DNA from: Pseudomonadota bacterium
GTDB lineage: Bacteria; Myxococcota_A; Bradymonadia; UBA4248
NCBI GenBank assembly: GCA_017441205.1
Contig: JAFRYG010000020.1
Span: 1-57,915, forward strand
DNA length: 57,915 nucleotides
Direction: 5' to 3'
The notes under the pieces were generated by a model. The model was given only the letters and a program-made list of their open reading frames with translations, did not search any database and was not told the origin of the DNA. Position 1 is the stretch's first letter. Each line of letters opens with the position of its first letter. The translations under genes and the position numbers were made by a program. This document shows positions 1 through 57,915 of this stretch, one piece after another.

Positions 1-9
1 GGAGGATAC

Positions 10-1764
10 ATGGAACTGACGACTCAATCACTGACTTTATCAGACTGCGGAGCTTACTGGCACTACGCCCCGGACATGTCCCGTATCGACGGAATTATGC
101 GCGAGCACGGTCTTTCCTTTGTCCTGTCTTCGTGCCTTGCAGCCCTGAATCTGAATCCGGGACGTGACATTGAAGAATTCCTGCACTCCACGCTCGATCA
201 TCTGCATGATCCCATGTTGATGCTGAACATGCCTAAAGCCTGCGAACGCCTGAAGAGGGCTATCTGCGAGCGAGAGCCGATTCGGGTCGTTACGGATTAC
301 GATGTCGACGGAACCATGAGTTCCCTGATCTTGCAGGGTGTTCTGAAAATATGCGGCCACACGGAATTCAGCTATCACATTCCGGATCGAAAGGTCGAGG
401 GCTATGGATTTACGACAATCGCCGCGCAAAAAGCCATCGATGACGGCATAAAACTCATCGTTACCGCCGATATCGGCGTGCGCGACGAAGCTGCTATCTC
501 GCTTGCGCAGCAGCATGGCATCGATGTTATCGTTCTCGATCATCATATCCCCATCGGCCAGGGCGTTCCGCCTTCGGCCTATGCGGTATTGTGCCCGCCG
601 CAGGCGGGGTGCAGCTATCCGAACAAATCACTGGCTGCATGCGGTATTTCTTTAAAATTCGCCCAGGCCCTTCTCAGCTCACATCCCAAATACGATATGA
701 TTCTGAGAAGCCTGATGAAACTCGCAGCTCTGGGCACGGTTGCCGACGTCGTTTCATTATCTGATCCCGAAAACCGAGCCATTGTTACCTTCGGACTGGA
801 TTCACTCAATTACGATATCAGCAAACCCGGCCTCAAGGCGCTTCTGAATGTTTCGAATGCCCAGCCGGGAACTATCGACAGCACAGCCATCAGCTATCGC
901 ATCGGACCACGCATCAACGCGGCCGGACGACTTGCTTCGGCAACGCTCATCATCGATCTGCTTCATGCCCCCAACAGCGTCATTGCCGCAAACCTTGCCG
1001 CAAAGCTCGACGCCATGAATCTCAATCGCCAGAATATTCAGGCCTCCATGGTTCAGACTGCCATCGAACAGGCTGGTGATGCAGAAGCCCCCTTCATCGT
1101 CATTGCACTCCCCGAATCCCCCACATGGCACAGCGGAGTCGCCGGAATCGTTGCCGGAAAACTGAAAGAGCATTTCCACAAACCCGTTGCCATCGCAACC
1201 ATCGATGGATGCATGATGACGGGAAGCATTCGATCCACACCGGCGGTACACGCAGTCAAAGCGCTGACCTCAGTCGGCCACTTGCTCACCAAATTTGGCG
1301 GACATGCGGCTGCCGCAGGTTTTTCGTGCCCCGTCGAAAATCTCGAAGAATTTAGAAGTGGTTTGTGCGAAAATGCCATTGCCCAGCTCGACGGGGAGCC
1401 GGAAATTCCGATGACGGAAATTACCTGTTGTCTGGAACCCGAACAACTCCAGACTTCTCTCTTCGATGAGCTGCTTCGTCTTGAACCCTGTGGTTCACAG
1501 AATCCCAAACCCATGATATGCATTAAGAATGCGCATTTGTCTGATGTACGCACGCTCAAGGAAAAGCATCTGGAAGCCCGCATCGACAATGCCGGCATTC
1601 CCATTCGTTGTATCTGGTTCTTTGCACCAATAACGCGTGAAACCTTTGCTTCCTCTACACATCATCTCGTAGGGGAACTGCAAAAAGAAATCAGAAACGG
1701 CTACATCAACTACCAGCTATGTGTACGTGATGCATGCCGAAGTACCGAAAACGTTTTTGTATGA
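10..1764 (+). CDS. recJ: Single-stranded-DNA-specific exonuclease RecJ
   Basis: DHH-family phosphoesterase of 584 residues, expected to degrade single-stranded DNA 5'-3' in the cytoplasm during recombination and mismatch repair. Visible motifs are motif I DYDVDG at residues 96-101, VTADIG at 151-156, the DHH triad in LDHH at 176-179, RIGPRINAAGRL near 298-309 and the DHHA1 signature GGHAAAAGFS near 428. A C-terminal OB-like segment follows. Length is close to the usual 560-580. The ATG has a strong GGAGGA ribosome site in the first six bases of the window, so the gene looks complete although its promoter lies outside. The aminotransferase gene begins 12 nt after the stop, implying co-transcription. 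Confidence 0.93.
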   Translation: MELTTQSLTLSDCGAYWHYAPDMSRIDGIMREHGLSFVLSSCLAALNLNPGRDIEEFLHSTLDHLHDPMLMLNMPKACERLKRAICEREPIRVVTDYDVDGTMSSLILQGVLKICGHTEFSYHIPDRKVEGYGFTTIAAQKAIDDGIKLIVTADIGVRDEAAISLAQQHGIDVIVLDHHIPIGQGVPPSAYAVLCPPQAGCSYPNKSLAACGISLKFAQALLSSHPKYDMILRSLMKLAALGTVADVVSLSDPENRAIVTFGLDSLNYDISKPGLKALLNVSNAQPGTIDSTAISYRIGPRINAAGRLASATLIIDLLHAPNSVIAANLAAKLDAMNLNRQNIQASMVQTAIEQAGDAEAPFIVIALPESPTWHSGVAGIVAGKLKEHFHKPVAIATIDGCMMTGSIRSTPAVHAVKALTSVGHLLTKFGGHAAAAGFSCPVENLEEFRSGLCENAIAQLDGEPEIPMTEITCCLEPEQLQTSLFDELLRLEPCGSQNPKPMICIKNAHLSDVRTLKEKHLEARIDNAGIPIRCIWFFAPITRETFASSTHHLVGELQKEIRNGYINYQLCVRDACRSTENVFV

Positions 1765-1776
1765 GGATAACATATA

Positions 1777-2868
1777 TTGAACACACCAACTCAAATTGCG
1801 GCTGAATTATCCGAAATGGTAAACCATACCAGAGTTTTTCTGAGCATGCCCTATATCCCGGGCATGACTCCGGTTTGCCTTGAACGTCCCGAAATCCATG
1901 CCTTTGAGGACGTTCATTCCGGTCTCGAAAGAAGAGATGGAATTTTCAGACTCAATGAAGCCGCCCTGAGTCCTCTCGATCATGGAAATCTGTACGGCGA
2001 TGCAGTCTTTGAAGGCATTCGCATCGATAACCGCCGCATCCTTTTATTCCGGGAACACATCGATCGATGGTTCAAATCGGCCCAAAAAGTCGGACTGGAA
2101 TTTCCCTATTCGCGCGAAGAAATCTGCCAGATTATTGTCACATTGTGCCGCGAAGCCATGGGACCAAATAATCAGTCCGCATACATTCGCCCCGTCCTGA
2201 CCCGCGGCATCGGGGATCTTGCTGTAGCGCCGTTTAAATGCGCTGCACCATCCCTCTATATTGTCTGCTCAAAAGTCCTGCTCTATCCCAAAGAACGCTA
2301 CGAATACGGCATTGATGTATCGGTCGCCCGGATGATGCGAAGAAATGATCCTCACCACCTCGATCCCAATGTCAAAACCAACAACTATCTGAATAATATT
2401 CTGGCACTGCTCGAAACACGCCCCAGGGGGACTTTCGAAACCATCATGCTCACCCGCGACGGCTATGTTGCCGAAGCCACGGCAGACAACATCTTCGTTG
2501 CCGAAATGATCGGCGGCAAACCTGTTCTGAAAGTACCCGCTGCTCGCTATGCCCTGATTGGCCTGACGAGGAATTTTGTCATGGACTCCGCCAGGAGACT
2601 TGGATTCGGAGTCATCGAAGATGATGCCATGCTGATTTCGGACTTCATCGGACCAACACGAGAGGTTTTTATTACGGGCACCGCCTGCGGAATGATGCCG
2701 GTCACGCATATCGACAATCACGAAACCGCCGGCCCGGGATCAAGACCGCTTATGGCACAAATACAGGCAGAAATGCGCAGACGATCCACGGATGACAGCA
2801 TTTCTTTCTGCCTGGATGCATCAGAAGAGGAACTCAAAAGTTATCTCGAAAAGCCGCATTGCTTTTGA
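1777..2868 (+). CDS. ilvE: Branched-chain amino acid aminotransferase (class IV PLP enzyme)
   Basis: Fold-type IV PLP aminotransferase of 363 residues, predicted to interconvert branched-chain amino acids and their 2-oxo acids. The PLP lysine is K200 in VKTNNYLNNI; other family signatures are EGIRIDNRRILLFREHIDR (about 79-96), YIRPVLTRG (about 136-144) and EATADNIF (about 230). The start is TTG at 1777, 12 nt after recJ with GAGG overlapping the recJ stop; the next in-frame ATG at 1816 (residue 14) would remove only a poorly conserved N-terminus and is a possible alternative. Class IV enzymes of other specificity (D-amino acid transaminase, ADC lyase) look less like this sequence. A terminator follows. 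Confidence 0.85.
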   Translation: MNTPTQIAAELSEMVNHTRVFLSMPYIPGMTPVCLERPEIHAFEDVHSGLERRDGIFRLNEAALSPLDHGNLYGDAVFEGIRIDNRRILLFREHIDRWFKSAQKVGLEFPYSREEICQIIVTLCREAMGPNNQSAYIRPVLTRGIGDLAVAPFKCAAPSLYIVCSKVLLYPKERYEYGIDVSVARMMRRNDPHHLDPNVKTNNYLNNILALLETRPRGTFETIMLTRDGYVAEATADNIFVAEMIGGKPVLKVPAARYALIGLTRNFVMDSARRLGFGVIEDDAMLISDFIGPTREVFITGTACGMMPVTHIDNHETAGPGSRPLMAQIQAEMRRRSTDDSISFCLDASEEELKSYLEKPHCF

Positions 2869-2872
2869 ATAA

Positions 2873-2962
2873 TCGTTAGTTGTTAGATGTTACGCCCCGT
2901 CGGGGCGTGACTGATTTTATTTTGTGCCAACAACTAACCCCCAGCCACTGACAACTAAAAAT
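2873..2962. repeat. Low-complexity GTTAGTTG-type intergenic repeat
   Basis: Short GTTAGTTGTTAG-like words flank the terminator: TTAGTTGTTAGATGTTA at 2876-2892 and, on the other strand, TTTTAGTTGTCAGTGGCTGG within 2925-2960. A related string, TTTTAGTTGCCGGTTGTTAG, occurs at 50930-50949, and a looser one lies at about 16895-16930. Function unknown. Confidence 0.35.
2892..2922 (+). terminator. Rho-independent terminator after recJ-ilvE
   Basis: Perfect 7-bp arms ACGCCCC / GGGGCGT around GTC, followed within a few bases by a T-rich stretch (ATTTTATTTTG). It lies 24 nt past the aminotransferase stop and before the kinase promoter region. Confidence 0.75.
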
Positions 2963-3045
2963 ACCGAGAATACTTGTCAAATTACATCAATACATTCTAT
3001 TAATAATGATGTTTAACCCGGTACGGGGTAATTTGAGGTTAAGAG

Positions 3046-4977
3046 GTGGATATGGAGACTTCAGCTCCCCAACAGCAGAATGCACTGGACAATCTGGAAG
3101 GTGAAATAATCTCCGGCAGATACAAGATCATTCGACGTGTCGGCAAAGGTGGAATGGGGGTCGTTTATCTGGCCCAGCAAACCAATCTGAATCGCAATGT
3201 CTGCCTGAAAGTCCTCAATCCTATCCTGCTGGATGACGCAGATGCAGTAAGCAGATTCGAACGGGAAGCAAAGGGGCTGAGCCGACTTCAGCATCCCAAT
3301 ATTGTGACGATTTTTGATTACGGCAGAGATGGCAATCTGGCCTATATCGTCATGGAATATGCGCAGGGAGAAACACTCGGAAAATACCTCAAGGCCCATG
3401 GTGCCCTGACACTGGACGAGTTCCTTCCTATTGCAGTCCAAACATTAAAGGGTATTGCAGAAGCCCATAAAATGGGACTCATTCACCGCGATATCAAACC
3501 GGCAAACATCGTTCTGTGTGAGCTTGAAGGCGAAAAAAACTTCGTCAAAATCCTCGACTTCGGGTTGGCAAAACTCGCCCAGGGCGGCGAAGACCTGACC
3601 AAAGAACAACAGCTCGTCGGAAGCGCATCCTATATGTCTCCGGAACAGATTCTATCCGGAATTTCCGATACGCGAACCGATGTCTATGCGCTCGGTGTCA
3701 TGTTCTACCTCATGCTCGCCGGTCAAAAGCCGTTTACGGGGTCAACTGACAACGCCATATTATATCAGCATGTCAACAATGCCCCCAAACCGCTCCGCCT
3801 CATGGTGAAACCGGAACAAAATATTCCCGAAACGCTGTGCGAAGTCATCGATCAGTGTCTCGAAAAGGATGCTCAAAAACGTCCTCAAACGGCGCTCGAT
3901 CTTCTCAATGCAATATCCTATGCTCTCGATGCACCGCAAATTATGGCCGGATACAGCTCCATGAGCCTGGCCAAAGTAGAGCTACAGAAAGTAACGGAGG
4001 AGGGTGAAAACCATCCGTCGGCCCCCCCGATGCCGCCGGTACCGGTATCAAATGATGTGGATTCTGATAGCGAAAGCAGCGTCAGCTATGCAAGTGCTGT
4101 TTCTGGCGTGGGCAGTCATCCCATCGACGTTTCTTCCATTTCGCTGATGCAGCAAAACAATTACGCACGGGATGCACGGGATCGGAAAATACTCGTCATC
4201 GTCCTTCTGTGCGTCGCCGTTATCGCTGCTGTCGTCATTACTGCCATCGTGTTTCATCCTTCAGAACAGACTCTCCCCGCCCAGACAGCCGCTCAGGATA
4301 AATCCCTGAATGAAGGACTCGAAACACTCTACGCCCGAATCGAAGAGAATATCCGCAACAATCAATGGGATGATGCTCAGGATCAGGTCAATACACTCGA
4401 AGCAAAAGCCTCTCCTGACACACCTGATCTGCTCCTCAAAATCGATGACTACAACACATTGATTAAACGGGGAAAACTGCTTTCCGATGCTCGCGAAAAA
4501 GTCAATGCAGGACAATTGGAAGAGGCTATCGAACTCTACGAAACACTGCTCAAAAAAGACAAAGACAATATCTCTGCCCAAAATGAGCTTGATGCAGCCA
4601 AACAAGCCCTCGAACGCATTCCGGTTCTCAGACTCGAACTCCCGGAAAGAACCGGATGTAGCTGTACGATCGATGAGGATGCTGTCGGTGAACCTCCAGA
4701 ATCCATCAGACTCGAAACTGGCACCCATAACATTCAGATTACGTGTCCTGAATACAAACCCTGGGAGAAAAAAATCATGCTCGAACCAAGCGATAAGTTG
4801 ACGCTTCAGGTTCATCTTGAAAAAATGGACGCAGCTCCTGCACCACGTCCGACACAGCATAAATCCTCAGGGGCATCCCATAAATCATCAAATTCATCCA
4901 AAACAGAATCCGATCCATTCGGAATTGCCAAACCCAAAAAGGGCAAAAAAGTCGGGGATTTCTACTATGATGATTAA
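3046..4977 (+). CDS. Membrane-anchored Ser/Thr protein kinase with TPR-like/PEGA-like extracytoplasmic part
   Basis: Protein of 643 residues with an apparently active eukaryote-type kinase domain at about 25-295: P-loop GKGGMGVV 33-40, ATP lysine K55, HRDIKPAN from 147, DFG 171-173 and an SPE-type activation-segment end. A linker rich in Ser and Pro leads to one transmembrane helix at about 381-402. Beyond it lie helical repeats (about 415-520) and a C-terminal beta-rich segment resembling a PEGA domain (about 530-595), probably extracytoplasmic. I chose GTG 3046 because GAGG at 3035-3038 is well spaced; ATG 3052 would lie only 2-3 nt from AGAGGTGG. The stop overlaps the next lipoprotein gene by 11 nt, suggesting translational coupling and a shared function. 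Ligand and substrate are unknown. Confidence 0.88.
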   Translation: MDMETSAPQQQNALDNLEGEIISGRYKIIRRVGKGGMGVVYLAQQTNLNRNVCLKVLNPILLDDADAVSRFEREAKGLSRLQHPNIVTIFDYGRDGNLAYIVMEYAQGETLGKYLKAHGALTLDEFLPIAVQTLKGIAEAHKMGLIHRDIKPANIVLCELEGEKNFVKILDFGLAKLAQGGEDLTKEQQLVGSASYMSPEQILSGISDTRTDVYALGVMFYLMLAGQKPFTGSTDNAILYQHVNNAPKPLRLMVKPEQNIPETLCEVIDQCLEKDAQKRPQTALDLLNAISYALDAPQIMAGYSSMSLAKVELQKVTEEGENHPSAPPMPPVPVSNDVDSDSESSVSYASAVSGVGSHPIDVSSISLMQQNNYARDARDRKILVIVLLCVAVIAAVVITAIVFHPSEQTLPAQTAAQDKSLNEGLETLYARIEENIRNNQWDDAQDQVNTLEAKASPDTPDLLLKIDDYNTLIKRGKLLSDAREKVNAGQLEEAIELYETLLKKDKDNISAQNELDAAKQALERIPVLRLELPERTGCSCTIDEDAVGEPPESIRLETGTHNIQITCPEYKPWEKKIMLEPSDKLTLQVHLEKMDAAPAPRPTQHKSSGASHKSSNSSKTESDPFGIAKPKKGKKVGDFYYDD

Positions 4978-5380
4978 ATTGAAGTGGTTCTGTCCCCTTG
5001 CTCTCTGTATTGCGTTATGTTTTCTGACTGCATGTGGAAAAAATACTTTCGAAAAACAACTCGAAGCTCTGCAGGCCATCGAAAAAGCCATGCGCATGAA
5101 TGTCGATAATCCGGAAGCATTATTCTCTGCACTCGATGAATGCATCGAAAAATATACGCCGGTCTGGGAAGAAAGCTCCAGACAAATGGATTTTCGTACC
5201 TACGAATCAGTCAGTCGGGAACTCAGCTTACAGGATGAAGAAATCCGATCTTCGATGAGCAACATCGTCGATCTCGATCTGGAAATTCAGGATCGATACG
5301 AAAATAACCCGGAAGTACTCAAAGCTTACTTCTCGCGCATCCGAAAAATCGGCATTCGCGAATTGCCGCCTAATCCTTAG
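4967..5380 (+). CDS. Small predicted lipoprotein coupled to the kinase
   Basis: About 137 residues. The frame is open further upstream, but the likely start is ATG 4967 (or the adjacent ATG 4970), preceded by GGGG at about 9 nt and followed at once by a signal peptide with lipobox LTAC and mature Cys near residue 23. The mature part is charged and helical with no recognised domain. It overlaps the kinase end by 11 nt, so the two are probably made together; a role as an envelope partner or sensor for the kinase's outer domain is inference. Its 3' end overlaps the convergent tlyA gene by 11 nt. Confidence 0.7.
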   Translation: MMIKLKWFCPLALCIALCFLTACGKNTFEKQLEALQAIEKAMRMNVDNPEALFSALDECIEKYTPVWEESSRQMDFRTYESVSRELSLQDEEIRSSMSNIVDLDLEIQDRYENNPEVLKAYFSRIRKIGIRELPPNP

Positions 5381-6122
5381 TACACCAGTGAAACCAGGCC
5401 AGATATTCCACATTCCCCTTCTTTGCACCGGGGAGAGTGCTGTCTGCACCATCGATGAGCTGGTATCCCAAATCTTTGGCCATACCAATAATTCGTTCGA
5501 TGGCCTGCGCGCGGATTTTGTCATCCCGAACGACACCACCTGATCCGATTTGATCTCTTCCAACCTCAAACTGCGGTTTGATCAAAAAAACACAATCGGC
5601 CTCGCGATCAAGATGGACTTTGAGCGGTTCGAGTATTTTATCCAAAGAAATAAAAGAAACGTCCGCCACCGCAAGCTGAATGGGATCTGCAAAAAAACCT
5701 GCTTCCGTATAACGAAAATTGGTGCGTTCAATATTTATAACGCGCGGATCTGTACGCAATTTCCAGGCTAACTGACCATATCCCACATCGAGAGCATACA
5801 CTTTTGCTGCTCCGCGCTGAAGCAGGCAGTCCGTGAATCCACCAGTAGAAGCACCAATATCCAGAGCAATCTTTCCTTCAATTCGAAGCTCACTGAACCG
5901 ATCAAGAGCTCCTGCAAGCTTATATCCACCCCGCGAAACATATTGACTCGGCATGCCGGTAATCTGAACATCCGCATCTGCCTTCGTCGGTGTCCCGGCT
6001 TTGTCAATGATCTTGCCGTTCACCATAACCTTACCGGACATAATCAGGGATTTTGCCTGGCTTTTGGTCGGTACCAGCTCATGTTCAACCAGCCAGTCAT
6101 CAAGGCGTATTTTTTCTATCAT
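5370..6122 (-). CDS. tlyA: TlyA family 23S/16S rRNA (cytidine-2'-O)-methyltransferase
   Basis: 250 residues: an N-terminal S4 RNA-binding domain (about 1-62, IRLDDWLVEHELVPTKSQAK) joined to an FtsJ-like Rossmann methyltransferase with SAM motif LDIGASTGGFTDCLLQRGA (about 84-102). Known TlyA proteins 2'-O-methylate rRNA cytidines; an additional haemolytic activity is reported for some. Motif order and length match the family. The gene converges with the kinase-lipoprotein pair and overlaps the lipoprotein's last 11 nt. Confidence 0.9.
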   Translation of the reverse strand: MIEKIRLDDWLVEHELVPTKSQAKSLIMSGKVMVNGKIIDKAGTPTKADADVQITGMPSQYVSRGGYKLAGALDRFSELRIEGKIALDIGASTGGFTDCLLQRGAAKVYALDVGYGQLAWKLRTDPRVINIERTNFRYTEAGFFADPIQLAVADVSFISLDKILEPLKVHLDREADCVFLIKPQFEVGRDQIGSGGVVRDDKIRAQAIERIIGMAKDLGYQLIDGADSTLPGAKKGNVEYLAWFHWCTKD

Positions 6123-6226
6123 AGCACGTCAATACTGTATAACCGTCATATCACAAAACATTCATCCACGCCCCTCAGTCCCCCCGGCCATGGATAAAAC
6201 CAACGGGAAACAGTCTGTATAGGAAA

Positions 6227-6268
6227 ATAATCGGCAGAGACGTCCTATAGAACGCCTCTGCCGATTAT
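6227..6268 (-). terminator. Rho-independent terminator for the minus-strand gene at 6299
   Basis: 13-bp arms ATAATCGGCAGAG / CTCTGCCGATTAT around a 16-nt loop. Read on the minus strand the stem is followed by TTTTCC. It lies just after the stop of the 855-residue protein gene. Confidence 0.75.
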
Positions 6269-6298
6269 CTGTGGATTGATGAACCGTTGAAAGCCTGA

Positions 6299-8866
6299 CT
6301 ATTTCTGAGGTGTTGCCTTCAGACTGGCCTTACCCTCTTTGACATAGACAGTAAAACGAACTGTACGGCATTTATATGTCTTGATCAGACGTTCTTTTTC
6401 GCGGGCAAGACGACTCACAAACTGTTCCTGCGTAAACTTGTTCGTCGATTCACCGCACTGTTTCTGAAGTTCGATGTATTTTTCATAGAGTGACTTAAAA
6501 TACTCATTATCCGAAAGCGGATCAATATCAACCCGACTGCCGGTTACCGAAAAGACACCGGATCGCGATAAACCACGGTTATATTCAAATGCTCCGGAAT
6601 TCGCTCCAGCCTGGTCCTTTTTAACTTCCGCCGCTGCCATATCCAGCTCAGAAACATCCTTCGCACGCCGTTTAAGGGCATTGTACAGCGAGTTCTGATC
6701 AACACCATCCGATGACAAGGACTTTCCTGTCCATGATGGGGCGGGTTTAAAGGATTCATCCGCCTTTTCGACATAGGCTGCAGTCATCGGCTGCATCGTA
6801 ATCCCGGGATTATTTTCCATGGATTGCCCCATTGCCGTCGGCGCACTGCGATGCTCTCCGCTGCCTCCGGGGGTCAGAGTCGTATTGCCGGAATCATTCG
6901 ACTTGGATCCCATAAAAGCTGTGGATGTCTGCGATGACTTTGACTTGTTGGTTGAATTAAAGGAACCAATCCCAAAAAGTGTATTGCGGCGCATATTGGG
7001 CTCAACCGCCACTTTCTGCTGAAGATTCGGAACTGTTTTCAGCGTCGGAACGCTCTTCGGACTCAAAGACGGGATACTCGCCAGCGTCGTTTTCTTTACG
7101 CCTGAAGGTACTGATGACATACCCTGGAAGGTATCTTTCGGCAGCGATGGCGCATCTGATAACTCTGCTTCCTGACGTATATCATCCTCATTAAGCATAT
7201 TGAGGAACTCTGAAATACCATACGAACGCTCATTGCCATCTTCGGCACCCTCGGCATTCTTCGAATCAGAACCATCTCCCTTGTTCGCAGGCTTGGTAAA
7301 TATGGCATCAAAACTCTCAGCAATCTCATCCCAGCCATCGTCACTCAATGCATCAAAAAATGCCTGGGATTTTTCTTTCGAAGTCAGCTCTTCTATACCA
7401 TCATTGGTGGCCTGCGCCGTCACGCGGTTCGTTTCGGTCGTCGGATGACTCAGATCTTCTGTTTTCTTTTCTGTACTGTCCGGAATTCCAGCCTGCGGAA
7501 CATTGGGAATATTCGAATTCGATGAACCGGCTGTGAATTTAATCGGACTTTCAACCACTGTTTGCTGCTTTTTATTCGCTGCAGCCGCATCTTCAAGACG
7601 TTTGTTATCCTCCGCCAGACTCATGCGCATCAGCTGCTCTTTCTGATAATCCGCCTTCGCGGAATCGAGCTCATCCTGAAGCTGTTTTACTTTTTCAGAG
7701 CTTTCCTCTGCCTCTTTTTTGAGCTTTTCGACTTCCGCACCGAGTTCATTCTTTTCGCGCAATGCATTGATGCGTTCTCGCTTGACGTTGTCGTACTCTT
7801 TGCGCAAAGCATCCATTCTTTCGTCGGTATCCGGCTGCTCTTCTTTGCGGCGCGTACAGACAAATCCCAACAGTATCATCAGCAAGCCTGCACCAATCGA
7901 CAAACCTATTGCCTGAAGAGAGTAAGAATCTTTTTTGACGATCGGTGTATCACCCACGACCAAAGCTGCAGGCTCCTGCGTTCTGACTGCAGCCTCTGCA
8001 TAAGACACCAGCTCACACGATGACTTCAGACCTTTTCTGACAAATTTCCAGGTTTTGCCATTTGCTTCCACAATACCGGAATCCGCCTGCTGCGTCTTTA
8101 TTGCACTCAGTATCGCCGTTCGTGCATCGTCGAGAGAACAATCCGATGCCCCAAACAGTGCAACCGAATTGGCCGCCACACCACCGCACGTAAAGAACTC
8201 CTTGTCCGCCATCTCACACCGGGCTTCGACAGGAAATTCAGCAGGAAAATCAAAGGTCATCCCGCGTTCGGCCAAAAGACACTTTTCCGCATCATCATCC
8301 AGACAATACCACGCATAACGCATGGCTTTATCCCCGGCTATCCTGTACTCCAGGCCGCTTTTCTGATTGCCTGCCGAACGGATTTTTTCCATCAGTTCAA
8401 GTGCCGCATCCTCTTCTGCACTCTCCACCACTTTTCCATTCCTGAGATCGACGATCGCAAGCGTCCTGACCTGCTTGAATGCATCCAGTTTCGCCATCGC
8501 AGCCAATGCATTGACCTTATCGCCGTCTGCTTTCGTCTCGGGAACATCCATCAGAGGCACGACATCCGGTGTCGCAAGCCGGATTCTGACTCCATCATCG
8601 GGCTCCAATGCCCCAGAAATGCTGTCGTCTGTACCAGCCCCCAGCATATCCGCATTCAACTCGTCATCACCGGCATCGATCAGAGCTGCGACACTCTCAT
8701 GAAATGCAGGCTCCCCACCTTCATCTGCTATCTTTTCAGTCGGCTGACTGACCGGTTTGGGTTCCGTAACCTGATGATTATCTGCAGCAAGTCTGGGCAT
8801 CCCGGCCCATACAGCCACGGAAGCAACAACACCTGACAAAATAATATAAATACAACGCTTTAACAT
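6299..8866 (-). CDS. Large membrane protein with periplasmic sensor-like part, coiled coil and MXAN_5187-like C-terminus
   Basis: 855 residues. An N-terminal hydrophobic segment (about 4-22) is followed by a probably periplasmic region of about 290 residues with a cysteine-containing alpha/beta part, a second membrane helix at about 316-338, a long charged coiled coil (about 345-425), a low-complexity Ser/Thr/Pro/Asn-rich region (about 430-760) and a compact C-terminal domain (about 770-855) ending VRFTVYVKEGKASLKATP. That ending resembles the MXAN_5187 C-terminal domain of myxobacterial proteins; this rests on memory of the motif. The topology is that of a chemoreceptor-like sensor without a methyl-accepting or kinase module. 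Hairpins separate it from murJ upstream and a terminator follows. No reaction can be assigned. Confidence 0.6.
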   Translation of the reverse strand: MLKRCIYIILSGVVASVAVWAGMPRLAADNHQVTEPKPVSQPTEKIADEGGEPAFHESVAALIDAGDDELNADMLGAGTDDSISGALEPDDGVRIRLATPDVVPLMDVPETKADGDKVNALAAMAKLDAFKQVRTLAIVDLRNGKVVESAEEDAALELMEKIRSAGNQKSGLEYRIAGDKAMRYAWYCLDDDAEKCLLAERGMTFDFPAEFPVEARCEMADKEFFTCGGVAANSVALFGASDCSLDDARTAILSAIKTQQADSGIVEANGKTWKFVRKGLKSSCELVSYAEAAVRTQEPAALVVGDTPIVKKDSYSLQAIGLSIGAGLLMILLGFVCTRRKEEQPDTDERMDALRKEYDNVKRERINALREKNELGAEVEKLKKEAEESSEKVKQLQDELDSAKADYQKEQLMRMSLAEDNKRLEDAAAANKKQQTVVESPIKFTAGSSNSNIPNVPQAGIPDSTEKKTEDLSHPTTETNRVTAQATNDGIEELTSKEKSQAFFDALSDDGWDEIAESFDAIFTKPANKGDGSDSKNAEGAEDGNERSYGISEFLNMLNEDDIRQEAELSDAPSLPKDTFQGMSSVPSGVKKTTLASIPSLSPKSVPTLKTVPNLQQKVAVEPNMRRNTLFGIGSFNSTNKSKSSQTSTAFMGSKSNDSGNTTLTPGGSGEHRSAPTAMGQSMENNPGITMQPMTAAYVEKADESFKPAPSWTGKSLSSDGVDQNSLYNALKRRAKDVSELDMAAAEVKKDQAGANSGAFEYNRGLSRSGVFSVTGSRVDIDPLSDNEYFKSLYEKYIELQKQCGESTNKFTQEQFVSRLAREKERLIKTYKCRTVRFTVYVKEGKASLKATPQK

Positions 8867-8972
8867 ACTGTGCTCCTTACAAGAACATATTGTAGCGTTT
8901 TACCAGAGATCCGCACACTTGCAAAGAAATGATATTATCAATGTCCTATGGAAATATTCTTATGGTCGCCCC

Positions 8973-9035
8973 GGCTATTGGCTACGCCAATACACCGCGG
9001 CCACATGGCTATTGGCTTCGCCAATACGCCATGTG
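8973..9035. repeat. Two bulged-base hairpins after murJ
   Basis: 9002-9035: arms CACATGGC/GCCATGTG and TATTGGC/GCCAATA, loop TTC, with one unpaired C before GCCATGTG. 8973-8996 is a degenerate partner (GGC, TATTGGC, loop TAC, GCCAATA, then CACC). The first ends 1 nt before the murJ stop codon. It may stop transcription or protect the murJ mRNA 3' end. Same architecture as the hairpins found throughout the window. Confidence 0.8.
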
Positions 9036-9036
9036 C

Positions 9037-10827
9037 TCATCTTTTTAAACGCCCGGGCAGACGACGCCTGATCTTCGACAAAAATCCCATAAACTCCTCA
9101 GGAATCAGGAACCGGGCAAAAATACAAACCAGACATACACCAATACATCCCGGTATCCCAAGTTCAAGCAGAACTTTCCACAAATGAGATTCCATCTGGA
9201 TCTGCCGGACCAGCCAAAGTCCGCCATAACTTCCAGCTGCAGCAATGAGACCAAAAACAATACCCGTCCCCATCGCCCGAACGATCTTTAATGGCTTAAA
9301 ATGCACATTCCGTCGATGATAGAAAATGACAATAGAGGAAGCCTGCATCGCCATACCAATACACGAAGCCAGTGCCAGCCCCGGCAACCCCATCCACTGA
9401 CTCAGAAAATAATACACCGGCAGCGATATCAGAGTCACTATCGTCGTCAGAATCATCGGCGTCAATGTATTCTGGGCAGCATAAAATGCACGTACACTCA
9501 CCATCTGAATCGTCCAGAAAACGATCGAAATCGCCAAAATCCTCAGGATCATCGCAGTCTTCGCCGTATCTTCCGCACTGAACGCTCCCCGCTCATACAC
9601 GATCGAAACCATGGGTTCTGCCAGAATGACGAAAAATCCAACCATGATAAGCGATAAAATTACGACATTTCTCAAGGTCTTGTGAAGCGTCGCCGCCGCC
9701 GTATCAAATTCACCGCGCGCAGAAAGCTGCGACAAATACGGCAATGCCGCCTGACCAGCTGCCTGGCCCACAATCGCTATCGGAACGAGTACCAGTCGAC
9801 GGGCATAGTTCAGCCAGCTGATCGAACCGGCCTCCATATTCGACCCCAAAAACTTCCCCACCCATTCATCGACTGTCGTCAGGCTAGCCCCGATCATCAG
9901 GGGCAGTGTCAAAAAGATGTACTTCTTAAAATCGCGATCCCCAAATCCAAATACGGGACGATATCTCAGCCGGGATTTCAAAAACACCAGCGGAAGCAGG
10001 AATGGACCCAAAACGGCACCCAAAAGCGCACCAATCGCAAATCCCTGCATCCCAAGCGTCCCCCCAAGAACAAGACCGCAAATGATGATGAGCAAATTGT
10101 AAATCAAGGGCGCCATCGCCGAAGGCAAAAACTGTCCCTGGGCCATCAGTACAGCCATCATCAGACCGCCCATATAATGAAAAAACTGTCCCGGCAATAT
10201 GATGCGCGTCATCGATACGGTATTCGCAATCTGTTCCGGACTAAAACCGGGAAACAGAAGCTGCGCCAGCGGTGTCGCAAAACTCCAGCAAAGAATAATC
10301 GCTGCCACCAAAAGCGTCCCCATCGTCGTCGCAATCAGCGAAAATAATCGCTCAGCACGTTTGGGCTCATTTTTGCTCAAATATCCGGCAAACAGAGGAA
10401 TAAATGTAATCGACAGCGTCCCGCCGGCAAGAAAATGATTCATCATATCCGGCAGCAAAAATGCCGCATTGTAGGCATCCGTCTCGGCCCCGGCACCAGC
10501 CTGGTAGGCAATCACCGCTTCGCGTACATACCCAAGCAGACGCGAACACATGATGCCCATCGACAGAATCAGAGCAGCCAGACCGACGCGTTTAACTCGC
10601 GTCTGAACACTCGGTTCTCCGGAATCCTTTACCTGCGTTTGCTCTCCCTCAGGCTTATCCGCCGGCGCCTCATCGCCTGATAAATTCTCAGACTCCCCCT
10701 CACACTCAGGCTTATCCGCCGGCCCATCATCGACTCGCAAATCCTCAGACTCACCCTCAGAACCTGAATTGATTCCGCCGCTCTCGCCGCTCATTCCAAC
10801 ATCCGTGTTTTTTTCTTCTTTTGCCAT
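9037..10827 (-). CDS. murJ: Lipid II flippase MurJ with acidic N-terminal extension
   Basis: 596 residues. The MATE/MOP-fold core (about 75-590) has the family's multiple membrane helices and conserved segments such as SRLLGYVREAVIAYQ, FLLPDMMNHFLAGG and SITFIPLF. MurJ moves lipid II across the inner membrane for peptidoglycan synthesis. Ahead of the core lies a hydrophilic acidic stretch of about 75 residues with repeated DKPECEGESENL-like units, absent from ordinary MurJ; it should be cytoplasmic. The gene starts 4 nt after the stop of the preceding anchored-exoprotein gene, which itself overlaps the tandem-pseudokinase gene, so the three form a tight operon. The context suggests that MurJ is controlled by pseudokinase binding. 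Confidence 0.9.
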   Translation of the reverse strand: MAKEEKNTDVGMSGESGGINSGSEGESEDLRVDDGPADKPECEGESENLSGDEAPADKPEGEQTQVKDSGEPSVQTRVKRVGLAALILSMGIMCSRLLGYVREAVIAYQAGAGAETDAYNAAFLLPDMMNHFLAGGTLSITFIPLFAGYLSKNEPKRAERLFSLIATTMGTLLVAAIILCWSFATPLAQLLFPGFSPEQIANTVSMTRIILPGQFFHYMGGLMMAVLMAQGQFLPSAMAPLIYNLLIIICGLVLGGTLGMQGFAIGALLGAVLGPFLLPLVFLKSRLRYRPVFGFGDRDFKKYIFLTLPLMIGASLTTVDEWVGKFLGSNMEAGSISWLNYARRLVLVPIAIVGQAAGQAALPYLSQLSARGEFDTAAATLHKTLRNVVILSLIMVGFFVILAEPMVSIVYERGAFSAEDTAKTAMILRILAISIVFWTIQMVSVRAFYAAQNTLTPMILTTIVTLISLPVYYFLSQWMGLPGLALASCIGMAMQASSIVIFYHRRNVHFKPLKIVRAMGTGIVFGLIAAAGSYGGLWLVRQIQMESHLWKVLLELGIPGCIGVCLVCIFARFLIPEEFMGFLSKIRRRLPGRLKR

Positions 10828-10831
10828 GATA

Positions 10832-11671
10832 TCAGTCTTTTGGTCGCTTCAGATCATCGACATCCAGATCCAACTCCGGATCATCGCTGTGATCAGCTGC
10901 ATCTATCTGCATCTGCATGCGGATATCTTCTTTCTTTTTCTGCGCACGCCTGATCTGCGACATCACACTCAACAGCAAAATGACAAATGCCGCAAAAATG
11001 CCACCTATCCACAACGCCTTCGGCATCAGAGACAATGTCCCCTCAGGATGCACGGCAGAATTCCCCTCCGGTACAACCGGTTTCTGAAAAACCTGAATAT
11101 CAGAAATCAGATGATCCATCAAAAGTGTATATATCTTAACGGATTCTTCACCTTCCATCGGAAGATAGATAAAAATCTGCGCAAGCTTATCCCCCGCAGG
11201 AATCAGAATCGAAGTCTGACGAATCGCCGAATCCCTGAGCGCAGGAATATCATTCATCGTTCCATCCCTGCGTTCGATCTCCATCAATCCCAGCAATGGT
11301 TCAGTCTTCAAAACCCGGGACTGCATGACATGTACCCTCGGAATATTGCGCAGAGCTGCCTCGGAATCCTCCAGATGACGTTCCAGCAAATCCTCGCTTC
11401 CCAGCGCATATCCCGGATGAACCGTCACAAAGACAACCCCCAGTTCGCCGCGCTCTCCCACCTGAAAACAGCCATCCTTAACGGAATGCGATTTCAAAAA
11501 CGGCACACATTCGCTGCGTTCAAGATCTGCAGGCCACGTCACCGAAAATGCATCTTCATACCGAAAAGACTGTGCATTGGCTTCCCTGATTCCAAAGCAC
11601 GGAATCATGCCCGTCACAATTCCCCAAAAAACAGAAATGCCTATGCATAATGACCAGATTCTATTTCGCAT
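10832..11671 (-). CDS. Secreted, C-terminally membrane-anchored protein of the murJ operon
   Basis: 279 residues, not recognised. A signal peptide (about 1-33, cleavage near ANA/QS) is followed by an extracytoplasmic domain of about 185 residues with two cysteines, a single membrane helix at about 222-242 (IGGIFAAFVILLLSVM) and a short cytoplasmic tail that is first basic (RRAQKKKED), then acidic. Its ATG lies inside the end of the tandem-pseudokinase gene (11-nt overlap) and murJ starts 4 nt after its stop, so all three are probably translated together. A role linking envelope status to the pseudokinases or MurJ is inference from context only. Confidence 0.65.
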   Translation of the reverse strand: MRNRIWSLCIGISVFWGIVTGMIPCFGIREANAQSFRYEDAFSVTWPADLERSECVPFLKSHSVKDGCFQVGERGELGVVFVTVHPGYALGSEDLLERHLEDSEAALRNIPRVHVMQSRVLKTEPLLGLMEIERRDGTMNDIPALRDSAIRQTSILIPAGDKLAQIFIYLPMEGEESVKIYTLLMDHLISDIQVFQKPVVPEGNSAVHPEGTLSLMPKALWIGGIFAAFVILLLSVMSQIRRAQKKKEDIRMQMQIDAADHSDDPELDLDVDDLKRPKD

Positions 11672-13871
11672 TTCCGGGAACTATCTGATGATAAACAATA
11701 TAAAGATCGCGCAGCAAATCCGAAAAACGAACATATCTCTTCGTGGGATCAAATGCTGTACACCATTGTATTAACTGAACGAGTTCTGCCGGCACATCAC
11801 TGCGCCAGGTACGTATATCCGGAACTCCCTCATAACTCAGTATTTCTGCAACCAGTCCATTGTTGGTTTGTGCCTCATAGGGAAGCGCCCCCAAAAGCAT
11901 GAAGTAAAGACACATCCCAAAAGCATATATATCCGTCTGGGCATTGGCATTCTGAAGATTATACCCCAAATCCGGCGCAATAAATGGTATTTCATCAATA
12001 TCAAACCGATCTATGGAATTCAGATAAAGCCTCTGACCAAAATCAAAAATGACCGGCGTCAATACACCTGACTGATTCTCAAACAGAATATTGTTTGGCT
12101 TCAGATTGCCATTCACAAATCCACTCTGCTGAGCCACTTCCATGGCCTGGGCAATCAGAATCGCAATATGCAGCGCGATATCAATCGAAATGACGCCATT
12201 TTTCCGCATAAATCCCGCCAACGAATCGCGCGAAGTATCGGTATACAGAAAAGCACACGATTCCGGATATCGGGTCAGAATACCTTCAAAAAATGGATTA
12301 TTGTCCGAAAGTATTTCTGCACGGCGGACGCCTTCATTAAACACAGCCGCTTCGATCTCGCTGCGGGCAAAAAAACATTTGATGCCAAATAATACATCCG
12401 GACTCTCAAACGATGCGACTGCCCCCAAAAAACCACGTTCCGAAATATTGTCTACACGCTGAAGAAAATAAGTAGATGCCAGTTCCTGAGGAAGATCAAC
12501 GCCAAAAGTCGGTTTCTGGCTGGCCGACGCCTGTACGTCTGAAATCAGAATGCTCTGCGAAACCGAAGATGAAAGAGGAGGATTGACGGCTATCTGTGAC
12601 GAGGGTGCAGCAATGGCACCAGACGGCTGTCTCGAACTCACCGCAATGGCCTGAACAACCCCGGAGTCACTCTGCGGATATCCACTCTCGACGACATCCG
12701 AAATCACAATCGGTTTCGAAGGCGTCATCGCATTTTGAGGATAGCTCCCCGTCGAAGCTCGGACGACCGTAACGGGCTTTGAAGGCGTCATCGCATTTTG
12801 AGGATAGCTCCCCGTCGAAGACCGAACGACCGTAACAGGCTTCGAAGGCGTCATCGCATTTTGGGAATAACTCCCCGTCGAAGATCGAACGACCGTAACG
12901 GGTTTCGAAGGTGTCATCGCCTTTTGAGAATAGCTCCCCGTCGAAGAACGGACGACAGTAACGGGGTTGGATGGCGTCATCGCCGCCATCTGCGGATGGC
13001 TTTTTGAGGCTTCGATCGTCAGGTTTGCACTGAGTTTATATGCTTCCCCTAGCTGCTTTAATACCTTGAGTACACCGCCGGCATTTTCATACCGCTCATC
13101 CGGATTCGTCCTCAGCCCCTTTTGAAGCAGCGGAACAAAATCCTCCGGAATAAAATCCGACATTTCCTCTATGCCATCGTGCATGGCATAGTACATCTGA
13201 TAATCGCAGAACGAATCAAACTGAACCGGCGGCCGATGCACAAAAGCGTAATATATCGTCGCACAAAGCGCATAAACATCCGACACCGGTGTTGCCTTGA
13301 ATCTCGGATCAAATTGCTCCGGCGCCAAAAAAGGCAGACTGTCTGTCGGACTCAGCGATGTCACATCGCGCTGAATCGAAAAATTCAAAAGGCGCGGAGA
13401 AAGGCGCTTCCCCTGCGGATTGAGCATGATATTGTGCGGCGAAATCTCATTATGAACCATCCCGCCGGCATGGGCCATCGAAACCGCATCGACAATCCCC
13501 AAAAACAGCTCAATGACTTCTTTTGCCGAAATCTCTGCTTCGCGCAGATACCTGTCGAGCAGCATGCCCTCCAGATACTCCATCACCGCATACACATTGC
13601 CATGACGAAGCTCAATGTTCGACACATGGACGATGTTCGGATGATTCAGGCGCGCCTGCACGCGAAATGAGCTGACAAACTGCGCACGTCGGGCCTCCCA
13701 GTCCGGCTCTCTCTCATCCCCCAAAAGCATCTTGATCACACCACTCACATCGAGCCGGGTGTCAAAACACTTCATTGTCGCCGTCTGGTTACCGACACTG
13801 AGGATTTCTTCGATGTAGTAGCGATCCGACAGGATATCGCCCACTGCAGGAACAGATTGCATATGCGTCAC
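11661..13871 (-). CDS. Tandem pseudokinase protein upstream of murJ
   Basis: 736 residues with two kinase folds, both predicted inactive. Domain 1 (about 18-275) keeps the ATP lysine K47 and APE-like LAPEQ, but the P-loop reads SVGNQT, the catalytic loop is HNEISPHNIM instead of HRDxKPxN, and DFG is NFS (163-165). Domain 2 (about 465-730) keeps lysine in FGIKCF and DFG, but the catalytic loop is NGNLKPNN, losing the HRD aspartate. Between them is a Ser/Thr-rich linker with five 21-residue repeats. There is no membrane helix, so it should be cytoplasmic. GTG 13871 or ATG 13862 could be the start; neither has a clear ribosome site. It probably acts as a phospho-independent scaffold or a target of active kinases. 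Confidence 0.8.
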   Translation of the reverse strand: MTHMQSVPAVGDILSDRYYIEEILSVGNQTATMKCFDTRLDVSGVIKMLLGDEREPDWEARRAQFVSSFRVQARLNHPNIVHVSNIELRHGNVYAVMEYLEGMLLDRYLREAEISAKEVIELFLGIVDAVSMAHAGGMVHNEISPHNIMLNPQGKRLSPRLLNFSIQRDVTSLSPTDSLPFLAPEQFDPRFKATPVSDVYALCATIYYAFVHRPPVQFDSFCDYQMYYAMHDGIEEMSDFIPEDFVPLLQKGLRTNPDERYENAGGVLKVLKQLGEAYKLSANLTIEASKSHPQMAAMTPSNPVTVVRSSTGSYSQKAMTPSKPVTVVRSSTGSYSQNAMTPSKPVTVVRSSTGSYPQNAMTPSKPVTVVRASTGSYPQNAMTPSKPIVISDVVESGYPQSDSGVVQAIAVSSRQPSGAIAAPSSQIAVNPPLSSSVSQSILISDVQASASQKPTFGVDLPQELASTYFLQRVDNISERGFLGAVASFESPDVLFGIKCFFARSEIEAAVFNEGVRRAEILSDNNPFFEGILTRYPESCAFLYTDTSRDSLAGFMRKNGVISIDIALHIAILIAQAMEVAQQSGFVNGNLKPNNILFENQSGVLTPVIFDFGQRLYLNSIDRFDIDEIPFIAPDLGYNLQNANAQTDIYAFGMCLYFMLLGALPYEAQTNNGLVAEILSYEGVPDIRTWRSDVPAELVQLIQWCTAFDPTKRYVRFSDLLRDLYIVYHQIVPGNAK
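12700..12990 (-). repeat. 63-bp tandem repeat inside the tandem-pseudokinase gene
   Basis: The word GGCGTCATCG (GGTGTCATCG once) recurs exactly every 63 bp at 12721, 12784, 12847, 12910 and 12973. Units are nearly identical at DNA level and encode MTPSKPVTVVRSSTGSYSQ-like 21-residue blocks rich in Ser, Thr and Pro. This suggests recent expansion by slippage or unequal crossing-over and a flexible, possibly phosphorylated linker. Confidence 0.9.
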
Positions 13872-13947
13872 GCAAATCGAACAATTGACAGGGTTAACGG
13901 CCCCCTTGTTACAACTCGCTCCCTTCTAGTCTAATCTGATTTATGTG

Positions 13948-14532
13948 TCAATTTTGGAAGAAATTCCTCATCGGAATCCGCTTGCTCTCCCCATACGTAC
14001 ACAGATCCATGGCAGCAATCTTGGCTTCCGCAACGCCTACCGTCCAGCAGGATTCATCAGGAAGTTCCATGATATCCGCAAGTGACTCATTTTCCTCGCA
14101 GATATCGCGGGCTTCGTACGCTTCCTGACCGCTCCCGTCACAGGCAATGCCCATTTCCGAAGCCTCTTCGGCACTGATCAGCGAACGCATCGGCAGTCCG
14201 TGCGTCCGGCAGATATACGGCCGCGCACGATAAATGCGGCAAAGCCCCGATGCATCCAAAAAGGGACAGGCTCCCTCCGCATGCGGCTGCTCTTTGCCAA
14301 TATCGGGAAACAGCTTGCGTATGACTGATGCTTCCGCCTGCGTCATACTCAGTCCGTCGCTGCAGCAGCCGCAGCACCCCGCACGGCATTTCAGCGTTAT
14401 CCCGGATGCTTTCAAATTCGCAAGTATCTCTTCACAGCGCGCCTCCACTGCGTCATAAAAGGCCATCATCGTATCGGCAATCATCTCGGGCGTAAACCCG
14501 TTGGCGCGCCTGTATTCCTCGCTGATCTTCAT
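13948..14532 (-). CDS. YkgJ-type cysteine-cluster (Fe-S/zinc) protein
   Basis: 194 residues. The cysteine cluster CRAGCCGCC (about 49-57), followed by GACPFLDASGLCRIYRARPYICRTHG (about 87-112), is the pattern of the YkgJ family (CxxxCxxCC plus later cysteines), proposed to bind a metal or Fe-S centre. Biochemical role is not established for the family. It starts 5 nt after the ruvB stop, so it is in the ruvA-ruvB transcription unit; the tandem-pseudokinase gene follows after 76 nt. Confidence 0.8.
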   Translation of the reverse strand: MKISEEYRRANGFTPEMIADTMMAFYDAVEARCEEILANLKASGITLKCRAGCCGCCSDGLSMTQAEASVIRKLFPDIGKEQPHAEGACPFLDASGLCRIYRARPYICRTHGLPMRSLISAEEASEMGIACDGSGQEAYEARDICEENESLADIMELPDESCWTVGVAEAKIAAMDLCTYGESKRIPMRNFFQN

Positions 14533-14537
14533 TGCGC

Positions 14538-15653
14538 TTATTCCTCAAAAAGTCCCCGCTGCACGACATTTGTCCGCGGATCAATGCCGAGATGTTCGTA
14601 GGCCCGGCGCGTCGCAACGCGCCCGCTCGGCGTGCGCTGAATAAATCCCTGCTGAATCAGATAGGGCTCGTACACATCTTCTATCGTATTCTCATGCTCG
14701 CCCGTCGCCGCCGAAAGCGTCTTGAGTCCCACGGGACCGCCATCAAATTTGCGGATGATAGTCTCCAGAATGCAGTGATCCATCCTGTCAAATCCGGCAG
14801 AATCGATGCCAAGCATACCAAGGCTCTCGGATGCCAGTTCGCGCGTAATCGAATCCAGCCCCTGAACATTGGCAAAATCGCGAAGTCTCGACAGAAGCCG
14901 GTTCGCAATGCGCGGCGTGCCGCGACTCCGGCGGCCAACCTCGCTGACGGCATCCTCATCGATGGCAATCCGAAGCAAACGCGCAGAACGCCTCACGATC
15001 TGCTCCAGTTCCTGACAGGTATAGTACTCCAGGCGCGCAAGGTGACCAAAACGATCGCGAAGCGGATTGGTCAGCAAATCCGGCCTCGTCGTTGCCCCTA
15101 TCAACGTAAACTTCGGCAAATCCAGCTTGATCGAACGCGCACCGGGGCCTTCCCCGATGATGACATCGAACGTAAAATCCTCCATCGCCGGATACAGATT
15201 CTCCTCGACGACCGGATTCAGACGATGAATCTCGTCGATAAACAACACATCCCGCGGCTCCAGGGACGTCAGCAGTCCGGCCAGATCCCCCTTCTTTTCT
15301 ATCGCAGGCCCCGAGGTCGATTTGATATTCACCCCAAGTTCATGCGCACAAATCTGCGCAAGCGTCGTCTTGCCGAGCCCCGGCGGCCCCGAAAGCAGCA
15401 GATGACACAGAGGTTCCCCCCGCATCACGGCTGCTTTGACAAAAACCTGAATATTGCCGACTTCCGCTCGCTGGCCAACGTATTCCGAAAATTGAAGCGG
15501 ACGAAGCGATTCACACAGATTGCGCTCCGAAAGCCCCGAAATCTCCGGGGAAAGCGTCGCATTTTCACGCCCGGACACAGCTCCGGTCTCCAAATCGCTG
15601 TTTCTTTTCACCCGCCGGCGCGGCGGATGCTTTTCATCCTGATCAAACGACAT
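14538..15653 (-). CDS. ruvB: Holliday junction branch-migration ATPase RuvB
   Basis: 371 residues. The AAA+ core shows Walker [10 protein letters not shown], Walker B DEIHR, a GATTRPDLL sensor-1 region and a C-terminal winged helix ending [18 protein letters not shown], characteristic of RuvB. It drives branch migration with RuvA. The N-terminal ~40 residues before the core are slightly longer and more polar than usual. The ATG overlaps the ruvA TAA by one base (TAATG), indicating translational coupling. ruvC is not here but at 52 kb. Confidence 0.97.
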
Positions 15654-16261
15654 TAACGATTCCCCATATTCTTAAGTGCCCAGCGGATTTCCCCCTGAAC
15701 ATCCAGCTTCTCTCCCGATTCATCCAGTTTGGCAAGAACGCGGTCGATATCCGATTCCATAAATCCGAAATTCTTCAGCGCCGAACGCGTATCCGCATGC
15801 GCACCAACGGATACCGGCCGCTTCTGCACTTCGGGTATTTCGTCCGCAAAATGGCAATTTTTAAGCTTGTTCTCGAGATCAAGTATGAGCTGGGACGCCA
15901 CTTTCGGACCGACTCCGGGGACTTTTTTGAGCGTCGCCGCATTCCCCGTCAAAACCGCAACCTGAATTTCCGCAGGCGACAAATGATTGAGGAGCGCAAC
16001 GGCCATCTTTGCCCCCACCCCCTTGGCCGAAATCAGCATCGTAAACAGATTCCGCTCATCCCACGTCCGAAATCCATACAATTCCAGGGCATCCTCGCGA
16101 ACCTGCGTGTAGACAAAAAGCTCAATCTCATCCCCGCTGTTCAGCTCATCCAGATTCCGCTGCGACATAAAAAGACGATAGCCTACGCCGCTCTGGCCTG
16201 CCTCGACGATGATTTCATTCCCGTCTTTGAGAACGATTCTGCCCTTAATATATCCAATCAT
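15653..16261 (-). CDS. ruvA: Holliday junction DNA helicase subunit RuvA
   Basis: 202 residues: N-terminal OB fold beginning [10 protein letters not shown], two helix-hairpin-helix motifs ([16 protein letters not shown] and [16 protein letters not shown], about 75-130) and a C-terminal RuvB-binding domain. RuvA tetramers bind Holliday junctions and recruit RuvB, encoded immediately downstream with a one-base stop/start overlap. Length matches the family. Confidence 0.95.
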
Positions 16262-16297
16262 TGCTTTTCCTGCGTCGCGAAATCATCCCAAAAGACA

Positions 16298-16361
16298 TGC
16301 TGCGCGTATGAACATAGCGCAGCACGGCGCACGTATGCCGCCACCTGCGGCATAGGGCGCC
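16298..16361. repeat. Pair of bulged-base hairpins between trmL and ruvA
   Basis: 16298-16324: TGCTGCGC, unpaired G, TAT, loop GAAC, ATA, GCGCAGCA. 16326-16361: GGCGCAC, unpaired G, TATGCCG, 7-nt loop, CGGCATA, GGGCGCC with one mismatch. Both carry the conserved GC-G-TAT...ATAGC (or ATAGG) core and nearly fill the gap between the two genes. Confidence 0.85.
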
Positions 16362-16366
16362 CAACA

Positions 16367-16888
16367 TCAGTCAAAAACAGGCTGATAATCCACCTGCCGC
16401 AATGCCTCATACAAGCCGATCGCCGTCGATACCGCCAGATTCAGGCTCCGTATATTGTCCTTGCGAATCGGCAGCGTCACGCACTGCGATTCAAAACGCA
16501 TCCGGATGGGCTCGCTCAGTCCGCGCGTCTCCGGACCAAAAATCAGCGCATCCCCAAGCGCGTACTGCACCTGCGTAAACTTGCGCGTCGTCTTCGTCGT
16601 AAACAGATGCATCTTCTGTGCAGGGAAAAGCGCCATTATCTCGTCGAACGACTCATGAACGGAAAGATGAACATTCGGCCAGTAATCCAGCCCGGCACGC
16701 TTCAGCTTCGTGTCGTCCAGCTCAAATGCCAGCGGCTTGACCAAATGCAGATGCGTCGCCGTTCCGGCGCACAAACGCGCAATCGTACCCGTGTTGGGCG
16801 GAATCTCGGGCTCCACAAGCACCACATGAAAATGGCGATCTGCCGGCGTACCAGTCTCGGGAGAAGGCGGAAAAATAGGAATACTCAT
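16367..16888 (-). CDS. trmL: tRNA (cytidine(34)-2'-O)-methyltransferase TrmL
   Basis: SPOUT-family methyltransferase of 173 residues. Family segments include FHVVLVEPEIPPNTGTIARLC near the N-terminus, LIFGPETRGLSEPI in the middle and a knot region LPIRKDNIRSLNLAVSTAIGLYEALRQ at the end. TrmL methylates the wobble ribose of certain tRNA-Leu. I place the start at ATG 16888; an upstream in-frame ATG at 16954 would add 22 residues derived from low-complexity repeat DNA, and neither has a clear ribosome site. The ruvA gene is downstream on the same strand. Confidence 0.88.
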   Translation of the reverse strand: MSIPIFPPSPETGTPADRHFHVVLVEPEIPPNTGTIARLCAGTATHLHLVKPLAFELDDTKLKRAGLDYWPNVHLSVHESFDEIMALFPAQKMHLFTTKTTRKFTQVQYALGDALIFGPETRGLSEPIRMRFESQCVTLPIRKDNIRSLNLAVSTAIGLYEALRQVDYQPVFD

Positions 16889-17177
16889 AACTGTGATACT
16901 GAGTTGCTGGCTGTCGGTCGTCAGTCGCTGGTGACAGGCAATGAGCAGCGTCATTTCCGAAAACCGGAATACCTGATCCTAACGATTCATCAACCTCTGA
17001 CCAAAGTACAGACATGTCACGACACGTCTCTGCAAAAATGACTAAACAAAAAACGCCTGAATCTGATGATTCCGGCATCCCAGATATACACCATTGGCGA
17101 GCTTTTGCACGCAAAAACCTCACCAGACGATCCGCGGCATTGTGCGGGTCGAATCGGACGTTCTCCGCTGTTCCCGC

Positions 17178-17206
17178 TTGCATCCCAAAACACCATATTA
17201 TAAAAT
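17178..17206 (+). promoter_or_regulatory. Sigma70-like promoter for the lipoprotein gene at 17276
   Basis: TTGCAT and TAAAAT separated by exactly 17 bp, ending 70 nt before the ATG. It is the only promoter-like signal I see in the 387-bp gap 16889-17275, which otherwise holds a low-complexity GTTGCTGG-like stretch next to trmL and an ACATGTCACGACACGT fragment of the island's inverted repeat at about 17010-17027. Confidence 0.5.
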
Positions 17207-17275
17207 TCACTACTGTTTTGAGTACGCAGCATGGCGAGTTCAAACAGTCCAAACTAAGTTCCGCCGAGGGGTCTT

Positions 17276-18109
17276 ATGTTCATAAAAGTGCAGGCTGTTA
17301 TCATCACAGGGTTTTTCATCTCCCTGTTGATTTCCGGATGTCATAAGTCCGACAACACTCAGGCTGAAGTGAAGGATAATCTGCAGACTGCTCCAAAAGA
17401 AGAAATGATTCCGCGGGAACAGATTCCGGATAATGATGAAAATCTTCCCCCAAAACCCGATCAGGATGCCAATTCTCCGCTCCCAAATCAGGATGATGAA
17501 CAAACAAATTCAAATCCAGAAAATGATAATTCTGAATCAGATGTTGCCGAACAGCAGGATAATCCACAGAACGATTTGTCAGATAATAGTGATGCCGCGC
17601 AATTAAACGAATCTGACAAAATTGCGGCTGCAACAAAACAAGTACATGACAAGCTGAAATCGCTTTCATCTGCATTCGCTTCATGCCACAGCAAAGCACA
17701 GAAAACATGTAATGATAAAGGTGTAAAACCATACGGAACGAAAGATTTGTCCTATAATCTGGAATATGATGAATTTGGGGTTATATATTTTGTGGAAGAT
17801 ACTTTTGACAGAGAACATAAAAAGTGGGATCGTTGTCAAACAGACTATGATACTTGTTTCCGAAAGGCTCTTCCTAAATCATTTAAGTTTGACCTTTCGG
17901 ATATTGTTAAGAATTATCCGGATAATATCCAGAGATTTGGAAGAATTAAATTGGTGTTTAATACCAATACAAGCAAAGTATCTATCATTGATGCGTATTC
18001 AAAACCGATTGGCACTGTTCATCAAAACAACCTCGATAAACCTGATGGACCATACGGTACAGTCTTGAATGTACATTATGAAAAATGGCTGAAGCGGCGC
18101 GCTATTTGA
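17276..18109 (+). CDS. Predicted lipoprotein with acidic linker
   Basis: 277 residues, no family recognised. The signal peptide has lipobox LISGC (mature Cys near 22). A long Asn/Asp/Glu/Pro/Gln-rich linker follows (about 25-115), then a folded domain of about 160 residues with cysteines at CHSKAQKTC and CQTDYDTC that could form disulphides. The start has a good ribosome site (GAGGGG) and a promoter at 17178-17206. The coding sequence looks A+T-richer than the ruv genes upstream, consistent with the left edge of the accessory island. Probably exported to the envelope; function unknown. Confidence 0.65.
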   Translation: MFIKVQAVIITGFFISLLISGCHKSDNTQAEVKDNLQTAPKEEMIPREQIPDNDENLPPKPDQDANSPLPNQDDEQTNSNPENDNSESDVAEQQDNPQNDLSDNSDAAQLNESDKIAAATKQVHDKLKSLSSAFASCHSKAQKTCNDKGVKPYGTKDLSYNLEYDEFGVIYFVEDTFDREHKKWDRCQTDYDTCFRKALPKSFKFDLSDIVKNYPDNIQRFGRIKLVFNTNTSKVSIIDAYSKPIGTVHQNNLDKPDGPYGTVLNVHYEKWLKRRAI

Positions 18110-18124
18110 TGTCGTAACTGCGCA

Positions 18125-18277
18125 GCTCGCCTTGGCGCGTGTCACGACACGCGCCTACTGCTCGCTTGCGCCCGCTATCTGCGATACGCGGGCGGGAACT
18201 GTTTGGGGCTCGCCTTGGCGCGTGTCACGACACGCGCCTACTGCTCGCTTGCGCCCGCTATCTGCGATACGCGGGCG
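18125..18277. repeat. Two tandem copies of an 83-bp composite inverted repeat
   Basis: Units start at 18125 and 18208. Each has a first inverted repeat, arms GGCGCGTGTC / GACACGCGCC around AC, then a second hairpin, CGCCCGC, TATC, loop TGC, GATA, unpaired C, GCGGGCG (18169-18194 and 18252-18277). The second hairpin is a member of the window-wide bulged family. It fills most of the gap between two 3' gene ends. Confidence 0.9.
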
Positions 18278-18286
18278 TATTAATAC

Positions 18287-19321
18287 TCATGAATTCAACG
18301 GTTTCTTCTCTGGATGCTGCATATAGAATATCATCTTCTGCCGCTCTATTTCCTGTTTTAACTGTTCGTCACTAGGCAGACATAATTTGTATTTTGTAGC
18401 AAAGAGCTGTTCATTGCCTTTTAATATAGAGTACTTCGCTATATCTTTGCTCGTTTCAGAACAAAGAATGATGCCAATAGTCGGATTATCGCCTTCGGTA
18501 CGCTTCAATTCATCATACATGCGTACATACATATCCATCTGGCCGACATCCTGATGTGAAATTGTACCAATCTTTAGATCCATGAGTACATAACATTTTA
18601 AAACCACATTATAGAAAACAAGATCGATATAATAATCCTGAGTATCTGTACATACTCGCTGCTGTCTTGCCATGAAAGCAAACCCGCGTCCGAGTTCGAG
18701 CATGAATTCCTGCAGATGCGCGATAATTGCAGACTCAAGATCACTCTCTGAATATGAATCGTCCTGCCGAAAACCCAAGAATTCTGCAATCACCGGGCTT
18801 TTGAATAGCTCCATTGCATCGGATTTGGATGGTGACAAATCAGGATTATGACTGGAAAATGCAGGCTGCTTGTAATGCCGCTCATAATACTGCGTACTGA
18901 TGTTACGATCCAGTGTACGCACGCTCCACATTTCCCGCGAAGCTTCCGTCAGATACCAACGAATGGCAACCGGGTCTTCGACGCGGAAAACCTTGGTTAA
19001 ATGTGTCCATGTCAGATTTTGCAATCGCGATTGCAAAATCTTCAAATCGGGCACAACCTGATAAAATGTTCTCATATAAGCCAAGTTGCGTTTACTGAAT
19101 CCTTTGCCATATTTCAAAGTAAGTTCTTCAGAAAGTGAATTGAGCAACTGTGTCCCATAATCCGCTCTTTTATTGCCTAGCTGTTCCTCCTCAACGATCC
19201 GTTGCCCAATTTTCCAGTACGTCTCCATCATCAGCCTGCTCACTTCGGCATACGCCTGCCTGCGCCCAGTTTCAATAATGGAACAGATGTCACTAAAGAA
19301 ATGATTCTGCGCTAAATCCAT
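18287..19321 (-). CDS. DUF1016 (YhcG-type) PDDEXK nuclease, copy 1
   Basis: 344 residues, full length. The N-terminal DUF1016_N domain (about 10-170, with SKRNLAYMRTFYQVVPDLK) is followed by a PD-(D/E)XK nuclease domain whose core reads YYIDLVFYNVVLKCYVLMDLKIG, giving the D...xLK catalytic signature, and GQMDMYVRMYDEL. The ATG has a GGAGGAG ribosome site. DUF1016 proteins are frequent in defence islands and next to type I restriction genes; their function is poorly defined. A second full copy, a deleted copy and a 144-bp fragment occur within 17 kb. Confidence 0.85.
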   Translation of the reverse strand: MDLAQNHFFSDICSIIETGRRQAYAEVSRLMMETYWKIGQRIVEEEQLGNKRADYGTQLLNSLSEELTLKYGKGFSKRNLAYMRTFYQVVPDLKILQSRLQNLTWTHLTKVFRVEDPVAIRWYLTEASREMWSVRTLDRNISTQYYERHYKQPAFSSHNPDLSPSKSDAMELFKSPVIAEFLGFRQDDSYSESDLESAIIAHLQEFMLELGRGFAFMARQQRVCTDTQDYYIDLVFYNVVLKCYVLMDLKIGTISHQDVGQMDMYVRMYDELKRTEGDNPTIGIILCSETSKDIAKYSILKGNEQLFATKYKLCLPSDEQLKQEIERQKMIFYMQHPEKKPLNS

Positions 19322-19424
19322 GGCTTTTCTCCTCCGTAAAACTCCCCATCATGCGCCTCTTGCGCTTCTTCCCCGCACCATAACTCGCCATGATGCCCCG
19401 TGCAACTCGCTTTTTGGCTTTATT

Positions 19425-19577
19425 GCTCGCCTTGGCGCGTGTCACGACACGCGTCTACAGCTCGCTGGCGCCCGCTATCTGCGATACGCGGGCGGGAACT
19501 GTTTGGGGCTCGCCTTGGCGCGTGTCACGACACGCGCCTACGGCTCGCTTGCGCACGCTATCTGCGATACGCGGGCG
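19425..19577. repeat. Two tandem copies of the 83-bp composite repeat (gap 19322-19637)
   Basis: Units start at 19425 and 19508, the same 83-bp period as at 18125. Base differences include GCGTCTACAG for GCGCCTACTG and CGCACGC for CGCCCGC in one arm. They lie between the start of the DUF1016 gene and the 3' end of the VapC-like gene. I see nothing else in this 316-bp gap. Confidence 0.9.
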
Positions 19578-19637
19578 TGCACATCTCATCCCTCGACATC
19601 TCCAAACTCGTCGTACATTCGGAATATAATTTAGAAG

Positions 19638-20144
19638 CTACAAATCGTCGACGAGCAATACAGGAATTTCTTCAACTTGACGCAACTGCTTGTCATTCGT
19701 CAGAAATACATCACAACCGCTAATAATGGCGCTTGCAAGTTGAAGCGCATCCATTGCCTTTATGCCTGAATACTTCGCACGGATTTGGGCGGCATGTTTA
19801 GTAATCGCATCGTCTGCGGCAAGAACACGCATTTTTAATGTCTTCTTAAAACGCTTGAATTCAATAATCTTTTGATAATCCTGACTACGATATGGGATTA
19901 CAAGATATTCTGTATTCGTGATCGTAGACGTTGTAAACATTGCATTATTGCGAAAATGCGAAATAATAAAATCTTGAACACGAACTGAATTTGGCTTAAC
20001 ATCCTCTAGCATATAAATAATTGGTGATGTATCAAAATATATATTATTAAAATCTGTCTTCGTCGCGCATTCTCCGAATATAGTTCGCAGGATCCTCCGT
20101 CCAAACGTGCTTTCCTGGATGGCACAACGAACGCAGTTCAGCAA
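19638..20144 (-). CDS. PIN-domain (VapC-like) toxin ribonuclease
   Basis: Open frame of 168 residues; the PIN domain proper begins near residue 34 (IYFDTSPIIYML). Acidic residues of the PIN site are visible in FDTSP, TNTEY, KAMDALQLA and TNDKQL. VapC toxins are RNases neutralised by the adjacent antitoxin. The frame's only ATG (20144) lies 98 nt inside the antitoxin gene; between there and the domain no ATG exists, so the real start may be a rare codon such as CTG 20090 following GGAGG, close to the antitoxin stop (20047). Translational coupling is likely. Start uncertain; domain call firm. Confidence 0.75.
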   Translation of the reverse strand: MLNCVRCAIQESTFGRRILRTIFGECATKTDFNNIYFDTSPIIYMLEDVKPNSVRVQDFIISHFRNNAMFTTSTITNTEYLVIPYRSQDYQKIIEFKRFKKTLKMRVLAADDAITKHAAQIRAKYSGIKAMDALQLASAIISGCDVFLTNDKQLRQVEEIPVLLVDDL

Positions 20145-20313
20145 TTGCCTCTTCCTTGCTCTGATCGGTCGTTTGAGGGTGATCAGACGTCAGGGGCGTT
20201 CTAGCCTCTGTGTGGTTTTCCAGCAAAAACTGGATAAACTTGCTCGCCGTTTTTAAATCCTCTGCACTCAATCTCGTCAACATACTCTGTACTGACTGCA
20301 CTGTAACATCCAT
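20047..20313 (-). CDS. Antitoxin of the PIN-toxin pair
   Basis: 88 residues from ATG 20313, chosen because GGGAGGG lies 9 nt upstream; the frame is open to 20397 but without such a signal. Short, charged, with a helical segment MLTRLSAEDLKTASKFIQFLLEN and a C-terminal tail WTEDPANYIRRMRDEDRF typical of a toxin-binding extension. It precedes and overlaps the PIN gene in the usual antitoxin-first order. No DNA-binding family is clear to me. Confidence 0.65.
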   Translation of the reverse strand: MDVTVQSVQSMLTRLSAEDLKTASKFIQFLLENHTEARTPLTSDHPQTTDQSKEEAIAELRSLCHPGKHVWTEDPANYIRRMRDEDRF

Positions 20314-20428
20314 CGCAAAATCCCTCCCGCTTGAGTCCACGCAAGGCACATAGACCAAGTCAATGATAGCATCTCTTGTTGGACGACTCAATCCCATTTA
20401 CCAGCCGATACCTCGTCTGTCGCCTGTC

Positions 20429-20532
20429 GGCCTACGCGCCTGTGGCGCATACGGCCTTCGTGCTCGCTTTGGCGCGTGTCACAACACGGCACTACGGCTC
20501 GCTTGTGCCCGCACTCTGCGATACGCGGGGCG
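20429..20532. repeat. Bulged hairpin plus degenerate 83-bp repeat unit
   Basis: 20429-20456: GGCC, TACGCGCC, loop TGT, GGCGCATA, unpaired C, GGCC. 20462-20532 is a diverged single copy of the composite unit (CGTGTCACAACACG core). The rest of the gap 20398-20661 shows nothing recognisable. Confidence 0.75.
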
Positions 20533-20661
20533 GAATTTCATATTTTTCACATACCGCGCATCGTTTCATCCCATTCCCCTGGAGCTGATATTGGTGTCTT
20601 GGGATAAACTGCAGTTTTGGTGCTGCCATGTTGGTTTGTTCCAATGTATTTAAGCGTTTGG

Positions 20662-21894
20662 TTAGCAGAATGATTGCCCAGTTTTGACAAAATCGAGCAG
20701 GTTGGCGTGAATGATACCGTTTCGTCGTTGAAGCAAATAATCTGCCGTTAAGACATACTTGGGGTAATTATCGCGAATCATTTCCAGCGATCGGTATTCA
20801 CGATCTTCGGTTTCTTTATTTTGTAGTATGGTATAAGCAACCTGGATATAGGCATAATCCATGGATTTGCCACGGACGATGAAATCACATTCCAGTTTGC
20901 CGATTCGTCCGACGCTGATTTGATAATCATGAGATTTTGCATAAATATAGACCAAATTTTCAAGCACTGGGCCATAGTTAATCCGATTATCTGTATTGTC
21001 TGCATAGAAAAAGCCTAAATCCGAAAGATAGTATTTTTTATCATTCTGCAGAGATTTTTTCGATTTGATATCAAATCGGGGGCATTCATATAATATTTTG
21101 GCATTAACAAGAATCTGAACGTAACGCGCAACGGTTTCTCTGGTTATGATGACGCCTTGTGCATGAAGTGCATTGCAAATATTTGTGATATTCGTCGTTG
21201 CGCCAAAGTTGGCAATCAAATACTTCCTGACGATTTCAAAAGTTTCACGGTCGCGTATTTTCATTCTGTGACGGATATCTTTTTCAAAGATTTCACTGAT
21301 GATGCTTTGCACATACCGTTGTTTTTCGGCGAGTTCTTGATATTGCAATGCTTTGGGAAATCCACCCGATAAAATATATTGATTGAGCTCTGCAAGAGGA
21401 TTCGGAACAATCGATATACCATAGAACGCCTTCATCTTTTCGTATTCTTCAAAACTCAATGGGAACATCTCGAATTCGATATATCGCCCGGTCAGCTTTG
21501 TGACCAGCTCGCCGCTTAACAGGTACGAGTTGGATCCCGTGATAAATATCGACCAACCGCCATCCGTCCTGAACCCATTGATGACGGGTTCAAAATCGCG
21601 CACATTCTGTATTTCATCGATAAAGAGATATCGCCTGTTTGTAGCTGTGTCATGCGCTTCAATCAGTTTTTCAAGCGCATCGGGGGTTGTTACCTGACGG
21701 TATTGACGTGCGTCCAAATCGAGATAGACGATCTGCTCTGGTGCAACGCCTTGGGCTGTCAATTCGTGTGCGATCGTCTGCATTAGGCTTGATTTACCGC
21801 ACCGACGCACGCCTGTGATGACCTTAATGATCTCTTCGTCGTGATAAAACCCGCGTATTTTCTCCAAATACAGCTCTCTCGGAAACAGTTCCAT
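20662..21894 (-). CDS. AAA+ ATPase of the DUF4143 family, copy 1
   Basis: 410 residues from ATG 21894, which has GGAGGG at 6 nt; the longer frame to 21996 lacks a signal. N-terminal ATPase with Walker A GVRRCGKS (28-35), Walker B LFIDEIQN and a later ITGSNSYLLS motif, then a winged-helix-like region and a C-terminal DUF4143 segment (GRIGKLECDFIVRG) of PD-(D/E)XK-like type. Such proteins are common in variable regions; substrate and role are unknown, and involvement in defence is inferred from the surroundings. A relative lies at 35399. Confidence 0.85.
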   Translation of the reverse strand: MELFPRELYLEKIRGFYHDEEIIKVITGVRRCGKSSLMQTIAHELTAQGVAPEQIVYLDLDARQYRQVTTPDALEKLIEAHDTATNRRYLFIDEIQNVRDFEPVINGFRTDGGWSIFITGSNSYLLSGELVTKLTGRYIEFEMFPLSFEEYEKMKAFYGISIVPNPLAELNQYILSGGFPKALQYQELAEKQRYVQSIISEIFEKDIRHRMKIRDRETFEIVRKYLIANFGATTNITNICNALHAQGVIITRETVARYVQILVNAKILYECPRFDIKSKKSLQNDKKYYLSDLGFFYADNTDNRINYGPVLENLVYIYAKSHDYQISVGRIGKLECDFIVRGKSMDYAYIQVAYTILQNKETEDREYRSLEMIRDNYPKYVLTADYLLQRRNGIIHANLLDFVKTGQSFC

Positions 21895-22023
21895 ACTCGC
21901 CCTCCTGTGACCACATCCGAAATGGATGTGAGGGAAAGTGTACGTTAAGCCGTCATTTTTTGCAATTTCTTTCAATATTGATGGCTTAACGAACACACAC
22001 CACTATCCACTGTTCCTCTTTGA

Positions 22024-22167
22024 GCCGCTCATAATACTGCGTACTGATGTTGCGATCCAGTGTACGCACGCTCCACATTTCCCGCGAAGCTTCCGTCAGA
22101 TACCAATGAATGGCAACCGGGTCTTCGACGTGGAAAACCTTGGTTAAATGTGTCCATGTCAGATTTT
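22024..22167 (-). pseudogene. 144-bp fragment of a DUF1016 gene
   Basis: The 144 bp match 18877-19020 of DUF1016 copy 1 in the same orientation with three differences, all transitions (about 98% identity). The match stops abruptly inside the coding sequence on both sides, so this is a truncated duplicate with no start or stop of its own. Confidence 0.92.
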
Positions 22168-22302
22168 ATTGACGAAACGCTGGCGTAATCGGGTATGGGA
22201 AATGACAGCACATCTCGTCATACAGATTGTTACCGCTATCGCACGCCGCCAATTGTGCTTTTAAACTGCGCACCTTTTCATCCGAATCCGCCTTGAGCTT
22301 CA
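22166..22302 (-). pseudogene. 3' remnant of an unidentified gene
   Basis: An open stretch of about 45 codons ending at a TAA (22166-22168) reads like a genuine C-terminus: LKADSDEKVRSLKAQLAA, then NLYDEM and FPYPITPAFRQ. It is cut upstream by two small hairpins (22305-22317, GCGGC/GCCGC around AAA; 22327-22345, AGAGAATG/CATTCTCT) and a stop. The stop codon coincides with the end of the DUF1016 fragment, suggesting a recombination junction. Parent gene not recognised. Confidence 0.4.
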
Positions 22303-22393
22303 AAGCGGCAAAGCCGCAATGGCTTTAGAGAATGATGCATTCTCTGTTTCCGCATCGTGAAGTTGTTCCTATAAAGTACTCATGAATACCTCG

Positions 22394-22917
22394 TCAGATC
22401 AAATGGTTACCCCAGCTATGAAGGCGCTTTTCGCACTCCTTTCGGGGAGCCCTTGAATTATCAGTCAACCATTGGTTGAGTTTTTGATATGCTTCTTCTT
22501 TAGTCATCATATTCATTTCGACGCATAAATCGAAAATAAATACGGTTCCATGAACGCCAATGGACTTTTCGATAGATTTCATGCGAAGAAGATTATCGTT
22601 GCTTAAAATAATATAACTATTCTTTTGTACATATAACAGAACAGAGCAATCCGTAAAACTCAATTTCGATGACTCGATAGTCTTATATTGAAATATTTCT
22701 TCGACTTCCGCCACAGAAAATGTTTTACGATTAAAATACGCTTATCAACATACTCCTGAATCGCTTGTTTCTGTTCCTTATAGGATTCTGTAAACTCATT
22801 CAAGACAAAATCCGTCGTATGGAATGTGAATAACAACGCAAAGAACAACCCAAGCATATCCAGACTTATCATATCAATGAATATATTTGTGTCCGTTACA
22901 ACGATGTCCATACACAT
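22394..22917 (-). pseudogene. Frameshifted PIN-domain toxin next to an XRE-ImmA regulator
   Basis: Two overlapping frames make up one PIN protein: 22660-22917 encodes the N-terminal half with VTDTNIFIDMI, and 22394-22714 the C-terminal half with LSFTDCSVLLYV and LSNDNLLR. The frames join at a short A run (GTAAAACATTTT) near 22722-22733; one extra A, or a -1 slip on the AAA lysine codon, would give a continuous protein of about 170 residues. The gene starts 2 nt after the regulator's stop, so it was the second gene of that pair. Mutation, sequencing error or programmed frameshift cannot be separated here. Confidence 0.75.
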
Positions 22918-22919
22918 CC

Positions 22920-23966
22920 CTATGCCAGTTTCATTCTATTATGGATTTCTGACTCAGGCATATTCAGCAATTCTGCCGCTTTGGAACCTGTTATCAATGC
23001 ATTGGAAAATGCGCGATATACCAGACCTTCAAAACGATTCGTAGTTTCAGGAACACATCGAGTGGCATCTACAAATGCTCTGAAATCAGAACGCATATTC
23101 TTCATGATGCAGTAGTTGCGATATGCCTGTCCGGACATGATTTGCATATCTTTTAGACGATGAAGAAGTGCGTCAATGGAAATACCAAACTGCACTTGTA
23201 TGGATAGCACTTCACTGCGCGAAATGGACTCCCTTTTTTCTCCAATCCGCCCTCTTAATACCGCCGATGAAATCAACATCTCGCTGGCAAATCGATGGCA
23301 CCACAGTTCTTGGTCTTTTTCGCAAACATTTTCGTTAAATCGCAATATCAAATGACCTAACTCATGAAGTGCAGTAAAGCGCATCCGCTCACTACAACCG
23401 TTGTTGTTCAGCACAATGACTGGATAATTATCGGCAAATGCACTTACACCATCAAAACTATCTGCAGCTTCGATTAGAATGACCTTGATACCGTGTTCCT
23501 CAAGGACGTTAAACAGATTACAAATGCCATCCTCGCCAAGATGCCACTGATCCTTCAGAACACTGGTAACATGCACAATTTCATCAGGGACTTGAATATA
23601 AAAATGGGGCAAATTACAATCCATCTTCATTCCAAGAGTATTTTCAATTTCCTGATAACGCTCGACCAAATCTTTAATCTGCTCAGTAAGTGCATCCTGC
23701 TGCTTCTTGCTGAATTTCTGCTTTTTCCGATAGTTTACTTGCTCAATCTGGCAATGATTCGAACGGAAAAAGTAATCCACCTTGACGTCTAGCGCATTGG
23801 CAAGCGCAATTAACGTCGTGCTGTCCGGCATCATCTGCCCCTTCTCATACTTTGAAATGGCCTGTTTCGAAACCAATCCATTCATCAGACGGCATAGCTC
23901 AGTACCGCTTAGTCCAGCCTTCACACGTGCGCTCTTTAGGTTGTTGGCAAAACATTCATTCATCAT
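22920..23966 (-). CDS. XRE-family HTH regulator with ImmA/IrrE metallopeptidase domain
   Basis: 348 residues from ATG 23966, chosen for the AGGAGG site 5-6 nt upstream. An N-terminal helix-turn-helix (about 5-67, LVSKQAISKYEKGQMMPD) is followed by a linker helix and an ImmA/IrrE zinc-peptidase domain with HELGH at 201-205. Such proteins regulate mobile elements or act as antitoxins whose gene precedes a toxin; here the next gene, 2 nt away, is a PIN-domain toxin broken by a frameshift. Palindromes upstream probably form the autoregulatory operator. Confidence 0.85.
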   Translation of the reverse strand: MMNECFANNLKSARVKAGLSGTELCRLMNGLVSKQAISKYEKGQMMPDSTTLIALANALDVKVDYFFRSNHCQIEQVNYRKKQKFSKKQQDALTEQIKDLVERYQEIENTLGMKMDCNLPHFYIQVPDEIVHVTSVLKDQWHLGEDGICNLFNVLEEHGIKVILIEAADSFDGVSAFADNYPVIVLNNNGCSERMRFTALHELGHLILRFNENVCEKDQELWCHRFASEMLISSAVLRGRIGEKRESISRSEVLSIQVQFGISIDALLHRLKDMQIMSGQAYRNYCIMKNMRSDFRAFVDATRCVPETTNRFEGLVYRAFSNALITGSKAAELLNMPESEIHNRMKLA

Positions 23967-23979
23967 ACCGACCTCCTCT

Positions 23980-24032
23980 GTGCGTGACACGCACGGTTGA
24001 CAGAATTGCAAAAGAATGTGATTTTGTCAACC
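23980..24032 (-). promoter_or_regulatory. Operator/promoter region of the XRE-ImmA gene
   Basis: Two inverted repeats lie upstream of the start: GTGCGTG-A-CACGCAC (23980-23994) and GGTTGACA / TGTCAACC separated by 22 nt (23995-24032). Read on the minus strand TTGACA could be a -35 box. Likely binding sites for the regulator itself; inference from position and symmetry. Confidence 0.5.
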
Positions 24033-24102
24033 ATCGGTTCAAAAAAATCGGGATGATGATAAGTATCTGCAGGCAATGCATAAGCCATGATGTTCCCGGC
24101 CA

Positions 24103-24180
24103 GGCTATCGGCTGCGCCGATACGGCTCGCTTGCGCCCGCTATCTGCGATACGCGGGGCGGGAACAGTTTGGGGCTCGCT
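24103..24180. repeat. Bulged hairpin plus partial 83-bp repeat unit
   Basis: 24103-24127: GGC, TATCGGC, loop TGC, GCCGATA, unpaired C, GGC. From about 24123 follows a partial composite unit including CGCCCGC, TATC, TGC, GATA, C, GCGGG. Together they occupy much of the gap between the XRE-ImmA promoter and the metallopeptidase gene's end. Confidence 0.75.
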
Positions 24181-24222
24181 ATTGCATACGTGGGGAGGAA
24201 TAATAGATAATTTATAGATAAT

Positions 24223-24945
24223 TTATAGATGCTTTCGTTCAAAAGGTTCCAAAGCCTGACCATTTAAATGGTCTTTTAACGACCGCCAATTTGGGCAATA
24301 CCGGGTCATGAGCATCGAAAACCGTTCATTGTGCGTCGGTTCGAGCAAATGGACAAGTTCATGTATGAGTACGTATTGTAATGAAGCACGCGAATTTTGC
24401 GCTAAATGTAGATTTAGCCAGATTCTGCGCTTTTCGATCTGACATGAGCCCCATCTCGTGGCCATTTTTTTGATGCCATAGAAATCGGCACTCACACCGA
24501 CAATTTTTTCACATAGAGGAATCAAGGCATCGAGCGCCTTGCGGAGTTGCTTGCGATACCATTCATTGAGGATTTTTTCTCGTTGTTTCGGCGTGCTATT
24601 GGGTCGCGTCTGCAATTCGATCCAGTCGCCGTCCCGACGTACATCGTTACATTTCCAGGAATGAACGATGCGCAGGCGACAGACATCGCCCCAAATACGC
24701 ACACAATCTCCGGTCTCATATCGTCGTTCAGGTAATCTCGGCTGAGTTTGGTACTTAGCGCGTTCGCGCTTTAACCAACTCAGCTTGGAGATCGCAAACC
24801 GACGCATATCATCCAGACTGACCTGTTCAGGCGCCTTGATCAGAACATTACCGTCAGGTGGTAAAACGCGAAGATACATATACTTTGTGTCCCCGCGCTC
24901 CACCGAAACGGTAAAGTCCGATATTTGTATGGTTTCTGCGTTCAT
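24223..24945 (-). CDS. YgjP-type zinc metallopeptidase (M48/DUF45) of the hsd operon
   Basis: 240 residues from ATG 24945, whose ATGA overlaps the hsdR stop by 4 nt, implying translational coupling. The C-terminal half carries the zinc site: LIHELVHLLEPTHNERF (HExxH plus third ligand) and MTRYCPNWRSLKDHLN. The WGSC stretch (KKMATRWGSCQIEKRRIWLNLHLAQ) is typical of the YgjP/DUF45 family, often encoded beside type I restriction systems. The target is unknown. Confidence 0.85.
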   Translation of the reverse strand: MNAETIQISDFTVSVERGDTKYMYLRVLPPDGNVLIKAPEQVSLDDMRRFAISKLSWLKRERAKYQTQPRLPERRYETGDCVRIWGDVCRLRIVHSWKCNDVRRDGDWIELQTRPNSTPKQREKILNEWYRKQLRKALDALIPLCEKIVGVSADFYGIKKMATRWGSCQIEKRRIWLNLHLAQNSRASLQYVLIHELVHLLEPTHNERFSMLMTRYCPNWRSLKDHLNGQALEPFERKHL

Positions 24946-27900
24946 GAGTACACGTCCTGATTGGAAATGATATCCATGACCAGCTTCAATGTGCTTTCGT
25001 TGGCCTTGCCATGGACTTCCAACACTCGCAAAATACACTCTTCCACATTGCCGCGCTTTGCAGGATTGCTGCACCATTCGGCCTGTGCTTCTTCTAACAT
25101 AATTCGCTCAATCTCGACGACCACAATCTCACATTCTTCCGGGACAAAAATCTCATTCTCGATGAGATTTTTATATAATGCGCCACATGCCTCGGGATGC
25201 TCCGCATGCAGAATGCTTTCGGGAAGATTTTCATCGGGCTGATCCATCTTATCAACGATATCATTCTGAATATCATTGACCATGTCTTCAAACGTCTTTT
25301 GGGCATCTTCGTACTTTTTCAGATATTCTTCGAGCAATTCTGACAACTTTTTATATTTTACAGGATCCTGATCCATACGACTGCGAAGTTCTGCCATCAT
25401 ATTGTTGTGAATAATGTCCGCAGCAAGCCCCATATCTTCTTTCTCAATATTACCATTGGAGGCCTTGAACTTTTCAATGAGATCACGCACAACATCGATT
25501 GGTTTTGTATTTGCAGTAAGCCCCGTCAAATTATGCATCGAAAACTCATTCGTCACCTTAGAGGCTTCTAAGTGGTCATTCATGATTTGACGAATAGAAG
25601 CGCTGCTCATCTCAATGATCTGTCTGATATCATTTTCGTCATTTACCTCGCAGCTCAGTCGTTTGATTTCATCCCTTAAATTGACATAGAGTTTCAGTTC
25701 ATGCCTATATTTCTCTTGCATTTCTGCAGGCATCGCATGATAATTTCTAATCATAGAATTTGTGTATTGATACAGATCATCACGCCGATGTTTCAGCGTG
25801 TTTTCATCCCCTTCATAGCAAAAATAAGCTCTTGCCTTGTCGCCCAATTTACCATTGTCTTCTTTTAGATGTTCACATAAGGCTCTGAGCGCTTCGAGCA
25901 TATCACTAAACATCTGATAAGCCGCATCAGAAGCTGCCTTAAGCATGTCTAGGAGATCCTGCGGGTCATATCCAGGAATGTTCATGCAATCGCCGGTATA
26001 ATCATTCATAGACTCCTGCAATCGCTCGAACTGGAAGCAATAATCAACAATCTGTCCCCATTCTTTAGAATTATCGTCAAGACGATTTACACGACAAACT
26101 GCCTGAAACATTGTGTGATCTTTCATTGGTTTGTCAAGATACAATACGCTGCAGCTCGGAGCATCAAATCCCGTCAACAATTTATCTACTACAATCAGTA
26201 ATTTAACATTATTTGGCTCCTTCATAAATTTATCCCGAATATAGATTTCAAATTTATCATGATCGCTAAGATTTTTTTGCAATGATTTTGAATCACAGTA
26301 TCTATTGATGTTTTGACCATATTTATCAAGCATATCATGATATGTCTTGGCTTTAAACCATTCCTCACTATTATCATTCCGCTCAAGAGCCTTGGGATCA
26401 CCGTCATACGATGCGACAACGGCACATTCACTAAACCCGCGTTCCTGAAACAAATCATAATACTTAAAAGCCCTGTAAATGTCTTTGACCGCAAGCATGG
26501 CATTGCCACCATGCTGAAGTCTGGGGATCGGTTTGTTTGGTGATGTCATCATCTGTTTAAAATCACTCTGAATATCCTTAACGATGTGTTTTAACCGTTT
26601 TTCAGAATCATACGCTTTTGTACTAAACCATTTGTATATTTTTTCCCGTTCTTCCTCTGTCAAACGAGAATGATGTTGATCGAAATAAACTTTAATTTCA
26701 TCATCCAGCTCCTCTTTATCATCAATCATCAAGCCAGCCTTGCGCGCTTCATAACGAAGCGGTAGTACAACCTTATCCTTGACGGCTTGACTGTATAAAT
26801 ACTTATGAATATAATCACCAAATATCACTTCGCTCATTCTTGAAATGTCATCTTTCTCAGCTTTTATAATCGGCGTCCCCGTAAAACCAATCAGAACAGC
26901 GTTCGGAATCAATTTTTTCATGGCAGCGTGCATGATGCCAGCCTGAGATCGATGACATTCGTCAATAAATATGTAAAAATTACCCGTTATTTGCAAGGCT
27001 TGGATTTTTTGTATGGTATTTACAAATTCCAGATCATTACCACCATCTCCGACATATCGCTTATTCAAAAATTTATGAATCAGTGTACATATCAGTTTGG
27101 TATTTGTCATACCTGGTTTTTCTTCTAATAGCTGACAAAGATGATCACAGCTTTCTGCCCGCGTATAGCCAACTGATAATATCTGTTTGTTACTAAACAG
27201 AATCTTGGCCATCATATCATCGAGCTCTTCCCGGTCCGTAACGATCAAAATGCGAGGATCCTGTTTATTTTCCAAGATCCATCGCATCAAGCAGATCATC
27301 GTGATCGTCTTTCCGCTCCCCTGGGTATGCCAAATCATCCCACCTTTTTTATCTTTTCCGTAAAGCAGTCGTTGTCTCGCTGCTACCAGAGCAAAATATT
27401 GATGATAACGCACAATCTTCTTGGTTCCGCCATCATACAATATGCCCCATCGCATCATATCCAGTAAACGCGATTTCTCAAACAAGCTCGACAATTCCTG
27501 TAATAACCGATTATTCCCAGCCGCTGCCCTGATATTTGCGACATCTCTGGCAATCCCGATTTCAGCACATTCACCTCGGTCCAGATTATCGTTGCGCCGA
27601 AGCTGGTTAGGAGATTCCTCTTTCCACTGCATGAAATATTGCGATTTGGCGCCGATGGCACCATATTTAATGCCCTGAGTTTCATTACCGGCTACAAGCA
27701 ATGTGTTAAAGCAAAACGAACGAAGATTATTCTCAACATAGCCTTGAAGTTGCTCCACAGCATTTTCGACAGAAACACTCGCCCTTTTTAACTCGATATC
27801 TGCAATGGCCATGCCATTTATATAAACAACGATATCTGCACGACGCCAATCCGTCGCCGATTGATGGTTCCGAAACCAGACTTCTTCTTTGAATGTATAA

Positions 27901-28289
27901 TTGTTATTTTCCGGATTTTTCCAATCAACGAGCGCAATGATTTCACCTTTTCCAGTTTCTGGATTATCAACCACCATTCCATTGCGCATCCATGTATATA
28001 ACTTTTGATTTAGCTCGTATAAATTTGAACAGGCATATTTGCCATGTGTATGACACCGACCGATTTCATGATCCAACTTAGAAATGGCATTATCAATCAT
28101 ATCGTCTTTGTATTTGTTTTGCCTTCTCAACCATGACCTGAACATTTCGACATCCATGCACGGATGATCGACCCTGTTGTTCATTTCATTCCCATTGTAT
28201 GTATATCCAAGTTGTTCCGAAAAGAACGTCACCACTCGGTTTTGTGTGGCTCGTTCGGGATCGCCGACGTTGACGGTAAGATCTGACAT
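24942..28289 (-). CDS. hsdR: Type I restriction enzyme R subunit HsdR
   Basis: 1115 residues. The N-terminal PD-(D/E)XK nuclease has D152 and E166-L-K168 (RRADIVVYING...IELKR). The SF2 translocase shows Walker A QGSGKT (323-328), DECH near 434 and motif III GFTGTP; the C-terminal half holds a helical region that binds the methylase. With HsdM and HsdS it cleaves DNA lacking the host methylation pattern. It starts 4 nt after a DUF1016 gene and overlaps the metallopeptidase start, so hsdS, DUF1016, hsdR and the peptidase read as one operon. No break is visible. Confidence 0.95.
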   Translation of the reverse strand: MSDLTVNVGDPERATQNRVVTFFSEQLGYTYNGNEMNNRVDHPCMDVEMFRSWLRRQNKYKDDMIDNAISKLDHEIGRCHTHGKYACSNLYELNQKLYTWMRNGMVVDNPETGKGEIIALVDWKNPENNNYTFKEEVWFRNHQSATDWRRADIVVYINGMAIADIELKRASVSVENAVEQLQGYVENNLRSFCFNTLLVAGNETQGIKYGAIGAKSQYFMQWKEESPNQLRRNDNLDRGECAEIGIARDVANIRAAAGNNRLLQELSSLFEKSRLLDMMRWGILYDGGTKKIVRYHQYFALVAARQRLLYGKDKKGGMIWHTQGSGKTITMICLMRWILENKQDPRILIVTDREELDDMMAKILFSNKQILSVGYTRAESCDHLCQLLEEKPGMTNTKLICTLIHKFLNKRYVGDGGNDLEFVNTIQKIQALQITGNFYIFIDECHRSQAGIMHAAMKKLIPNAVLIGFTGTPIIKAEKDDISRMSEVIFGDYIHKYLYSQAVKDKVVLPLRYEARKAGLMIDDKEELDDEIKVYFDQHHSRLTEEEREKIYKWFSTKAYDSEKRLKHIVKDIQSDFKQMMTSPNKPIPRLQHGGNAMLAVKDIYRAFKYYDLFQERGFSECAVVASYDGDPKALERNDNSEEWFKAKTYHDMLDKYGQNINRYCDSKSLQKNLSDHDKFEIYIRDKFMKEPNNVKLLIVVDKLLTGFDAPSCSVLYLDKPMKDHTMFQAVCRVNRLDDNSKEWGQIVDYCFQFERLQESMNDYTGDCMNIPGYDPQDLLDMLKAASDAAYQMFSDMLEALRALCEHLKEDNGKLGDKARAYFCYEGDENTLKHRRDDLYQYTNSMIRNYHAMPAEMQEKYRHELKLYVNLRDEIKRLSCEVNDENDIRQIIEMSSASIRQIMNDHLEASKVTNEFSMHNLTGLTANTKPIDVVRDLIEKFKASNGNIEKEDMGLAADIIHNNMMAELRSRMDQDPVKYKKLSELLEEYLKKYEDAQKTFEDMVNDIQNDIVDKMDQPDENLPESILHAEHPEACGALYKNLIENEIFVPEECEIVVVEIERIMLEEAQAEWCSNPAKRGNVEECILRVLEVHGKANESTLKLVMDIISNQDVYS

Positions 28290-28293
28290 ATTA

Positions 28294-29307
28294 TTAATCT
28301 CCTTTTGAAATATAATTGTCCAAACGAAGTTCTCGTTTTAGTTCCTCTTCAGTTGGCAGGTAAGTCAGATATTTAGAGGCATATATCTGATCATTATCTT
28401 CAGGAAGCGTATATTTTACAACAGCATCATTCTTTTCTGCACACAAGACGATGCCAATCGGTTTATGATCTCCCTCATTCATCAGTTCCCGAGTATAATA
28501 GTTCACATACATCTGCATTTGACCAATATCCTGATGCGTTAGTTCTCCCGTTTTAATATCTATCAATACAAAACATTTGAGAATATAGTTATAGAAAACC
28601 AGATCGATAAAAAAGTCCTGTCCACCCAATGAAAACCGCTTTTGGCGTGCTTCAAAACAAAATCCCCGTCCGAGTTCCAGAAGGAACTGCTGCAAATGAT
28701 CAAGCATTGCCTGTTCGACATCGCTTTCATAGACACGGGTGTCTGGCTTTATTTGTAAAAACTCCATCACGTAAGGATCTTTGACGAGTTTTTCATATTC
28801 CGGTTTAGGTTCACTGATTTGAATTTCGGCGGCAACACTTTCTTTGTCCTGGCTGGCTAACATCCTTTGGTAAAACATGGTGTGAATCTGCCTCTCCAAC
28901 TGCCGTACACTCCAGGCTGATTTGGCACACTCACTCGCATAAAAGTCACGTGCTTCTTTATCCTGAATGCGCATCAGCACGCGATAATGCGACCAGCTCA
29001 ATTCGCTCCACAGTGTGGAGCGTTTTGGAAACGTCAGATAAAATTGACGCATGTTACGCAATCCTTGAACGCTGAACCCAGATCCGAACTCTGCAGTCAG
29101 GCGCTCCGAGATGAACTGCAACACCTGTTTGCCATACGCCGCACGGTCATTGTCGCCGCACTCTTTGAATATCGCTTCACCGATACGCCAATAGGCATCG
29201 ACCATCGCACTGTTGACGGCCACCCGCACCTGACGCTGTGCATCCACGACATAGCCGCGAATGGTTTGATATGTCTGTTCCTGCGCTTGTTTTTTCATTG
29301 ACACCAT
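28294..29307 (-). CDS. DUF1016 (YhcG-type) PDDEXK nuclease, copy 2, inside the hsd operon
   Basis: 337 residues, full length, ATG 29307 preceded by AGGAGG. N-terminal DUF1016_N domain (GSGFSVQGLRNMRQFYLTFPK) and PDDEXK domain with FFIDLVFYNYILKCFVLIDIKTG and GQMQMYVNYYT. Clearly diverged from copy 1, so it is not a recent duplicate. It sits between hsdS and hsdR, 4 nt before hsdR, so it is expected to be made together with the restriction subunits. Whether it modulates the enzyme or is a separate defence factor is not known. Confidence 0.88.
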   Translation of the reverse strand: MVSMKKQAQEQTYQTIRGYVVDAQRQVRVAVNSAMVDAYWRIGEAIFKECGDNDRAAYGKQVLQFISERLTAEFGSGFSVQGLRNMRQFYLTFPKRSTLWSELSWSHYRVLMRIQDKEARDFYASECAKSAWSVRQLERQIHTMFYQRMLASQDKESVAAEIQISEPKPEYEKLVKDPYVMEFLQIKPDTRVYESDVEQAMLDHLQQFLLELGRGFCFEARQKRFSLGGQDFFIDLVFYNYILKCFVLIDIKTGELTHQDIGQMQMYVNYYTRELMNEGDHKPIGIVLCAEKNDAVVKYTLPEDNDQIYASKYLTYLPTEEELKRELRLDNYISKGD

Positions 29308-29413
29308 AAATCCTCCTGCAACATTTTAACCATCGCTCACCAACGAGCCCCCAACCTCATAACTCGCCAGGCGACAAGTGTCGAACATAATTGCATGAAA
29401 ATTTTGTTCACTA

Positions 29414-30664
29414 TTAAATTTTTAATCGCACGCGCCCCGTGAGCAAATCCTGCATCATGCCCTGCTTGATCCTGGTGTATTTATTGCGCTTCGCTTCCAA
29501 TGCTTCGATCTCTGCATCCATATCCGACAATACCGACGCAATCGCTCGTTGTTCGGGAAGGGGAGGGAGAGGGATTGGAATACTTGCCAATTCTGTTGAT
29601 GTAATTGCAGGATAACTTGTTCCTGTACATTTTTCTAATACAGAAGTCATAAATGAATATGTATTTACAACATAATATACAAACAAACCACAGTTTGAAC
29701 GAATTATCGCATATCCTGTCGATGCAACATACTTGTCTGAATCGAACTTAATATACAAATTGTTTAATTGATACGGTCGAACTAATTGATATAATACATC
29801 GTATTGACGAAACAATCGTTGAGCTCTACTAGGTGCATTATCTCTTTCAATTAGTTTTTTATTAAGAATTTTTCCAGACACAACAGATTCAAGATCAATA
29901 TAATAGAAAGTATTTGGTAGTCCTGTGCTTTCAGGATTAATTGTACATACCTCCCCCAACGTCTTCACCTCCCAATCCTCTGGGATTTCGACGAGTTCGG
30001 TGTGTTTGTAGCCTTTGCCCTTGCCAAAACCTTTAAGTCGCTTTTTGCCCGATAACAGTTGCTGCATCGTGCCCTGTTTGATCTTGCGCTTTTTGTCGAT
30101 GAGCCGGTCGAGGGCTTCGATGAGTGCATCGACATCAGAGAGTGCCGACGCAATCGCTCGTTGTTCGGGAAGGGGAGGAAGAACGATAAATAAACCTGTA
30201 ATAGTCGATGTACTTATGCTTGCCTGATTTACAGCTTGTTGCGCTCTTTTTTTTACATCTTGTTTAAATCTAGCACAATTCATAAGATAATATAAAAATA
30301 GTGAATTAGTAATCTTGTTATTAGCTCTGATACAAATCAGATTCATTCCATGATATAAAGTTTTATTAGAGCTATAATATGCTGTTTTACCAATATGTTC
30401 AATACTATTGATATGACTAAACAGAATATCACCATGCTTAAGTTGATATAATTCATCCGGTTTATCTTTCACATATCCAACTTTCTTGAAATCGACAACA
30501 CCATTAGAGATAGTTTCTATTCGAGAAACCTTATATGTGCCGTATTCAAAGGGGTTGTAATTGTATCCATTACAAAGCTTGCTTGCTATGTCCCCCAACG
30601 TCTTCACTTCCCAATCCTCTGGGATTTCGCCGAGTTCGGTGTGCTTGTAGCCTTTGCGCGTCAT
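29414..30664 (-). CDS. hsdS: Type I restriction specificity subunit HsdS
   Basis: 416 residues from ATG 30664 (AAGGAG 8-9 nt upstream); the frame is open to 30796 without support. Two target-recognition domains each begin GYKHTEL-EIPEDWEVKTLG and end with a conserved helix LPPLPEQRAIAS...SD-DA-IEAL. The shared segments are almost identical in DNA (29952-30018 versus 30592-30658, and about 29538-29570 versus 30148-30180), typical spacers that allow recognition-domain exchange. The subunit determines the bipartite DNA target of the HsdR/HsdM complex. Confidence 0.94.
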   Translation of the reverse strand: MTRKGYKHTELGEIPEDWEVKTLGDIASKLCNGYNYNPFEYGTYKVSRIETISNGVVDFKKVGYVKDKPDELYQLKHGDILFSHINSIEHIGKTAYYSSNKTLYHGMNLICIRANNKITNSLFLYYLMNCARFKQDVKKRAQQAVNQASISTSTITGLFIVLPPLPEQRAIASALSDVDALIEALDRLIDKKRKIKQGTMQQLLSGKKRLKGFGKGKGYKHTELVEIPEDWEVKTLGEVCTINPESTGLPNTFYYIDLESVVSGKILNKKLIERDNAPSRAQRLFRQYDVLYQLVRPYQLNNLYIKFDSDKYVASTGYAIIRSNCGLFVYYVVNTYSFMTSVLEKCTGTSYPAITSTELASIPIPLPPLPEQRAIASVLSDMDAEIEALEAKRNKYTRIKQGMMQDLLTGRVRLKI

Positions 30665-30732
30665 GGTGTGATATCTCCTTATGGTGTTGGGATGGTTTAT
30701 CGTGATGGTGATGGGTTTTAGCGGTTTTGGTG

Positions 30733-30832
30733 GAACCCCTATGGGGTTCGCAATTTGCTGGTTTTGTTTGATCCCCCGGTAGCCGCTATGCGTCAACCGG
30801 GGGCTACAAATATGGAAGCCCTAACGGGCTTC
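30733..30832. repeat. Three short GC-rich hairpins between hsdS and the toxin-antitoxin promoter
   Basis: 30733-30749: GAACCCC/GGGGTTC around TAT. 30773-30803: CCCCCGGT/ACCGGGGG. 30815-30832: GAAGCCC/GGGCTTC around TAAC. Their CCCTA-GGG core differs from the bulged family and recurs at 33961-33970. They may terminate or insulate divergent transcription. Confidence 0.65.
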
Positions 30833-30846
30833 TGCGTGAGTGAGGT

Positions 30847-30904
30847 TTGGTGTTTCACGAATCGATGTGCTATAATGCAAATGGTAGTTGGCATATTTGC
30901 CAAC
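30847..30904 (+). promoter_or_regulatory. Promoter and operator of the YoeB-type toxin-antitoxin pair
   Basis: TTGGTG (30847-30852), 18 bp, then TATAAT (30871-30876) with a TGC extended -10. Overlapping the expected start of transcription is the palindrome GTTGGCA-TATT-TGCCAAC (30887-30904), a probable binding site for autoregulation by the antitoxin complex. Confidence 0.65.
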
Positions 30905-30926
30905 CGTAATGAAGATGGAGGGTTGT

Positions 30927-31151
30927 ATGTCGCCATTGCGAGAGATGACATTGGACGAAATCAGCATGATGACTGAGGAACAGATTCGCGCCGTATGGCA
31001 GTTGCTCGAAAGCGTGAAAGCCTTTGCCCATTTTTCTGCCCAGAAACAGGACGATCCTTTTTACTCGCCAGAGAATCAGCGCTTTATTGAAGAAGGCGTA
31101 AATGCATTGAACGACGGAAAAGGGGTTGAACACGACCTGATTGAGGTTTGA
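30927..31151 (+). CDS. Antitoxin of a YoeB-type pair
   Basis: 74 residues from ATG 30927, which follows GGAGGG; the frame extends to 30888 without a better start. Hydrophilic, with helical stretches LDEISMMTEEQIRAVWQLLESVKAF and a C-terminal part FYSPENQRFIEEGVNALNDG resembling the toxin-binding tail of RelB/YefM-like antitoxins. The toxin gene follows 2 nt after the stop. It lies on the strand opposite to the hsd genes, between hsdM and hsdS. Confidence 0.75.
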   Translation: MSPLREMTLDEISMMTEEQIRAVWQLLESVKAFAHFSAQKQDDPFYSPENQRFIEEGVNALNDGKGVEHDLIEV

Positions 31152-31153
31152 GC

Positions 31154-31417
31154 ATGAAACTTGTTTGGTTTGACAAAGCATGGGAGGATTACCTCTACTG
31201 GCAAACGCAAGATAAACGAACGCTCAAACGTGTTAATGAACTCATCAGGGACATCGACAGAAATGGTGCACTAACTGGTATTGGCAAGCCGGAAGCCCTA
31301 AAAGACAATCTTTGTGGCTGGTATAGCCGTCGCATTGATGATGTGAATCGCTTAGTGTATCGCATAACCGAAGATGGTGTGATTGAGATTGTGATGTGTC
31401 GAGGACATTATTCATAA
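31154..31417 (+). CDS. Txe/YoeB family mRNA interferase toxin
   Basis: 87 residues from ATG 31154 with GAGG 7 nt upstream. The sequence follows the family from end to end: LVWFDKAWEDYLYWQTQDKRTLKRVNELIRDI, then GIGKPEALKDNLCGWYSRRIDDVNRLVYRI and a terminal MCRGHYS, containing the Glu/Arg/His/Tyr catalytic set. YoeB toxins cleave mRNA at the ribosome. It may stabilise the restriction locus by addiction; that is inference. Confidence 0.9.
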   Translation: MKLVWFDKAWEDYLYWQTQDKRTLKRVNELIRDIDRNGALTGIGKPEALKDNLCGWYSRRIDDVNRLVYRITEDGVIEIVMCRGHYS

Positions 31418-31422
31418 GCATG

Positions 31423-31488
31423 GCGAGGCGTATTGAGCGCAGCGAAATAGCCGAGCAGGCGAGGCGTATCGGGCAAAGCCCGATAGCC
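31423..31488. repeat. Two bulged hairpins between the toxin gene and hsdM
   Basis: 31463-31488: GGC, unpaired G, TATCGGGC, loop AAA, GCCCGATA, GCC. An imperfect neighbour lies at 31423-31455 (GGC, G, TATT ... AATA, GCC). They lie between two convergent gene ends and could act as a bidirectional terminator. Confidence 0.75.
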
Positions 31489-31495
31489 TGCCCCA

Positions 31496-33928
31496 TCAAA
31501 TCCCCATATCCGAAAGATGTTGTTTGACGCGGGCTTCGAGTGCATCGACCTCGCTCTGGCATTCCTCAAGGGTATTGGCGTAGCGTTCGACCAATTCCGA
31601 GAGTGAGGCGGCAAAGCGGTGCGCGACATTTTTATAGAGGTCGCCCAGGCGTGCGGAGAGTTCGGGGAACCATTTGGCATAGAGCAGGGCGATGACATCT
31701 GCTTTGGTGAACTTCGGATAGAGGGCGCGCGCGTCGGCATCGAGGGAGGTGGCGCGTCCTTTGGCGAGTTTGTCCGCATCGGAAAGCGATTTAGCGAGTT
31801 TTATGAGCGCTTCGATTTGTTGAACTGCCTCTTTGTCCTTGTCGGCTTTGGCTTGTTTTAGCGCAGCATTGGCGGCCGTTTGCGTAAATTCGTCTTTATC
31901 GTTCAGGCAGTCGCGGCGCGGATCGTCCTCACCATCCTTAAATTCTTCGATCGCCTGTTCTAAAGATTCTTGCGAAGCATCGCATTGGCGCTCGGTTTCG
32001 CGTAATTCTGCCAGTCGGTCGGGGAAGTTTTGGGCGATGACAATGTTTTTGGGAATGAGCGCACCATCCCAATTTTTCTCGGTTTCCTTGCCTTTTTTAG
32101 ATATCGACATTTCCCGTTCGATATCGCGAGCCACTTCCCATCCATCGGCGCAAAGCGCATAGAGATCATCGGCCATGGTTTCGGCACAGTAACCCATCAG
32201 TATTTGATACACGTCGTATTCGTCCAGTAATCGTGCTTGACTATAGATTTCGCGCAAGGATTTTTGTAGTTCGTCTTGTATATTTTTGGCATTGCCGGCT
32301 TTGTCAAACGCAGGTGCAATGAGTTTTTCTGCCACTTTTCGCCATTGTACAAAGCGATTTTGTACATCTTCGTGAAGTGATTTCATGCCCGGTGCTTCGA
32401 GTATCGCATCGTTGATTTCATCGACCTTGACCGTACACACTTCAAAGCCTTTGCGTTCTTTGAGCGGCTTGAACAATGATTTACGCAATTGTGGAAAGAC
32501 ATCCCAATAATGCTTGAATTTGTCGATTTCAGAGGTCGGAATGCCGCCATAAATATGTGCATCCAGATTTTGTTCTGCTTCATCCGAAGGGGGCTGTACA
32601 TAGCGCGGAATGTTTAGATTATATTCATTCTTTTGTATTTCTTCGAGTGTTGCAAAGTGAGAATAGAACTCGATTTCGGTGCGGTTAAGGAATGTTTCGG
32701 TGATTTTGGCGATATCCTGTTCGCGCAATCTATTTTTATTTCCGTCTTTGATATAATCGCGGCTTGCGTCGATAAAGAAAATGCCCCTGGCCCCCTCTAA
32801 ATCTCCCCCAGCGGGGGAGACTTGCGGATTTGCCTTGGATTTATCGAGCATGAGAATACATGCAGGGATACCGGTACCGTAGAAGAGATTGGCAGGTAAT
32901 CCGATAATGCCCTGAATGAGTCCTTGCTGGATAATATCGGTGCGGATTTGTGCTTCGATACCGCCACGGAACAACACGCCATGCGGTAGAATGACGGCGG
33001 CTTTTCCTGTATCTTTCATCGAATAGATGACGTGCAGCAACCAGGCATAATCGCCATTCGATTTGAGATCGTATTTATTAAAGCGCGGATCGTGTGTTTT
33101 ATCGACATCCTTATCCCATTTTTTATCGGAGAATGGCGGATTGACGACGACATAGTCGAATTTCTTAATCTCATTCCCTTCTTTGAAATGGGGTTTGGAG
33201 AGTGTGCTTTCGTTGCCCCAGATTTCAGCGCCAAGTCTTTGGTGCAGAAAACAGTTCATCATGGCGAGTGCGGCGGTTTCCGGGCTGATTTCCTGGCCAT
33301 AGATGGAGATATTGCGCCCGGATTGCTCGGCGGCGCGAATCAGGAGCGATGCAGAACCGCAGGCGGGATCATACAGCGTCACGCGGTTGGATTCTGCTTT
33401 TTCAATTTCTATTATTTTGGCAAGTATTCTGGAGACTTCGGCGGGTGTATAGAACTGCCCTTTGGATTTGCCCGAAGCCACCGCAAACTGACGTACCAGA
33501 TATTCGTAGGCATCCCCAAGTATATCGTCATCGTTGGCGTGATTATGAGAAAAGTCAAATCGTGAAAATAGATTAATCAAAGACGAAATCGTGTGGTTTC
33601 GTTCATTTTCCGGCCCAAGCTGATTAAAATCGGAAATATTGACAATACCTTGATAATTCTGATTGTTGTCGGCAAATTTCCGCATTGCATCGTTGACTTT
33701 TTGTGCCAGACCGGGTTGCGTAGAGGATTTGACGAGATCGTCGTAGGAATAGCCTTCGTCAATGCTGAGCGTGCGCGAGTTCGGATTTTTCTTTTTCAGA
33801 TCGGATGCATATTTGAGAAATAATAATGTTAATATATAATCTTTATATTTATGCGGTTCTACGCCGCCGCGCAGTTCATCGCAGCTTTTCCAAAGTGTAC
33901 TGTAGAGTTCTCGTTTTTTTATGGCCAT
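31496..33928 (-). CDS. hsdM: Type I modification methyltransferase subunit HsdM
   Basis: 810 residues. N-terminal helical domain, then an N6-adenine methyltransferase with SAM motif DPACGSASLLI (187-197) and catalytic NPPF (263-266). The C-terminal third (about 480-810) is long, charged and coiled-coil-like, beyond the usual 500-550 residues but seen in some HsdM. An 11-residue block (VSPAGGDLEGA, about 369-379) interrupts the conserved stretch LDKSKANPQ/RGIFFIDASRD; it is encoded by a 33-bp palindromic insertion and appears tolerated. hsdM is separated from hsdS by the oppositely oriented toxin-antitoxin pair, so it likely has its own promoter. Confidence 0.93.
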   Translation of the reverse strand: MAIKKRELYSTLWKSCDELRGGVEPHKYKDYILTLLFLKYASDLKKKNPNSRTLSIDEGYSYDDLVKSSTQPGLAQKVNDAMRKFADNNQNYQGIVNISDFNQLGPENERNHTISSLINLFSRFDFSHNHANDDDILGDAYEYLVRQFAVASGKSKGQFYTPAEVSRILAKIIEIEKAESNRVTLYDPACGSASLLIRAAEQSGRNISIYGQEISPETAALAMMNCFLHQRLGAEIWGNESTLSKPHFKEGNEIKKFDYVVVNPPFSDKKWDKDVDKTHDPRFNKYDLKSNGDYAWLLHVIYSMKDTGKAAVILPHGVLFRGGIEAQIRTDIIQQGLIQGIIGLPANLFYGTGIPACILMLDKSKANPQVSPAGGDLEGARGIFFIDASRDYIKDGNKNRLREQDIAKITETFLNRTEIEFYSHFATLEEIQKNEYNLNIPRYVQPPSDEAEQNLDAHIYGGIPTSEIDKFKHYWDVFPQLRKSLFKPLKERKGFEVCTVKVDEINDAILEAPGMKSLHEDVQNRFVQWRKVAEKLIAPAFDKAGNAKNIQDELQKSLREIYSQARLLDEYDVYQILMGYCAETMADDLYALCADGWEVARDIEREMSISKKGKETEKNWDGALIPKNIVIAQNFPDRLAELRETERQCDASQESLEQAIEEFKDGEDDPRRDCLNDKDEFTQTAANAALKQAKADKDKEAVQQIEALIKLAKSLSDADKLAKGRATSLDADARALYPKFTKADVIALLYAKWFPELSARLGDLYKNVAHRFAASLSELVERYANTLEECQSEVDALEARVKQHLSDMGI
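32789..32821 (-). repeat. In-frame palindromic insertion inside hsdM
   Basis: 33 bp inserted between the codons for NPQ and RGIFF. Its hairpin is TCTCCCCC / GGGGGAGA around AGC (32802-32820), flanked by CCCCCTCTAAA. A related string, CTTCCCCC-ACT-GCGGGGGACTT, lies intergenically at about 57707-57730, and a CCCTCTCC...GAGGG version at 34580-34602. Length divisible by three preserves the frame. Confidence 0.75.
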
Positions 33929-33949
33929 GGCTTACTCTTTTTTGTGAGC

Positions 33950-34016
33950 AAGCACACGCAACCCTATGGGATGGACACAGTCAAGCACATGCAACCCACA
34001 GGGCATGCGTGTGCTT
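33950..34016. repeat. Inverted/direct repeat upstream of hsdM
   Basis: AAGCACACGCA (33950-33960) pairs with TGCGTGTGCTT (34006-34016). Inside lies a near-duplicate, AAGCACATGCAACCC, giving a direct repeat with a period of about 33 bp (CACGCAACCCTATGGG and CATGCAACCCACAGGG). It is placed where the hsdM promoter would be. A further hairpin, CGATGGCA/TGCCATCG, lies at about 34059-34080. Confidence 0.6.
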
Positions 34017-34340
34017 AGATTGTGGTTATCCTGTTAAAACTAAATGTATCAGACCATTTGGCGATGGCAGCAGATGCCATCGATTGGGCATGGAAGATGT
34101 CAATGCTGTGGGCCCCTCCCTCAGACTGGAGTGAGCGGCGATCGATGCACCTAGGGCATTTGAGCGAGTAATCGACTAATCGGAAGAATGATGAATTATA
34201 TTCACCCCCCCCATAAATTTAGGAATATTATTCATATATTCTCCACATGTTTGAGGCTGATGCAGATCGACCCGCGATTGCGCGAGCCATAACGGGGTGA
34301 ATTTAACACAGGATGGAAGAGCGGGAAACAGCAAAAAGGG

Positions 34341-34622
34341 GCGGCGTATTTGCTTATCGCGCCGTGCGGGCCACACGGCGCGATATGCAAATAGCCCGCC
34401 GCCAGCGCCCGCGTATCGCGTAGCGATAGCGGGCGTCAAGCGAGCTGTAGGCACGTGTCGTGACACGTGATAAAGCGAGCCCAAATATGGCAACGCCGGT
34501 CGTATCGCGCAGCGATAGGCCGGCGCGCAGGGCGTATCGGCGACCTCACCTACCCCCCAGCCGCTTCGCGGCTGTCCCCCCTCCCTCTCCAGATTGGCGA
34601 GGGAAGTGGGAGCCGATAGCCC
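34341..34622. repeat. Cluster of four bulged hairpins (gap 33929-34645)
   Basis: 34341-34400: GGC, G, TATTTGC, then 12-bp TATCGCGCCGTG/CACGGCGCGATA, GCAAATA, GCC. 34405-34435: CGCCCGC, G, TATCGC, GTA, GCGATA, GCGGGCG. 34494-34524: GCCGGTC, G, TATCGC, GCA, GCGATA, GGCCGGC. 34530-34622: GGGC, G, TATCGGC ... GCCGATA, GCCC, with a 70-nt loop holding two other hairpins. An inverted copy of the ACGTGTCGTGACACGT repeat lies at about 34452-34468. The remaining 34020-34340 shows no gene; it contains a run of eight Cs at 34205-34212. Confidence 0.85.
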
Positions 34623-34645
34623 GCGCATATATGAATATATATATA

Positions 34646-35224
34646 TTAATTTTTTCGTTCCCGATAATGTTCTTCGGCAATTGCAACGGCTTTTTTGAGT
34701 TTTTCTGCAAGAACTGCTTTATCCGGGAGCTGTGTATAGTATTGTGCGACTTTAACCGGGCTGTTTTCATTGAGCATAAGGTACTGAATATGTTCAGTAT
34801 TTCCTTCAGAACAGAGAATCAGGCCAATTGGCGATTCTTCCCATGCTTTGCGTTCTTTCAGCCTCATCAGCGACCGCAGCTGCGTCCAGCTCAATTGTGT
34901 ACGCACTGCGTACACAATTTCATCCTCCGTGAAAACCGATGCAGCGCGCAGACAGTGCTGGAGTTTGTAAAATCCCCATCCATTCCCATATTTGGCGGTC
35001 AATTTGACTGCGAGATTCTTCACAACCTGCTTGCCATAAGAGGCACGCTGGTTGTCCAGAACATCCTCTTTGATCCGCTTGCCCACATACCAGTTGGTCA
35101 TGCAGATTTCAGCATTAATATAAGTCGCCAGGCGACCTCGCGCCCCATCAATGATGCCGCATACGTCTGTGTAGAGCGCCCCTTCGTCAGTCAATGATAC
35201 CTGAGTTTTTTCATTCTTATCCAT
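34646..35224 (-). pseudogene. DUF1016 gene copy 3 with the nuclease core deleted in frame
   Basis: 192 residues, open from ATG 35224 (GAGAGG upstream). The DUF1016_N domain runs to about residue 118 (GWGFYKLQHCLRAASVF, SWTQLRSLMRLKE) and then passes directly into the extreme C-terminal part of the nuclease domain (SPIGLILCSEGNTEHIQYLM, YYTQLPDKAVLAEKL). About 150 residues, including the D...xLK catalytic core present in copies 1 and 2, are missing without loss of frame. It may be decaying, or a catalytically dead derivative retaining binding ability. The next gene downstream on this strand is the hsd cluster. Confidence 0.8.
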
Positions 35225-35345
35225 ACTCGCCTCTCCGTAGCAATGGCGAGCCTTTCAGCGGCCCACGTTTGGCGAGTATCTTTATTCACTCGCTTTGTGC
35301 GAGCGAGTCAAGATGAAATCTTTGGGTATCGAACTGCATTGGAGA

Positions 35346-35398
35346 GCGGGCGGCAAGCAAGCTGTAGGCACGTGTCGTAACACGTGCCAAGGCGAGCC
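35346..35398. repeat. Partial inverted copy of the island's composite repeat
   Basis: GCGGGCGGCAAGCAAGCTGTAGGCACGTG-like sequence containing CACGTGTCGTAACACGTG, on the opposite strand to the 18-24 kb copies. It abuts the stop codon of the ATPase gene at 35399. Confidence 0.7.
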
Positions 35399-36580
35399 TT
35401 ACAATCCATCCATCTCAAGAAAATCCTTGAACCGGTAGTGATATACGGTACTTGTGGAGTAGTCGATGTCATCGAGCGTGATGATGATTTTTTTTACGCT
35501 GTTGTCGATGTTGGAGAATGCCGAGAACTCGCGTTCGTAGGTCTTTTCTTCTGCCACAGAGTAGGATACCTGAATCAGATATATCTTTCCGTCCCGGACT
35601 GCGCGGAAATCGATTTCGCGCCCCTTGTTGTTGTACACTGAAACCTCATAGCCCATATAGAGAAGCTCGTTTAGGACTGCGTTTTCGAGGTTGTGCGTGA
35701 GGTCAAAGCGGTTCTGGGTGTTTCGGATGCTGTTCAAGGATACGTCCGCATCGTACAGTTTGTAATAGTAATCCAGTTTTGCTTTGGCTTTGGGAGAATA
35801 GAGGGGGACGCATTCAATGACATAAGCCTCTTGAAGATAATGCAGGTATTTGATTACCGTGGGAATGGAAATCCGGATGCCCTGTTTTTCCATATATTCT
35901 GAAATGGATTTTGCGCTGAAAATTCGAGCGTTGGAGATTAAGACGAAATCCACGATGCGTTCAAATACATCCTTTTTTCGGATGGCGTATCGGATTTCGA
36001 GATCTCGATAAATGATGGTGTCATTGAGATCGGCAAGGTAGCGCTTGACATCCTCGGTTTTGGGCAGCTCGAGTGCTGCGGGAAATCCGCCCCAGACCAG
36101 ATAGTCGCTGACGGAATAATCTCGTCCCAGCTGCGCGGCGTACTCCCTTGCCTCGCAATAGACAAATGGCCGAACACGGAATGCGACGTACCGACCCGAC
36201 AGTTCCTTTGTAAACTCGCGGGACAGCAGTCTTGAGTTGCTGCCCGAGATAAATACTGAACACGGAAATAGCCGCAAAGTGCGGCAAGCCTCGTTCCAGC
36301 CGTCGACATTCTGCACCTCGTCTAGAAAGACATAGAGCCTGTCGTTGCCGAGCATTCCCCGGATGTGTTCGATGAGGGCATCCGCGTTGGGAATCTGTCG
36401 ACGGGTTGGGCGGAAGTCAAAATCAAGAAACACGCATCGGCATTTCATTGCCTCCAGTTCTTCACGAATCTGATGCAGAATGACAGATTTACCGCAACGG
36501 CGGATTCCAGTGATAATTTTGATGAGGTCACTGTCGTAAAACGGCCTGACCTGTGACAGATAGTGTTCCCTGCGTATCAT
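35399..36580 (-). CDS. AAA+ ATPase of the DUF4143 family, copy 2
   Basis: 393 residues, ATG 36580 with GGAGAC upstream. Walker A GIRRCGKS (25-32), Walker B VFLDEVQN, sensor ISGSNSRLLS, a winged-helix-like middle and a C-terminal DUF4143/PDDEXK-like domain (NNKGREIDFRAVRDGKIYLIQVSYS). It shares architecture with copy 1 but little exact sequence, so the two are old paralogues or separate acquisitions. Function unknown. Confidence 0.85.
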   Translation of the reverse strand: MIRREHYLSQVRPFYDSDLIKIITGIRRCGKSVILHQIREELEAMKCRCVFLDFDFRPTRRQIPNADALIEHIRGMLGNDRLYVFLDEVQNVDGWNEACRTLRLFPCSVFISGSNSRLLSREFTKELSGRYVAFRVRPFVYCEAREYAAQLGRDYSVSDYLVWGGFPAALELPKTEDVKRYLADLNDTIIYRDLEIRYAIRKKDVFERIVDFVLISNARIFSAKSISEYMEKQGIRISIPTVIKYLHYLQEAYVIECVPLYSPKAKAKLDYYYKLYDADVSLNSIRNTQNRFDLTHNLENAVLNELLYMGYEVSVYNNKGREIDFRAVRDGKIYLIQVSYSVAEEKTYEREFSAFSNIDNSVKKIIITLDDIDYSTSTVYHYRFKDFLEMDGL

Positions 36581-36804
36581 GAGGTCTCCGGTCTTTGATC
36601 CTGGTCACCCGCTTTCTGTGAATTGGGTGTACGCTCCTGATCATACCGTAATGTCCCCCGCGAATCCACAAAATCATGAAGTAGTACTTAAATAAAATGC
36701 GTTTCATTGAAAAATCTTTAAATTGCACTTAAAGAAAAATACATTTCGGGAAAAATCTTAAATCAGGGGGATGATTTTGGGCGCATATTTGATGAAACAC
36801 CACA

Positions 36805-36923
36805 GGCGGCGGCGTATCGCGGCCGGCAAACGCGATAGCCGCCGCCAGCGCCCGCGTATCGCGCAGCGATAGCGGGCGTCAAGCGAGCTGTAGGCACGTG
36901 TCGTGACACGTGATAAGGCGAGC
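36805..36923. repeat. Two strong bulged hairpins and an inverted composite repeat (gap 36581-36943)
   Basis: 36805-36846: GGCGGCGGC, G, TATCGCG, loop, CGCGATA, GCCGCCGCC. 36850-36878: CGCCCGC, G, TATCGC, GCA, GCGATA, GCGGGCG. 36893-36910 has ACGTGTCGTGACACGT. The other part of the gap (36581-36800) is A+T-rich and probably carries the ATPase promoter; no gene seen. Confidence 0.88.
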
Positions 36924-36943
36924 TCAGCCATTCGTGATTCACG

Positions 36944-37693
36944 TTAAACACCGTCTAACGCAGCAGATTCAGAAATGACTTTTTCTATAATTTTGTCGAG
37001 CATTTCAGGCGTCGTCGTCGGTTCATACCGATCGATGAACTTGCCATTTTTATCAAACAAAAATTTCGTAAAATTCCATTTGATATCAGGCGTTTCCTTA
37101 TAATCCGGATGGTCTTTCGACAGGACCTTGTCCAGAACCGGAGAAAGCTCACTCTCTGGATCAAAACCAGCGAATCCTTTTAATGATACGAGATATTGAT
37201 ATAATGGTGCAGCCTGTTCACCATTGACATCGATTTTTGCGAACTGAGGAAACGACAATTTGTATTGTTCAGCCCTGAACTGATGAATTTCTTCATCCGT
37301 GCCCGGCGCCTGAGCGCCGAACTGATTACATGGGAAATCCAGAATTTCCAGGCCCTTTTCGTGATATTTTTGATAAACTGCTTCGAGGCCTTCGTATTGC
37401 GGCGTAAAACCACAGGCAATGGCCGTATTGACGATCAAAACCGTTTTTCCCTGATAATTTTTGAGTGATATATCTTTACCATCCCACGATTTCACCGTAA
37501 AATCATAGAGGGATGCAGCCTCGCGCACTGCTGGTTCATCCTGTGGTTTGGCCGATTCCATATCGGATTCAACTCTTACTGCGTCCGCTTTGGTTTCTGC
37601 TTCCCGGCTGCTCGCCTGCTCTTTTTTATTGCATGCACAGAGGCTCAGAAGCATCGTCACGGCCAATATCACGACTAATCTTGCGTTTATCAT
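36944..37693 (-). CDS. Glutathione peroxidase family lipoprotein
   Basis: 249 residues from ATG 37693 (weak GAGA site); alternative ATG 37702. A signal peptide with lipobox-like LSLCAC gives an anchored, extracytoplasmic protein, then a Lys/Glu-rich linker and the peroxidase domain from about 68. Family segments: NTAIACGFTPQYEGLE with the peroxidatic Cys, FPCNQFGAQAPGTDEEI, and WNFTKFLFDKNG with Trp and Asn of the active site. It reduces peroxides, in bacteria usually with thioredoxin-like donors. Downstream are the repeats at the edge of the defence island. Confidence 0.9.
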   Translation of the reverse strand: MINARLVVILAVTMLLSLCACNKKEQASSREAETKADAVRVESDMESAKPQDEPAVREAASLYDFTVKSWDGKDISLKNYQGKTVLIVNTAIACGFTPQYEGLEAVYQKYHEKGLEILDFPCNQFGAQAPGTDEEIHQFRAEQYKLSFPQFAKIDVNGEQAAPLYQYLVSLKGFAGFDPESELSPVLDKVLSKDHPDYKETPDIKWNFTKFLFDKNGKFIDRYEPTTTPEMLDKIIEKVISESAALDGV

Positions 37694-37863
37694 AATTCTC
37701 ATTGTTTTTAGATTCCCGGTTGTCGCTGCGATCCATTGTATTATTTGCAGCCCCAAAGACTGCAAAGCAGCTGTTTATTTATACACGAAGTTATATATGA
37801 AAACAGCGTTATTTAAGATGATGCTGAACTGTTACGGCTTCGCCGCCTCATGTATCGACGACC

Positions 37864-38946
37864 TCATCCCCTGACGCGCGCAAATTCCCGGATATATTCG
37901 GCAAGTGCCCGGCATCCTTCGATCGGAAATGCATTGAATACGGATGCCCGCAGACCGCCCGTCTCGCGATGCCCACGAAGTCCAAGCATATTGTGCGCTT
38001 CAGCGCCCTCAATAAAGGCATCGTCCAGTTCTTTCGACGCCGTCCTGAAAGAAATGTTCATCATCGAACGACACTGCGGTTCACCGACGTGCCTGAAAAA
38101 TCCATGCGTATCGTCGATGGCGTCGCGAATGATAGCCGCCTTCTGGCGATTGATGGCCGCCATGCCCTCGAGGCCGCCGTGTTCCTCGATCCAGTCCAGC
38201 ATCTGCTTCATCATATATAACGCAAATGTCGGCGGCGTATTGAGCATCGAACGGTTCTCCACGAGCCGGCGGTAATTGAACATCGACGGTCTGGGATCCG
38301 GCTGACAAGCCTCCAGAAAATCATGTCTGACAATGACGACGCAGCATCCCGCAATACCGAGATTCTTCTGGGCCGAAGCAAAAATCAGACTGTGCGCACG
38401 CACATCTATCGGACGACTGTATATATTGCTGCTCATGTCGGCCACTATCGGATAATCCGTCTTCGGCGCATGCTGCCACTCCGTCCCCATAAAACTATTG
38501 TTCGCGCAATAATAGACGTAGCGCGGATTTTCACTGTAATGAATCTCATCGTCCGACGGAATATGCTCAAATCCCGTTGCCGCACCGTCGTATGCATAAT
38601 GAATGGGCACATAGAATGCCGCATCGCGCATCGCATTGCGCGTCCAGAATCCCGTATGAATGCAGTCGATATGGTCGCCCGGATGCGTCAGCTCCGCCGG
38701 AATCTGGCAAAACTGCAGCGTCGCCCCGCCCTGCAGAAACAAAACGTCGTAATCATCCGGAATTCCGCCGATTCTGCGAAACTGCGCTTCCAAATCGTAC
38801 ATCAGCTGATCAAAAAACGCCGAACGATGGCTGACCTCAAGAATCCCGGCCCCCATCCCGATATCCCAGATGGCTTCCTGCGCCCTGTGCAGCACTTCTT
38901 CCGGCAATCCCGCCGGTCCCGCAACAAAATTCCATGCTCTCGACAT
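37864..38946 (-). CDS. serC: Phosphoserine aminotransferase SerC
   Basis: 360 residues from ATG 38946 (AAGGAAG 7-8 nt upstream); the frame continues to 39117 but that part is repeat-derived. Fold-type I PLP enzyme with the Schiff-base lysine K194 in SAQKNLG and family signatures FVAGPAGLPEEVL, GGATLQF and SNIYSRPID. It makes 3-phosphoserine in serine biosynthesis and also acts in pyridoxal phosphate synthesis in some bacteria. Length is exactly typical. Confidence 0.95.
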   Translation of the reverse strand: MSRAWNFVAGPAGLPEEVLHRAQEAIWDIGMGAGILEVSHRSAFFDQLMYDLEAQFRRIGGIPDDYDVLFLQGGATLQFCQIPAELTHPGDHIDCIHTGFWTRNAMRDAAFYVPIHYAYDGAATGFEHIPSDDEIHYSENPRYVYYCANNSFMGTEWQHAPKTDYPIVADMSSNIYSRPIDVRAHSLIFASAQKNLGIAGCCVVIVRHDFLEACQPDPRPSMFNYRRLVENRSMLNTPPTFALYMMKQMLDWIEEHGGLEGMAAINRQKAAIIRDAIDDTHGFFRHVGEPQCRSMMNISFRTASKELDDAFIEGAEAHNMLGLRGHRETGGLRASVFNAFPIEGCRALAEYIREFARVRG

Positions 38947-38986
38947 CTTAAACTTCCTTGTTTTGTTTGAGCGCTGCTTATCGCCG

Positions 38987-39099
38987 CAGGACGTGTCACG
39001 ACACGTCCCCGGGCAATACAGCCGCGCGTTTCGGGCTATTTGCTGCGCAAATACGCCCTCTTTGCCGCCCGCTGTTGCCTGCGGCAATACGCCGGCGGC
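38987..39099. repeat. Inverted-repeat fragment and two bulged hairpins (gap 38947-39219)
   Basis: 38990-39009 has GGACGTGTCACGACACGTCC. 39033-39058: GGGC, TATTTGC, TGC, GCAAATA, unpaired C, GCCC. 39064-39099: GCCGCCCGC, TGTTGCC, TGC, GGCAATA, unpaired C, GCCGGCGGC. No gene recognised in the gap. Confidence 0.85.
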
Positions 39100-39219
39100 T
39101 TTTTCAGCCCCCCCCAATGCGTCCCATCATTCATACGCCCATATCGAACAAAGGCAATTATTGGGGAATGCAATACATCCTCTGGGGATAAACCTGGAAG
39201 AAACGTGCGTTCCGCATCT

Positions 39220-39864
39220 CTATATTTTAAAACCAAACAGAAGCCCCGGATTGATGTTATGAAGGACAACCCGCGTGTAATGGCGGTAAAAATCATCATG
39301 ATATTCTTTTTGGATTCCCAATGAATAATCTATCGAAAAACCAAGCGAAAACCAGTCGTTAAAGTAATATAAAAACGATGTACTGGCTTTTGCAGCAAAG
39401 GCAATATCATTCTCATATTTTACGCGGTCTTCCTTTTGGGCATATTTTTTGATGACACCATCCGAATACATGATGCCGATGCCCACGCCCAAATCGAGCT
39501 GAATGCGATCATTGATGGGGAAAATGGCGCGTCCCATCAGATAGGTTCCGCCAAGGAAACCATGGTCTCCTCCCAGGGAAACAAACGTAGGCACCATATA
39601 CATGAGTTCCTGATCGATATATATACCGCCATACATCCAGCGATATCCCAGGGAAATCGTCCCATTCAGACCACTCATGAGATATTTTGGATGCGTCGTC
39701 TCATCCGAACCATCACGACGCTCTGAATGCACCTGCAGAGTGATGGGAACATCAATGGCTGCACGAATATCCACACCACCATCCGCAGGTGCAGCCTGCG
39801 CCGCCGATACCGAAGCAAAACAGCATATCAGCAACATCATAACGAATATGAATATATTTTTCAT
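39220..39864 (-). CDS. Small predicted outer-membrane beta-barrel protein
   Basis: 214 residues. A signal peptide (about 1-25, ending SAAQA/AP) is followed by alternating hydrophobic/polar strands with aromatic girdle residues (LGYRWMYGGIYIDQELMY, FLYYFNDWFSLGFSIDYSLG) and a C-terminus GLLFGFKI, fitting an eight-stranded barrel of the OmpW/porin-like kind. The exact family is not recognised. GGTGA precedes the ATG. Confidence 0.65.
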   Translation of the reverse strand: MKNIFIFVMMLLICCFASVSAAQAAPADGGVDIRAAIDVPITLQVHSERRDGSDETTHPKYLMSGLNGTISLGYRWMYGGIYIDQELMYMVPTFVSLGGDHGFLGGTYLMGRAIFPINDRIQLDLGVGIGIMYSDGVIKKYAQKEDRVKYENDIAFAAKASTSFLYYFNDWFSLGFSIDYSLGIQKEYHDDFYRHYTRVVLHNINPGLLFGFKI

Positions 39865-40082
39865 GTTGTCACCCCATCGTACGCATGTTCAATATCAATG
39901 AATATCCAATAAATATCCATTGATGCGTGACGAATCCAGCATAAGCTGTGCCAAGATCATTTGGCTCTCTGAAGGTACTGCGGCAGCCGCATTCCAACAA
40001 TGCCAGACATCGCGAATATCACAAAACTGGATAACGCTGCGAAACTTCTGGATAACCCATGCTCCAGGCCCGTCGTATGCGC

Positions 40083-40180
40083 ACAGTCCGCGCAAGCGGG
40101 CGCATAGACGGGCCCCGCAGGCGTATCGCGCAGCACTGCGCGATAGCCGCAGGCGGCAGCGTATGGCCGCAGGCCATAGC
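40083..40180. repeat. Two bulged hairpins upstream of the TPR gene (gap 39865-40291)
   Basis: 40120-40148: GGC, G, TATCGCGCA, loop GCAC, TGCGCGATA, GCC. 40159-40180: GC, G, TATGGCC, GCA, GGCCATA, GC. Both lie between two divergent genes. Downstream, TGTGATACAAT (40211-40221) may be an extended -10 for the TPR gene. Nothing else is recognised in this 427-bp gap. Confidence 0.85.
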
Positions 40181-40291
40181 GAACGCACCCAAATAAATTC
40201 CTTTACGAAATGTGATACAATGCGTAGATTTGATTCACTTTTTTTCGGCCTGACAGGCCCGTTTTCACACTCTGATACAGGATGATGGAAA

Positions 40292-42358
40292 ATGCAGAAC
40301 ACAACGGAAAATCAGAATAACAATCAGGCTATGGAAGCCATCCAGGCTGCCATGAACGATCTGGATGCCGCACTCGGCAGCACAGCCGGAATTCATTATT
40401 ATGATCCCAAAGATGTGCAGACGCTCTTTGGACTTATCCGCGACGAACTCCAGAAGGATCCGCACGATGTCGATGCAAGTCTGCTGATTGAATTTCTGGC
40501 ATTCCACCGCGCACAGATAAAACCGAGTCTCGTCGGGCACTTCAACAAAATACTGAGCTATGCCTATACCGAAGCGAGTGAAATTGCCAATAAGGCCAGA
40601 ATCAATGATATGGCGGCAAATCCGGAGGATGATGCCTCTGTTGTGATCGGCATGATTATGGATAAGGCCCTGGAAAGCGGCGAAGATGCTGTTTCCGAGG
40701 CGCGTTCGAAGCTGCTCGGTATAATGACGTCTGCAGAAAAGCGTGCAGAAATACTCACCGCTCTTGGGGATTACTATATCATCCGTCGCGAAGATATCAG
40801 CAGCGCGCAGGAATTATATATGGATGCGCACAAGGAAAACCCGGACAACCTCTCCGTATGTCAGAGAATCCTGGCTCTCTGCGAATCCAAAGGGGCCTGG
40901 AGTGAATCCATCGATATTCTCGACACTCTGATTAAACTTGCAGCCAACGACGACGACAAGATTAAATATATGTGCAAGAAGGTCTGGCTCGATTCCGAAA
41001 AGCTCGGCGATTCAGCACATGCCATCGAGATTTTCAATCAAATCCTCGAAATCAGACCGGCCTGTTACGGTGCTTTCAAGCAAATCAATGCGCTTCTTCT
41101 TGCTCAGAAAGATTTTGCGGGCATCGATAAAAACTATACCTCCATGATCGAACGCGTCAAATCGGATGATGCAGACAATACCCCGCTGCTTGCTGTTCTG
41201 TGGAAGGATCTGGGGAATTTCCGGCTCAATCAGCTCAATGATCCTGCCGGTGCCATCGAAGCATTCAAGGAGCTTAGCCGCCTGTATCCCGATAATATCC
41301 AGTTCCATCTGCAGCTGGCCAGACTCTATGAAATGAACGAGGACACGCTCCACGATGCCGTCAGGGAAAACCGCGAATGTCTGGCGCTCGCTCTTGAAAC
41401 GCTGCCGGCCCTGTCGGGCCTCGCCCGATGCTACCGCAAGCTCGGCATGTTCGACGAATCCCTTTGCACGTACCGCGTACTCAATGCTCTTCACTTCAAT
41501 GACGAAGACGGCGACGCAATCGTCAGCAAATTCGCCGATATGGGCCTTCCGGATATCTCCGAAAAACTGCCGGATGACCTGTGGACCTACCTGATTCCGC
41601 CGACGCTCGACAAATCCCTCGTCAAGCTCTTCAAGATCTGCAGCCGGATCATCAGCGACATGTTCTCGAATGAATTTTCGACCTATGGCATCCACGAACG
41701 CGATGCCCATATCGACATTTCCGAGAACACGACGTTCAACAACACCATCCGCAACGAAACGAAGGCGCTTGGCTTCGGCGAAGTTCCGCTGCTCTACCGA
41801 TGCGAAAAATTTTCGGGCGTGACGAATGCCTACTTCACCAAACGATCGTTCCTCATCCATCCGACCTGCCTCAAAGGCAGAAGCTATAAGGAACTCGCAT
41901 TCATGACCGCCAAGGCCATGATGCTGATGCGCCCGGAATATTACCTTCTTGAGCTTGGTATAAAGAGCGTCGAACTCATCCTGATGACCATCTTCAAAAC
42001 GGTCAAACCCGAAATGAATGACATTATTCTCGGACGAAACCAGCTGCAGGTCTCCAAGACGCTCGACAAAGGGCTTTCCCCCGAAGAGCGCGCGACACTC
42101 AGCGAACTGATAGATGAGATCAGCAAACGCAAAAATCCCTATCTTCTGCTCTATATGGAATCCGTCGAAGACTTTGCCAACCGGGTCGCTCTTCTGTTCT
42201 GCGATGATCCGACGATCGTCGAAAACCTGCTCGGCGAGGAATCCAAACCCATCAGTTCACGAACCATGCACAGCCGAATGAAAACGCTCATGCGCTGGGC
42301 ATTGAGCGAGGATTATTTCACGCTGCGCAAAAAGCTCAATATTGCGCTCAAGGCGTAA
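40292..42358 (+). CDS. Large TPR-repeat protein
   Basis: 688 residues without signal peptide or membrane helix, so probably cytoplasmic. Helical tetratricopeptide-like repeats run from about 150 to 420 (for example AELYMDAHKENPDNLSVCQRILALCE-like units and AGAIEAFKELSRLYPDN). The C-terminal part (about 430-688) is a separate helical domain without recognised motif. Ribosome site GATGGA precedes the ATG. TPR arrays bind proteins; a similar layout occurs in uncharacterised myxobacterial proteins, from memory. A hairpin follows the stop. Confidence 0.7.
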   Translation: MQNTTENQNNNQAMEAIQAAMNDLDAALGSTAGIHYYDPKDVQTLFGLIRDELQKDPHDVDASLLIEFLAFHRAQIKPSLVGHFNKILSYAYTEASEIANKARINDMAANPEDDASVVIGMIMDKALESGEDAVSEARSKLLGIMTSAEKRAEILTALGDYYIIRREDISSAQELYMDAHKENPDNLSVCQRILALCESKGAWSESIDILDTLIKLAANDDDKIKYMCKKVWLDSEKLGDSAHAIEIFNQILEIRPACYGAFKQINALLLAQKDFAGIDKNYTSMIERVKSDDADNTPLLAVLWKDLGNFRLNQLNDPAGAIEAFKELSRLYPDNIQFHLQLARLYEMNEDTLHDAVRENRECLALALETLPALSGLARCYRKLGMFDESLCTYRVLNALHFNDEDGDAIVSKFADMGLPDISEKLPDDLWTYLIPPTLDKSLVKLFKICSRIISDMFSNEFSTYGIHERDAHIDISENTTFNNTIRNETKALGFGEVPLLYRCEKFSGVTNAYFTKRSFLIHPTCLKGRSYKELAFMTAKAMMLMRPEYYLLELGIKSVELILMTIFKTVKPEMNDIILGRNQLQVSKTLDKGLSPEERATLSELIDEISKRKNPYLLLYMESVEDFANRVALLFCDDPTIVENLLGEESKPISSRTMHSRMKTLMRWALSEDYFTLRKKLNIALKA

Positions 42359-42364
42359 TGAATT

Positions 42365-42413
42365 GAGGCAAATAAGGACTGCTTGCATCGACGGAGCAGT
42401 CCTTGTGCGCCTC
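42365..42413 (+). terminator. Hairpin after the TPR gene
   Basis: AAGGACTGCT / AGCAGTCCTT with an 11-nt loop, extended by GAGGC/GCCTC. There is no T tract, so it may be a weak terminator or an mRNA-protecting stem. Confidence 0.5.
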
Positions 42414-42477
42414 CATCTCCACTACCGGGCAGATACTGGACCTGCCCCGGTTAGAATGTGCGTTCGCCGAGCGCACT

Positions 42478-42503
42478 AAAAAAGCGGCGCAACGCAGCGC
42501 CGC
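42478..42503 (-). terminator. Rho-independent terminator of the SH3b-NlpC/P60 gene
   Basis: GCGGCGC / GCGCCGC around a 6-nt loop, preceded on the plus strand by AAAAAA, that is, followed by TTTTTT on the minus strand. It lies 31 nt past the gene's stop. Confidence 0.85.
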
Positions 42504-42533
42504 CGAAAAAAACTGGCCAGTGGTCTGCACAAT

Positions 42534-43652
42534 TTAGAGCAAATATCCCGGACGTCCGATATAGACTGGGCTTCCGAGGCCGCATTTTTTCACGGGAGTG
42601 CCGCCAGCATCTATGCGCTGTGAACCGCTGACAGCGATGGCGACGTGGTTGATGCCTTTCCATCTCGTACCGCTGTTCCAGTTGGTATGATAGAAGAGGA
42701 GGTCACCCGGAATGACTTTCTGAACGCTGCTGACAGTACCGCCTGCTTTGTAGCATTTCAGAGCCTCACCCTCGGAACTGGCCCATCCGAAATTGACGCC
42801 GCCGGCCTGCCAGCAACGATGGCAAAAAGAGGAGCAGTCATAATGTCCGGATGAAGATCGCTTGGCCTGGCTGTAAGTCCAGCCTGCAGAGACGTACTGT
42901 GAATAGAGAGACTGAGCCTTGTTTGCGGCCTTCTGCCCGGCAGCTTTCATGGAAGAAGAAGCCGAACCGCCGCCGCCGCCACCGCCGGAAGACGGTGATT
43001 TGGATGACGTATATTGTTTGCTGACCCATCCGTAACCGGAACCAAATTTAATTTTAGCCCATCCTTTGTGATCACCGACCGCCGTAAGCTTGGTACCATA
43101 CGAGACAGTACCGATTTTGGCGTTTCCTGTTCCGGCTGCGGCCCGAACATTCAGAACAGCCGTATTGACGTACAAAGTATAACTGCTGGAGGAGCTCTTA
43201 CCGGACGATGAATTGCCGCCCGAAGATGAAGCCTTTGTATACTGTTTCGAAATCCACCCGGTCTTACCTTTGTACGAAATCTTTAGCCAGCCGCTCTTTT
43301 CTTCCGAATATGAAACGACCTGTCCCCTCGAAAGCGTACCGATAATCCCATATCCAGTACCATTGCCCTTTCGGACATTCAAAACATCGCATGTCACCTG
43401 AACTGAACCGGACGAGGATTTTCCAGCATTTCCAGAGCTTCCACCGGTTGCGGCCTGTGTAATCGACGTATACTGCTTCGAAATCCACCCGGTCTGACCA
43501 TTGTGTTTAATCTGCAGCCAGCCATTGTTTTCACCGTAGTAGGTCACGATTGTACCATTCGTCAACCCTCCAATTTTGGCATAATTTGTTCCGGCTCCCT
43601 TGCGAACATTCAATCCTGCACTGGCTTTTACTTTTGCTTTTCCTTCTGCCAT
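42534..43652 (-). CDS. Three SH3b domains plus NlpC/P60 cysteine peptidase
   Basis: 372 residues. Three bacterial SH3 repeats at about 5-63, 83-139 and 158-215 (each with LNVR and GWISKQYT or GWVSKQYT), separated by Ser/Gly linkers, lead through a poly-Gly stretch to an NlpC/P60 domain (about 235-372) with catalytic C273 in HYDCSSF and H336 in NHVAIAV. Such enzymes cleave peptidoglycan stem peptides. There is no N-terminal signal peptide; the protein begins MAEGKAKVKA. It may be released by lysis or a non-Sec route, or delivered as an effector. The architecture is common in Firmicutes and phages, so transfer is possible. Confidence 0.88.
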   Translation of the reverse strand: MAEGKAKVKASAGLNVRKGAGTNYAKIGGLTNGTIVTYYGENNGWLQIKHNGQTGWISKQYTSITQAATGGSSGNAGKSSSGSVQVTCDVLNVRKGNGTGYGIIGTLSRGQVVSYSEEKSGWLKISYKGKTGWISKQYTKASSSGGNSSSGKSSSSSYTLYVNTAVLNVRAAAGTGNAKIGTVSYGTKLTAVGDHKGWAKIKFGSGYGWVSKQYTSSKSPSSGGGGGGGSASSSMKAAGQKAANKAQSLYSQYVSAGWTYSQAKRSSSGHYDCSSFCHRCWQAGGVNFGWASSEGEALKCYKAGGTVSSVQKVIPGDLLFYHTNWNSGTRWKGINHVAIAVSGSQRIDAGGTPVKKCGLGSPVYIGRPGYLL

Positions 43653-43754
43653 GGCTTTTCTCCTTATTCAATTGCACAACATCACACTACCATCCTGAAT
43701 CTAGCAATTTACCTACAAGGGTCAAGCTTCTTTTTGGCACAAGGAGGTAATTAA

Positions 43755-44708
43755 TTATTTACATTTGATTATATTCATCTTTTCTTTCATCCCTATTCCG
43801 AACTCCACATCGATATAATTGTACATACTCTGACAGACATTGCCGGAAAATGCCTGCGCGCACTCAAACAATCCATTCCACTGATCCGCACTCAGACCGC
43901 AGCGCAGCTGCTGGCGCGTGATTCCATATCGAATCAGGCCATAGGCAAATCCCGCATTAAAGTTGTCACCGGCACCAATTGTACTCACGGCATTGACCGG
44001 CTCTGCCGGATACTGTCGATGCATACCGTCCGCGCTCCGCATTTCGGCAGGTTCAGCTCCCCGCGTATAGATAAAATTGCGGCAAAATGGTGCAATCCGC
44101 TGTTCATACACATCATCCGCATTCTTCATATCAAAGAGGATTTCGAAATCCTCATTTGATCCGCGCACGACATCTGCCAATTCGAAATTTTCCCGAATAT
44201 TCGGCAGCAGTTTTAAGGCATCATCCTTGTGAGAACTGCGGAAGTTCACATCATAATACAATATGGCCCCACACTCCGAAGCATACTTCAAAAATGATTT
44301 CACCTGATCGCGCACCACCGGATTGATGGCATAAAATGACCCGAACAGCACCACATCATCCGGCTCAATCTGCGGATATCTGAATTCCAGACGATCCCTC
44401 GCATGATCTTTATAAAACACATATTCAGCATCCTTTTGCGCATTGAGAAAAGCGAGCGAAAGGGCGGATTTCTGCCCCGAATGAATGCATACGCTCTGCG
44501 AAGAAACGCCATTTTCCTCCAAAAACGCCATAATCCTTCTGCCCACGCGATCATCGCCGGTCTCGCTGATGAATTCTGCCGAAATACCGGCACGCCCCAG
44601 CGAAATCATGCTGTTGTACGTCGATCCCCCCGGCGTCGCATTCACTGGCTGATCATCATGAAATATAATATCAAATACCGTTTCACCGATGCCAATCACT
44701 TTTCTCAT
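43755..44708 (-). CDS. PfkB family carbohydrate kinase
   Basis: 317 residues of the ribokinase/PfkB fold. Visible are PGGSTYNSMISLGRAG (about 26-41) and the C-terminal signature TIGAGDNFNAGFAYGL with catalytic D248. It phosphorylates a sugar or nucleoside; specificity (fructokinase, ribokinase or other) cannot be decided from these motifs. There is no adjacent sugar pathway gene to narrow it. Stand-alone gene, next to an Rpn-like nuclease on the same strand. Confidence 0.87.
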   Translation of the reverse strand: MRKVIGIGETVFDIIFHDDQPVNATPGGSTYNSMISLGRAGISAEFISETGDDRVGRRIMAFLEENGVSSQSVCIHSGQKSALSLAFLNAQKDAEYVFYKDHARDRLEFRYPQIEPDDVVLFGSFYAINPVVRDQVKSFLKYASECGAILYYDVNFRSSHKDDALKLLPNIRENFELADVVRGSNEDFEILFDMKNADDVYEQRIAPFCRNFIYTRGAEPAEMRSADGMHRQYPAEPVNAVSTIGAGDNFNAGFAYGLIRYGITRQQLRCGLSADQWNGLFECAQAFSGNVCQSMYNYIDVEFGIGMKEKMNIIKCK

Positions 44709-44750
44709 CGCACACTCACTATAATACCCTTTAACCGCCGCAATGCCCGT

Positions 44751-45632
44751 TCACTGTAAATCTTCGCAACAGGAACGCAGTTTCTCAACTTCTGCAAGAG
44801 ACAATTCTGTATGCTGCATAATGAACTCTGTCGATAAGCCAGCTTTTATCAACGATTGCGCCATACGCAGCTTCTCGTTCTCTCTGCCTTCTTCCCTGCC
44901 TTCTTCTTTTGCAGCTTCGCAGACAGCAACACTATCACGATAATTGCGCAGGGCATCGTCATAACGATTGCGTTCTTCCTCCGACAAAGCCTCATAACTG
45001 CCGACCTGCGCAAGCGCCTCAAAAGCCTCTTTCTCGGCCTGCCAGGGTATTTTCTTTAACGTTTCCATATTCTTCAAAATATATGTCCATTTGTCCAGGT
45101 CGGTTTCGCAATCTCCCTCGGCCTTATCGAACAGTGGCATCTGCAAAAAAGTCATGCGCAATTTTCGTGTCAATACCTGCACACGACTGGGATCTTCAGG
45201 CCTGTCAGTCCGCAAATTCCGAATACCAAAGTCGCTTCGGAATTCACCCAGCAAAACCTCATGGGTAAAATTCATAAGAAAGATTCCAAAAACTGCACTG
45301 TAATCGTAGTCCCAGTCCCCCGAAATGCCCTGACGCACGATTCCATGCGCAGCATAGTATAGCGCACGATCCTCAAAATGCCTCTGACTTTTATTCTGCA
45401 TTTCCAAAATAAATCGTTCCCCATCCTCAGTCGTGCAATAAATATCAAAGATAACCCCTCGCTCTCCCGCTCTTTCCCTCAGCTGCTCTTTGTCGCGGTA
45501 AACCAAATCGATCACCACAAATTCTCCCTCAAACAGCGCATTCAAAAAGCCAATCAGGATGATCTTACTGTCCTCCTGACCGAATAATCGTTTAAACCCA
45601 AAATCAGTGAACGGATTAATGAACATTCCCAT
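44751..45632 (-). CDS. Rpn/PDDEXK-transposase-like nuclease
   Basis: 293 residues beginning MGMFINPFTDFGFKRLFG, the hallmark start of the PD-(D/E)XK nuclease family transposase/Rpn group. The nuclease motif is visible as IFDIYCTTEDGERFILEMQNKSQ (D...ExQ). The C-terminal part is helical and ends in a coiled segment with GREEGRENEKLRMAQSLIKAGLSTEFI, common in this family and prone to repeat-length variation. Related proteins promote recombination in E. coli; many others are domesticated or selfish. Function here is unknown. Confidence 0.85.
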   Translation of the reverse strand: MGMFINPFTDFGFKRLFGQEDSKIILIGFLNALFEGEFVVIDLVYRDKEQLRERAGERGVIFDIYCTTEDGERFILEMQNKSQRHFEDRALYYAAHGIVRQGISGDWDYDYSAVFGIFLMNFTHEVLLGEFRSDFGIRNLRTDRPEDPSRVQVLTRKLRMTFLQMPLFDKAEGDCETDLDKWTYILKNMETLKKIPWQAEKEAFEALAQVGSYEALSEEERNRYDDALRNYRDSVAVCEAAKEEGREEGRENEKLRMAQSLIKAGLSTEFIMQHTELSLAEVEKLRSCCEDLQ

Positions 45633-45775
45633 AACACCTCCTCAAAAATCATTTCATTATGTCGAAATTTCATCGACACTGAACCTTCTCTCGCCATAAT
45701 TAAAAAATCAACAATAAAATAAACAAATTTACATATATGAATTTTCTATCATATCATCACTTTTTTTTCGCGTGA

Positions 45776-45980
45776 CTATCTCGCCGGAAGACGTTCAACA
45801 GAGCGTCTTCCGGCTCAATACGCCGCACGTTTCGGCCTATTGGCTCAAAATGAGCAGTGCACCTGCAAACAGGATTCCGTCTGTCCGCTCCGCTTCAGGA
45901 TACTCAGACTACACGCCAATACGACCTCCTGCCGCCCGCTATATGCCAACAGAGATGACTCTGTCGGCATATACGCTGGC
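45776..45980. repeat. Complex hairpins in the gap 45633-46096
   Basis: 45776-45822: CTAT, 11-bp GCCGGAAGACG/CGTCTTCCGGC, ATA, unpaired C, G. 45934-45980: GCCCGC, TATATGCC, nested ACAGAG/CTCTGT, GGCATATA, unpaired C, GCTGGC. Both keep the conserved TAT...ATA-C core. The 45660-45770 part is very A+T-rich, probably promoter DNA; no gene seen. Confidence 0.75.
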
Positions 45981-46096
45981 GTCTTTATTGTCTGAGCTAC
46001 TCCGGAACCGCGTCAATTTGCTCGGATAAAACAATAGTCACCCCAAGCTGAAAGATATAAATTGTTCCCGGATTATTTCCGAATGGAGCCGGAATT

Positions 46097-48070
46097 ATGA
46101 AAACAAAAATCATCATTATCATTGCCGCTGCCATCGCAGTCATCGTCGCATGCGCACTCTTCTTTTTCAGTAATGAAACAGATCCCGATGCCGACGATCA
46201 GAAATCCGGCAGCCAGACTGCGAATGTCAACCAAACCATTGAAAATGAAGATTCCAGCAATTTTTCGGGAACTGTTTTGGATGCACAGACCAATCAGCCG
46301 CTGGCTGCAAAAATTATCGTCAAAGACGATGAACGCATCGTCAAAACGACAGAATGCAATGCTTCCGGTGAGTATTCCCTGTCACTCAATGACGGAGAAT
46401 ACCAGATTGCGGCGGAATATCCGGGATACGTAGCCAGGGGCAAATTCGATGTATTCCATCCAATCGAAGTCGATGGTGATCCGGATGCATCGGAAAACAT
46501 CCTGTTATGGCCCGAAGCACAGATAAAAGGCCGCATCGTATCCGAAGATGAAGGCGTCCGCGCAGATCTCAGATTTTTCTATCAATATGACAATTCAGAT
46601 GCCGAAACTTACACATTCCAGAACATATCCACTGATGAAGCCGGAAAATTCCTGCTCAAAGGAGCCTACGGCGGCGTGCTGGATATCGAAATTACCGCAG
46701 AGAATTTTGTTACCCAAAAACTGACAGATATCGAACTTGAACCCGGTAAAACGGTTGATCTTGGCGACATTCCCATGAAGGCCGGTGTTACAGTGTACGG
46801 CATCGTGACGGATGCAGCCACCGATAAAGCGATTGCCGGCGCAGATCTGAAATATATCGATCGGAATGGAAAAGTTCTGATGCAGACGACATCTCAGGAG
46901 GATGGCTCCTATCAACTCCCGGCAACCGATATGAAGAATATCCGGATTGCTGTGACTGCTGACGGTTATAAAAACATCTACGATACGATCACACCGCATG
47001 ATCAAAGACGCTATGAATACAATATTGGCATGACAAAACTGACGGGCATCGGCCTCGTCGTCAGCAACCAGACCGGGCGCGATCCGATCAAAACCATGGT
47101 CACTGTAACAGACATTGCATCTGAAAAAGTCGTCCATGAACTCGAATATGAAAACGGATACTATTCACTCGAAGATCTGACGGGCGGCCCCTATCTGGTT
47201 CGCGGAGTTTCGGCAGACAAACTGACCGAAGCCACAGCCCGCGCCATTGCTGGCACCACAACCACACTCACACTCAAACCATTCGCACGCCTGAACGTGC
47301 AATTCGTCATTAAGCGCGACAACAGTCCTGCCAAAGGTTTCTATCGATATATTTATAAACCGGACGACGGCGAAGAGATGACGACGAACTGGACGCCCAT
47401 CCCGGATGATACAGCACTCATCGATAATCTGATGCCGGGAACCTATATCATCGAAGCTCGTCCGGATTCATTCTGGGAAAAAACAGATGAACATCCCGGA
47501 GAAGAACATATTTCACGCTCCGGTGTCATACCACTCGAAATGGGCGAAACGCGCTTCGTAAAACTCGTACTGACGACAGGCGGAACATTGCGCGGCAAAT
47601 TAATTCTGCCCCCGCGCCTTTCAAAAAAAGCAGTCGGTGCAATGATATACAGATATGATGGGGATGATAAACATAAAAGCTTTTGGGCTGCCGATGCTTC
47701 CTTAAGTCAGAACGGTGATTTTACTGCAGATCAATTGCCGGAAGGTGAATTCGGTATGTATGTATTTACCTCAGATGGAGATGTAGGTGCCTTTACAGGA
47801 ATGAAAGTCGATCTCAACGGCGATTTATCCATGGATTTAGACATGACCCATGCCCGCAAAGAGACAGAAAGTGGCGTTTCTCTGCAAATTCCAAGGCCCT
47901 CATGGACGGATGAAGAATGGGATCAAATGAGCAAGGAAGAACAAGATAAAAAAACTTCAGAGGCCATGAAAAAATTGAGAGAATGGATGAAGGCAATGGA
48001 GGAACAGAATAAATATCAATCTGCCGCACAGAACAGGGCTGGAGAAATGATGAACAACATTGAAGAATGA
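46097..48070 (+). CDS. Envelope-anchored protein with carboxypeptidase-regulatory-like domains
   Basis: 657 residues. An uncleaved-looking N-terminal membrane segment (about 4-25) precedes at least three CarboxypepD_reg-like beta-sandwich domains: FSGTVLDAQTNQPLAAKIIV (about 54), IVTDAATDKAIAGADLKYID (about 237) and later less regular units. Each has the typical pattern G-V-D--T--P---A-I with YSL-DGEY ends. The C-terminus is a charged helix. Such proteins are usually surface or periplasmic scaffolds, common in myxobacteria. No enzymatic motif seen. It converges with the DUF434 gene, 17 nt apart. Confidence 0.75.
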   Translation: MKTKIIIIIAAAIAVIVACALFFFSNETDPDADDQKSGSQTANVNQTIENEDSSNFSGTVLDAQTNQPLAAKIIVKDDERIVKTTECNASGEYSLSLNDGEYQIAAEYPGYVARGKFDVFHPIEVDGDPDASENILLWPEAQIKGRIVSEDEGVRADLRFFYQYDNSDAETYTFQNISTDEAGKFLLKGAYGGVLDIEITAENFVTQKLTDIELEPGKTVDLGDIPMKAGVTVYGIVTDAATDKAIAGADLKYIDRNGKVLMQTTSQEDGSYQLPATDMKNIRIAVTADGYKNIYDTITPHDQRRYEYNIGMTKLTGIGLVVSNQTGRDPIKTMVTVTDIASEKVVHELEYENGYYSLEDLTGGPYLVRGVSADKLTEATARAIAGTTTTLTLKPFARLNVQFVIKRDNSPAKGFYRYIYKPDDGEEMTTNWTPIPDDTALIDNLMPGTYIIEARPDSFWEKTDEHPGEEHISRSGVIPLEMGETRFVKLVLTTGGTLRGKLILPPRLSKKAVGAMIYRYDGDDKHKSFWAADASLSQNGDFTADQLPEGEFGMYVFTSDGDVGAFTGMKVDLNGDLSMDLDMTHARKETESGVSLQIPRPSWTDEEWDQMSKEEQDKKTSEAMKKLREWMKAMEEQNKYQSAAQNRAGEMMNNIEE

Positions 48071-48087
48071 AAGCTGGGGATTCATGG

Positions 48088-48843
48088 TTACAAATGCACC
48101 AGCCTGCGGTAGGCCTTCGACATTTCAATAAAATCGATGAGCCAGATATCGTGATTATCATGATATCTTTCGACGATCCAGCGATACAAAGGAATCCAGG
48201 ATTTCGCATGATCAATGACAATGCCATCTCCCGAAACGACATATTCCTTATCATAAAATGATTTATCGCACGCATCAATGAGTTCGACATCGACGTCAAC
48301 AGTATATTCCTCTGCCAGACGACAAATGAGTACTTTGAGATTGCGCGAATTCGACACAGGACTATCGATGTGAAAGACGGCACGCCGTACGTGAAGCAAA
48401 TCCAGTTCCCGAAGTATGAGTCTTATCGCGGATTCTGTTTTATCGATGATATGATAGGATCCCCTGAGATTAGCCAAATCACGTACAGCAAAATCCATAC
48501 ACTGAAAAATCGGAGAGCAGGATACGAGCGATTCCATGAGGATAATGGCGTTGAATCCATCGAGATAGATCGTTTTATCGCAAACACTGCATCTATCGAG
48601 CATATTGGCCGTTCGGCGCATGATTTCATCATCCGAAGCCAACCCACGCGTAAGGGCAATTCTCTGATGCTCCGATAACTGATAATGCTCCATGGCGATA
48701 TGAGTGGCGCGTTTGAGAGAATGCCCCCGGTTAAGCAAAAACAACGCATCGATCACAGCCTCGCCGAGCGCATCAATGCCTGTATCACGAAATGTTTTTT
48801 CATACTCTGGTAAATATCCGCGACGAATTGATTTCACAATCAT
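48088..48843 (-). CDS. DUF434/DUF5616-type protein
   Basis: 251 residues. The N-terminal part (about 1-85) matches DUF434, with DALGEAVIDALFLLNRGHSLKRA and CSVCDKTI. The C-terminal part (about 90-251) reads as a PIN/Toprim-like alpha/beta domain (IYLDGFNAIILMESL, VFHIDSPVSNSRNLK, VVSGDGIVIDHA), as in DUF5616. The family is found in archaea and anaerobes and has no established function; the repeated acidic residues hint at a nuclease. It begins 20 nt after the Fe-S reductase stop, so the two are probably co-transcribed. Confidence 0.75.
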   Translation of the reverse strand: MIVKSIRRGYLPEYEKTFRDTGIDALGEAVIDALFLLNRGHSLKRATHIAMEHYQLSEHQRIALTRGLASDDEIMRRTANMLDRCSVCDKTIYLDGFNAIILMESLVSCSPIFQCMDFAVRDLANLRGSYHIIDKTESAIRLILRELDLLHVRRAVFHIDSPVSNSRNLKVLICRLAEEYTVDVDVELIDACDKSFYDKEYVVSGDGIVIDHAKSWIPLYRWIVERYHDNHDIWLIDFIEMSKAYRRLVHL

Positions 48844-48863
48844 CCCCCTGCAATTATATAGAA

Positions 48864-50879
48864 TCAGAACAGATTACCGACGGACTCATTTTTTACCAAT
48901 GCGACAGAATCCAGTGCAATATCAATCAGATTCACCATTTTGACTTTTTCATCATCCTTCTGAAGTTCGCCTTCCAGCATTTGCTGACAGAACGGACACG
49001 CCGCCGCAACGATATCAGGATTATCCGCCATAAGCTCATGCGCTCTCATTTGCACCATACTGCGGCTATTATCCAGGAAAAACTGTCCACCGCCGGCACC
49101 ACAGCAATGCGCCCGGGAAATATCATCGTCAGGTATAACGATGCCCAAAGCCCTCGTCAGACGCACAAGATCCCGAGGATACTCAGGCTGCTTACCAAGC
49201 CTGCATGGCATATGCATAATGATCTTTTGCGATTCAAATGCTGACGGCACATGAAGTTCCAATGCATGATTCGCATACAGCTGCGCAAGAAACTCTCCCA
49301 GATGCAGAACGTTCAAATGCACAGAATCCGATGCATAATCATCGCGAAGCGTTACCGCACAGTGCGGACACATCGTCAGGATAATATCGTGCCGTATTTG
49401 AGATATCTCCCTTAAATTGTTCTCCATGCATTTGACGAATTCCTGTTCATTGCCCAACTTTCGCAATGGCTCACCGCAGCAGGTTTCGCGTTCCATAAAA
49501 AGCACATCAAATCCCTGTTTCTGCAGCCACTTTACTGCCGAAATAAGAGATTTTCGTGCGGTGGGATCGTAAGCCCCCATACACCCGGAAAAAATGAGTA
49601 CCCGAGGCAAAAAAGAATTGACGCGGCTTTTATCAGGTAGAGCACACGATTCCATCCATTTTGTACGTTCTGATCTGGAATACCCCCAGGGATTTCCGCT
49701 CCGTTCAGCCCCTGCAAATACCGAATTCAGTTTCGGCGGCATCTTTTCGCAATAGGTGATATTTCGACGAAGCTCAAGTATCCTCGAAGTATGCTCCACG
49801 CCGACAGAACAAGTCCTGTCACAGGCGCCGCACTGCGTGCATTCCCATAATTCCTGAGCACTGATGATGCCACTGGATGCAGAATCCGCCTTTACCAGAA
49901 GATTGTCGCGCTCCTTACACAACCTGCGCAAATCGATCATGGAATCCATGGGACCGCGTCCCAGTCCGGCAGCAACCATCGGACAGACATTCGTACACCG
50001 CTGGCATTGAGTACACGCAAATGCATTGAGAATAAAATTGCGGGGCAATTCGGCAATTCTGGACGCCCCCAAAACCGGCCACTCCGATTCAGGCAAATCT
50101 TTTTCAGCTGCATCTTCGAGTGCAGCCTCAAACTTCACCATGTTTGGGGTTTCGGGCCCAGTAACAGGAGTGTTTTTGTAATAATCCCTGTACTGCAAAA
50201 AAAGGCTCGGAAATGCCATCACAATATGAAAATGCTTGCCTCTGGGAATCCAGACAAAAAACAACGATACGCACAAAATATGTACAGATGCTGCAATATC
50301 ATGAATGACCGGCGCATTTTCCTCGGTCATGAACGATGCAAGCCACGGTGTCAGAATCAGCCATCCGGGCACCCATGATGATTCGCACCGCACAACTATG
50401 TTCGACGCAATGACCACAATATGCGAGACCATCAGCATTGCAATCAGCCCAAGAATAATCCAGGCATCCGCAGTCGAACGAATCTGATCCGGTTTGAACA
50501 GACGGCGCATTCCCAGCACAACGACGGCTATCAGAGTCAACCCCGCAAAATACGTCTGAACCAGATGGATTGCACTGACAACTCCCTGCGGCAGCAAATC
50601 ATTGAAATGCCACCCAGGAACAGTACTCTGAACCAACAATTCGATCGTCCCAAGCAGGAAAACAAGGAAGGCATAAAAAATTATGACATGTGCATACCCC
50701 CACCATCGCTCGCGCACACGCGTTTGCATGAATGCCATTTTGGCGGCATGACGTATTCTGGGTAAAACACGTTTTGAACGCTCAACCGGGCGCCCATTTT
50801 TAATTTTATGCAAAGCAGAAGACGATTCTATGCAAAAAATTATTAATGATATTAAAAATAGAACAGGAAATACAATCAT
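48864..50879 (-). CDS. Membrane-bound heterodisulfide-reductase-like Fe-S oxidoreductase
   Basis: 671 residues. The N-terminal part (about 1-250) has several membrane helices like a cytochrome-b/NarI-type subunit. Next are two 4Fe-4S clusters, CTQCQRCTNVCP and CTQCGACDRTCS (about 290-365), followed by two CCG domains (CCGEP near 465 and CCGAGGG near 600) typical of HdrB/GlpC-like proteins. It probably passes electrons between the quinone pool and a cytoplasmic partner; the donor is unknown. Similar fused proteins occur in myxobacteria and sulfate reducers, often near acyl-CoA dehydrogenase genes, absent here. The partner downstream is DUF434. Confidence 0.85.
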   Translation of the reverse strand: MIVFPVLFLISLIIFCIESSSALHKIKNGRPVERSKRVLPRIRHAAKMAFMQTRVRERWWGYAHVIIFYAFLVFLLGTIELLVQSTVPGWHFNDLLPQGVVSAIHLVQTYFAGLTLIAVVVLGMRRLFKPDQIRSTADAWIILGLIAMLMVSHIVVIASNIVVRCESSWVPGWLILTPWLASFMTEENAPVIHDIAASVHILCVSLFFVWIPRGKHFHIVMAFPSLFLQYRDYYKNTPVTGPETPNMVKFEAALEDAAEKDLPESEWPVLGASRIAELPRNFILNAFACTQCQRCTNVCPMVAAGLGRGPMDSMIDLRRLCKERDNLLVKADSASSGIISAQELWECTQCGACDRTCSVGVEHTSRILELRRNITYCEKMPPKLNSVFAGAERSGNPWGYSRSERTKWMESCALPDKSRVNSFLPRVLIFSGCMGAYDPTARKSLISAVKWLQKQGFDVLFMERETCCGEPLRKLGNEQEFVKCMENNLREISQIRHDIILTMCPHCAVTLRDDYASDSVHLNVLHLGEFLAQLYANHALELHVPSAFESQKIIMHMPCRLGKQPEYPRDLVRLTRALGIVIPDDDISRAHCCGAGGGQFFLDNSRSMVQMRAHELMADNPDIVAAACPFCQQMLEGELQKDDEKVKMVNLIDIALDSVALVKNESVGNLF

Positions 50880-51470
50880 ACCAAAGACAGATTACAAATG
50901 AACATCCCCCAAAAGTTGATCTATCATATTTTAGTTGCCGGTTGTTAGGGGTTAGTTACCAGAAGTGAAGGGAAGTGAATAATCAAAGCTTCAAAGACCA
51001 GATCAGTCTATGCCCGGATGTAACCACATGTAGACATATCCCCCATCAACACCCACACCAAGAGCTAACCTTTAGGGTTAATCTCTCTCGCCCATTCCCG
51101 CCCGCCGACCGACGCCCGAACCCAAAATGCGATCAGTCCTGACACACTGCTCCCTTTGCGGCATAAATATGTCGTAAAAAAAAGCATCCCGATGTGCCTG
51201 GCCTGCACAGCACCCCGGTATCATGCTTCGCGTCCGAATACATGGAAACCGTAAACCTCCCCACGGCTGACTGTGCATTATGTCTGGGAATTATGTACGT
51301 CAGACAAATCCGGATGAATACATTAGTCACCCCTCAAAACAGGAAGGACCATTCCTTCACCCTAATGATGCCATTAAGGGGAAAATGTTTCACTTTGATG
51401 TACGATTTTTATTAAAAACCGCATTAGTGCTGAATTGCTGACTTATCGGCAAACTGATTTTTACAATACC

Positions 51471-51499
51471 TTGAAAAAGCAATCAGATTGTTCTAAAAT
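51471..51499 (+). promoter_or_regulatory. Sigma70-type promoter of the DUF3332 gene (gap 50880-51564)
   Basis: TTGAAA and TAAAAT with exactly 17 bp between, 65 nt before the ATG. The rest of the 685-bp gap has a GTTAGTTG-type repeat at about 50930-50965 and no gene I can support; short open frames there lack ribosome sites and resemble no family. Confidence 0.75.
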
Positions 51500-51564
51500 A
51501 TGTTCGTTTTTCGTGTACTTAATGGTTCACGAACACATTTCAACACAATTTAACAGGAGAAACA

Positions 51565-52035
51565 ATGAAACGTTGGTTTAAAGTTGCTGTATGCACGCTT
51601 GCCCTTGGTGCTCTGCTCAATGGATGCTTTGGTAGTTTCGGTGCCACACGGCTTTTGTGGAATTTTAACAAAAGTGTTCACTCGAATGTTTTTGTTCAGA
51701 CCCTCGTCATGTGGTGCTTCACCATTCTGCCGGCCTATGAGCTCTTCATTTTTGCTGACTGGCTGATCATCAATATGATCGAATTCTTCATGGGCAGCAA
51801 CCCGATCGGCAGCAACGTCACATTTGTTCCCGGCGAAGATGGTTCCGTTTATGCCACAGGCGAAAATGGCGAATCCCTCAAGTTCACAGCCGTTGACAAC
51901 AATCGTATGATCGTCGAACACGATGGCGTCGTCCTTGGCGAAGTGACCATTGACGAAAATAAGAACGTCACAATGACCAATTATGCGACCGCTGATGTTC
52001 AGAGCATCGATCTGAACGCCGTTCCTGCGATGTAA
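51565..52035 (+). CDS. DUF3332 family lipoprotein
   Basis: 156 residues: signal peptide with lipobox LNGC (mature Cys near 21), a conserved hydrophobic middle containing FNKSVHSNVFVQTLVMWCFTILPAYELFIFADWLIINMIEFF (about 34-74), then a beta-rich C-terminus. This is the DUF3332 pattern known from Bacteroides and Vibrio; its function is not established. A clear promoter and AGGAGA ribosome site suggest strong expression, and a hairpin follows. It converges with ruvC. Confidence 0.85.
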   Translation: MKRWFKVAVCTLALGALLNGCFGSFGATRLLWNFNKSVHSNVFVQTLVMWCFTILPAYELFIFADWLIINMIEFFMGSNPIGSNVTFVPGEDGSVYATGENGESLKFTAVDNNRMIVEHDGVVLGEVTIDENKNVTMTNYATADVQSIDLNAVPAM

Positions 52036-52048
52036 TTCTGTTCAAAAT

Positions 52049-52082
52049 GTATAAATCTTCACCTTTGGGTGAAGATTTATAC
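52049..52082. terminator. Bidirectional hairpin between DUF3332 and ruvC
   Basis: Perfect 15-bp arms GTATAAATCTTCACC / GGTGAAGATTTATAC around TTTG, touching the ruvC stop codon at 52083. Symmetric placement between convergent ends suggests a shared terminator; flanking T runs are short. Confidence 0.75.
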
Positions 52083-52553
52083 CTATCTCCGGTTGGCATG
52101 ACAGATTGCAATCGCCAAAGCATCCGATGCATCGACAGGCCACGCATTCTGCACTCCAAGCAGAATTCGAACCATTTGGGCCACCTGTGCTTTTTCGGCA
52201 TGCCCAAATGAAGTTATGCTCTGCTTGACATCTGTGGGTGAATATTCAAACAGCGGCAAACCAAAGCGAGCACATGCGACGATAGCAACACCGCGCGCAT
52301 GACCGAGTTTAATGGCTGCATCGGCATATTTTTGATGAAAAATACCCTCGAACGCAGCTTCATCGGGCTGCATCTGCTGAAGGTATTCGTTAAGAAAAGA
52401 ATCAATCCTGAGCAATCTCTCCGTAAATGGCGCATTGCCAAGCACGAGGCGATTCGCATCCACAAGTTTCAGGCGCGAGCCTTCCTGCTCGATCACGCCA
52501 TAGCCCATATATCTCGACCCGGGATCGATCCCCAGAATACGTATTACTGCCAT
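52083..52553 (-). CDS. ruvC: Holliday junction resolvase RuvC
   Basis: 156 residues with LGIDPGS at the start (catalytic Asp) and a C-terminal DASDALAIAICHA supplying another acidic metal ligand; length and motifs are typical. RuvC nicks Holliday junctions, working with RuvA and RuvB, whose genes lie about 37 kb away at 14.5-16.3 kb. Its start lies 10 nt inside the end of the Ser/Thr kinase gene, so it is translated from the kinase mRNA. Confidence 0.94.
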   Translation of the reverse strand: MAVIRILGIDPGSRYMGYGVIEQEGSRLKLVDANRLVLGNAPFTERLLRIDSFLNEYLQQMQPDEAAFEGIFHQKYADAAIKLGHARGVAIVACARFGLPLFEYSPTDVKQSITSFGHAEKAQVAQMVRILLGVQNAWPVDASDALAIAICHANRR

Positions 52554-54781
52554 ATTCCCTTAACCTGAATTGCCTTCTCTGAATCCGTATTTTCAAGTTC
52601 TTCACGATGAAAAGTATATGGATTTCGGTTGCGGCATTCCCATAGAAAACGCGTATGAAATTTCCGATGTCTTTCAGTTTTTATTTTTGCATCAGGGGCA
52701 TTAATATCCTTTAAAACATAATTAAATAGAATAAAAGACGGCAAAAACAGCAGCAACGAAATAATAATTAAATAAACGATAGCCGCAGGAATGGATCCAA
52801 ATACATTATAAAAGAGTCCGGGACAAATAAAGAGAGTAAAAATAATAATGGGAACAAAAAAAGGAACTGAGGCCAGAACCAGCCACATCAGTTTGAAATT
52901 CTTGTGTTCGGGAAAACCAATAAAAAAGTGCTTCTGATCTTCATAAAAACTATTATTTCCCGGAACGATACAATTGGTTGTATCAACCACATTCAGGACA
53001 TGTTTCGAAGAATCCTGCGCTTTCAGTGTTGCTTTTTGCACGGCAGAAGAACTGTCTTCCAATTCAATTGCAGGATACCATTCGAGCGCCTCTTTATATG
53101 ATTTATTGTCAAGGCCTGCGATCTGCCATCTCAATTCATCAAGAATACTGTGATTACAAATCGATTCCGCATCCAAATCATCTGTAGTCAACGCGAGCCA
53201 ATATATATTGTTGAGCGTCAGAATATATTTTTCTGTCTCTATCTGATATTTGGTTTTCTGCTTCGGAAGCGTCAATCCCCGGCCTGCCTGATAATTATAA
53301 TAACACAAAGCAATACAGGATAAGGCGACGCCGGCTATCGTGCTCACAAACATAATCATATCAAGCGTTTCTGCAGAAAACACATCCAGAATTGCCAAAA
53401 TGACGCATGCGGCGAATGCAATCAATACAATTCCGCCGCAGATGACAAAGCGCGTAAGGGACTGAAAAAAAGCCATGCGGACAAAACTGATACGATTCAT
53501 CACCCGACTATGCGCAATTTTTCTGATTTTTCTAAAAGGATCCTCTTTATTTTTTTTGACCTTTGGGCCCGCAATGACGCGGGATAATTTCTCAGCTTCG
53601 CGCTCCTGCTTCTCGCGCGCCTTACGACGCAGTGCAACGCGTTCCTTCTCTGTTCTGCGCCGGATCTTTTCCTTTTTCTTATTCACCGATGACAGCACAG
53701 CTGACAGATCCAGCGCATCAAGCCGCTGAATAAGCTGCATAGCACTCTGAATACGATGCTCCGGATCCGGCTCGATCATATCATGAAGCAGTATCGCCAG
53801 CTCATCCGGCGTATTGGAGGGCAAATACTTCTCAATGGACGGCTTGAGCCCCTTCATCTCCATATCACAGGGGGCAACATGCGTAATCAGATGAAGCATG
53901 GACATTCCGAGTCCAAACATATCTGCGGCAGGTGTAACTTTGCCATACAACTGCTCAGGAGCCACATAACCGGCAGTTCCTGCGAATGTCATTCCGACCG
54001 TATGCTGACGAATTGCCGCCACGACACCAAAGTCGACGATCGATACCCGCCTGTCCCGACCGACCAGGATATTGGCAGGTTTAACATCGCGATGAATGAT
54101 CGGAATGGGTCGGTCTTCGAGAATTCTGAAAACATGCGCTGCACTCGTCAGAATTGCAATGACGTCCTCCCACGTTGGACGGTATCCGGAATCAATCAGA
54201 GCTGACATTGAGGGGGCATCGATGTAGGATTCAATCAAAAAATAATAGGGAGGTTTTTCGATAAAATCTATGAACTCCGGAACCCCAAAGCACGATAACG
54301 TACGAAGTGTCTCGACTTCCCTGCGCAGAAGTTCCTCATCCTTCCAGTCAGCAAAGGTTTGTTGATTAAAAGTTTTTATCGCAACGATATTGCCATTGTC
54401 ATCCAATGCCTTGAATACCGTTGCCTGAGCGCCATGTCCGATGGGAACGAGTTCATGATATCCCGGCAGCAGATTATCCAGTACAGCCCAGGACTCAGTC
54501 TTTGACTGTGTTTCTTTGCGTTCTGAGGCAGCAGGACTATCCGCACTGGGTGCAGCTTCTGGAGCTGATGCCGTCAATGCGGAATCCTCGGCAATGGGTG
54601 CGGCTTCGAGAGCTGATGCCGTCGATGCAGAATCCTCTGCGATGGATGCTGCTTCGGGAGCAGATGGTGCCGATGCAGAATGACCGGCCTCATCATCATC
54701 ATTGGGCGCAATGATATTCAAATCATCATCTGCCGGTACCTGCTGACCATTTGAAGTGTTTTTTTGAACGCTCTGTTCCAT
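52544..54781 (-). CDS. Membrane Ser/Thr protein kinase upstream of ruvC
   Basis: 745 residues. An N-terminal Ala/Glu/Ser/Asp-rich repetitive region (about 30-90, units like EAAPIAEDSALTASAP) precedes an active-looking kinase domain (about 105-370): P-loop IGHGAQATVF, ATP lysine near 132, HRDVKPANIL near 228, DFG near 248, APEQ. A basic coiled segment (about 375-425) leads to two membrane helices (about 443-500), a soluble region and two more helices (about 628-690). Substrates unknown. ruvC overlaps its last 10 nt, an unusual partnership suggesting shared expression rather than shared function. Confidence 0.88.
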   Translation of the reverse strand: MEQSVQKNTSNGQQVPADDDLNIIAPNDDDEAGHSASAPSAPEAASIAEDSASTASALEAAPIAEDSALTASAPEAAPSADSPAASERKETQSKTESWAVLDNLLPGYHELVPIGHGAQATVFKALDDNGNIVAIKTFNQQTFADWKDEELLRREVETLRTLSCFGVPEFIDFIEKPPYYFLIESYIDAPSMSALIDSGYRPTWEDVIAILTSAAHVFRILEDRPIPIIHRDVKPANILVGRDRRVSIVDFGVVAAIRQHTVGMTFAGTAGYVAPEQLYGKVTPAADMFGLGMSMLHLITHVAPCDMEMKGLKPSIEKYLPSNTPDELAILLHDMIEPDPEHRIQSAMQLIQRLDALDLSAVLSSVNKKKEKIRRRTEKERVALRRKAREKQEREAEKLSRVIAGPKVKKNKEDPFRKIRKIAHSRVMNRISFVRMAFFQSLTRFVICGGIVLIAFAACVILAILDVFSAETLDMIMFVSTIAGVALSCIALCYYNYQAGRGLTLPKQKTKYQIETEKYILTLNNIYWLALTTDDLDAESICNHSILDELRWQIAGLDNKSYKEALEWYPAIELEDSSSAVQKATLKAQDSSKHVLNVVDTTNCIVPGNNSFYEDQKHFFIGFPEHKNFKLMWLVLASVPFFVPIIIFTLFICPGLFYNVFGSIPAAIVYLIIISLLLFLPSFILFNYVLKDINAPDAKIKTERHRKFHTRFLWECRNRNPYTFHREELENTDSEKAIQVKGIWQ

Positions 54782-54798
54782 ATCAGACCATAGAATAA

Positions 54799-54868
54799 GG
54801 CGCCGGCGTATTGAGGCAAAGCCGAAAAGCCGGCGCCATGGCGCGTATTGCAGAGCAATAGCGCCATG
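54799..54868. repeat. Two adjacent bulged hairpins
   Basis: 54799-54837: GGCGCCGGC, unpaired G, TATTGAGGC, AAA, GCCGAAAA, GCCGGCGCC. 54837-54868: CATGGCGC, unpaired G, TATTGC, AGA, GCAATA, GCGCCATG. They fill the gap between the GH43 gene's stop and the kinase start. Confidence 0.88.
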
Positions 54869-54878
54869 ATATAAAAGC

Positions 54879-57428
54879 TCAACGAATTACAGGCTGCGAC
54901 CGATACATCGGCGCAGAATACATTTGCGGCCAGTCATCGATCCAGTCAATGCGATCGACAGCCACGACGCGCTTTCCGCCATTATTATATCCGACAGCGC
55001 CTTCTATCCATGTATGATAGATGTGGAACCATTCTCCAGATGGCGCCTGAAGTACGGATCCATGTCCCGGTCCCTGGAAATGGCCCTGGGAGTGCAGAAT
55101 AGATCCACTGTGTTTTGTATATGGCCCAAGAAGCGATTTTGACCGGGCCACGCCAACGGCATATCTTGATGAAGCATATCCATTGGCACTATAGAATAAA
55201 TAATAATATGAACCGCGCTTTATCAGCCATGGACCTTCGATGAGCGATCCTTCCCAGTTCTGATCATTCGTCAAAATCTGCGTCGGTTTGCCCACGAGCG
55301 AGAGTCCGTCTTTGGTCAGTTCCTGAATAAAAACAGGTGTTTTTTTGCCCAAAGCATTGCCGTCATCTTTCCACAATACATAATTTTTACCATCACTGTC
55401 GGTAAAGTGACTGGCATCAATGACGCCAACATTATCCTTGCATACGAGCGGTTGTCCTTTATCTTTATATGGCCCAGTGACTTTATCGGAAGTTCCGACA
55501 CCGACACAGTATCTGCCCGTATTTTTGTTTCTGACGCTATAATATATATTATAGTGATTATCTACTTTATGAAGTTCAGGTGCCCAGAAATTATCTTTTG
55601 CCCAGGATGGACCGCTGCCATTTTTGAAGGCATAACCGACATTTGTCCAATTGACCAAATCCTTGGAAGATCTCATGTAATACGCATCAGTCGTATTTCC
55701 GCCCGTCCCGACGACATAATATGTACCGTCGACGAGAATCGCCCCGGGATCCGGGAAATCTGAGGGAATCACGGGATTCAGGAACAATGGTCCGCACTGG
55801 GTATAACGAAGTGCCATTTTACAGGCTCCGCTAAAATAGGGTGTCCAGCCATTCGAAAGCGTGACGTGATCGCCGGAACACAGACCGCTCCAGGTGACGA
55901 CACCTTTGACATCATCGTAATAATTGGTGTTGCCAGGTGCAGGTTTCCAGTTGGAGTTGTATTTGACGCGCGTTCTGCAAACATTGTCTTCGCCGCAATT
56001 ACCTGTGTAATTGAGAGAAATCAGGCAGCTGTACCCCTTAAAGTACGGCTTCCACCCATTCGAGAGCGTCGCATAGGAATTGCCGCCCTCTTCCTGACAA
56101 TTGCCATCCCACGTTACCTTGCCGTCCACTTCATCTACATTGCTCGGATGGTTTGGCCCATGGTTCCACGTCGATCCATATTCTATCCGCGTATGGCACG
56201 GCTTGACACATGCGGAAGTATTGAGTGAGCAATCGGCATTGCAGCTCAATGCTTTTCCGGAGGGCAGTTCAGTTCCCGACGGACACTTGGCATTATTGAG
56301 ATTGGTGCCGTCACAGGCTTCGCCCTCGTCGATCTGACCATTGCCGCACCGCGTACATGCGTCTGTATTCAGCGTGCAGTCACTGCGACAGCTCAGGGCA
56401 GTTTCTTTGGGCAATACCATTCCATCCGGACATGCAGCCCCCTCGGGCATCGACGTTCCATCACAGACTTCGCCTTCATCGATCTGACCATTGCCGCATC
56501 GCGTGCAGGCATCTGTATTCAAAGTACAATCACTGCGACAGCTCAGGGCAGTACCTTCGGGCAGAATCATTCCCTCCGCACAGGCCGCCCCTTCAGGCAT
56601 CAACGTACCATCACATTCCTCGCCCTCATCGATCTGACCATTGCCGCACTGCGTACAAACATCCATCCCCAGCGAACAGTCCGGCTGGCAGGTTATCTGC
56701 ATCCCTTCGGGCAAAAAGAAGCCCTCCGGACATGAAACATCTTCCGGCAGCAGCTCGCCATCACAGGTTTCTCCCTCGTCGATCTGACCATTGCCGCACT
56801 GCGTACAAACATCCATATCCAGTGAACAGTCCGGGCGACAGGTTATCTGCATCCCTTCGGGCAAAAAGAAGCCCTCCGGACATGAAACATCTTCCGGCAG
56901 CGATTCACCGTCGCAGGTTTCTCCATCATCAATCTGACCATTGCCGCACTGCGAACAGGCATCTGTATTCAGCGAACAATCTGAATTGCAGGTTATATCC
57001 ATGCCTTCCGGCAATACAGTATTCCCCGGACATGCGGCTTCGCCGGAAATCAAATCACCGTCACATATTTCACCTTCATCCAGCTGCTCATTGCCGCACT
57101 TCTGCCCATCACCCTGTTTTTGAGGATCCTGCTTTTCGGGATCCTGCTTTTCGGGATCCTGCTTTTCGGGATCACTTTTTTTGGCACAATCCGAAACATC
57201 GAGTTTACAGAGCTCAGTACACACAATGTTTTTTCCGTCAGGCAACGACATTCCCTTCGGACATGAGGCATCTTCAGGAAATTCCGAACCATCACATTCC
57301 TCTCCATCATCCAGCTGGCCATTGCCGCACAATTCCGTGCCCGTTGCCAGAATATCGTTCGAACAAGCCGGCAAAACCACGAATGACGCACACAAACACC
57401 CCAATGTCATCCATCGATGCTTTCTCAT
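54879..57428 (-). CDS. Cys-rich repeat lipoprotein with C-terminal GH43 arabinanase-like domain
   Basis: 849 residues from ATG 57428 (GGAGGG nearby). Signal peptide with lipobox LPAC; seven myxobacterial-type Cys-rich repeats (CGNGQIDEGE-CDG ... C---C-LN-D-C) interrupted after the first by a DPEKQ linker; two related beta modules of about 60-70 residues (TRIEYGSTWNHGP and TRVKYNSNWKPAP), perhaps carbohydrate-binding; then a GH43 five-bladed propeller with DFPDPG (base Asp, about 557), VIDASHF (about 670) and IEGPW (acid Glu, about 731). Predicted surface enzyme acting on arabinan or arabinoxylan; substrate is inferred from family. Confidence 0.88.
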   Translation of the reverse strand: MRKHRWMTLGCLCASFVVLPACSNDILATGTELCGNGQLDDGEECDGSEFPEDASCPKGMSLPDGKNIVCTELCKLDVSDCAKKSDPEKQDPEKQDPEKQDPQKQGDGQKCGNEQLDEGEICDGDLISGEAACPGNTVLPEGMDITCNSDCSLNTDACSQCGNGQIDDGETCDGESLPEDVSCPEGFFLPEGMQITCRPDCSLDMDVCTQCGNGQIDEGETCDGELLPEDVSCPEGFFLPEGMQITCQPDCSLGMDVCTQCGNGQIDEGEECDGTLMPEGAACAEGMILPEGTALSCRSDCTLNTDACTRCGNGQIDEGEVCDGTSMPEGAACPDGMVLPKETALSCRSDCTLNTDACTRCGNGQIDEGEACDGTNLNNAKCPSGTELPSGKALSCNADCSLNTSACVKPCHTRIEYGSTWNHGPNHPSNVDEVDGKVTWDGNCQEEGGNSYATLSNGWKPYFKGYSCLISLNYTGNCGEDNVCRTRVKYNSNWKPAPGNTNYYDDVKGVVTWSGLCSGDHVTLSNGWTPYFSGACKMALRYTQCGPLFLNPVIPSDFPDPGAILVDGTYYVVGTGGNTTDAYYMRSSKDLVNWTNVGYAFKNGSGPSWAKDNFWAPELHKVDNHYNIYYSVRNKNTGRYCVGVGTSDKVTGPYKDKGQPLVCKDNVGVIDASHFTDSDGKNYVLWKDDGNALGKKTPVFIQELTKDGLSLVGKPTQILTNDQNWEGSLIEGPWLIKRGSYYYLFYSANGYASSRYAVGVARSKSLLGPYTKHSGSILHSQGHFQGPGHGSVLQAPSGEWFHIYHTWIEGAVGYNNGGKRVVAVDRIDWIDDWPQMYSAPMYRSQPVIR
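57120..57180 (-). repeat. 15-bp tandem repeat coding the DPEKQ linker
   Basis: GGATCCTGCTTTTCG repeats four times with small changes, encoding (DPEKQ)n between the first and second Cys-rich repeats. Likely length-variable. Confidence 0.85.
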
Positions 57429-57639
57429 AATCCCTCCCTCTGCTGTCATTTGATAACCATAACTAAATCTGATGCCAGATACATCAACCGCCGCAAAACA
57501 GAACCGCTCACTCGCTATTCATTGTTTCAGGCACACAGATATTAGCATCTTATTTGCAATCGTGGGGGGAAATTTCGATTTAAATATCATTTGGCATGTT
57601 TCACGATATTTCTGAATTTCCACGAGGGATGCCAGAATC

Positions 57640-57888
57640 ATCACTTTTTTTAAGTTTGTTGGGGGCAGTGGCCCCCTGCGGCGCTATTTGCAAAGCAAAT
57701 ACGCGCCTTCCCCCACTGCGGGGGACTTCAAGATAATACGCCCCCGCAACGCCCCCAATCCAAACAATCCGCCTCAGTTCGCAAGAGGCCATTCACTTCG
57801 CCTCCCTCGCCAGTCGGCGCTCCGGCTCGTGCCTGGCCGTTGCTCACTGGGCTCTGCGATTCGCACCGTTCACAGGACGGTGCGAATC
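57640..57888. repeat. Repeats in the terminal gap 57429-57915
   Basis: 57680-57707: GGCGC, TATTTGC, AAA, GCAAATA, unpaired C, GCGCC, enclosed by GCAGTGG / CCACTGC (about 57665-57718). Next to it a CCCCC-ACTGC-GGGGGACTT palindrome like the hsdM insertion. 57858-57888: 12-bp arms GATTCGCACCGT / ACGGTGCGAATC. No gene recognised; the upstream part 57429-57600 should hold the GH43 promoter, but no clear boxes are seen. Confidence 0.75.
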
Positions 57889-57915
57889 TCGGCCCCCGCA
57901 ACGCCCCGCAAAACA

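Follow-up and report, generated by a model that had tools for sequence, protein, structure and literature searches.

Genes for the lipid II flippase MurJ, an exported protein of the membrane (exo), and a tandem pseudokinase (PK) lie together at this locus, which raises the question of whether the partner of PK is MurJ or something else. The first-pass annotation of the window (the whole stretch of 57,915 nucleotides analyzed here) had proposed MurJ, reading the three genes as a split counterpart of the MurJ-fused pseudokinase of mycobacteria. All three lie on the minus strand: PK (11661..13871, 736 aa from a GTG), exo (10832..11671, 279 aa), and murJ (9037..10827, 596 aa). PK and exo overlap by 11 nt and exo is separated from murJ by 4 nt; these coordinates, lengths, overlap, and gap had all been given correctly. 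The length of 736 residues holds for the GTG start, but all relatives begin at a Met corresponding to PK residue 4, and thus, the start is likely the ATG at 13862, giving 733 aa. The same strand carries, upstream of PK, a gene for a CxxCxxCC protein (PF03692; 13948..14532, minus), ruvB and ruvA (identified by Pfam), and a gene at 16367 that is probably ruvC, judged by its position. Promoter and terminator scans returned counts no higher, or barely higher, than those in shuffled sequence.

PK was matched by the Pfam Pkinase profile (PF00069) at 6.3e-38 in two stretches, and Pfam gave no domain besides these two. The predicted model has a two-lobed kinase fold, with Foldseek matches to PknB/Stk1 at about 1e-10, although the N-lobe of the N-terminal domain was modeled at low confidence. 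With the profile match and the two-lobed fold, PK has the Hanks-type Ser/Thr kinase fold, and PknB/StkP were its closest sequence relatives. PknB, StkP, and Stk1 gave the best sequence and structure matches; PK differs from them in having no membrane helix, no PASTA domain, and no catalytic Asp in either domain. It is a cytosolic protein.

An active Ser/Thr kinase would carry the HRD Asp and the DFG Asp together in at least one domain, and the corresponding motifs of PK are HNE and NFS in the N-terminal domain (13059..13850, minus; approximately residues 8–271) and NGN and DFG in the C-terminal domain (11682..12506, minus; approximately residues 456–730). The two kinase folds, the missing HRD Asp in both, and the missing DFG in one had been recognized in the first reading and were borne out. 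Residues were then counted over eight family members (G000–G007) and one genome of a sister family (G008). The HRD Asp was absent from both domains in all eight family members. In the N-terminal domain, the VAIK Lys (Lys47) was kept in 8/8, the helix-C Glu was replaced by Ala or Ser in 8/8, DFG was changed to NF(S/G/A) with Asp replaced by Asn in 8/8, and the HRD Asp was replaced by E, R, G, Q, Y, S, S, and N across the eight proteins. In the C-terminal domain, Lys498, Asn594, and Asp610 were each invariant (8/8), and the catalytic Asp was Asn589 in every member. Catalysis therefore appears to have been lost differently in the two domains, the N-terminal one having lost the metal-binding Asp while its catalytic base position drifted, and the C-terminal one having kept the nucleotide-binding residues.

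Among the approximately 50 kinases of the genome, PK was the only protein without the catalytic Asp in both kinase domains. In all other clear kinase domains read from the genome, both the catalytic Asp and that of DFG/DLG are present, with the single exception of a weak N-terminal stretch in L012, and thus, the lost motifs of PK are not a matter of chance. The dN/dS values of the two PK domains were 0.05 and 0.09 for the closest pair, for which dS is near saturation; they indicate that PK is under purifying selection and so is not decaying. The free drift of the HRD Asp column in the N-terminal domain is what a decaying kinase gene with no role would show, but the open frames in 8/8 family members, the low dN/dS, and the invariant positions in both domains make such decay very improbable. 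The pattern in the C-terminal domain, where all eight members keep the Lys, the Asn, and the DFG Asp and all have Asn in place of the catalytic Asp, would also suit an ATP-dependent activity other than phosphorylation. SelO, a kinase fold without the HRD Asp that retains a comparable set of residues (Lys, Asn, and Asp), still AMPylates (PMC12599244), and for this reason, total inactivity of PK is not proven. Nevertheless, no sequence relationship with SelO emerged and plain ATP binding fits the same residues, and we give an activity such as AMPylation only a small chance.

Exo consists of a signal peptide, a periplasmic domain (approximately residues 35–195), a single helix (219–237), and a cytoplasmic tail of 42 residues in the window protein. 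It is predicted to be a type-I membrane protein of the inner membrane with its domain facing the periplasm, in keeping with the membrane-anchored exported protein first described between PK and murJ. The periplasmic domain was modeled by AlphaFold mostly at pLDDT 83–96, and the model was assigned to the PsbP/Mog1/DcrB fold by Foldseek (E 4.6e-6, probability 1.00, target-normalized TM 0.60), which groups it with PsbP, CyanoP, Mog1, DcrB, and LpqN. By its predicted model, exo has the fold of the PsbP/Mog1 superfamily, but no sequence profile of a named family recognized it: none of the nine members had a convincing hit in Pfam, and NCBIfam recognized nothing in the window protein. The best matches shared only 13–15% identity with exo, which, unlike these proteins, has a C-terminal helix anchor. 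A comparison of the exo profile with solved structures gave sequence matches only over the helix, which were taken as chance. The cytoplasmic tail ranges from 9 to 65 residues across relatives and has 9–12 in three of them, which leaves little surface for PK binding.

Every genome of the order (9/9) contains a member of the exo family; contigs were scanned with a profile from a closer set of seven members, since all nine together are too divergent. Among 284 Myxococcota searched at E 0.001, the only other match was weak, partial, and over the helix region, and at E 0.01, three similarly weak matches appeared in the class. Outside the order, no convincing member of the exo family was thus found among the 284 Myxococcota. 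Within the order, PK and exo were adjacent in 9/9 genomes (8/8 resolvable relatives, G008 included), most of them with an overlap or gap between −11 and +7 nt. The PK gene of three relatives is divided between two contigs at its repetitive linker, and for these its continuity is inferred.

The history of PK can be read from the sister family. In G008, the one genome analyzed from another family in the same order, a tandem kinase protein is directly followed by an exo homologue. The intact N-terminal domain of this kinase protein carries HRD, DFG, the Gly loop, and the Lys and Glu residues; its C-terminal domain is dead (HGH and DFD). In the tree, the C-terminal domain of G008 joins the family C-terminal domains at 99/96, and its N-terminal domain is compatible with the family N-terminal domains, although that grouping is not firm. 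The intact N-terminal domain points to an ancestor made of an active kinase and a pseudokinase. The simplest history, which draws on this single genome, is that the active kinase–pseudokinase protein probably came first and that its N-terminal domain then lost catalysis.

MurJ was identified by PF03023 (2.4e-74) and is a member of TIGR01695, scoring 297.1 bits against a curated cut-off of 235.55. The TIGR01695 match spans residues 84–579 of 595, with the protein ending shortly after. The extra acidic tail that had been ascribed to MurJ is present in the window protein at the N-terminus (residues 1 to approximately 76; 22 acidic and 6 basic), but acidity is not shared by every family member: the tail of G003 has 7 acidic and 9 basic residues. 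A tail of 48–87 residues occurs in 8/8 family members, two of which have PK elsewhere, and its sequence is not conserved.

The operon-like order PK–exo–murJ was observed in five genomes (G000, G002, G004, G006, and G007). Over the nine genomes, exo and murJ were adjacent in five and apart in three, and in G005 both contigs end at this point. The proposed conservation of the three-gene order was thus seen in four relatives (G002, G004, G006, and G007) and not in G001 and G003 (same genus) or in G008 (same order). In G001, murJ is near ruvB, and the pieces carrying CxxCxxCC–PK and PK–exo are on other contigs. As the absence of conserved synteny had been named beforehand as what would refute the MurJ proposal, the separation in these three genomes goes part of the way to refuting it. 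For local comparison, CxxCxxCC–PK was adjacent in 6/6 resolvable family relatives, exo–murJ in 4/6, ruvB–CxxCxxCC in 3/6, and murJ and an 855-aa gene in 2/5. Linkage of exo to murJ equals the local background or exceeds it slightly. With PK–exo constant and exo–murJ near this background, the strong link of PK is with exo.

A dedicated regulator of MurJ, in which PK and exo would bind MurJ to gate the flipping of lipid II as a partitioned analogue of the mycobacterial pseudokinase, is therefore rather unlikely. It would account for the three-gene order in five genomes, which include G006 and G007 of other genera where the order was kept while the wider synteny changed on at least one side, and for the short exo–murJ spacing (4, 15, 48, and −4 nt) in four of the five. 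It would also suit the single copy of murJ found in the genome and the occurrence of the MurJ tail throughout the family. However, murJ is separate in three genomes, its adjacency is no better than the local background, and the tail persists where PK is unlinked. The specific tie of PK–exo to MurJ was left unsupported, exo–murJ adjacency being close to that of other local neighbors. Beyond the order, a kinase was located within approximately 6 kb of murJ in 4/20 genomes, at least two of the four convergent to murJ; a class-wide link between murJ and kinases was rejected, since by our estimate 4/20 flanks is about what the density of kinases predicts.

Comparison with mycobacteria loosened the analogy further. 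The mycobacterial MurJ pseudokinase (ActPs3) is fused to MurJ, has lost VAIK, HRD, and DFG, does not bind ATP, and recruits FhaA once phosphorylated by PknB (PMC12599244, PMC6180346); its motifs in MviN are VALT/Lsidhpsr/Y-- (PMC12599244). PK is comparable in having a non-catalytic kinase fold that can be linked to a lipid II flippase and in its possible recruiting role. In contrast, Lys47, Lys498, and the DFG Asp of the C-terminal domain are invariant in PK, and PK is a separate tandem protein not always adjoining murJ, unlike the single-domain, MurJ-fused ActPs3. With different motifs, no fusion, no evident PASTA kinase, and PK closest to PknB/StkP, the MviN analogy is a loose one. The CP1 pseudokinases, which are linked to a COG3899 ATPase domain (PMC12599244), also differ from PK, in which no COG3899 domain accompanies the two kinase domains.

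PK could still resemble MviN as a phosphorylated recruiter, by analogy, given its Ser/Thr-rich linker and the 26 FHA matches in the genome. The linker has 164 residues, including 35 Ser and 14 Thr, and contains a 63-bp tandem repeat (12715..12983, minus; 4.3 copies) that codes for a 21-aa Ser/Thr-rich repeat. Directly 3' of the N-terminal domain is the LSANLT segment (12999..13035, minus; residues 279–290, KLSANLTIEASK), which is conserved in the family and missing from G008. It is a candidate docking or phosphorylation site.

Active kinases that might act together with PK number approximately 50 in the genome. PASTA gave one match in the genome, in a 303-aa frame, and no PASTA kinase is evident there from the sequence. 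With so many active kinases and PknB-like folds in PK, PK might be a receptor-type regulator, that is, a dead partner that dimerizes with an active kinase and activates or restrains it, with exo as the sensor. The pseudokinase domain of MviN forms back-to-back dimers, as do some active kinases (PMC12599244), which would suit this arrangement. No active kinase is a constant neighbor of PK, however, and the kinase at 3 kb in the window was observed to be retained in the same stretch only in G004; we regard the receptor-type regulator as possible, with the odds against it. PADLOC matches to PD-T4-6 and mad6 were rejected because the models are generic for kinases: every kinase of the window is recognized by the same ones, and none recognizes exo. 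An RskA_C search made as a side check was negative.

The reading that we favor, with a probability of roughly 0.6, is that PK and exo are a lineage-specific two-gene module, probably a scaffold, in which PK is the catalytically dead descendant of an active kinase–pseudokinase protein. Exo would sit in the inner membrane by its one helix and present the PsbP/Mog1-like domain to the periplasm, and PK would act with it at the membrane as a non-enzymatic, possibly nucleotide-responsive scaffold. The Ser/Thr-rich linker and the LSANLT segment may dock other kinases and FHA proteins or be phosphorylated by such kinases. In genomes where murJ is transcribed together with PK–exo, PK may tune the flipping of lipid II, murJ not being a constant partner. 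A bolder version seems quite unlikely: the double pseudokinase, its C-terminal domain sensing ATP without transfer, and a PsbP-like receptor would set MurJ activity independently of actinobacteria, the active ancestor being visible in the sister family.

The proposed scaffold has known counterparts. EcpK of Myxococcus xanthus is a cytosolic tyrosine pseudokinase scaffold that works with EpsV, an inner-membrane partner having a periplasmic domain (PMC12004946). The resemblance to the proposed PK–exo module lies in a scaffolding pseudokinase that acts together with a protein of the inner membrane, in an envelope pathway of Myxococcota. EcpK differs from PK in its bacterial tyrosine kinase fold, which is unrelated to the Hanks-type fold, and EpsV is a polysaccharide co-polymerase. 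Type VIIb secretion offers another membrane pseudokinase scaffold, EssB/YukC (PMC12599244), but this one has its own membrane helix and belongs to a secretion system. As reviewed (PMC12599244), a role is known for hardly any of the bacterial Ser/Thr pseudokinases, and no tandem pseudokinases in bacteria were found in our literature search.

The constant membrane partner exo offers a direct handle on pseudokinase function, and one lineage displays the step from a kinase plus pseudokinase to a fully dead double kinase, the two domains having lost catalysis in different, mostly fixed ways. If the MurJ link were true, pseudokinase control of lipid II flipping would have evolved more than once. Close relatives came from the rectum of water buffalo and the omasum of roe deer, from which we infer that this lineage of Myxococcota, likely of the class Bradymonadia, is partly gut-associated.

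The gene immediately upstream of the tandem pseudokinase gene (13948-14532) encodes a CxxCxxCC protein (PF03692), and it adjoined the pseudokinase gene in all six family relatives with resolvable gene neighbors, being a steadier neighbor in these genomes than the downstream murJ. In the sister-family genome, no CxxCxxCC gene was found adjoining the pseudokinase gene. An 855-aa protein carrying the MXAN_5187 C-terminal domain (NF041621) is encoded at 6299-8866, and this gene adjoined murJ in the window and in two family relatives (G004 and G005). The protein encoded at 54879-57449, which bears 150-bp repeats at 56311-57100, has a homologue located downstream of murJ in the relative G001.

The linker of the pseudokinase contains a 63-bp tandem repeat (12715-12983) encoding 21-aa Ser/Thr-rich units; repeats at the same linker position differed between species, and the assembly contigs of G001, G002, and G004 end at this site.

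The window's genome also encodes a further pseudokinase–kinase tandem, a 662-aa protein (L012:1501-3486; contig C152, about 33.5-35.4 kb) in which the kinase stretch at the N-terminus is degenerate and the kinase at the C-terminus is intact. In the window, an 83-bp tandem repeat was observed in two near-identical copies (18125-18277 and 19425-19577), separated by a gene-sized interval.
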